From positions 1 through 33,444 of the forward strand of contig JAHEJC010000019.1 in NCBI GenBank assembly GCA_024639065.1: 33,444 nt of DNA, given 5' to 3'. Shown one piece after another: positions 1 to 33,444 of the stretch. The stretch is from Lewinellaceae bacterium. GTDB lineage: Bacteria; Bacteroidota; Bacteroidia; Chitinophagales; Saprospiraceae. The notes beneath the pieces are model-generated. The model saw only the letters and a program-made list of their open reading frames with translations, was not told the origin of the DNA and did not search any database. The position numbers and the translations under genes are program-made. Position 1 is the stretch's first letter, and each line of letters starts with the position of its first letter.

Positions 1-2
1 GA

Positions 3-1076
3 TATACCCAGTTGAAAAATGATCAATTCAAGAATACCGTTTGGCAAGGCAATATTGGTTATCTATCGCTTGGTTTTCCTTTATTCAATCCAATCAACGA
101 GATTCTTGAACGAAAAGTCAGATCCTTATACTGGGGTATGAATATGTCCTTAATGCCTTATACCAATGTAGGGTATGATATCAATAATATTGAAAATTTT
201 GAGGAGGTTGGAGATGTTGAACGTAAGTATGTCGGATCCGGAGGAACGTATAAATTTATGTGGGGTAATGGTTTTAAATATAAAAATGTATCTTTTGGAC
301 TTAATCTTGGATATCTATTTGGTCAACTCTATTTCGATAGGGAATTAAATTTTTCAGATACCCAAGCATACCGGGATGAATTGAATGATAAAATTAGTGT
401 GAAAGGATTTGTGTGGAATATTGGCCTTCTATATGATCTGTATTTGGATAAAGATGTGTTTGAAGATGGAAGGTCACCTAAGAAACGTATCACTTTTGGA
501 TTTTATGGTAATAGTCAAAGTAATTTTAATACTAAATCCAATTCATTGTATCGGCGAATTTTTAATTTTGATAATATTTCGATCGCAGATACCATATCCT
601 CAAATACCGATTTAGTGGGTTCTGGAATTTTACCTGGTGAATTGAGTTTTGGCATTAATTACCGGGATGGATTGAAGTGGCGAGCAGGAATTTCAATTTC
701 AACACAAGGATGGAGTAAATATGAAAATTCGGCTAAGAAGGAATTTTTACAAGACAGTTGGCGTTTATCATTGGGAGTGGGATACAGACCAGATATAAAC
801 GCTTTTGAAAGTTTTTATAAAACGGTCGACTACCGTGGTGGCATCTTCTTTGGAACAGATCCCAGGTCTGTGGATCAGGAACAATTGAAACATTATGGAA
901 TGACGATTGGAGTAGGAATACCCTTTTTTGTGCAACGTAAAATTTCATTTTTAAATTTAGGCGTTGAAATTGGACGATTGGGCATTAAACAGTCTATTCA
1001 AAACACATACGCTAAATTTTCTTTTGGTTTTACGCTGAACGATGATGAATGGTTTCTTAAACGAAAATTCAATTAA
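3..1076 (+). CDS. Outer-membrane beta-barrel protein, FadL/OmpP1-like (5' end outside window)
   Basis: The reading frame is open to the left edge (codons Y-T-Q precede an internal TTG), so the true start and signal peptide lie outside the window. The visible ~357 residues alternate aromatic and polar residues in short segments, as in transmembrane beta-strands. They contain LSLGFPLFNP near the start, a GSGGTYKFMWGNGF stretch, and a C-terminus ending NDDEWFLKRKFN with an aromatic-rich last strand. This resembles Bacteroidota FadL/TodX-like barrels, which sit in the outer membrane and may pass hydrophobic compounds. The stop is only 2 nt before the next start, so the two are probably cotranscribed and functionally linked in the envelope. 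The substrate cannot be told from sequence. Barrel class is fairly sure; family name is inference from remembered sequence style. Confidence 0.7.
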   Translation, partial: YTQLKNDQFKNTVWQGNIGYLSLGFPLFNPINEILERKVRSLYWGMNMSLMPYTNVGYDINNIENFEEVGDVERKYVGSGGTYKFMWGNGFKYKNVSFGLNLGYLFGQLYFDRELNFSDTQAYRDELNDKISVKGFVWNIGLLYDLYLDKDVFEDGRSPKKRITFGFYGNSQSNFNTKSNSLYRRIFNFDNISIADTISSNTDLVGSGILPGELSFGINYRDGLKWRAGISISTQGWSKYENSAKKEFLQDSWRLSLGVGYRPDINAFESFYKTVDYRGGIFFGTDPRSVDQEQLKHYGMTIGVGIPFFVQRKISFLNLGVEIGRLGIKQSIQNTYAKFSFGFTLNDDEWFLKRKFN

Positions 1077-1078
1077 CA

Positions 1079-2497
1079 ATGAAAAAACTTATTTCTGGCA
1101 TTTTTATTTTAACTTTTGTAATTAGCAGCAGTTATTTATTTGGTCAATGTGAGAATTGGACAGCTTTGGACGCTGGCAATAAAGACGAAGCTGAAAATCT
1201 ACACGTTACTTACCGCGACTACATCAAAACTAAAAACTACGATGAAGCATTTTCATCCTGGCTCCAAGTATTCGATCTCGCTCCAGCTGCAGATGGAAAC
1301 CGCGATTGGCATTTCAAAGATGGTATTGCCATATATAAACATAAGTTTGAAAAAGAATCGGACGCAAATAAGAAAAAAGAGTATAAAGACAAGATTCTTG
1401 AATTGTACGATCAATGCATTAAATGCTATGAAGCTAAAGCCATCAAAGTGGCTAATTGCGCTGGCGAAAATTGTATAAAAGAGAAAATGGGTCATCTCTA
1501 TGGAGAGAAAGCCTTTGACATGTATTATACGCTGAATACACCTTATTCACAAACCCTTGCTGCTTTAGATCGTTCAACCCGATTTGCCGGAGATAATACA
1601 TTGTATACAACTTTCGCACCTTATGCTAATATTGTAGTATATGAATTTCAAAAAGAAGGTATGTCCAAAGAACAAGCCAGAAACATCCATACCAAACTAA
1701 ATGAAATTGCTGAACACAATATCGAATCAAATGAAAAATATAGCGATTACTATAAACAAGCCCAGGAAGCAATGAATGCCAAGTTCAGGGATATCGAAGA
1801 TGAAATATTCGACTGTGATTATTTCCAAAAAAAGCTGGAACCTGAATACCGTGAAAATGAAGATAATCCTGAGATCGTAAAGTATGTATATAATAAATTA
1901 CTGCAACAAGGCTGTGACAAAGACAATCCTCTATTGGTAGAACTCCAGGGAAAATGGGAAAAATATGCGGCTGAAGAAAACGCCAAAAGGCAAGCGGAAT
2001 TTGAAGCCAATAACCCAGCATTTGTTGCTAAGAAACTTTACGATGATGGGGATTTTGAAGGCGCCATAGCTAAATATGAAGAAACCATCGCCGATGAATC
2101 TGACCCCGCGATACAAGCTGAATACCACTTTCGCATTGCATCTATTAAATTTAGAAAGATGGACCAATACTCAGCAGCTCGGCAAAGTGCAAGAACAGCA
2201 GCCCAATTAAGACCTGATTGGGGACGACCATTTATTTTAATTGGTGAAATGTACGCTCAATCAAGTTCGTCCTGTGGGGATAATCCATTTGAAAGAGGGC
2301 TTGCGGTCATTGCCGCCCTGAATAAATGGTCTCAGGCGAAATCCGTCGATCCATCAATAGCCGAGGATGCGAATGATTTGATTAATCGATATAGTAAATA
2401 CAAACCCCAGAAAGAAGATGTTTTTATGCGCAAAGCAAATGGAAAAACTTTTACAGTACCTTGCTGGATAGGCGAGTCTGTCAAAGTAACGTTATAA
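1079..2497 (+). CDS. Secreted tetratricopeptide-repeat protein (envelope TPR, paralogue 1)
   Basis: The 472-residue protein begins with a Sec signal peptide (MKKLISGIFILTFVISSSYLFGQ) and is mostly alpha-helical. A Cys-containing N-terminal block (CENWTALDAG) is followed by a helical region. TPR-like helices at about residues 315-400 include the motif FVAKKLYDDGDFEGAIAKYE. A conserved C-terminal block contains KSVDPSIAEDAN and ends TFTVPCWIGES. It follows the upstream barrel gene by 2 nt and ends at a strong hairpin terminator, so those two genes form a unit. A diverged paralogue lies immediately downstream. The family is recognisable as a Bacteroidota periplasmic TPR protein. Its role is unknown; a part in outer-membrane assembly or transport is inferred only from the barrel neighbour. 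Confidence 0.75.
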   Translation: MKKLISGIFILTFVISSSYLFGQCENWTALDAGNKDEAENLHVTYRDYIKTKNYDEAFSSWLQVFDLAPAADGNRDWHFKDGIAIYKHKFEKESDANKKKEYKDKILELYDQCIKCYEAKAIKVANCAGENCIKEKMGHLYGEKAFDMYYTLNTPYSQTLAALDRSTRFAGDNTLYTTFAPYANIVVYEFQKEGMSKEQARNIHTKLNEIAEHNIESNEKYSDYYKQAQEAMNAKFRDIEDEIFDCDYFQKKLEPEYRENEDNPEIVKYVYNKLLQQGCDKDNPLLVELQGKWEKYAAEENAKRQAEFEANNPAFVAKKLYDDGDFEGAIAKYEETIADESDPAIQAEYHFRIASIKFRKMDQYSAARQSARTAAQLRPDWGRPFILIGEMYAQSSSSCGDNPFERGLAVIAALNKWSQAKSVDPSIAEDANDLINRYSKYKPQKEDVFMRKANGKTFTVPCWIGESVKVTL

Positions 2498-2526
2498 AGT
2501 TAACTGTAGATAATAAACTTATCAAG

Positions 2527-2556
2527 AAAAGCTTCGTCCTATGGACGAAGCTTTTT
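2527..2556 (+). terminator. Rho-independent terminator after the barrel/TPR unit
   Basis: A perfect 13-bp stem, AAAAGCTTCGTCC pairing with GGACGAAGCTTTT, closes a 3-nt loop (TAT) and runs into a T tract. It lies 30 nt after the TPR stop and before the second TPR gene, so the paralogue probably has its own promoter or depends on read-through. Confidence 0.9.
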
Positions 2557-2585
2557 AATTTTATACAAATTATTCTTTCTTGATT

Positions 2586-4025
2586 ATGAAATATCTAGTA
2601 CTTACCATCATTAAATTTGCTTGCTTATCTATTTTATTGATAACCTGTACACCCAAGGCTACCCAGCCTGTTTCTGACATTATTGCGGAGGACAAACCAA
2701 AGATAATTCCTGCAGGACCTTGCTCCAATTGGTTTGAAACTGGAAAACAGGACTATGCGGAAACTGAACATGTATTGTATAGAGATGCTTTGAAAAGAAA
2801 AGAATATGACTTCGCTTATAAACATTGGAGGAATGTTTTTGCGATAGCTCCTATGGCTGATGGTAAGCGCCGAACTCATTTTGAAGATGGTATTTCCATC
2901 TTCAATGCTTTCTTTGAATTAGCAGATAGTGAAATTGATAAAAAATCATATGTTGATTCGATTATGTTGGTTTATGATCATATGAGATTATGCCTGGGAG
3001 ATGAAATTAATATTGAGGGACGCAAAGGATTTGATTACTTCTATAAGTATAAGGAGTATATCGATGATGAAACAATTTATAATCTTTTTAAAGCTTCCAT
3101 AGATAAGTATGATTTAAAAACGGATTACTTTGTACTTAATCCATTTACTGCTCTATTGGTCCAGCGTTATGCTCAAGAAGAAATTAGTATAGAGGAAGCT
3201 CAGCACTATACCCAAAAAATCAATGCAATTCTGACACAAGGATTGGCAGATTGTGAAGGAGACGAAGGATGTGAACCTTGGAAAATCATCGCCGATTATA
3301 CACCTAAACGATTAGAGGAATTCGAAGGAGTCAAAGGATTTTATGATTGTGTATATTATCATGACAAGTATTATAAGGAATTCTTGGAAATGTCAGAAGA
3401 CTGTGACATTATTCAGGAAGTCCTGGCCAGATTTAAGTTTGGTGGTTGTGGGGATGATGATGAAAAAGTCATTGAGCTTAGGGAAGCACTAAGCAATAAT
3501 TGCCGGGTTGCTTCCACAGAACCAGGACCGTTAAGATTAGCTTATAATGCCTATCAAAATGGAGAATATAAAGAGGCTGTAGACCAATTTGAGCAATTCG
3601 TTAATCAAACAGATGATCCAGAAAAGAAAGCTAAATATTTATTACTCATAGCAAAAATCTATTACGCTAATTTCAAAAACTTTCCAGTTTCAAGAAAGTA
3701 TGCGCTACAAGCTGCTGCTCAAAAAGGCAATTGGGGAGAACCTTACGTCCTTATCGGAAAATTATACGCTTCTAGTGGACCTCTGTGCGGTACTGGAAGA
3801 GGATTTAATAGCCAACGAGTAGTTTGGGCAGCCATCGATCAATTCAATATTGCTAAGCGGATTGATCCTTCCGTTGCTCAAGAAGCCAATAAATGGATAA
3901 ATCAATATGCTCAATATATGCCAGACAAAGGGGACCTTCATATGATGGGTATCAAGGAGGGAAGTAAATACACTATACCCTGTTGGATAAATGAAACCAC
4001 CACTGCAAGAGGGAAAAAAGGTTAG
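2586..4025 (+). CDS. TPR lipoprotein (envelope TPR, paralogue 2)
   Basis: Start chosen at ATG 2586 rather than the TTG two codons upstream, because it gives a clean lipoprotein signal, MKYLVLTIIKFACLSILLITC, with the lipobox cysteine at residue 21. The mature part parallels the preceding protein along its length. CSNWFETGKQDYAE matches CENWTALDAGNKDEAE. NVFAIAPMADGKRRTHFEDGI matches QVFDLAPAADGNRDWHFKDGI in shortened form. The C-terminal KYTIPCWINETT matches TFTVPCWIGES. TPR-like helices span roughly residues 315-400. The difference in anchoring (lipid versus soluble) suggests the duplicates divided their locations. Function unknown; a membrane-anchored partner in the same envelope process is inference. 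Confidence 0.75.
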   Translation: MKYLVLTIIKFACLSILLITCTPKATQPVSDIIAEDKPKIIPAGPCSNWFETGKQDYAETEHVLYRDALKRKEYDFAYKHWRNVFAIAPMADGKRRTHFEDGISIFNAFFELADSEIDKKSYVDSIMLVYDHMRLCLGDEINIEGRKGFDYFYKYKEYIDDETIYNLFKASIDKYDLKTDYFVLNPFTALLVQRYAQEEISIEEAQHYTQKINAILTQGLADCEGDEGCEPWKIIADYTPKRLEEFEGVKGFYDCVYYHDKYYKEFLEMSEDCDIIQEVLARFKFGGCGDDDEKVIELREALSNNCRVASTEPGPLRLAYNAYQNGEYKEAVDQFEQFVNQTDDPEKKAKYLLLIAKIYYANFKNFPVSRKYALQAAAQKGNWGEPYVLIGKLYASSGPLCGTGRGFNSQRVVWAAIDQFNIAKRIDPSVAQEANKWINQYAQYMPDKGDLHMMGIKEGSKYTIPCWINETTTARGKKG

Positions 4026-4082
4026 TTGAGGTAAATTTGATAAAGGTCATTCTTAACGTTTTTTATCGATATAACGAGGAAT

Positions 4083-4415
4083 TTAATCTGCCGGGTCAGC
4101 TTGTTTTTCTGCTTCAATTATTGAGTTTAATTTATTAATTATCCAGGACTTGCTTTGGACACCTGGCGCATTAAAATATTCGGCTCCTTTACAATAAATC
4201 ATGATAGTGGGAACTCCCATAATGGAAATCTTTTCCAACAGTTTTGTATTCCTATCTACATCAATTTTCACAATGCGGATTTTGTCACCTAGTTCCTTTT
4301 TAACTTCTGACAGTATAGGTCCAAAAGTTTTGCAAGGACCACACCATTCAGCATGAAAATCAATTAATATTGGTATTTCAGATTGTTTGAGGTCATTAAA
4401 AGTTGATTTGGACAT
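4083..4415 (-). CDS. trxA: Thioredoxin
   Basis: This 110-residue single-domain thioredoxin has the redox motif WCGPC at residues 24-28, followed by the usual KTFGPILSEV helix, the strand KIRIVKIDVDRN, and the cis-proline motif GVPTIMIY. There is no signal peptide, so it is cytoplasmic and reduces protein disulfides with thioredoxin reductase as partner. Length matches the family. It is transcribed divergently from the FKBP lipoprotein across a ~98-bp gap. The gene symbol is given by family; which thioredoxin of the genome this is cannot be known here. Confidence 0.93.
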   Translation of the reverse strand: MSKSTFNDLKQSEIPILIDFHAEWCGPCKTFGPILSEVKKELGDKIRIVKIDVDRNTKLLEKISIMGVPTIMIYCKGAEYFNAPGVQSKSWIINKLNSIIEAEKQADPAD

Positions 4416-4513
4416 CGGATATATTCTTTTTACTCAATTTAGCTACATATTCAATAAAACAGTTTCTCTATGGATAAAAAGATTAGTTTTACAGCAGAAA
4501 AATTTTAAAATTT

Positions 4514-5080
4514 ATGATAATTCGGACCTTTTCAATGATCTTTTTCGCTTTATCTATCCTGATGTGCTCTAATTCTAGTAGTGAAAGTGATACTAATACT
4601 AACCAGCCCTCTAAAAAGTTATCGGAGCGAGACCTCGGATCCTTGTTTAGCTATTATACGCCGAACCCGAGCTCTCAGCAAGAGAAAGATGAAAATTTAA
4701 TTATTGAACATTTGATTGAAAATAAGATCGATGCAGAAAGAAGAGGAAATGGAATATATATTATCATAGAAAAACAAGGTGATGGTGATCCGGTTCAGCG
4801 AACCGATCGACTAGTTACTCATTACGAAGGTTCATTTTTGGACGGTAAGATTTTCGATTCTAGTTATGAAAAAGATAGACCTATTATAAGGAGTCCGCGA
4901 CAAGGTATCAGAGGATGGCAATTAGCTTTACAAGAATTAAACATTGGAGGCAAATGTACCGTATTCATTCCATCTACCTTAGGATATGGAGTTAATGGGT
5001 ATCCACCACTTATACCACCACATTCAAATCTAAAGTTTAATATTGAAATATTAAGTAAGGAAGAAGATCCAGTAAGATAA
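4514..5080 (+). CDS. FKBP-type peptidyl-prolyl cis-trans isomerase, lipoprotein
   Basis: This 188-residue protein starts with a lipoprotein signal (MIIRTFSMIFFALSILMC, lipobox cysteine at 18) and a Ser/Asn/Thr-rich linker. The C-terminal ~100 residues are an FKBP domain, with VTHYEGSFLDGKIFDSSY carrying the conserved Tyr, Phe and Asp of the active pocket, then GWQLALQELNIGGKCTVFIPSTLGYG and PPHSNLKFNIEIL. It should assist folding of exported proteins at the membrane by catalysing prolyl isomerisation. It converges with the SerA-like gene, with a 13-nt gap between the stops. Domain identity is secure; clients are unknown. Confidence 0.9.
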   Translation: MIIRTFSMIFFALSILMCSNSSSESDTNTNQPSKKLSERDLGSLFSYYTPNPSSQQEKDENLIIEHLIENKIDAERRGNGIYIIIEKQGDGDPVQRTDRLVTHYEGSFLDGKIFDSSYEKDRPIIRSPRQGIRGWQLALQELNIGGKCTVFIPSTLGYGVNGYPPLIPPHSNLKFNIEILSKEEDPVR

Positions 5081-5093
5081 ATAGTGTTATCGT

Positions 5094-6050
5094 CTATAGT
5101 GCACCGAAATGATCAATAATTTTTTCAGCTAGTTCCATCCCAATTCGGGCTTGAGCCTCATCGGTACTAGCACCTATGTGTGGTGTGACGCTTATATTTG
5201 GATGATTTAAAAAGTCTTCTCTTGGTGAAGGCTCATTCATGAATACATCAATACCGGCCGCTCTGACCTTTCCAGTAGCTATTCCATTTGCCAAAGCATC
5301 TTCATCGATTGCACCTCCTCTGGCCGTATTAATTAGGATTACACCATCCTTCATTTGACCGATTTCTTCCGTGCCTAAAATGGCTTTGCCCCCTTTAAAA
5401 GGAACATGAATACTTATAATGTCTGCTTTGCTCAACATTTCCTTCATTCGGACGGTCTCAAGTTTCAAATTTAATTTTACTTCACTAGGTTTGTAAAGCT
5501 CGATATCAACTTGAGCTTCATCTACGATTAGGTCTACTGGAATAACCTGCATACCTAAGGCTACAGCAATTCTGGCTGTCTCTTGTCCAATTCTACCTAA
5601 ACCTATTATCCCTATAGTTCGTCCTCGTACTTCAAATCCTTTTGATAATTGTTTCTTGAGCTCTTTGAAGTCAGCTCCTCTTGGAAGTTCCCGATTGCTA
5701 ATATGTAAGCCCCGTGCGAGTGAAAAAATATGAGCGAAGGTAAGTTCTGCAACCGATTTGGATGAAGCGGCTGGTGTGTTGTACACCTTGATTCCTTTTT
5801 CAACAGCATAATCCACGTCTATGTTATCCAGCCCTACACCACCACGGGCAATCACTTTAAGATTAGGACATAAGTCGATTAAATCTTTTCGAACTTTAGT
5901 TGCACTGCGTACACAGATCGCATCATATTTGTTCAATTTTTTACCAAGCTGATCCTGAGGAATTTTTTCTGTATGCACTTCAAATCCTGCTTCTTCCAAT
6001 AATAAAATTCCATCCGTATGAATACCGTCGTTTGCCAAAATTTTAATCAT
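5094..6050 (-). CDS. serA: D-3-phosphoglycerate dehydrogenase-like 2-hydroxyacid dehydrogenase
   Basis: This 318-residue D-isomer-specific 2-hydroxyacid dehydrogenase has the NAD-binding GLGRIG (150-155) inside TIGIIGLGRIGQ. The catalytic residues are Arg244 in INTARGG, Glu273 in FMNEPSP and His291 in TPHIGAS. The substrate-domain motif ARGGVGLDNIDVD (68-80) is typical of phosphoglycerate dehydrogenases, which oxidise 3-phosphoglycerate in serine synthesis. The protein ends right after the catalytic helix, so the C-terminal ACT or ASB regulatory domain is absent, as in the short unregulated SerA type common in Bacteroidota. No serC is adjacent in the window. A different 2-hydroxyacid substrate is possible. 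Confidence 0.85.
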   Translation of the reverse strand: MIKILANDGIHTDGILLLEEAGFEVHTEKIPQDQLGKKLNKYDAICVRSATKVRKDLIDLCPNLKVIARGGVGLDNIDVDYAVEKGIKVYNTPAASSKSVAELTFAHIFSLARGLHISNRELPRGADFKELKKQLSKGFEVRGRTIGIIGLGRIGQETARIAVALGMQVIPVDLIVDEAQVDIELYKPSEVKLNLKLETVRMKEMLSKADIISIHVPFKGGKAILGTEEIGQMKDGVILINTARGGAIDEDALANGIATGKVRAAGIDVFMNEPSPREDFLNHPNISVTPHIGASTDEAQARIGMELAEKIIDHFGAL

Positions 6051-6261
6051 TTGCTATATTGATTTTATGGTACAAAGAAACGGCAAATTGAGCGAAATTA
6101 ATATAGTCGAATAAGAATCGATAGATAATTCTAAAGAAGGTATGAAGGCAAAATAAAATAGGGTAGGGTTACTATTTTGAAAGATTATTCCTCTTTGCCC
6201 AACATACCAATAGACGGTTTTGAGCGATCAAAATTAATAAGTGATTTAGATTGTTTTAGAG

Positions 6262-6570
6262 CTATTCTTCCTGATTAATGCGATCCAACTTTTCTTGTAA
6301 ATATTCTAGTTGTTCCTTTAATTCTTTATTGGATTCTTCTAGCCGTTCAATCTTCTGTTTTAATTGGTACACTTCTTTGTTATCTCCGCCGGTATCATTT
6401 GGTGAGGTACTTTTCCCTTTACCCCATTGATCGACTCGCAACAACTTTTTGAAATTATCAATCCCATCTTCCCCATTAATGTAAGAGGCTCCTATATAGG
6501 TAAGTGGAGCCAAAATGATTAGAATAATGAAGAGGCGTGCACACCCTGTTTTTTTATATTTATTTGCCAT
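6262..6570 (-). CDS. Small single-pass membrane protein with coiled coil, unknown function
   Basis: This 102-residue protein has a short basic N-terminus (MANKYKKTGCAR), one hydrophobic helix at about residues 12-31 (LFIILIILAPLTYIGASYI), a polar Gly/Ser/Asp linker and a C-terminal heptad-rich coiled coil at about 65-100 (LKQKIERLEESNKELKEQLE). That layout suggests a membrane-anchored oligomerising protein such as a scaffold or a divisome-like small protein, but no family is recognised. A perfect Bacteroidota -7 box (TATCTTTG) lies 24 nt upstream of the start. No operon partner is evident: the SerA-like gene on the same strand starts about 210 bp downstream. Confidence 0.6.
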   Translation of the reverse strand: MANKYKKTGCARLFIILIILAPLTYIGASYINGEDGIDNFKKLLRVDQWGKGKSTSPNDTGGDNKEVYQLKQKIERLEESNKELKEQLEYLQEKLDRINQEE

Positions 6571-6593
6571 GATTGTCTACCTTGCTTAATGAT

Positions 6594-6601
6594 CAAAGAT
6601 A
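6594..6601 (-). promoter_or_regulatory. Bacteroidota -7 promoter box (TATCTTTG) of the small membrane protein
   Basis: On the minus strand TATCTTTG fits TANNTTTG exactly and would give a leader of about 18-20 nt. No good -33 TTG is seen 19-21 nt upstream, so this is a half-supported promoter. Confidence 0.4.
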
Positions 6602-6608
6602 AGTGATC

Positions 6609-6755
6609 CTATACAATTTTGGTTATATTTTCTACTGATGGCTTGATATGCAAGATAAAATTCCAAATTGAAGGATCTGGGAATTCATCTCCGATGACAT
6701 ATTTATGATCTTTCGATAAGTTGCTTGCGCCAGACGGCCGGTAAGTTAATTGATA
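6609..6755 (-). other. Coding-like open segment without start (possible gene fragment)
   Basis: An open stretch of 48 codons, bounded by stops at both ends and without an ATG, reads through YRPSGASNLSKDHKYV and IGDEFPDPSIWNFILHIKPS. The composition looks like real protein rather than random translation. It overlaps the last few codons of the sortilin-like remnant in a different frame. It may be the C-terminus of the same decayed gene or of another one. No family is recognised. Confidence 0.3.
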
Positions 6756-6989
6756 TTACTTAAATTGCGAGTTATGAATTCCTGTAGTGGTTTTAAACGT
6801 GCCACCATCGCACCGGCAACGTAATAAGTAGAAGGATTTCCTGGAATAATATCCGTGACCCGCCCTCTCAAATTGACAGGACCTATTGCTCGCCATTTGA
6901 GATCAGTCAAATATTGGTGAGATTCTTGTGAGTCAAGATGATAGGTAAGACCACGACCAAAGGCTGGTAAAGGAAAAGTTTTTCATCAT
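6746..6989 (-). pseudogene. Remnant of a sortilin-like (BNR/Asp-box) secreted protein gene, N-terminal part only
   Basis: On the minus strand an open segment reads YLTDLKWRAIGPVNLRGR and then VTDIIPGNPSTYYVAGA. This is the characteristic start of large VPS10/sortilin-like propeller proteins; compare GVEWRLVGPFRGGRAG in the intact gene at 27690. Upstream, ATGATG followed by five A residues would, with one more A, read MMKKLFLYQPLVVVLPIIL, a good Sec signal peptide. As written, the signal peptide and the mature part are in different frames and both are interrupted by stops. After YYVAGA the expected GGVWKT Asp-box sequence is missing and a short unrelated tail ends at TAA. This is a decayed, internally deleted gene. 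Family assignment rests on about 35 residues but is distinctive. Confidence 0.7.
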
Positions 6990-7240
6990 TGTGAGCATTT
7001 ATTGGTCTTAGCAATCACAAAAAATCTTTTACTCTAGACACTGGAGAATTAAAAATGGTTCACAGAGGTTTTTTAAAAACGACTAAGACCTAAAAGTTGG
7101 TCACTGGGTTTTAGAAACGGTTACGAACCTGTTCATGGCCTAATAATCTATCTTTTCTCATTTCTGATACTACAATTTGTCAAATCTTTATCTTTCTCAT
7201 CCCAATGAAACTTAGTCTTAAAATCTGAATCCATTTGGGA
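6990..7240. other. Intergenic stretch without a convincing gene
   Basis: Together with 6571-6989 this fills the gap between the small membrane gene and the cyclase. The only open segment noticed is a 28-codon minus-strand frame (7148-7234) beginning MDSDFKTKFHWDEKDKD just after the cyclase stop. It is too short to call and may be further debris. Confidence 0.3.
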
Positions 7241-8338
7241 TTACTTTGTGTTTGGTGAAGTTACTTTATAAATATCTACAGGTTTTTCTTTGCCTTTCAG
7301 TTTAATATTACTTACTTTCTCCATAATAAACCTATGGTTTTGCAGAATTGAAACCAACTGATCTGTAATAGCAAGTTTTGCACCTATTTCCCCACAAATT
7401 TTTTCTACTCTTGAGGTAGTATTTAAAACATCTCCCGAGAATTTAATCGATTTTTTGATCTTTCCCATTTCTCCAATAATAACTTTACCACAATGCACTG
7501 CAGCTTTAAATTGAGGAACTAGACCATATTTGTTTAGATACCGTTGTTGTTGTTTGGTGATTTCTTCTTCAAATTCATGGAAGCAACTTAAACACCTGGT
7601 TTCTGATATTCCGGTTGGGATCGTCCATGAAATTACCACCAGGTCACCTACATACTCAACAACCTCTCCTTTGTTACGGACAATAACATGGGCAATGTCA
7701 TGAAAGAAATCATTTAAGAATTCATAAAACTTTTGATTTCCTAGTTTTTCTGCAATCAGGGTGGAATCATTCAAATCGAGAAACATGAAAATGCGGTTTT
7801 CTTCCTTTGGGTTAAAATATTTTCCAGTAAAAATTTTCCACATTTCATTTGGACCAAATCGCTCTGATAATTGTAAAATAAACGAGGAAAGAATGGCCAG
7901 AATCAGATAGGGTAGTACGGGGTGCCAGAAGGCAGTAGAAAAAATAAAGGCCCCAACTTGCTGCCAGGTGACATCATCAAAAATATTTCGAGAGGATAAA
8001 ATACTATTATAGAAAGCAGACACTAAAACGATAAGCACAAACATAATGGTCGCATAAATTACAAACTTCTTAAGCACAGCTACCCAAAATTTCTGCCGGG
8101 AAAATTTTTGCTGAAAATAGAAAAGCTCTAATAAACCAAATAGTAAGCCTCCAAGGCCTAATGCAGAAATAGCAGCTACCATGTTTTTTGATAAACTGTA
8201 ATCTTGCATGGGTTCCGTCATATAGATTCCTGGGTAATTCGCCAGGAAAAAATATTCATAAAAAGTAATCAGAATTCCGGCTAGAATCCAAATTACAGTG
8301 ATTGTAACAAGCAATACTATTCTGTTTTGCACATGCAT
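7241..8338 (-). CDS. Membrane-bound class III adenylate/guanylate cyclase
   Basis: This 365-residue protein has four predicted membrane helices (about 7-32, 52-74, 88-110, 128-152) followed by a cytoplasmic class III cyclase domain (about 180-335). The metal-binding aspartates are Asp188 in FMFLDLND and Asp232 in VEYVGD. The transition-state pair Asn306/Arg310 lies in GDVLNTTSR. These suggest an active enzyme making a cyclic nucleotide. By alignment in mind, the purine-specifying Lys/Asp positions are Glu228 and Lys299, which fit neither the adenylate nor the guanylate pattern, so the substrate is uncertain. It is divergent from the hybrid two-component gene with ~265 bp between starts. No cyclic-nucleotide receptor is adjacent. 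Confidence 0.88.
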   Translation of the reverse strand: MHVQNRIVLLVTITVIWILAGILITFYEYFFLANYPGIYMTEPMQDYSLSKNMVAAISALGLGGLLFGLLELFYFQQKFSRQKFWVAVLKKFVIYATIMFVLIVLVSAFYNSILSSRNIFDDVTWQQVGAFIFSTAFWHPVLPYLILAILSSFILQLSERFGPNEMWKIFTGKYFNPKEENRIFMFLDLNDSTLIAEKLGNQKFYEFLNDFFHDIAHVIVRNKGEVVEYVGDLVVISWTIPTGISETRCLSCFHEFEEEITKQQQRYLNKYGLVPQFKAAVHCGKVIIGEMGKIKKSIKFSGDVLNTTSRVEKICGEIGAKLAITDQLVSILQNHRFIMEKVSNIKLKGKEKPVDIYKVTSPNTK

Positions 8339-8603
8339 ATTCGATATTTATATATTAAATTGACGTTACCAATTGAGAATTAGTTGCCTACAAAAAATAG
8401 ATATCTGAAAATCTAAGATACTATATTGACCTCGCTGAATTAGTAATAATTGGAATTATACTGATAGTCAGAAGAACTGTGGTAGTAGTCGCATTGAACG
8501 CTATGACTTATTTTCGTTTCTCAAAAAGTGTTTTAGATTGAATATCCTATCTTATAATGTAAATTACTTTAGTAATCTTAAAGACAGATCTATTTACGGA
8601 TAT

Positions 8604-11600
8604 ATGAAAAAATTGATCTTAAGCTGCATCCTGCTGGCTTTACTATTTCTCAAAAATAATCTACCAGGTCAATCACCTGTATCCGAGCCCTTGTCAGCAC
8701 CGCATTTGGAAGTCGGTTATCCTTTTATTCAAAATTACGAACCAGAAGATTATCAAGCGTTTGATCAAAATTTTGGAATTACTCAAGATAGCCTTGGGAT
8801 CATGTATTTTGCCAATGGAGATGGTGTTTTGATTTACGATGGAGTGAAATGGACCTTAATCCCAATGAAGAATAATGGACTAGTTTATGCGGTCGAATGC
8901 AGTCTAGATCAGACTATTTATGCATCCGGAAGTTCAGAGATGGGATATTTGGCAATAGATTCCACGGGTCAACTTTCGTTTATTTCATTACTCGATCATT
9001 TGAAAGATGGGGAAGAAAACATAGGGACTATTCGTAAAATTTTATCTACATCTCAGGGGATTTACTTTCTTTCCAACCATACCCTTTTTAGGTGGTTTGA
9101 ACATGAGTTGGTGACTTGGAAGGCGGATAAGGAAAATTTTCTGGGGTTATTTAATATGAATGATCAAGTGACTATTTCCTTAAGAGGTGGAGGTCTGATT
9201 AATCTTCAAGAAGGGAAATTAGTCCCATTGCCCGGTTTTACAAATTTCAAAGGAAACATAAATAATATTGTCCCTTTCGATAAATCCAAATGGCTTGTGG
9301 GTAGCTATTTCAGAGGACTATTTGTATATGATGGGTATACCTTGCTGCCATTTGAAAATGAACAGAATGATTATTTTAAGAATAAAAATATTCGAACGAT
9401 CACCCTGCTTCAGGACTCATCGTTTGCCATAGGAACTTTAGGAGGCATTAAAGTAATTGACCGAACAGGTAGACTGTGCATGTCTATTAATGATAAGAAT
9501 GTTATACCATCACAAAAAGTTTTCGCTCTTTACCAGGACCGTAGTGGTTTACTTTGGGCCGGATTAGATTATGGAATATCTAAGATTGAATACCCTTCAG
9601 GTTTTTCAATTTTTGATAAGTCGAATGGCTTGGAAGGGGTTGTTGAGCGAGTAATTAGACACCAGGATAATATTTATGTCGGGAGTGAATACGGATTGTT
9701 TGTTTTAGATTATAATCACGATGATGGTAGCGCCTTTTTCAAACAAGTACACCACACAGATCATTTTGTAAATGATTTGCTGGCAATGGAAGATGAATTA
9801 CTATTTACGACGGACCAGGGCCTATTCGCTTTAAAGGAAGCAACGGTAAGGCAGATTAGTCAAAGAGTGACCAACTCGCTCATTCGATCGACCATAGATT
9901 CCAATCGGGTATTCATTGGGTACCAAGATGGCGTCTTTGCTTTGTACTTTGATGGAAACCAATGGATTGATGAGGGAAGAATAGAAGGCATCAATGGGGA
10001 GGTGTATGCAATAGTGGAGTTATCTAATGGAGATCTATGGATGGAAACATCGGTAAACTCAATATGGAATGTTTCTTTTGAAAGTATACAGAAGGCGATG
10101 TCCCTGGAAGATCCTATGGTGGAGGTTTTTTCAAGTAAACAAGGCTTACCTGATGAATTAGGTCGGCTTTTTTCACTTAACCAAGAAGTGTACTTCAGAG
10201 AAATTTATGGAGATTACATGTATAAATTTGATCAAAGTGCGTCAACATTTTATAAAGACACCAGTATTGGATCTCTGTTGGGTCTGCAGGAGAAAATTAT
10301 AAAAGTGAGAATGGTGGATGATGCTGAAAATCTGTGGTTTGATCTTTTTGATAGCATTGGTCATAGCGGATACAAAATGGTAGCTTGGAGAGTAAATAAT
10401 GGCTCCTATCATTTGCAAAATTTAAATCAAGAGCGGATTTATGATTTTACCGGAAAGAGCATGTATCCTGAGCCCGATAAGAAAATCACTTGGAACCTGG
10501 GTAAGAAATTGATTGTGCGGCAAGATTTAAATTTGCCAGTATCCAGGAAAAAATTTTATGCACTCGTTCGGTCAGTGACCTATCAGCACGATTCATTGAT
10601 CTATGCGCGTGCTTCCCGTACAGGTAATCGTGAAATTTCTGTGGTACTACCATTCAAAAATAATAGTTTTCGTTTTGAATATGCAAGCCCAACCTATTAT
10701 AATGAGCAGGGAAATAAATTCCAATATTATCTGGAAGGCTATGACCCAGATTGGTCAGCATGGACTAATGAGACACAAAAAGACTTTACCAATTTGCCTG
10801 AAGGAACATTTAAGTTCCGTGTAAAAGCTAAAAATATATTTAACGAAATCAGTGAAGAAGATGCTTTCTCCTTTTCAATCCTTCCGCCTTGGTATAGGAC
10901 TTGGTGGGCCTATTTACTCTGTGGACTAGGTGGATTGGTAGGAATTTACACAATTGTTCGATGGCGTTCTGAACAGTTAACCAAAGAAAAAATTTTATTA
11001 GAAAAAACGATTTCCGAAAGGACCGAGGAGCTTAAAGAACGCAATGCAATGTTAGGCGAACAAAAGAATCAACTCGCTCTGCAAACAGAAAAGCTTAAAG
11101 AAATGGACCAGATGAAATCAAGGCTTTTTGCTAATATTTCACATGAGTTCAGGACGCCGCTCACCTTGATCAAAGGTCCTCTAGATCAATTAAAGAGATA
11201 TCCCGAAAGTCATTTGGACGAAGCCAGAATTAACATGATGCAGCGGAACGCAGATCGATTACTTCGATTGGTTAATCAACTATTGGACCTTTCAAAGTTA
11301 GATGCTGGTAGTTTGAAATTGAATCCGACGGAAGGAAACCTTTTCCAATGCATCCGGACTACTGCAACCGCTTTTAGTTCTCATGCCGCTGAACGTAATC
11401 TGGATTATCAGATTCATATCCCTGCAAATAACGTGTGGGCTTCTTTTGACCGTGACAAAATTGAAAAAATTGTATATAACTTATTGAGTAATGCATTTAA
11501 ATTTACCAGTGATGAAGGGTCAATAATTATCTCCACAGCATTCAAAAAAGATCAACTTAATCTTGAAATCAAAGATACTGGTAAGGGTATTCCCAGTAAA

Positions 11601-12659
11601 GACTTATATAGAATATTCGACCGCTTTTATCAGATCGATGATAGCACCTCTAAAAGTCAGGAAGGGTCGGGAATCGGTTTGGCATTAGTGAAAGAACTGG
11701 TTGAATTACTTAAGGGTACAATTACGCTGGACAGTGAGTTGGGCAAAGGCAGCTCGTTTTATGTCAACCTGCCTTTGACAAGGATATTAGAACCCACCAA
11801 TAAAAAAGAACGGTTAGTCCAGTTAATTGAACAAAAAATGCCTGTCGCCCAGCTGGCTTCAACTATTAGGAAGACCACTGCCAGTGAGAAAGCATCCGGT
11901 GAATCTATTTTAATTGTTGAAGATAATCCCGATATGCAAATATATATTTCAGAACAATTAGGTAATGATTATGCAGTGGTTCAGGCGTTGAACGGTCCAG
12001 CAGGATTAAAAAAAGCGATTGAATCCTTGCCAGACCTCATTATCACTGATTTGATGATGCCAGAGATGGATGGTCTTCAGCTTTGTGAAATATTGAAAAC
12101 GGATGAACGTACTTGTCACATTCCAGTGGTTATGCTAACGGCAAAAGCTGGTATCGAAAATAAACTACAAGGATTGGAGACCGGAGCAGACTCATATCTT
12201 ACCAAGCCTTTTGATGCTCGCGAGCTGAAAGTGAGAATAAAAAACTTAATTGATCAAAGGAATAAATTAAGACAGGTTTTTTCAAAAATTGATCTTTTTA
12301 AACCACAAGATATTAACTGGCCTTCTCTAGACCAAAAATTTTTGGAGAAGGTACTTGAGTTGTTAGAAACAAGACATGGTGAATCTGATTTTGGGGTGAC
12401 TGAAATGCAGCGGGAATTGGCGATGAGTAAAACCCAATTACATCGCAAAATGAAGGCACTTACTGATCAAGCACCTGGGGAATTTTTAAGAAATTTTCGA
12501 CTTAAAAGAGCTGCTCAAATATTAATTAATAAAGGAGAAAATGTGACTCAAACGGCTTATACGGTAGGATTTAATAACCTTTCTTATTTTGCTAAATGCT
12601 TTAAGGAGCTTCATGGGGTATCTCCATCTGAATTTGGCGACCTGAACAAGATTATATAG
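8604..12659 (+). CDS. Hybrid two-component system sensor/response regulator (HTCS) with AraC output
   Basis: Start chosen at ATG 8604, which begins a signal peptide (MKKLILSCILLALLFL); the frame extends 22 codons upstream only through a TTG. The 1351-residue protein has an extracytoplasmic Reg_prop beta-propeller region (to ~680; e.g. DRSGLLWAGLDYGISKIE) and a Y_Y_Y domain (~685-755). One membrane helix (~768-786) and a coiled coil follow. Then come HisKA with the phospho-acceptor His847 in NISHEFRTPL, HATPase with DTGKGIP (~991) and GSGIGLAL (~1021), a receiver with Asp1149 in ITDLMMPEMDG, and a C-terminal AraC DNA-binding domain (~1250-1345). Such proteins sense a ligand outside, often a glycan, and activate transcription directly. 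No SusC/SusD locus is present here, so the target is unknown. Confidence 0.95.
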   Translation: MKKLILSCILLALLFLKNNLPGQSPVSEPLSAPHLEVGYPFIQNYEPEDYQAFDQNFGITQDSLGIMYFANGDGVLIYDGVKWTLIPMKNNGLVYAVECSLDQTIYASGSSEMGYLAIDSTGQLSFISLLDHLKDGEENIGTIRKILSTSQGIYFLSNHTLFRWFEHELVTWKADKENFLGLFNMNDQVTISLRGGGLINLQEGKLVPLPGFTNFKGNINNIVPFDKSKWLVGSYFRGLFVYDGYTLLPFENEQNDYFKNKNIRTITLLQDSSFAIGTLGGIKVIDRTGRLCMSINDKNVIPSQKVFALYQDRSGLLWAGLDYGISKIEYPSGFSIFDKSNGLEGVVERVIRHQDNIYVGSEYGLFVLDYNHDDGSAFFKQVHHTDHFVNDLLAMEDELLFTTDQGLFALKEATVRQISQRVTNSLIRSTIDSNRVFIGYQDGVFALYFDGNQWIDEGRIEGINGEVYAIVELSNGDLWMETSVNSIWNVSFESIQKAMSLEDPMVEVFSSKQGLPDELGRLFSLNQEVYFREIYGDYMYKFDQSASTFYKDTSIGSLLGLQEKIIKVRMVDDAENLWFDLFDSIGHSGYKMVAWRVNNGSYHLQNLNQERIYDFTGKSMYPEPDKKITWNLGKKLIVRQDLNLPVSRKKFYALVRSVTYQHDSLIYARASRTGNREISVVLPFKNNSFRFEYASPTYYNEQGNKFQYYLEGYDPDWSAWTNETQKDFTNLPEGTFKFRVKAKNIFNEISEEDAFSFSILPPWYRTWWAYLLCGLGGLVGIYTIVRWRSEQLTKEKILLEKTISERTEELKERNAMLGEQKNQLALQTEKLKEMDQMKSRLFANISHEFRTPLTLIKGPLDQLKRYPESHLDEARINMMQRNADRLLRLVNQLLDLSKLDAGSLKLNPTEGNLFQCIRTTATAFSSHAAERNLDYQIHIPANNVWASFDRDKIEKIVYNLLSNAFKFTSDEGSIIISTAFKKDQLNLEIKDTGKGIPSKDLYRIFDRFYQIDDSTSKSQEGSGIGLALVKELVELLKGTITLDSELGKGSSFYVNLPLTRILEPTNKKERLVQLIEQKMPVAQLASTIRKTTASEKASGESILIVEDNPDMQIYISEQLGNDYAVVQALNGPAGLKKAIESLPDLIITDLMMPEMDGLQLCEILKTDERTCHIPVVMLTAKAGIENKLQGLETGADSYLTKPFDARELKVRIKNLIDQRNKLRQVFSKIDLFKPQDINWPSLDQKFLEKVLELLETRHGESDFGVTEMQRELAMSKTQLHRKMKALTDQAPGEFLRNFRLKRAAQILINKGENVTQTAYTVGFNNLSYFAKCFKELHGVSPSEFGDLNKII

Positions 12660-12852
12660 GATCTATATAATAGCCCAAATCTGGAACGGCCCATAATCGA
12701 ATTGATTAATCACTATTGCCTGTTGGAAATTTTTGTCCGGTTATTTATAGGCTGGGGATACTAATCTCCAAGGGGTCTATTAGTGAAATCTGGATTTATT
12801 ATTGTGGTTGTTTCAGATGCTACAAGCACCAAATTTGTAATTGGTTGAAACC

Positions 12853-14751
12853 CTATTGATTGAGTATGTGGATTTGACCAGTGCCTTCAGTTTCAAGGAG
12901 AGCGCCATGCGCTACTTCGAGTGTAGCAGCAACACCCAATTGATCCGTTGATATTTTTACATTGAATCCAGCTTCAATTAGGACATGGTCGCAGTAAGTA
13001 GGAAATCGATTAAGACTCCAATTGGAAATATCAGTATGCCAATATCCTGTGCCAGGACCAATCCATTCATTGATCTCATTGCCTGAACAATTGATACGAA
13101 TTCCGTAATAGGGTAAAGGAAGTCCCAATTCATAAGCACCTAAATCCGGAGCTACTCCGGTATATCCGTCGTTGATATTGGCTAAAGTTATCCCTGCATT
13201 GATTGCGTTACAGTTGGGATTTAGTACATAAAACTGTATATAAAACGAATCCACAGATCCAGCTGTCGAAGCATAACCCAATGAGTCAAAACAAGTTTGA
13301 TGAGTAATTTCAACGCCATGTAATTCTTGGCCCGTAGCAGCAAAAAACTCAGGAATATCTGCTAGGCGAATGCTACTACCCCATTTAAACGCAAAAGAAT
13401 AATTGCCCCAATCAAATCCATCATAATCAAAATCAGTCCTCCAATTAGTACTTGCATTTTCTCCATTCTCCCAGCAATATCGATCTGCGATGCTAATCCA
13501 AAGATTATTCTTTATTTCAAAATTCTCCAGGAACTGGGATCCATAGCCCACTGGACCACTTTTTGCAATAAAAGTATTATGTGCGATTAAAGCGCGATCA
13601 GATTGTGTTCTTAATTTTAGGACACTTTCGTTAAGTACGGCCACCTGATTGTAGAGGACATAGTAAGGTGCTCCATTCATAGGCTGGAAACTGATCCCAT
13701 TATTTAAAGCATTGGTGATGCGGTTTTTCCAAGCGCGGTTGTTACTATGTCCATAATCAAATTCAATCCCATCATCGGATGTATCAAATATATCATTGCC
13801 AAACATATCCACATTCCTATGTGGGTAGGAGATGCCATCTCCTACTCTGGAAATGGTATTGTATGCCACTGTATGATCACTGGTATAATCGAGTTCAATA
13901 CCTTCTCCTGAAAAATTGGAAGTATTTGGATCATTATCCCCTATGATAAGGTTATCCGTAATATACCAACCGGTTCCTCCATTATTAAGGTATATCGAAT
14001 AGTGATTGTTTAGAAAAGTACATCTAGTAACGACTACTCCTTCTGGGCCAGGTGGAGAAGTTCTGAGTCCATATTGTTGATTCACAATTGTCAATCCTTC
14101 CAACCATAGGTAATCTGCTTCAAGCCTAATCCCTTCAAAAATAGGATCTCCATCTCCAGCGGCTTTCCAAACGATATGATTATAACTAGTTCCAGCCTTG
14201 TTTAAATAGATCGCACCTCCATAGTTTCCAGCTTGAAGTAGAAAAATGTCTCCAGGTTGGGCAATGGATTCAGCTGCTTCTACACCTAAAAAGGGATCTG
14301 CCTCAGACCCGGTTCCACCACCATTACCTGGACTTACATGATAAGTTTGGCCACCAGATGGTATTTGAGGGATCGACTTGGTTGAAATTGTTTTGGTCAT
14401 TGAACTAGTCCCACCATCGGGATCATTCAAATTAAGTAATACTTCATATTCATTTCCAGGCTCTAAAAATAATATACTGCCGGCAAGCATGTTATATCCT
14501 CCGAAATCCACTCGATATAATGGTAAGGCATTCGAATAATTGGTAGTACCTAATTTTCTGAATTGACAAGTACAAACGGCATTGTGATTATCATCTCCGG
14601 AGATATCCCATTCAAGGCCAATCGAGTGTATAGTTGAATAAACTTCAATCGTGCCAGGGATGGTATTGTCAACTAATGTAGATTCTTTGGCATCATTCCC
14701 AGTAAAAAAGAATCCTATCAGCAAGGAAATAATTATAAACTGTACCAACAT
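12853..14751 (-). CDS. Secreted right-handed parallel beta-helix protein
   Basis: This 632-residue protein has an N-terminal hydrophobic export signal (MLVQFIIISLLIGFFF). A fibronectin-III-like domain follows (~30-125; PGNEYEVLLNLNDPDGG). A parallel beta-helix spans ~140-450, opening with TYHVSPGNGGGTGSEADPF and showing repeated NxI and HN-type turns such as VAYNTISRVGDGISYPHRN. The C-terminal segment around WSLNRFPTYCDHVLIEAGFNVKI resembles the beta-rich module seen near the ends of secreted Bacteroidota proteins. The fold suggests polysaccharide binding or lyase activity outside the cell, but no catalytic motif is identifiable. No typical T9SS FPNP-type tail is present. The gene converges with the HTCS gene, about 190 bp apart. 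Confidence 0.8.
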   Translation of the reverse strand: MLVQFIIISLLIGFFFTGNDAKESTLVDNTIPGTIEVYSTIHSIGLEWDISGDDNHNAVCTCQFRKLGTTNYSNALPLYRVDFGGYNMLAGSILFLEPGNEYEVLLNLNDPDGGTSSMTKTISTKSIPQIPSGGQTYHVSPGNGGGTGSEADPFLGVEAAESIAQPGDIFLLQAGNYGGAIYLNKAGTSYNHIVWKAAGDGDPIFEGIRLEADYLWLEGLTIVNQQYGLRTSPPGPEGVVVTRCTFLNNHYSIYLNNGGTGWYITDNLIIGDNDPNTSNFSGEGIELDYTSDHTVAYNTISRVGDGISYPHRNVDMFGNDIFDTSDDGIEFDYGHSNNRAWKNRITNALNNGISFQPMNGAPYYVLYNQVAVLNESVLKLRTQSDRALIAHNTFIAKSGPVGYGSQFLENFEIKNNLWISIADRYCWENGENASTNWRTDFDYDGFDWGNYSFAFKWGSSIRLADIPEFFAATGQELHGVEITHQTCFDSLGYASTAGSVDSFYIQFYVLNPNCNAINAGITLANINDGYTGVAPDLGAYELGLPLPYYGIRINCSGNEINEWIGPGTGYWHTDISNWSLNRFPTYCDHVLIEAGFNVKISTDQLGVAATLEVAHGALLETEGTGQIHILNQ

Positions 14752-14862
14752 AGCCTACATTTTTCCAAACGAAATTTGCAGATTGGTTGAGTTGGTTAAA
14801 CAACGTTTGGCTCTTTTTATAATAAAACGTTCACTTTAAATTACCAGTATAGTGTCGCTGAA

Positions 14863-15579
14863 TTAAGTAATTCGTTGCGATTGTTTATTTAATTGAAGAA
14901 TCGAAAATATATGAATCATCACAGCAGATGGCATTAAGAATGCAGGTACCAAGGTATAGGGAAAACTTAAAAATGCTGGATTGACCCATGTCTCCGTTTT
15001 ACCCCAAAATGATGGAAAGTAGACAGTTGTGGTAAATAAGAAAACAATTGAAGCAAGAACTAACAAACCTAGATAATTCCAATACAACACCAATTTTTCA
15101 GGGAGCACGCTCCAAGCATAAACCAACAGTCCGACCACGATTGCAGACACTCCAAATATCAAGTCGAAATTGTATCCCTCAAAGGTAACCTCCGGATGCA
15201 ATATGCCTAAACCTACGGTGGCTAAGAATAATGATTCTACAAGAATTCGAAAGCTTTGAAAGTAGACTGACCAGCGTATAGGAATTGCTTGGTACATTCC
15301 ACTGCGTTTATTACGAATAAATTGAATAGCAATGAAGAGGAAGGTTGGGATAACCAGTAGTAAAGGAAACCTTGGAGGTAGATCAAAATTTTGTAAAAAT
15401 CCGCTATTCGAAATAAAGAACACGTAACTTAACCATATCAATAGCCCTAAAGCTGCAAAGCTAATACGACGAATTTTGGTGGAGGTATCTACTTCGAGTT
15501 TAGTCATTCCAAAATAATAACCATAAATCAGGATTGTGGCGATGACCAATGTGAGTATTACATAACCGGCTTGAATCAT
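14863..15579 (-). CDS. Polytopic membrane protein under MarR control, unknown function
   Basis: This 238-residue protein has about six or seven hydrophobic helices (starting MIQAGYVILTLVIATILIYGYYFGM) and conserved-looking loops PPRFPLLLVIP and FRILVESLF. No catalytic or transport motif is recognised. It lies 45 nt downstream of the MarR gene on the same strand, and a perfect palindrome identical to the one before marR sits 15 nt upstream of its ATG. That arrangement strongly suggests it is the regulated target of the MarR protein, possibly in stress or small-molecule response. The operon is visible; the role is inferred. Confidence 0.65.
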   Translation of the reverse strand: MIQAGYVILTLVIATILIYGYYFGMTKLEVDTSTKIRRISFAALGLLIWLSYVFFISNSGFLQNFDLPPRFPLLLVIPTFLFIAIQFIRNKRSGMYQAIPIRWSVYFQSFRILVESLFLATVGLGILHPEVTFEGYNFDLIFGVSAIVVGLLVYAWSVLPEKLVLYWNYLGLLVLASIVFLFTTTVYFPSFWGKTETWVNPAFLSFPYTLVPAFLMPSAVMIHIFSILQLNKQSQRIT

Positions 15580-15594
15580 AATTGTCAGATTTAG

Positions 15595-15608
15595 GTTGTA
15601 TATACAAC
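15595..15608. promoter_or_regulatory. Putative MarR operator, copy 1
   Basis: GTTGTATATACAAC is a perfect 14-bp palindrome in the 45-bp gap between marR and the membrane-protein gene. It matches the copy upstream of marR over 20 bp including flanks (TTTA before and T after). Size and symmetry fit MarR dimers. Confidence 0.75.
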
Positions 15609-15624
15609 TCAGTAGTAAAAAAAA

Positions 15625-16029
15625 CTATTTTGTTAATTTATTTAATATCAGGTTAACCGCTTTTTCTCCATTATGCCCCAATACCGATCTAGCCTCCTTC
15701 ATCGCTTGGTCCCATGCTGGGATCACTTTCTTCAAGAGTGATTTTCCCTTTCGAGTCATAGTCAGGTTATTCTGAGGACTTTTTATGATTAATTCACTTT
15801 CCAATAATCTTCTCAAATTTCTACTGACAGTAGATTTTTCCATGGCCAACATCTCAGCAAGTTTTGCTTGATTAATATGGATGCCATTAGAAATCATGAA
15901 TAGAATGCTTAATTGAGAATTGGTCAATTCAAATGGTAAAATATGTTTACGATAAATCTGACCGATCAGTCGATTGGCTTTCATAATTTTTCTGGAGAGG
16001 CAATCCCTTGGATGTGAAAGTTCATTCAT
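15625..16029 (-). CDS. MarR-family transcriptional regulator
   Basis: This 134-residue winged-helix regulator has helices leading to LTNSQLSILFMISNG, the recognition segment HINQAKLAEMLAMEKSTVSRNLRRLLESELI, and a wing region SPQNNLTMTRKGKSLL. These are typical of MarR proteins, which bind short palindromes as dimers and release them on binding a ligand or on oxidation. Two identical palindromes flank the gene, one overlapping its own promoter and one before the downstream membrane-protein gene, so autoregulation and control of the operon are likely. An alternative start at Met16 (MKANRLIGQ) is possible because the predicted promoter lies only 4 nt before the first ATG. One Cys (Cys10) lies near the N-terminus; whether it senses oxidants is unknown. 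Confidence 0.9.
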   Translation of the reverse strand: MNELSHPRDCLSRKIMKANRLIGQIYRKHILPFELTNSQLSILFMISNGIHINQAKLAEMLAMEKSTVSRNLRRLLESELIIKSPQNNLTMTRKGKSLLKKVIPAWDQAMKEARSVLGHNGEKAVNLILNKLTK

Positions 16030-16033
16030 GGAT

Positions 16034-16065
16034 CAAAGGTACAATCTTTAGGTTGTATATACAAC
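16034..16065 (-). promoter_or_regulatory. marR promoter with overlapping operator (copy 2)
   Basis: On the minus strand a -33 TTG (16062-16064) lies exactly 20 nt before a perfect -7 box TACCTTTG (16034-16041). The TTG is inside the palindrome GTTGTATATACAAC (16052-16065), so MarR binding would block the sigma factor. The -7 box ends 4 nt before the marR ATG, predicting little or no leader. Confidence 0.7.
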
Positions 16066-16385
16066 TATAGTAATTAAGTAGTGAGTATTGGGTATTGAGA
16101 TGGTGTGACTGTGGGTTTTTGGGAATGTGGAATTGTTGATGCTGAATGCTGAATTATAAAAGATTTTACATGGCCCTGAACCTGATAAAGGTATTCTGTC
16201 ATCTGGCTTGCTGGTCCTCTGACTTTCTGACTTGTCATCTGCCTTTTAATATCCGTTCCGATCCCGATGGCCAGTTGGGATCATTTTCGATTATCCAGGT
16301 ATCAAGGCATGGAGAAAATCTGAAATCGGCAATCGTTTAATCAGCAATCGATACTTAGAGGGATCAGTCCATAAGACTTTCTACC
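16066..16385. other. Intergenic stretch without a convincing gene
   Basis: This holds scattered degenerate copies of the CCTCTGA/CTTTCTGA words of the following repeat (about 16211-16240) and short GCAATCG-like repeats near 16330-16350. A 64-codon frame here has no protein-like composition and was not called. Confidence 0.4.
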
Positions 16386-16494
16386 CTTCTGACTTCTGAC
16401 TTCTGACTTCTGACTTCTGACCTCTGACTTTCTGTCTTCTGACCTTCTGTCTTTCTGTCCTCTGACTTTCTGTCCTCTGTCCTCTGACTTCTGA
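16386..16494 (+). repeat. Short tandem repeat, 7/8-bp units (CTTCTGA family)
   Basis: Five perfect tandem CTTCTGA units (16386-16420) are followed by about ten 7- or 8-bp variants (CCTCTGA, CTTTCTGT, CTTCTGA, CCTTCTGT and so on). The array ends in the -33 region of the next gene. It is pyrimidine-rich on the plus strand and is prone to slippage. Confidence 0.85.
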
Positions 16495-16521
16495 TAATCC
16501 GAACTCTAATAATTACATTTG
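16491..16521 (+). promoter_or_regulatory. Promoter of the small membrane protein gene, next to the tandem repeat
   Basis: A perfect -7 box TACATTTG (16514-16521) is preceded at 20 nt by CTG (16491-16493), a one-base variant of the -33 TTG that belongs to the last repeat unit. The -7 box ends 4 nt before the ATG, as for marR. Confidence 0.55.
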
Positions 16522-16525
16522 CATC

Positions 16526-16996
16526 ATGTTTAAAAATTGGAAGTTGAAATTAGTGCTTGAATTAGTGAGTTGGTTCTTAACGGCCTTGGTGGTGGTATTA
16601 TTTCTATTACCAATTACCAGGAAGATCTACCAATATCCATTTCTAAATATGAATATTTTATTCATCGTAGTTTTCATTACCCTCACCCGTTATATATTTT
16701 TATTAAAGCACACATTTTTTGCTTATAGCCAATGGTTTAAAGCATTTTTGATTTTCGCTTGTGTACCAGCTTTTTTATATATTTTGCGAAATTTTAAAAG
16801 CTTTCAAGAATATCTTGGAGAGAAGGGAGTGGAGAGTTTTATGTTTCATTTACCACATCTGCAGCAGGTTCCATTAGCTAAATATATTACTGCAGAAATG
16901 ATCTTTTTTGGAGCCGGATCATTAATCAGTATAATCATCTTTGGATTCAGGATGCTTATTTCCATTTGGAGACTTCACAACAAAGAAACCATCTGA
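16526..16996 (+). CDS. Small polytopic membrane protein, unknown function
   Basis: This 156-residue protein has about four hydrophobic helices (~11-31, 43-61, 69-88, 120-143), basic ends and a short soluble loop (FKSFQEYLGEKGVESF). It is similar in style to conserved hypothetical inner-membrane proteins of Bacteroidota; no motif allows a function. The start is supported by a perfect -7 box 4 nt upstream and the gene is preceded by a 109-bp tandem repeat whose length could influence expression. It converges with the FadL-like barrel gene downstream. Confidence 0.65.
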   Translation: MFKNWKLKLVLELVSWFLTALVVVLFLLPITRKIYQYPFLNMNILFIVVFITLTRYIFLLKHTFFAYSQWFKAFLIFACVPAFLYILRNFKSFQEYLGEKGVESFMFHLPHLQQVPLAKYITAEMIFFGAGSLISIIIFGFRMLISIWRLHNKETI

Positions 16997-17031
16997 TTTC
17001 TGGTCTATACGATACCTAACCGGCCAATTAT

Positions 17032-18543
17032 TCAAAATTTAAATCCAATAGTGGCTGTTAGGAATTGTGTATTTAATTTTTGCTCTACATCCACCGTGTA
17101 TCCAAGGCTTTGAGGTAATGAATAAGGGGAGTAAGAATCATCTCGATTAAATATCCGATACCCTACATCGACAAAAAATTTATCCGCACGATATCCTAAA
17201 CCGGCGGAATAGCTCTGATCGATTTTATCTTCATCAAAGAATGGAGATGTATTTAACTGAATACCAGCTCTGACCCTGAAACGGCTCAAAGCCAATTCTC
17301 CACCAACTTTGATATTAAACACATTTCTTAAATTATTAAATATTTCAGAATTTAATTCATCCTGATAGGCTAAATCACTGTCAAATCTAAATTCTCCACT
17401 TTGGTAAGGGATCCACTCTACAGCGGCACTTATGAAACCAAATTTTCTTACAATAAATCCCAAACTGGTGGAAGCCCTTAATGGAGTGCGATAACGATAG
17501 TCAAAATTTCCATTAGGGGATTCTTCATCAAAGTAATTCTGTGTACCATCATCTGTGAATTGATAGGCTAGTGTGGTAGCAAAATTATCTTCAAACTTAT
17601 AAACAGTAGGGGTATGAAAGGACAAACCCCATCTAAATTGTTTGGTAATATTAAGAATCGCCCCAAGTTTCACATTGATACCCGTACCGGTAGTACTTAG
17701 GAATTCAGTAAACTCCAGAAAATCAAAAAACGGAACCAAATCCTGATCATCATCTTCTGTGTAAGCTTTATTAACCTCATAATTAAAGAAGCTGACTCCT
17801 ATACTTGCTCCGAGCATTAATTTTTCGTCATAGTTACCTGCTAATGAAATGACCAATTCATTGATGCCTCCTTCTGAGGTTACGTCCTGTCTTTTAGGCA
17901 CATCGACATCTCCTGCTTCCATAAAATCATTTTCATAATTGAAATCCTCTTCAAAATCATATATGGCACCTGTAATATAGGCGGGTAATGCTTCAAATTC
18001 ATCCAACTGTTCAGGAGCCAGTCCATTTGCAATATCAATGAAACGATAGGTAATCGACCCGGGAGTACTTCCATCAAAGTAAAAGGAATTATTGAAATTG
18101 GCAATTTGATTTACACCTATTCCAAAGTTCGAAGTTTTCCATTTAGATCCTCTTGGTTTATTAACCAAGACTAAACCAAAATTTGCAAAATTGAAACTGC
18201 TCATTTGTTCAACTTCTGAATTTGAATCATTGGTCAACTTGGATGTATACTTCGAAAATGGAACAGCAGGCGTAGCTACAAACTCAGACCACCGAAATGC
18301 ACCGAGTCCGGCAGGATTCTGGGAAAGAACTCCAAAATCAGCTCCTAAAGCATTCATAGATGAACCAACCGACATATTTCTGGCCGTGCCTATGACATCA
18401 GTAGTTGTAAATCGGATGGCATCGGAAACGTTTTGACTAAATAGTGTCATCCCAATAAATGAAGAAGTTATTAATAGTAGCGATAATCTCTTCACGTGCT
18501 TTGTATTACATTTACCATTGACTAAATTAAACATAAATGGCAT
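17032..18543 (-). CDS. Outer-membrane protein, FadL/OmpP1 (TodX)-like
   Basis: This ~503-residue protein has an N-terminal export signal (RLSLLLITSSFIGMTLFSQ) and a start to the mature part typical of the Bacteroidota FadL-like family: DAIRFTTTDVIGTARNMSVG and ALGADFGVLSQNPAGLGAF. The rest alternates strands and turns, and ends with an aromatic-rich closing strand (FLTATIGFKF). It should form an outer-membrane barrel importing hydrophobic or other nutrients. The first ATG places 16 polar residues before the signal peptide; an internal GTG (18493-18495; VKRLSLLL) gives a more normal signal and may be the true start. The segment EDDDQDLVPFFDF is an acidic loop. Substrate unknown. Confidence 0.82.
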   Translation of the reverse strand: MPFMFNLVNGKCNTKHVKRLSLLLITSSFIGMTLFSQNVSDAIRFTTTDVIGTARNMSVGSSMNALGADFGVLSQNPAGLGAFRWSEFVATPAVPFSKYTSKLTNDSNSEVEQMSSFNFANFGLVLVNKPRGSKWKTSNFGIGVNQIANFNNSFYFDGSTPGSITYRFIDIANGLAPEQLDEFEALPAYITGAIYDFEEDFNYENDFMEAGDVDVPKRQDVTSEGGINELVISLAGNYDEKLMLGASIGVSFFNYEVNKAYTEDDDQDLVPFFDFLEFTEFLSTTGTGINVKLGAILNITKQFRWGLSFHTPTVYKFEDNFATTLAYQFTDDGTQNYFDEESPNGNFDYRYRTPLRASTSLGFIVRKFGFISAAVEWIPYQSGEFRFDSDLAYQDELNSEIFNNLRNVFNIKVGGELALSRFRVRAGIQLNTSPFFDEDKIDQSYSAGLGYRADKFFVDVGYRIFNRDDSYSPYSLPQSLGYTVDVEQKLNTQFLTATIGFKF

Positions 18544-18592
18544 TTCTTAAAAATTCAAATGGTTGAGTTGGATGTTTTTTTAATGTTGATAA

Positions 18593-18626
18593 AAAAATGG
18601 GTGAACTTTATCAGCCACCCATTTTT
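18593..18626 (-). terminator. Terminator of the low-complexity secreted protein gene
   Basis: On the minus strand AAAAATGGGTG pairs with CACCCATTTTT over 11 bp around a 12-nt loop, and the 3' arm continues into a run of seven T residues. It lies about 38 nt after the stop of the upstream gene. Confidence 0.85.
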
Positions 18627-18664
18627 ATCATTCTACAATGATTATATCTTTTACCTCGTCAGAA

Positions 18665-19828
18665 TTAATTTTTTCTAGGAGAAGTACTCCTTGAACTACT
18701 TGAACTAGATCTACTTGGTGCATAACTCCTACTACTACTACCAGAGGATCTACTTGGCGCATAACTGCGATTACTGGAAGACCTGCTCGGTGTATAACTT
18801 CTATTCGTACTATTACTTCTACTTGGCGTATAACTTCTATTAGAGGAAGAAGAAGATCTTGGCTTGTAAGTAGACTTGCTTGATGGCTTGTAAGTGGACC
18901 TGCTTCTTGTACTTGGGCTATATGCTTTATTTCGACTAGATGAACTAGGTTTATAAGTTGATCTGCTGTTTGGTACCACTTTTCTCGTGGATGGTTTATA
19001 AGTAGTACTGTTTCGAGTACTGGTCCTTCCTGCGCTGTAGTTAGGGCTTCGACTTACCGAAGTTTTATTTCTGTTTGAAATAATCTTCCGGTCAGAAGCT
19101 GTTCTGTTAGATGTTACTGCTCGATTTCTGCTGGGCGACGTTCTATTGGAAACAACTGTGTTTCTTGAACTGCTGCCGACTGTCCTCGCTCCGTAATAGG
19201 TGCCTCTGGATGAGGAACTATTTACGGAAGATCCAGATCGGGCAAAATTATTATTAACCACGGTAGGACCACACCAACTGTTATAGCCTCCTCCATAGTA
19301 ATTATTTACAAAAGTATTACCACCCCAGCCATAGTTCGATCCATATCCAAATCCGCCACCGTAATAACCTCCACCCCAAGGTGATCCATTATAACCTCGA
19401 AATCCTCTATTCCAGCTGTTATATCCAAAACCATAATACCTGGAAGCTCTTCTCCAATTATTGTACCTCCAGAAACTTGCTGGTGATCCAAATGAGACAT
19501 AGATATCAACATTTGGGGAGTAAAATGGAGAATAACGATCATAATAGTAATAATCCGTAAAGACTGGCGAATAATATCCAAAGCCTACGGTTGGTCTGCG
19601 AAATCGACGAACTCGAGATGAATAGTAATAGTCATATTCATCAGTAGCATATGTATATTCTTCGTCATCATAGACATAACTATCATCCGTATATACATCT
19701 TCATCATCATAATAATACTCGTCATCTAGGTCCGGATCATAATATAAATCATCTGTCTGAGCCTGCAAGCTCATGCTTGCTGCCAGGCAAAATGTCATTA
19801 AAATCGAGGTTATGATATATTTTTTCAT
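18665..19828 (-). CDS. Secreted low-complexity protein with separated acidic and basic blocks
   Basis: This 387-residue protein has a Sec signal peptide (MKKYIITSILMTFCLAASMSLQAQ). Residues 25-71 are almost only Asp, Glu, Tyr, Ser and Thr with no Lys or Arg. A short RRFRRPT hinge follows. Residues ~80-200 are rich in Gly, Tyr, Trp, Asn and Phe (e.g. GGGYYGGGFGYGSNYGWGG). From ~200 to the end it is Ser/Arg/Thr/Lys-rich with a single Asp and repeated SYTPSRS, SYAPSRS and TYKPS motifs. It has no enzymatic motif. Such a block polyampholyte could be a surface, matrix or mineral-binding protein; that is inference. It has its own terminator and is divergent from proS. Confidence 0.75.
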   Translation of the reverse strand: MKKYIITSILMTFCLAASMSLQAQTDDLYYDPDLDDEYYYDDEDVYTDDSYVYDDEEYTYATDEYDYYYSSRVRRFRRPTVGFGYYSPVFTDYYYYDRYSPFYSPNVDIYVSFGSPASFWRYNNWRRASRYYGFGYNSWNRGFRGYNGSPWGGGYYGGGFGYGSNYGWGGNTFVNNYYGGGYNSWCGPTVVNNNFARSGSSVNSSSSRGTYYGARTVGSSSRNTVVSNRTSPSRNRAVTSNRTASDRKIISNRNKTSVSRSPNYSAGRTSTRNSTTYKPSTRKVVPNSRSTYKPSSSSRNKAYSPSTRSRSTYKPSSKSTYKPRSSSSSNRSYTPSRSNSTNRSYTPSRSSSNRSYAPSRSSGSSSRSYAPSRSSSSSSRSTSPRKN

Positions 19829-20045
19829 TGTTAAAGAATTTTAAAAAGGTAATTAACTTGGCTTCCTTTTATAGTATATGCAATTTATTACTTTTACTGT
19901 GGAATTTTAGTTAATAAGACATTAATATTATTAAAAGCGTAATTAAATAATGTTAAAATAACTTAATTGTTTACAATATAATGACGAAATAAGTAGGTGA
20001 TAAGTTCCTTTTGTAACATTACTTTAACACGTTTGGTGGACAATT

Positions 20046-21512
20046 ATGGCTAAAGAAATTACGAGTCGAGCGGAAAATTATTCTCAATGGTACAATGACA
20101 TCGTTAAAAAAGCTGATTTGGCGATGAATTCAGCGGTCAGAGGATGCATGGTAATTAAACCTAACGGGTATGCGATATGGGAAAATATGCAAGCCCAGTT
20201 AGATAAAATGTTTAAAGAAGCAGGTCACGTAAATGCCTACTTTCCATTATTCATCCCAAAAAGTTTTTTGAGCAAAGAAGCTGAGCATGTAGAAGGCTTT
20301 GCTAAAGAGTGCGCAGTTGTCACCCATCACCGATTAAAAAACGATCCCCATGGATCTGGACTTGTGGTGGACCCAGAGGCTAAATTGGAAGAAGAGTTAA
20401 TCGTAAGGCCTACTTCAGAAACGATTATTTGGAATACCTATAGAGACTGGATTCAATCATATCGGGATCTTCCACTTTTGATCAACCAATGGTCAAACGT
20501 GGTGAGATGGGAAATGAGGACTCGACCATTCCTCAGAACAGCAGAATTCTTATGGCAAGAAGGCCATACAGCTCACGCTACCCAAAAAGAAGCGATCGAA
20601 GAAGCCGAGAAAATCCATGAAATATATGCCAGATTTGCTGAAGATTTTATGGCAATGCCGGTTATTAAAGGAAGAAAAACTGAAAATGAACGATTTGCTG
20701 GTGCGGTTGAAACCTATACCATAGAAGCATTGATGCAGGATAGAAAAGCCCTGCAAGCGGGCACTTCTCATTTTTTAGGACAAAATTTTGCAAAAGCATT
20801 TGATGTTAAGTTTCTAGATCAAAACAATCAAGAAGCTTTTGTGTGGGCTACTTCCTGGGGTGTTTCTACCCGGTTAGTCGGTGGGATGATCATGACTCAT
20901 TCCGACGATGAAGGGCTTGTTGTTCCTCCCAAATTGGCACCTTTACATGTGATCATCGTGCCGATTCCTAAACCTGCTCCAGCGATTAACGAGGTGGCCG
21001 AAAAACTGCTTCAAGGATTGAAAGCAAAAGGAGTAAAAGTTAAGTATGATCACGATGAAAAGAAACGACCGGGTTTTAAGTTCGCTGAGCATGAAATGAA
21101 AGGAGTTCCAATTCGGATAGGGATTGGTAAACGCGATTTAGAGCGTAATGTTGTAGAAGTAGCACGCCGGGATACCAAAGAAAAAACTTCAGTACCGATT
21201 GATGGCATTATTGATTATGTTGAAACCTTACTCAACGATATTCAAACTAACTTGCTCAAAAAAGCCAAAGGTTTTAGGAAAGACCACATGCATACAGCGG
21301 ATGATTTTGAAACGTTTAAGCAAATCATTGAATCTGATGGTGGTTTTGTATTAGCACATTGGGATGGTACTCAAGAAACTGAATTAAGGATTAAGGAACT
21401 TACCAAAGCTACCGCTCGATGTATTCCAATTGATAATTTGCAAGAAGAAGGTCAGTGTGTTTTGACTGGTAAGCCGAGTAAAGAAAGGATAGTATTTGCA
21501 AAAGCCTATTAA
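20046..21512 (+). CDS. proS: Prolyl-tRNA synthetase, short archaeal/eukaryotic type (ProS type 3)
   Basis: This 488-residue class II aminoacyl-tRNA synthetase charges tRNA-Pro with proline. Motif 2 is [20 protein letters not shown] and motif 3 lies around [17 protein letters not shown]. The anticodon-binding domain (~290-390) begins [12 protein letters not shown], and a C-terminal zinc-type domain ends [17 protein letters not shown]. The long editing insertion found between motifs 2 and 3 in the typical bacterial enzyme is absent, which marks the archaeal/eukaryotic-like type 3 widely used by Bacteroidota. Length matches that type. It appears monocistronic, with ~215 bp to the divergent low-complexity gene. 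Confidence 0.96.
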
Positions 21513-21624
21513 TGTATTGAGGATAGGGCATTGAGCAAATGAGTGAGTGTTTACTTCAATTTTTTAAGTCTAAAATTATTAAAATGCAATCCATCTTCTT
21601 TAGCTAGTATATTGGATTTCAAAC

Positions 21625-22224
21625 CTAAACCACTTTTTGGACAAATTCCCCATTAAGTAAATAATTTACATCCAATCCAGCATTTATGCACATATGCATC
21701 AACGTATCATCTCGACCAATTAGATTTCCAATTTGTTGAAGAAATTCTGCAAAATCCAAACGATAATCCGGATGAATTTTTTCAGAAAGATTACTCATCC
21801 TGATTATTTTCTTAATAAGGTATTCTCTCAGTTTATTCGATTTTTGATTCCAAAACGGGGTGAGGCGCTCACCGTATTTTTCCAAGCATTCTTCAATAAG
21901 TATTAGATTCAGTTCAATTTCACCGTATTTGTCTTTGGTAATACGGGTGTGCCGTGTAATGGCAGCACTCAGTTGACGTGCAAGCCATAACATGGAACCA
22001 GGACTGTACTGTTGAAAATTTGAAGCTATATCTTCAATAATCTTTTCTTTAAGAAAATCTCTGCGGTCTTCTGTAGTCGCCTCATGTTCCAGCAGTTTAA
22101 ATTCCAGTTGTTCAGTAAGAATATCGTCCTTTGCGATAAGTCTGTAGAGGAGTTTGTCCTTGTCCTTATGAGGTAATGCATGGATTGCGTCTTTTAGCAG
22201 ATCACTGAGTTTTGCTCTAGCCAT
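21625..22224 (-). CDS. Conserved hypothetical cytoplasmic protein
   Basis: This 199-residue, charged, mainly helical protein has no signal peptide or membrane segment. It opens with MARAKLSDLLKDAIHALPHKDKDKLLYRLIAK and has a Leu/Asp/Glu-rich amphipathic pattern, as in helical-bundle proteins. No catalytic motif or nucleic-acid-binding motif is visible. Its style is that of conserved Bacteroidota proteins of unknown function. It converges with proS (112 bp between stops). No functional link can be stated. Confidence 0.6.
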   Translation of the reverse strand: MARAKLSDLLKDAIHALPHKDKDKLLYRLIAKDDILTEQLEFKLLEHEATTEDRRDFLKEKIIEDIASNFQQYSPGSMLWLARQLSAAITRHTRITKDKYGEIELNLILIEECLEKYGERLTPFWNQKSNKLREYLIKKIIRMSNLSEKIHPDYRLDFAEFLQQIGNLIGRDDTLMHMCINAGLDVNYLLNGEFVQKVV

Positions 22225-22754
22225 AAAATATATTGTTGAGTTTTACCTTGCGCGCTTGAATTGAAAAATTCTTATGATTTCAAAATTAATAGTTCAAGAT
22301 CATTACAAAAATAGCTACATTTTTTTTCTTCCACTCATTAACCTTTTGCTGCTCTTTCTTTAAACTAGGCAAAAATAGGATCAGCGCAAAAATATCTACA
22401 GCAGGATTCTTAATTTATTTCCATCCGGACAAAATTAGCAATTTATAGAAAAAATGAAACAGTGGATAGACCAATGTGAATTTTAATTTCAGCATGGCAA
22501 AAACATTCTTATTGGCGGATACTGAAGGGCTTTAAGGTAGAAAACAATCTGAAGATATTCTAAACAGCAACTCAGTCGGAGCGCTGTTTTTAAGTTTACA
22601 CAACAACTTTTTCACTGGAATAATGATCAAGATAATATTTAATCCAAGTTCAGGCAACGGAGATGATTATTCGTACAGGAAATATCCACATTCTATTCAT
22701 AATTTGAAATTAATTACTTACCTTATATTCCGGGATCTATTCAAAACAAGCGCA
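22225..22754. other. Intergenic stretch without a convincing gene
   Basis: About 530 bp separate the hypothetical gene and the PAS gene. It holds a 13-codon frame MAKTFLLADTEGL (22494-22535), which echoes the start of response regulators but stops at once, and a terminator-like hairpin further on. The open frame of the PAS gene extends back to 22623 but that part is not protein-like. Confidence 0.4.
22562..22591 (+). terminator. Terminator-like hairpin in the intergenic stretch
   Basis: AAACAGC pairs with GCTGTTT, with an inner CTC/GAG helix separated by small bulges, and the 3' arm runs into TTTTT. No long gene precedes it on this strand, so it could end a small RNA or be a leftover of a lost gene. 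Confidence 0.4.
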
Positions 22755-23153
22755 ATGGCAGTTAAGGAGATAGAAATCATTTTGAGTAGGCAACTTGCGG
22801 ATTGTCTCAACATTCCAATATTCTTGGTTGATCCCAATGGGGATTTGATCTTTTATAATGAGCCTGCTGAACAATTGCTGGGTAAACGATTTGAAGATAC
22901 CGGTCCTATGCCAGTAGCCGAATGGGCGGTAATTTTTAAGCCTAGAGATGATCACGGCAACCTCATCCCTCCTGAAAATTTACCACTTGTCAAATCCCTT
23001 TCGCTAAAGATACCAGCTCATGGTAGCTTTTGGATTGAAAATATTCAGAATAAGACCAAGCATGCTCTATCAGTGACTAGCCTGCCAATAATAGGCCAGG
23101 CCAACCGGTTTTTGGGCGCATTAGCAATCTTTTGGGAAAACAAGCAATCATGA
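22755..23153 (+). CDS. Small PAS-domain protein
   Basis: Start chosen at ATG 22755 (MAVKEIEIILSRQLADCL); the 44 upstream codons are not protein-like. The resulting 132 residues are essentially one PAS domain: IFLVDPNGDLIFYNEPAEQL with the PAS core strand, then FEDTGPMPVAEWAVIF, LIPPENLPLVKSL, and a final strand FLGALAIFWENKQ. No output domain is attached. Its stop overlaps the start of the metallo-beta-lactamase-fold gene by ATGA, so the two proteins are translationally coupled and probably act together, with PAS sensing a ligand or redox state and influencing the hydrolase. The coupling is seen; the functional link is inference. Confidence 0.78.
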   Translation: MAVKEIEIILSRQLADCLNIPIFLVDPNGDLIFYNEPAEQLLGKRFEDTGPMPVAEWAVIFKPRDDHGNLIPPENLPLVKSLSLKIPAHGSFWIENIQNKTKHALSVTSLPIIGQANRFLGALAIFWENKQS

Positions 23154-23983
23154 AAGTCACTTTTTGGGGTACCCGAGGATCTATTGCTACAGTAGGAGCA
23201 CAAACGCAGCTTTATGGAGGAAATACTTCTTGCGTAACAGTTTCAGATAAGGATACTTTACTTATCCTGGATGCCGGGTCTGGCTTGAGGGTACTCGCAA
23301 ATCAAGGTTTTCATAAGCAATTCAAACATATTCATATACTGCTTACCCACCTCCATATAGATCATATCCAGGGGTTGGGATTTTTTAACTTGTTCTTTGA
23401 TCCTGATGCTGAAATTCATTTGTGGGGACCTCCTAGTTCAAATACTTCCCTCCGAGCAAGGCTGAATAGATACCTTTCACCACCTTTGTTTCCTGTACGG
23501 ATGCGAGACTTTAATTGTAAGCTTCACATTCATGAAGTTACCCAGGATCAATTTATTATTGAAGGGTTTGTGGTAAATTCAAATTTTGTGTTGCATCCGG
23601 GACCCACTTTAGGCTTTCGGATTAGCGATGGTCAAAAAATAGTCACCTTTATTCCTGATCACGAACCCGCTTTAGGTAACCCAAAATTCGCTATTGACGC
23701 AGAGTGGACCTCAGGATATGCGCTGGCAAAATCAGCGGATCTATTGATTCATGATTCTTCTTATTCCGAAAAAGAATACAAATCCCGCAGAGGATGGGGG
23801 CATAGTGCTATGCATCATGCGCTACTATTTGCTGAACTAGCTGGAGTAAAACGGTTGGAACTATTTCACCATGATCCCAGCCATGACGATGATGAATTAT
23901 TGAGACTATTTCACCATCACGTAGATGGAAAGTGGAATTTCGAGGTACATTTGGCAATTGAAAATTCGGTTATTGATTTATAG
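23150..23983 (+). CDS. Metallo-beta-lactamase-fold hydrolase (phosphodiesterase-like)
   Basis: Start chosen at ATG 23150, which overlaps the PAS stop (ATGA); an upstream TTG is less likely. The 277-residue protein begins KVTFWGTRGSIATVG and LYGGNTSCVTV, typical of the MBL-fold phosphodiesterase/RNase Z-like branch. The zinc motif HLHIDH spans residues 67-72. Later ligands are suggested in VLHPGPTLGFRI, FIPDHEP, LIHDSSYS, GWGHSAMHHAL and LFHHDPSHDD. There is no signal peptide. Related proteins cleave phosphodiester bonds of cyclic nucleotides or other small molecules; the substrate here is unknown. A class III cyclase is encoded about 15 kb away, but no direct link is shown. Confidence 0.85.
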   Translation: MKVTFWGTRGSIATVGAQTQLYGGNTSCVTVSDKDTLLILDAGSGLRVLANQGFHKQFKHIHILLTHLHIDHIQGLGFFNLFFDPDAEIHLWGPPSSNTSLRARLNRYLSPPLFPVRMRDFNCKLHIHEVTQDQFIIEGFVVNSNFVLHPGPTLGFRISDGQKIVTFIPDHEPALGNPKFAIDAEWTSGYALAKSADLLIHDSSYSEKEYKSRRGWGHSAMHHALLFAELAGVKRLELFHHDPSHDDDELLRLFHHHVDGKWNFEVHLAIENSVIDL

Positions 23984-24068
23984 CTCAGTTCTTCTTACCT
24001 ATTTCCATAAGTCATGCCCCCGTTATACAACTCTCACCATAGACGTTCTTAGTGGTAGAATGCAACGA

Positions 24069-26384
24069 TTAATTTGTTATAACTAGCTTCTCCCGGAAAA
24101 CACCCCGGTTAGATTTAAGTTGAAGAAAATAAATACCATTATCAATATTTGGAAGGTTAACACTGATTGTAGAAGATGATCCAGTCAGGTCACTTGTAAA
24201 TACTATCCGCCCGCTGTAATCATATAACGACAATCGCAAATTATCAAAATTAGTATGGTCGATATTTATTACCTTTTTTATTGGGTTGGGGAAAATATTT
24301 ACGGATAAATTATCAACTATTTTGTCCACTGAAGTAGGATTATCAAGTGAAGAAATCAGATTATGGGCGTTGATTTTTCCATAGCCCCATAGATTATTTG
24401 GGACAGCACCAGTAAAATTATCCTGATCGGACAGATCTATTAAAAGATCTTTTATACCACTTGGGTCTAATTGAGGATTAATTTCTAACATGAGCGCGAC
24501 AATCCCGGCAACTATTGGACTGGCTATGGAAGTACCTCTTCTGATATCAAAACTCCAATTCCCTCCGTTTTCTTTTGCTATCTTGTCGACTTCCAAATCT
24601 GGATCAAAATTTTTGTTAAACGAATTGGCTGCAGCCGCTATCAAATTGGCAGGGGCTGTAATATCGGGTTTGATCCGGCCATCATAGGTAGGCCCTCTAC
24701 TACTTCTAGGATAAAAATCTCCAATTTCATCTTGAGTACCTAGTTGAACCATTGAAGTATTTGTAAATGAATTTTTTGTAGTATAGCCCCCTACCGATAG
24801 GATAGAGTGGGCCGTCCCTCCTAATTCGCCCATCGTATAATTTGGATTCCCTCCTTTGACTTGCACTTCATCAATAAATTCTTCAGCGCCTATTCCCGAT
24901 AAATTACCAAAAAAAGCTTCAAAAATGTTATTGGCTGAATAGGCATGAACGGTTCCTTTTTCGGCTTTAAATCTCAATTGGATAAAATCATTATCCAGGA
25001 GGTCATCCAAATTAACATCGTTATTCTTTAATTGTGAAGTACTATTAATGAATATGGACATATGGGGTCGATTGTTCAAAGGGTTAATCTCTGTTGCCAC
25101 TTCATAAAATATTGTATCATTTTCGAGGTCCACGACCCATCCATTCATCAAAGTGGAATTGGATGTTGAAAATGCTGGTGAATCTGCTTCTTGCATTTTT
25201 GTTTTTGGATTAAAGATTTCTACATTCACCTCAAAATCCTCGCCCACCTCTCCCCAAATATCTACTGTTGTTTCACCTGAACTGAGTCCTTCGGGCCATA
25301 CTAAATAACTCAAAACATTCTTTTCATTATCAAAGGTATGATCAAAGTGCAGGTAAAAACCACCTGGATCACCTTCATTACCTACTGAGCCTACAATTAT
25401 TCTACCTGGTCCGCTAAGGGCATCTATGGCCTGATCTGTTAGTGAGGAGCCATCGTGAGGTCCGGTATGATGCCCCTGACTAATATTGACTACCGCAGGT
25501 TTACCCATGGATTCTGCATATTGAAAAACATAATTAATGCCGTCAATCACCCCCGTATTTAATCCACTTAATCCACCCAACTGAAATAGAGACACCAATA
25601 CTAGATCACTTTCATATGCCACTCCTCGATATTTATCTATCAAGGGGCCAGCACTTCCTGCAGCCACATTGGCAACATGGGAGCCATGTCCAATGCTGCT
25701 ATCATCAAATTTTTCGATGGATAGATCATCTGTATCCAAATCATTTCCATAACTGAAACCCATTGGTGGGGTGCGAGTGATATTTTGCTCCCAGGATTTT
25801 TTTATACGACTTACTCCATCGGGATCAGTAAAAGTAGGATGCGTATAATCAAATCCAATATCCAAAACCCCAACTATAACATCCTTCCCAGTATAGGATT
25901 GTGAAAGGTCGGCCCCTTGATGAACCAAATCAACTTTCGCTTCTGCTAAAGCTTTATCCAATTTAGGATAGACTTTTTTTGCAAGTTCAAAATAGATAAT
26001 ACCTTCAGCAGTTAAAAAATCTGGTAAATGACCAATAGGAATTTGAATCGAATAAATCGTTCCAGCCCGCGTGTTGATCAATACTTCATATTCGTCAAAG
26101 ACATGGAGATCGAATGCTTGATTAACTTTTATTAGTCCAGGAACATAGTACTTAACATCAAGATTTTTAATTAGATTGTATTTTTCTACTAAGTCCTTGG
26201 ACATTCCATTTTTCTTTATGGTTGACAAAAGTGAAACTGTCCGGGTACAACAATTGTTTGAAAGTGCATAATCAGTTAATTCCAAAGGAATATTAGCTGA
26301 TTTTGAAAATATTTCTTGTGTCCAACCATGCACTTTTGCAAGGGTCAAAATCCACAACAAGATCATTATTCTTGATGAAGTCAT
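24069..26384 (-). CDS. Secreted subtilisin-like (S8) serine protease with T9SS sorting domain
   Basis: This 771-residue protein has an N-terminal export signal (SSRIMILLWILTLAKVHG), a pro-region, then a peptidase S8 domain. The catalytic residues are Asp175 in VGVLDIGFDYTHP, His233 in IGHGSHVANVAAG and Ser619 in RRGTSIASPIVAG. The long spacing between His and Ser (~385 residues) holds an inserted beta-rich domain. The last ~80 residues carry a type A T9SS sorting domain (VNIFPNPIKKVINID, then YDYSGRIVF and DNGIYFLQLKS, ending REKLVITN). The enzyme should therefore be exported across the outer membrane and anchored or released. Substrates are unknown. It appears to stand alone, facing the same way as the genes upstream. 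Confidence 0.94.
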   Translation of the reverse strand: MTSSRIMILLWILTLAKVHGWTQEIFSKSANIPLELTDYALSNNCCTRTVSLLSTIKKNGMSKDLVEKYNLIKNLDVKYYVPGLIKVNQAFDLHVFDEYEVLINTRAGTIYSIQIPIGHLPDFLTAEGIIYFELAKKVYPKLDKALAEAKVDLVHQGADLSQSYTGKDVIVGVLDIGFDYTHPTFTDPDGVSRIKKSWEQNITRTPPMGFSYGNDLDTDDLSIEKFDDSSIGHGSHVANVAAGSAGPLIDKYRGVAYESDLVLVSLFQLGGLSGLNTGVIDGINYVFQYAESMGKPAVVNISQGHHTGPHDGSSLTDQAIDALSGPGRIIVGSVGNEGDPGGFYLHFDHTFDNEKNVLSYLVWPEGLSSGETTVDIWGEVGEDFEVNVEIFNPKTKMQEADSPAFSTSNSTLMNGWVVDLENDTIFYEVATEINPLNNRPHMSIFINSTSQLKNNDVNLDDLLDNDFIQLRFKAEKGTVHAYSANNIFEAFFGNLSGIGAEEFIDEVQVKGGNPNYTMGELGGTAHSILSVGGYTTKNSFTNTSMVQLGTQDEIGDFYPRSSRGPTYDGRIKPDITAPANLIAAAANSFNKNFDPDLEVDKIAKENGGNWSFDIRRGTSIASPIVAGIVALMLEINPQLDPSGIKDLLIDLSDQDNFTGAVPNNLWGYGKINAHNLISSLDNPTSVDKIVDNLSVNIFPNPIKKVINIDHTNFDNLRLSLYDYSGRIVFTSDLTGSSSTISVNLPNIDNGIYFLQLKSNRGVFREKLVITN

Positions 26385-26527
26385 TTTTAATTTTTAGTTA
26401 TTAACTATCAAGATAGTAAATTACTTAATCAATATGATCGCAGTCGCATACCCGGTAACCGGTAACCAACCAATTTTAGTCATTCACTTTTTAACAATTT
26501 TTCCAGAGACTCGATTCTTGCATTCAT

Positions 26528-27094
26528 CTATATAATAAAAGTAGTCTGTTCTATGATTTGTTTCTCTATTTTTGAGGAGTTAATTTTCTGGTTGACTTTC
26601 GATAACATGGAACCTCCGGTGTTATTTTGTTTTAAGTTTGTTTGGTGTGTATTTTTTGAATTACCAGCTAATGGGCTCATTATTTGACTGAAGGATCCAT
26701 CCGTTTCGATTGATGCTTTATAATTCCCATCAAAGTAAAAATTCAGCTCGTGATCGATTTTATTTATTTCTATAGTCCAATGGTGAGTACCGGCAGAATT
26801 CTCAATGCGAAATCCACGATTACCATCCGTATTTCCACTAATTTGCCTTAAGTGCAATGGAGTATCCGGTGATGGCTCGTGTACACCTACATGCCCTTCA
26901 TCTTCAATTAAGATGGTGGCACCAGGATCACTATCACTGGCAAAAGCCTCCAAGTATAAATCTCCGTTGGTACTGTGCACAGCACAAGTCTGGGAAGCAT
27001 ATTCCATAGTTATTTCAGAACCCTCAAGTTTAATTTCTTGTGAGTAAAGCATAACAGCCATGAATAAGGCAGCGCATAATAATATCAATTTCAT
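26528..27094 (-). CDS. Tail-fibre-like secreted protein, shortened by an early stop
   Basis: This 188-residue product has a signal peptide (MKLILLCAALFMAVMLYSQ) and repeat-poor beta segments of the kind found in Bacteroidota tail-fibre (S74-like) proteins, with PDTPLHLRQISGN and an NSAGTHHWTIEI strand. The expected chaperone-type S74 domain is missing. The frame ends at TAG (26528-26530), but the same frame continues as MNARIESLEKLLKSE to a TGA at 26480-26482, which is the coiled-coil tail normal for the family. A single base change (CAG to TAG) would explain it. The gene follows the LuxR-type regulator by 39 bp and is probably cotranscribed. It may be a decaying gene or a shortened functional protein. 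Confidence 0.6.
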   Translation of the reverse strand: MKLILLCAALFMAVMLYSQEIKLEGSEITMEYASQTCAVHSTNGDLYLEAFASDSDPGATILIEDEGHVGVHEPSPDTPLHLRQISGNTDGNRGFRIENSAGTHHWTIEINKIDHELNFYFDGNYKASIETDGSFSQIMSPLAGNSKNTHQTNLKQNNTGGSMLSKVNQKINSSKIEKQIIEQTTFII

Positions 27095-27133
27095 AATATT
27101 TGTTTTTAAGTTTTAATTAATTAGAAATTAGTA

Positions 27134-27355
27134 TTAGATCAATGAAGCCATTAAACCATTTTCAAATGACACTCTTACGAGTCCTGCGATGCTTCTGACA
27201 TTAAGTTTAGCTTGCAGATTTTTTCGATGTGAGTTAACCGTATTCTCACTGATAAAAAGCTTGGAGGCAATTTCTGCTGCGGAATGTTCGAAGGCGATCA
27301 AATGCAGAACCTCTTTTTCCCTGGTTGAAATTTTATTCAATTGCATAGTATTCAA
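27134..27355 (-). CDS. Stand-alone LuxR/GerE-type DNA-binding protein
   Basis: The whole 73-residue protein is a LuxR-type helix-turn-helix domain: ISTREKEVLHLIAFEHSAAEIASKLF, then the recognition helix ISENTVNSHRKNLQAKLNVRSIAGLV. No receiver or sensor domain precedes it, so it is either a minimal regulator, as is common in Bacteroidota, or the remaining end of a larger one; upstream sequence shows no in-frame domain. It lies 39 bp before the tail-fibre-like gene on the same strand and likely shares its transcript. Target genes are unknown. Confidence 0.85.
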   Translation of the reverse strand: MNTMQLNKISTREKEVLHLIAFEHSAAEIASKLFISENTVNSHRKNLQAKLNVRSIAGLVRVSFENGLMASLI

Positions 27356-27689
27356 GATTTAAGGGTTTAAATGAATTAATAGATAGCATTGGTCAATGCC
27401 GCTTCTATATTTGATAGCTCAATGTAGTCTAAGCGCTGAAGGCCGAATTGCTCTAATCAGACAAGTAGTTGCTTAATTCAGACATTTGGATGTAGTAGGC
27501 CGATAATCAGGTGTTTGTGGAGTCATGCATTGAATCAAATGCAAAAATTATTCAAGATTATTTCCTCAATTATGGGAACTAATACTTAAAGTTGTCATTG
27601 GATTTACTCTAAATTCTAAAACTTCATTGGGTATTAATCTTTCTCTTTGATTTTACTATCTTTAAATAGGAACAAAATCGCTTTATAAA
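27356..27689. other. Divergent intergenic region without a gene
   Basis: About 330 bp between the LuxR-type gene and the sortilin-like gene. It should contain both promoters, but no full TTG-N20-TANNTTTG pair was found; TATCTTTA near 27657-27664 is one base from a -7 box. Confidence 0.35.
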
Positions 27690-30600
27690 ATGTCAAAGTT
27701 TTTAAAAATCCTCGCCATCCTTGGGATTATATGCCTCATCCAAGAAACCACTTACAGTCAGCGGAAAAGCAAGCAAATAACGGATCAGGGTATTCAATAT
27801 GATCAATCCCTATTTGGTGGAGTAGAATGGCGACTGGTTGGACCTTTCAGAGGTGGCCGGGCTGGTACTTGTCAGGGAGTCAAAGGCGATCCTTTATTGT
27901 ATTATATGGGTACAGCTGGTGGCGGTGTGTGGAAGACCGCAGACGGAGGCAACACTTGGGAATGCATATCTGACGAATATTTCGGTGGATCAATTGGAGC
28001 CGTAGCAGTGGCACCTAGTGATCCAAATATTATCTATGTAGGAGAAGGTGAGCAGACCCTTCGTGGAAATGTATCCTCCGGCTGGGGGTTATGGAAATCC
28101 ACCGATGCTGGCAATACATGGTTGCACATTGGATTAAAAAATACAGAGCATATTGGTCGTATCATTATTCATCCCACCAATCCTGACCTATTGTACGTAG
28201 CCGCGATTGGAAATCTGTGGAAACCCAATCCGGAAAGAGGAGTATATCGATCGAAGGATGGAGGAATTTCCTGGAACAGAATCTTGTATGAAAGTGAAAA
28301 GGCTGGAGCAGTGGATGTCACCTTTGATCCCAATAATCCACGAATACTTTATGCAACCACCTGGGAAATGAAACGCAACGGATATCGGATGGACAGTGGT
28401 GGACCAGGGAGCCACTTGTGGAAAAGCGTCGATGGTGGCGATAATTGGAAACAACTGGATGATGTCGAAGGATTACCAAAGAAGCCATGGGGTATATTGG
28501 GAGTTACGGTTTCTCCTCAAAATTCTGATCGAGTATGGGTGATCATCGAAGCGGAAGATGGAGGGGTCTTTAGATCGGATGATGCAGGAAAAACTTTTTC
28601 TAAGGTCAACGCAGATCGCGGACTTAGGCAAAGAGCCTGGTACTACAGTAGGATCTATGCCGATTCTCAAGATGAAGACATCGTCTATGTTCTAAACGTT
28701 AGTTTTTGGAAATCCAAAGACGGTGGTAAGACCTTCAGTTCTATTCGTACACCGCATGGTGACCATCACGATCTTTGGATCGCTCCCGAAAATAATCAGC
28801 GGATGGTAATTGCCGATGATGGAGGGGCACAAGTGAGTACCGATGGTGGTGCCAACTGGACCACTTACTACAATCAACCAACCGCACAATTCTACCGGGT
28901 GACCACAGATAATCATTTTCCATTTAGAATCTATGGAGCGCAACAGGATAATTCTACAATAAGAATTTTACATCGATCGGATGGGAGTTCGATTAATGAG
29001 TCCCATTGGGAATCGACTGCGGGTGGGGAGAGTGCTCATCTGGCGCCTGATCCCAATAATCCGGATATTGTATATGGCGGAACCTATAAAGGTTATATGA
29101 TGCGTAAAGATCATAGAACTGGACAAACCAGATCTATCAATGTATGGCCCTTCAATCCGGCCGGTTCGGGTGCAGAGGTTATGAAGTACCGATTCAATTG
29201 GAACTTTCCCATTTATTTTAGCCCAAATCACCCAAAACGATTATATGCTACTTCAAATCATGTGCATGTAACCACGAATGAAGGACAAACCTGGCAAGAG
29301 TTTAGCCCGGATCTTACGCGCAATGATCCAGAAACCATACGTTCTTCCGGAGGACCTATCACGCAGGATAATACCGGCGCTGAATTTTATGCTAACGTAT
29401 TTGCCATTGCTGAATCAACTCATGAGCAGGGTGTAATTTGGACCGGATCGGATGATGGGTTGATCCATGTTACCAGGGACGATGGAAAAACCTGGCAAAA
29501 TGTTACACCACCTAATTCGCCTAGACTGAACATGATGAATTGTATTGACATCCATCCCACCAAACCTGGTGGGGCCTATGTGGCGGCCACTCATTACAAA
29601 TTTGGGGATTACAATCCTTATTTATACAAAACCGAGGATTATGGAAAGTCCTGGAAAACCATTACTACCGGTATTGATCCTAATCATTATACCCGAGCAA
29701 TTAGGGCCGACCCTATTCGTGCTGGACTTCTATACGCAGGGACAGAATGGGGTATGTACATTTCCTTTGATGATGGAGAAAGCTGGAATCCATTTCAATT
29801 GAATCTTCCCATTACAGCCATTCGAGATTTACATATTCGAGACAACATGTTGATCGCGGCTACACATGGACGAAGCTTTTGGATGATCGATGATCTTTCT
29901 CCGCTTCAGCAATTGACCAATGAGGTAGCTAATAAATCACACCATGTTTATTTGCCAAAACCTGCGTACCGAATGGCTGGAGGTAGTGATAGAGATGGAG
30001 CAAACAATAAGATTAATGGGACCAATCATCCCAACGGTGTTTTGCTGAATTTCTTTATCAAAAAACTTGATGAAAAAGATGAAGTTTTTCTGGAAATACT
30101 TGAAAAGGAAGGAAGTGTGATTCAAAGCTATTCAAACAAAGCTAAAAAAGGAGAAGAGAAGTTAAGTGCAAAACAAGGGGGTAATCGATTTATTTGGGAC
30201 ATGCGCTATCCGGGATTTATAGAATTTCCAGGGATGGTTCTGTACGCTTCTCCAAATCAGGGCCCTAAAGCAGTGCCTGGTGAATATCGAATCCGACTTA
30301 CCTTGAATGAAACGGTTGAAGAACAAATCTTTAAAATTGAAAAAGATCCAAGATTGGAAACTACTCATGATGAGTTACAAAAACAATTTGACTATCTAAT
30401 TCGAGTAAGGGATAAAGTGAGTTTAGCACATCAAGCAATTTTAGATATCAGATCGTTAAGAAAAGACTTAGATTATATAAAAGAAAAAATAATGGGTCGA
30501 GAGGATGCGACTACTCTATTGGAGGAACTTAAATCGCTGAATGAAAAGATAACAAACATTGAAAATGATATCCACATGACCAAAAATAAAAGCCGGCAGG

Positions 30601-30845
30601 ATCCGCTCAATTATGGATTGAAAGTAAATAATCGCTTAGCTTTTTTAATGGCAGATGCTCAGCGGGGTGATTATCCACCTACGGATGCAGCTTATCAGGT
30701 AGAGGAACAGTTGACCGAGGAACTTAATGGTTATTTGCAAACCTTCCAGGAAGTCAAGGAGGTAGCTATTCCTAATCTTAGTCAAATGGTAGATGCACTG
30801 GGAATTTCATTGATCAGTGTTGGGGAGAAAGTGAAGAAACCATAA
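27690..30845 (+). CDS. Secreted sortilin-like beta-propeller protein with Asp-box (BNR) repeats
   Basis: This 1051-residue protein has a signal peptide (MSKFLKILAILGIICLI, cleaved near TTYSQ). It opens with GVEWRLVGPFRGGRAG and carries about eleven Asp-box motifs of the form S/T-x-D-x-G-x-T/S-W/F, such as KTADGGNTW, KSTDAGNTW, KSVDGGDNW, RSDDAGKTF, TRDDGKTW, KTEDYGKSW and SFDDGESW. These fold as VPS10/sortilin-type ten-bladed or paired propellers up to ~residue 740. The C-terminal ~300 residues contain a beta domain and a helical region (DLDYIKEKIMGRED). Members are often labelled glycosyl hydrolase, but no catalytic residues are confirmed. It is secreted or surface-exposed. No T9SS tail is seen. 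A decayed relative lies at 6746-6989. Confidence 0.9.
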   Translation: MSKFLKILAILGIICLIQETTYSQRKSKQITDQGIQYDQSLFGGVEWRLVGPFRGGRAGTCQGVKGDPLLYYMGTAGGGVWKTADGGNTWECISDEYFGGSIGAVAVAPSDPNIIYVGEGEQTLRGNVSSGWGLWKSTDAGNTWLHIGLKNTEHIGRIIIHPTNPDLLYVAAIGNLWKPNPERGVYRSKDGGISWNRILYESEKAGAVDVTFDPNNPRILYATTWEMKRNGYRMDSGGPGSHLWKSVDGGDNWKQLDDVEGLPKKPWGILGVTVSPQNSDRVWVIIEAEDGGVFRSDDAGKTFSKVNADRGLRQRAWYYSRIYADSQDEDIVYVLNVSFWKSKDGGKTFSSIRTPHGDHHDLWIAPENNQRMVIADDGGAQVSTDGGANWTTYYNQPTAQFYRVTTDNHFPFRIYGAQQDNSTIRILHRSDGSSINESHWESTAGGESAHLAPDPNNPDIVYGGTYKGYMMRKDHRTGQTRSINVWPFNPAGSGAEVMKYRFNWNFPIYFSPNHPKRLYATSNHVHVTTNEGQTWQEFSPDLTRNDPETIRSSGGPITQDNTGAEFYANVFAIAESTHEQGVIWTGSDDGLIHVTRDDGKTWQNVTPPNSPRLNMMNCIDIHPTKPGGAYVAATHYKFGDYNPYLYKTEDYGKSWKTITTGIDPNHYTRAIRADPIRAGLLYAGTEWGMYISFDDGESWNPFQLNLPITAIRDLHIRDNMLIAATHGRSFWMIDDLSPLQQLTNEVANKSHHVYLPKPAYRMAGGSDRDGANNKINGTNHPNGVLLNFFIKKLDEKDEVFLEILEKEGSVIQSYSNKAKKGEEKLSAKQGGNRFIWDMRYPGFIEFPGMVLYASPNQGPKAVPGEYRIRLTLNETVEEQIFKIEKDPRLETTHDELQKQFDYLIRVRDKVSLAHQAILDIRSLRKDLDYIKEKIMGREDATTLLEELKSLNEKITNIENDIHMTKNKSRQDPLNYGLKVNNRLAFLMADAQRGDYPPTDAAYQVEEQLTEELNGYLQTFQEVKEVAIPNLSQMVDALGISLISVGEKVKKP

Positions 30846-31264
30846 GAAGGAATGTTGGATTTTAAATGTTGGATGGCTGGTTCATGATTAATATGGCGTC
30901 CGCAGGTGTTCCGTTAAACACATAATTTTTACTTTCTCAATATCACTACTCCGTTGGCCACTGTTTTGGTAGATATTCAGAATTAGATGCTTAAAAAGAT
31001 CACATCATAACTTGAGCAACCGTTAGAAAGATGATGGATGGGTATTATGTTCATGAAATATCAAAGTCTTGGTATCTTTTTAATGTTTAGCAATTGCATT
31101 TGGCTGGATATCATGTGTTAGTCAACCCGTTCCATTTATCAAGACAGATGGGTTTAATATCTCGAATATTTGCGGCTATCAAAGAAATGATGAAAAAAGA
31201 TTTAGAAACTTTTAAACCTTTCTTGGTTACTTAAGTCAAAAGAAAAACCAGACCAATAATCTAC
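30846..31264. other. Intergenic stretch left of the mobile-element island
   Basis: About 420 bp with no full gene. A stop-bounded plus-strand frame of 48 codons (31091-31234) contains MGLISRIFAAIKEMMKKD and could be a fragment, but no family is recognised. It probably marks a zone of insertions and loss next to the transposase array. Confidence 0.35.
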
Positions 31265-31446
31265 AATGAGATATTAAGGTGGGATCATATTGAACTTGGT
31301 GTGATGCATTTCTGACTGGAAGATTTTATGGGAATCAAAAGAGTGAAGAGTTAGAAGCAATAATATCCAAATTTATTATTTCCGTTGAAGCTGCGTTTGA
31401 ATTGGTGTGATCCATTTCTATCCAAGGGGTCATGACCCCTTGGGAT
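31265..31446 (+). repeat. Transposase-tail/hairpin unit A
   Basis: This unit starts ATGAGATATTAAGGTGGGAT, contains a truncated frame ending IISKFIISVEAAFELV and TGA, and closes with the perfect palindrome CAAGGGGTCA/TGACCCCTTG (31423-31442, extended by C and G on each side). It is nearly identical to the unit at 32262-32425 over most of its length. Confidence 0.85.
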
Positions 31447-31625
31447 GAGACATTAAGGTGGGATGATATTGAACTTGACGTGATACATTTCTGACTGAAA
31501 GATTTTATGGTTATCAAGAGAGTGAAGAGTTAGAAGCAATAATATCCAAATTTATAATTTCAGTTGAAGCTGCGTTTGAATTGGTGTGAAACATTTTTAT
31601 TCAAGGGGTCATGACCCCTTGGGAT
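31447..31625 (+). repeat. Transposase-tail/hairpin unit B
   Basis: Same layout as unit A, beginning GAGACATTAAGGTGGGAT and ending in the palindrome at 31602-31621. The tail frame again ends FELV and TGA, and differs from unit A mainly by synonymous changes (ATT/ATA, TCC/TCA). Its palindrome is also the left end of the transposase element. Confidence 0.85.
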
Positions 31626-32262
31626 GATATGCGATAGATATTATTACCTATATTGTTCGAGTTACTATGAAGAGTCAAAATGATGAGTTAATGGGTTATC
31701 ATGTGGTTTTCACGACTCACAATAGCAGAACATCACAACGAATGATCCAGCATGGTATAAAAAAAGGAAACGCACTACTATTAAACTTACCTCAAGAAAT
31801 AATTTTAACAAAAATAATAGGCGATATAATCCACATAAATGAATACAGGTGCATAGCTTACAATATTTGCAAAGACCATGTTCATCTTCTCTTAGTATGT
31901 GGGGAAAATGAGTTGTCGAATATCGTTCAGAAAATGAAATCTATAAGTAGTAAATTATTCAATAAATCGGAAGCGATTTCAGATAGTACTCGAGAATATC
32001 ACAAAGGACATTTGTGGTCTCAAAAGTATTATAGAGCCACGCTCGATGTATGGGAATGGGCTGGATTATCTAAAAAAGCAGGAGAAGTATATCCTTCTGA
32101 TCATTTGCACAATTCAATTACTTATATCAAGACAAATAGAGGCAAACATAACCTTGAAGAGAGCGAAGAGTTAGAAATAATAATTTCCAAATTTATTATT
32201 TCCGTTGAATCTGCGTTTGAATTAGTGTGATCCATTTCTATTCAAGGGGTCATGACCCCTTG
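31602..32262 (+). mobile_element. IS200/RAYT-like insertion element bounded by identical hairpins
   Basis: A single transposase gene lies between two copies of the 20-bp perfect palindrome CAAGGGGTCA/TGACCCCTTG (31602-31621 and 32243-32262), giving an element of about 660 bp. There are no inverted repeats of the IS3/IS5 kind and no obvious target duplication, which fits Y1-transposase elements that recognise hairpins. The start of transposition could use the left hairpin 45 nt before the ATG, and the right hairpin lies 12 nt after the stop, where it may also end transcription. Confidence 0.75.
31667..32230 (+). CDS. Y1 (HUH) transposase, IS200/RAYT-like
   Basis: This 187-residue protein has the HUH motif His71-Val-His73 in NICKDHVHLLLV and the candidate nucleophile Tyr153 in HNSITYIKTNRGKH. 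N-terminal YHVVFTTHNSR and the central KGHLWSQKYYRA are typical of Y1 transposases that cut and rejoin single-stranded DNA at hairpins. It appears intact: a usable ATG, full length and all key residues. It is not clearly a classical RAYT, since the usual MPNHVH and NPV motifs differ, so the name is by class. Perfect hairpins flank the gene, and its C-terminal coding sequence recurs, truncated, in the neighbouring units. Probably it mobilises those units in trans; that is inference. Confidence 0.87.
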   Translation: MKSQNDELMGYHVVFTTHNSRTSQRMIQHGIKKGNALLLNLPQEIILTKIIGDIIHINEYRCIAYNICKDHVHLLLVCGENELSNIVQKMKSISSKLFNKSEAISDSTREYHKGHLWSQKYYRATLDVWEWAGLSKKAGEVYPSDHLHNSITYIKTNRGKHNLEESEELEIIISKFIISVESAFELV

Positions 32263-32425
32263 GGATCATATTGAACTTGGTGTGAGGCATTTCTGACTGG
32301 AAGATTTTATGGGTATCAAAAGAGTGAAGAGTTAGAAGCAATAATATCTAAATTTATTATTTCCGTTGAAGCTGCGTTTGAATTGTTGTGAAACATTTCT
32401 ATTCAGGGGTCATGACCCCTTGGGA
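32263..32425 (+). repeat. Transposase-tail/hairpin unit D
   Basis: This follows directly on the right hairpin of the transposase element. It starts GGATCATATTGAACTTGG, like unit A, and its tail frame ends FELL and TGA. The hairpin (about 32404-32422) lacks one A of the stem, leaving the core AGGGGTCATGACCCCT. Confidence 0.8.
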
Positions 32426-32588
32426 TGAAACATTGAATTGGTGTTGATACATTTCTGACTGAAAGATTTTATAGTTATCAAGAGAGTGAAGCGTTAGAAA
32501 TAATAATTTCCAAATTTATTATTTCCGTTGAAGCTGCATTTGAACTGATGTGAAACATTTCTATTCAAGGGGTCATGATCCCTTGGGA
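32426..32588 (+). repeat. Transposase-tail/hairpin unit E
   Basis: Tail frame of the same type (EIIISKF..., ending FELM and TGA), closest in its EIII reading to the intact gene. The hairpin at 32566-32585 has one mismatch (TGATCCC in place of TGACCCC). Confidence 0.8.
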
Positions 32589-32643
32589 TGATTTTGAATT
32601 GGTGTGATGCATTTCTATCCAAGGGATCATGACCCCTTGGGAT
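32589..32643 (+). repeat. Short hairpin unit F at the right end of the array
   Basis: Only the last bases of the tail (TTTGAATTGGTGTGA) and the palindrome (32619-32640, one mismatch) remain. It ends 13 nt before the stop of the convergent oxidoreductase gene. Confidence 0.75.
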
Positions 32644-32655
32644 GATAAAGCATTT

Positions 32656-33444
32656 CTATAAGCTCCATCCATTATGATATTCACTCATCAATAACTTATT
32701 AGCTGCAGCAGACTTAAATTGTCCGTTATCCTTATCCCAGAAAACTTTAGATTTGGTTTTAAAAGCCACATTACCCATATGGGCATTGATAGCAGCTACA
32801 CTTCCACTTTCAATACCACATTTTAAGATGGACTTATCATTTTTTTCCATGGCCTCTACAAAATTTTCAGTATGTAGGTCCAGATAATTGTTTTGTCGAT
32901 TTTGGTAGGGAATAGCATCCATCTTATACTCCAACATTTCGTCTACCCGGGATTTTTCAGGGATTATTTCCCACCCTTGACGATTGAGTACTAAGGTTCC
33001 ATTGTTGCCTATAAACGCGATGCCTTCGGTTTTACCATAATTACCTCCATCGATCCCTGTGGCGTGTTCCCAAAGCATGTTGAAGTTCTCATATTCAAAG
33101 ACCGTCTGAAGTGTATCCGGTGTTTCTGAAGCATCATCAGGATAGGCGAGTTTACCTCCGGACGCCATAACAGATTTAGGAGCAACCACTTGCATAGCGA
33201 AAAGGGCAATGTCGATTTCGTGAACGCCCCAGTCGGTCATCAAGCCACCTGCATAGTCCCAGAACCATCGAAAGTTAAAATGAAATCGATTTTTATTAAA
33301 CGGTCTTGTAGGTGCAGGACCTAACCACATTTTATAATCCACACCTTCTGGAGGTGCACTATCTGCTACAACATCTACTGGCTTCATCCATCCCTGATAG
33401 GCCCAGGTTTTTACTAGTCGAATATTACCTAACTTTCCGGATTG
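32656..33444 (-). CDS. Gfo/Idh/MocA-family oxidoreductase (5' end outside window)
   Basis: The frame is open to the right edge: 19 codons before the first internal ATG read SGKLGNIRLVKTWAYQGW, which belongs to the same protein, so the N-terminal NAD(P)-binding Rossmann half lies outside. The visible 262 residues are the C-terminal half, with WLGPAPTRPFNKNRFHFN and then FRWFWDYAGGLMTDWGVHEIDIA, where the DWGVHEID segment carries the catalytic-region histidine. This family oxidises or reduces sugars and similar polyols. The motif style fits the Bacteroidota secreted or periplasmic group acting on sugar derivatives, but the exact substrate is unknown. The hairpin array lies immediately beyond its stop. 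Confidence 0.88.
   Translation of the reverse strand, partial: QSGKLGNIRLVKTWAYQGWMKPVDVVADSAPPEGVDYKMWLGPAPTRPFNKNRFHFNFRWFWDYAGGLMTDWGVHEIDIALFAMQVVAPKSVMASGGKLAYPDDASETPDTLQTVFEYENFNMLWEHATGIDGGNYGKTEGIAFIGNNGTLVLNRQGWEIIPEKSRVDEMLEYKMDAIPYQNRQNNYLDLHTENFVEAMEKNDKSILKCGIESGSVAAINAHMGNVAFKTKSKVFWDKDNGQFKSAAANKLLMSEYHNGWSL

Follow-up and report, generated by a model that had tools for sequence, protein, structure and literature searches.

Organization of the locus

The window, i.e., the whole stretch of 33,444 nucleotides analysed here, corresponds to the entire contig C210 of a 6.77-Mb draft genome of a Lewinellaceae bacterium, which consists of 616 contigs. We found that it encodes an intact HUH/Y1 transposase bracketed by palindromes 2 and 3 of a series of six spread over 1.2 kb, as the earlier note had described. 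The 20-nt palindrome has six matches in the window against 0 expected from 100 shuffles, and all copies (6/6), judged from their unequal flanks, lie in identical orientation, with start-to-start distances of 179, 641, 161, 162, and 54 nt. The array is situated 0.8 kb from the contig end, with ordinary genes on both sides, and is composed as follows:

31265..32640, + strand: whole array (two tail-REP units, the REP-bracketed gene, two tail-REP units, and one short REP unit)
31339..31410, + strand: tail copy 1, the last 23 codons of the transposase and the stop
31423..31442, + strand: REP-like palindrome 1, perfect; DNA hairpin of -9.8 kcal/mol, z -3.4
31518..31589, + strand: tail copy 2, a 72-nt copy of the transposase 3′ end
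31602..31621, + strand: REP-like palindrome 2, perfect; 45 nt upstream of the transposase gene start
31667..32230, + strand: intact HUH/Y1 transposase, 187 aa (Pfam Y1_Tnp, 52 bits)
about 31874-31885, + strand: HUH motif D-H71-V-H73, from alignment
32123-32125, + strand: catalytic Tyr153, from alignment
32159..32230, + strand: tail inside the intact gene, C-terminal helices after the catalytic-Tyr helix
32243..32262, + strand: REP-like palindrome 3, perfect; begins 12 nt past the transposase stop codon
32320..32391, + strand: tail copy 4, a 72-nt copy of the transposase 3′ end
32404..32422, + strand: REP-like palindrome 4, one A missing
32482..32553, + strand: tail copy 5, a 72-nt copy of the transposase 3′ end
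32566..32585, + strand: REP-like palindrome 5, one mismatch; weaker hairpin
32593..32607, + strand: 15-nt tail remnant TTTGAATTGGTGTGA within the 54-bp unit
32620..32639, + strand: REP-like palindrome 6, one mismatch

The hairpin begins 12 nt downstream of the stop codon, and so the last ~24 codons of the transposase are included in each unit. The four 72-nt tail copies keep the frame and stop codon of the gene end, and all of them (4/4) match the transposase protein, with 73–80% identity. The full tail units are 88–96% identical, units 1 and 4 being the closest pair, and are joined at the GGGATGA/GGGATCA foot of the hairpin. The earlier description of the units as a transposase end plus a hairpin applies to these four; in the 54-bp unit no more than the final 15 nt remain, and a 5′ segment of ~55–60 nt common to the four tail units is not derived from the transposase. 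This segment is similar to the last bases of the tail followed by CATTTCT, without a hairpin, and we weakly favour viewing it as a decayed unit. TTTCTAT, previously given as the 5′ flank of the palindrome, has to be amended at copy 2, which reads TTTTTAT. In the predicted fold of hairpin 3 an outer GATCC/GGATC stem is formed, which by eye is not kept in the other window copies. No Rfam families were detected in the array region. We also considered the hairpins as terminators and rejected this, as one terminator-like site was found vs 1.0 expected.

The transposase and its placement

The transposase gene is present in a single copy in the genome. Among 26 homologs, residues H71, H73, Y153, N157, R158, K160, and H161 are invariant, and the clade retains the signatures HNSRTSxRM, N[IV]CxDHVH, WxQK, and YIxxNRxKH. 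The Y motif reads NR, not NP, in 26/26 homologs, and the class 2 NP ending is absent. A Foldseek search with the AlphaFold model of the protein (pLDDT 83.7) matched ISDra2 and IS608; the match to E. coli TnpAREP (4er8) was weaker. A profile search of solved structures pointed to ISDra2 and related IS200/IS605 TnpA proteins (E about 3e-7), and E. coli TnpAREP was not matched by sequence in that search. The scores against NCBIfam IS200 (47 bits, cut-off 55) and REP_Tyr_transpos (41.5 bits, cut-off 80) are both below threshold. The duplicated tail corresponds to short C-terminal helices past the Tyr153 helix; lying after that helix, the tails are devoid of catalytic residues.

The phylogeny that the earlier note had called for was computed on 65 rows, of which some reference rows are long or partial (including partial ISDra2 and ISSto rows), and it places the transposase in a clade with 97/91 support, apart from IS200/IS605-like rows and from NP-motif RAYTs, including E. 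coli RayT. Sequence comparison supports a RAYT-like clade matched to no described subclass, separate from both the standard IS200/IS605 and the NP-motif RAYT groups. No homolog of the window protein was found in viral contigs, phage records, or plasmids.

Dispersal of the hairpin and local amplification of the tail

When the hairpin with its flanks was searched genome-wide, allowing up to 3 mismatches, we detected 12 forward and 2 reverse matches, compared with 0 for a reversed-pattern control. Outside the array the hairpin is located on five other contigs, namely C353 (an array of four, some degenerate), C507, C571, C368 (two copies), and C65; the copies on C353, C507, C571, and C368 lie between genes. 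A search of the genome with the whole array returned, outside the array itself, hairpin matches only and no tail. Since the hairpin occurs on other contigs and the tail does not, what we observe is REP-like dispersal of the hairpin combined with purely local amplification of the tail plus hairpin. Both the likeness to REP/RAYT systems (dispersed hairpins with short flanks, and a transposase between REPs) and the local amplification suggested at the outset were thereby borne out. The proposed non-autonomous family of tail units is not supported, no member being found elsewhere in the genome, and the likeness to REPINs had to be abandoned, all six copies being direct with no inverted pair.

The ends of contigs C368 and C65 (L033 1-260 and L034 1-260) share a 97% identical 260-bp segment that holds one hairpin, the centre of which is changed in the alignment. 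Among 101 relatives, the exact palindrome is found only in this genome and in G022. The latter possesses three exact CAATGGGTCATGACCCATTG palindromes (L140, L142, and L144), while the transposase search listed no match there; these are possible orphan REPs.

Palindromes associated with the clade

Palindromes with CAA[G/T]GGG arms and differing centres accompany homologs in Bacteroidota, Spirochaetota, Thermodesulfobacteriota, Ignavibacteriota, Methylomirabilota, and others. Across 31 loci, their density is 0.73 per kb within ~0.5 kb of the homologous domain vs 0.06 per kb farther out, i.e., 12 times higher, and a shuffled-arm control gave a mean of 0.42 palindromes vs 39 real ones. The GT[AG]G tetranucleotide is absent from the foot of the window hairpins; in the clade it occurs within 8 nt in 8/72 palindromes, as compared with 4.5% at random positions, and is not a general feature of clade palindromes. 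Upstream of one standalone homolog (L060 1840-1990), a half palindrome (TTCAAGGGGTCACAGGRYCC-like) recurs in short tandem repeats that run into a full palindrome.

Gene-end duplications at other loci

We observed a similar organization in a Saprospiraceae relative (L073), where a 135-bp segment with the transposase tail and the same REP is repeated in tandem downstream of the gene with 91% identity; this tail-plus-hairpin copy is an independent case. On contig C353 (L030 1675-2296), the four hairpins are flanked on both sides by a 217-bp direct repeat (92.6%) that includes the 3′ terminus of an ordinary gene, which is peptidase-like. The other Y1 loci of this genome are:

L025, contig C20
L026, contig C302
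L027, contig C572
L029, contig C108

All four (4/4) have direct repeats of 103–262 bp beside the gene, carrying their own, different palindromes. Those on C572 include the tail of that Y1 gene, repeated upstream, and the locus resembles a tandem duplication of the whole Y1 unit, with a scaffold gap. With direct repeats adjoining all the other Y1 genes, and given the L073 and C353 cases, the array is less singular than it first looked.

Origin of the array

We consider it probable that the locus is a REPtron of a new RAYT-like clade, in which a dispersed cognate hairpin is combined with a REP-bounded tandem duplication beside the gene. The cognate hairpin, roughly TTTCNNTTCAAGGGGTCATGACCCCTTGGGAYGA, would flank the transposase and have been scattered in low copy to intergenic sites, and the DNA between hairpins beside the gene would have been tandemly duplicated, with the hairpin as the boundary. 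The transposase presumably binds and cleaves the single-stranded hairpin, and the duplications might start by such cleavage or by replication slippage at the hairpin. As the duplications on C353 need no transposase gene, slippage or recombination could just as well have acted without the enzyme. This reading builds on the observed anatomy of the array, the dispersal, the clade-wide link of protein and palindrome, and the recurrent duplication of gene tail plus hairpin, whereas the low copy number of the hairpin (about 15), unlike that of classical REPs, and the lack of a general GT[AG]G foot count against it.

A serious rival is that entire transposase copies once stood in tandem, through duplication of the REP-gene-REP unit, and that later deletions spared only their 3′ ends beside the hairpins, which are the present tails. 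It has to be taken seriously because an excess of synonymous changes hints that some tails diverged within intact genes: 8 of the 15 differences among the five tails are synonymous, where 20–27% are expected at random (binomial P 0.005–0.026), in a test weakened by the small number of differences and the non-independence of the copies. At L073, gene and tail likewise differ in their coding sequence by synonymous or stop-preserving changes, and the apparent whole-unit duplication on C572, with its scaffold gap, fits as well. Nevertheless, one 5′ junction and segment are common to four units, so that a single deletion and a subsequent duplication of the unit would be required, and C353 exhibits the same pattern with a non-transposase gene; we regard this origin as rather unlikely. 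It is possible, if doubtful, that hairpin-induced replication slippage or unequal recombination produced the array and that the transposase merely supplied the REPs in the past. All units are indeed direct repeats joined at the conserved GGGATGA foot, and the array on C353 surrounds the end of an ordinary gene, but the arrays cluster at Y1 genes, including all Y1 loci of this genome (5/5).

That the locus is an insertion sequence of the IS200/IS605 type, with hairpin ends and solo right ends left behind by transposition, seems very unlikely: although IS200/IS605-type TnpA proteins, ISDra2 first, are the best matches in the PDB by both sequence and fold, the gene is single-copy, the tail plus hairpin is not dispersed, the tree separates the transposase from ISDra2-like rows, and its 47 bits remain under the NCBIfam IS200 cut-off of 55. 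An assembly artefact is highly improbable, even in a 616-contig draft with the array 0.8 kb from a contig end, for the tail units are 88–96% identical and not exact copies, ordinary genes flank both sides, and L073 represents an independent case.

Clade members inside type IIG restriction enzymes

At ~22 loci, the homologous Y1 domain was found to be part, in frame, of a larger protein, which when complete is usually 1100–1270 aa long. The loci concerned are:

Embedded Y1 domain: L058, L063, L066-L068, L070-L072, L079, L080, L082, L085, L089, L091-L093, L098-L102, L150, L166
Orthologs with an empty site: L151, L153-L157, L160, L167, and one beside L067

The two fusion proteins that were scanned contain Eco57I, TaqI_C, and MmeI-type domains, with a type IIG model as the best match. 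The embedded domain is positioned between EFPxVF and GGFDVVIGNPPY, just before the catalytic NPPY motif, where orthologs without it have 14 residues from an AFxW motif to GGF. L080 and L102 represent more distant methyltransferases with the Y1 domain at the equivalent position. On a quick tree of the N-terminal part of the enzyme, genes with and without the insertion are intermingled, with at least 4 changes forced by supported branches and 7 by parsimony; the Y1 tree likewise mixes embedded with standalone forms. In several embedded members, the palindrome lies inside the reading frame of the domain itself. The sources of the embedded form are mostly metagenome assemblies, Membranihabitans marinus DP5N28-2 being an isolate. 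The whole-enzyme model of the Algibacter fusion is of low confidence (pLDDT 64.7, pTM 0.37), and no conclusion rests on it.

At L063, L066, L071, and L089, CAA[G/T]GGG palindromes occur both within the restriction-enzyme gene and outside it, 44–148 nt ahead of the gene or 55 nt beyond it, an arrangement that seems to bracket the gene as a whole. The contig of L071 is labelled Thermus/Deinococcus, its fused gene is 63% identical to one from Flavobacteriaceae, and it is probably a mis-binned Bacteroidota contig.

We tentatively propose, with some reservation, that the clade could be a mobile module, carried in frame as a passenger by type IIG restriction-modification enzymes, in which an HUH/Y1 domain with its own palindrome would be gained and lost at one fixed site before NPPY, without splicing and with the host enzyme unbroken; the standalone REP-flanked genes would then be the free-living form. 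A limited literature search revealed no paper describing a Y1 domain inside Eco57I-type enzymes. The TnpAY1 survey discarded unexpectedly long proteins, which it ascribed to fusions or annotation errors (PMC6006769), and this exclusion may explain why the embedded form is not described there.

Comparison with known systems

P. fluorescens SBW25 has tandem clusters in which REPINs are repeated along with their flanks, and each of three RAYTs in that strain adjoins a higher-order REPIN cluster; to account for the clusters, the authors proposed a second mechanism (PMC3116915). Like these REPtrons, the window locus has a Y1 enzyme with its cognate hairpin on both sides, the hairpin also being scattered over intergenic sites, and tandem clusters of hairpin and flank beside the gene. 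Yet, it has single direct REPs instead of inverted REPIN pairs, a low copy number, no general GTAG foot, and a different protein clade, and its repeated flank includes the 3′ end of the enzyme gene itself. TnpAY1 subclass 2.4/RAYT group 4 (PMC6006769) is likewise found in Bacteroidetes and various phyla and has in-frame REPs between the HUH and Y motifs, as do several relatives described here, mostly embedded ones, but not the window gene. However, that subclass is characterized by NH[IFV]H and YIxNNP, in contrast to DHVH, YIxxNRxKH, a CAA[G/T]GGG core, and the many members inside type IIG enzymes in the present clade.

The IS200/IS605 elements ISDra2 and IS608 provide the closest solved sequences and folds, but the window transposase belongs to a separate clade and, with a single genome copy, shows no sign of a mobile full-length element. 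Rickettsia RPE, other in-gene palindromic elements, and intragenic REPs (PMC3733652) resemble the restriction-enzyme-embedded relatives in placing palindromes in reading frames without breaking them; there only the palindrome is inserted, whereas here a whole transposase domain resides in frame in the host enzyme at one fixed site. Set beside these systems, the locus is probably a genuine, well-formed REPtron with a tandem REP cluster, and its RAYT-like clade fails defining marks of the described ones.

The origin of REPs and of tandem REP clusters is unsettled, and the window locus, together with L073, C353, and C572, ties such clusters to gene-end duplication at hairpins; the locus and its parallels are small arrays open to experiment. 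With this clade, RAYT-like systems also come to include palindromes that lack a general GTAG foot. The greatest surprise among the leads is the clade's in-frame life inside type IIG restriction enzymes, a recurrent residence that points to a relation of host and passenger, perhaps not described before, linking single-strand transposases with DNA defence.
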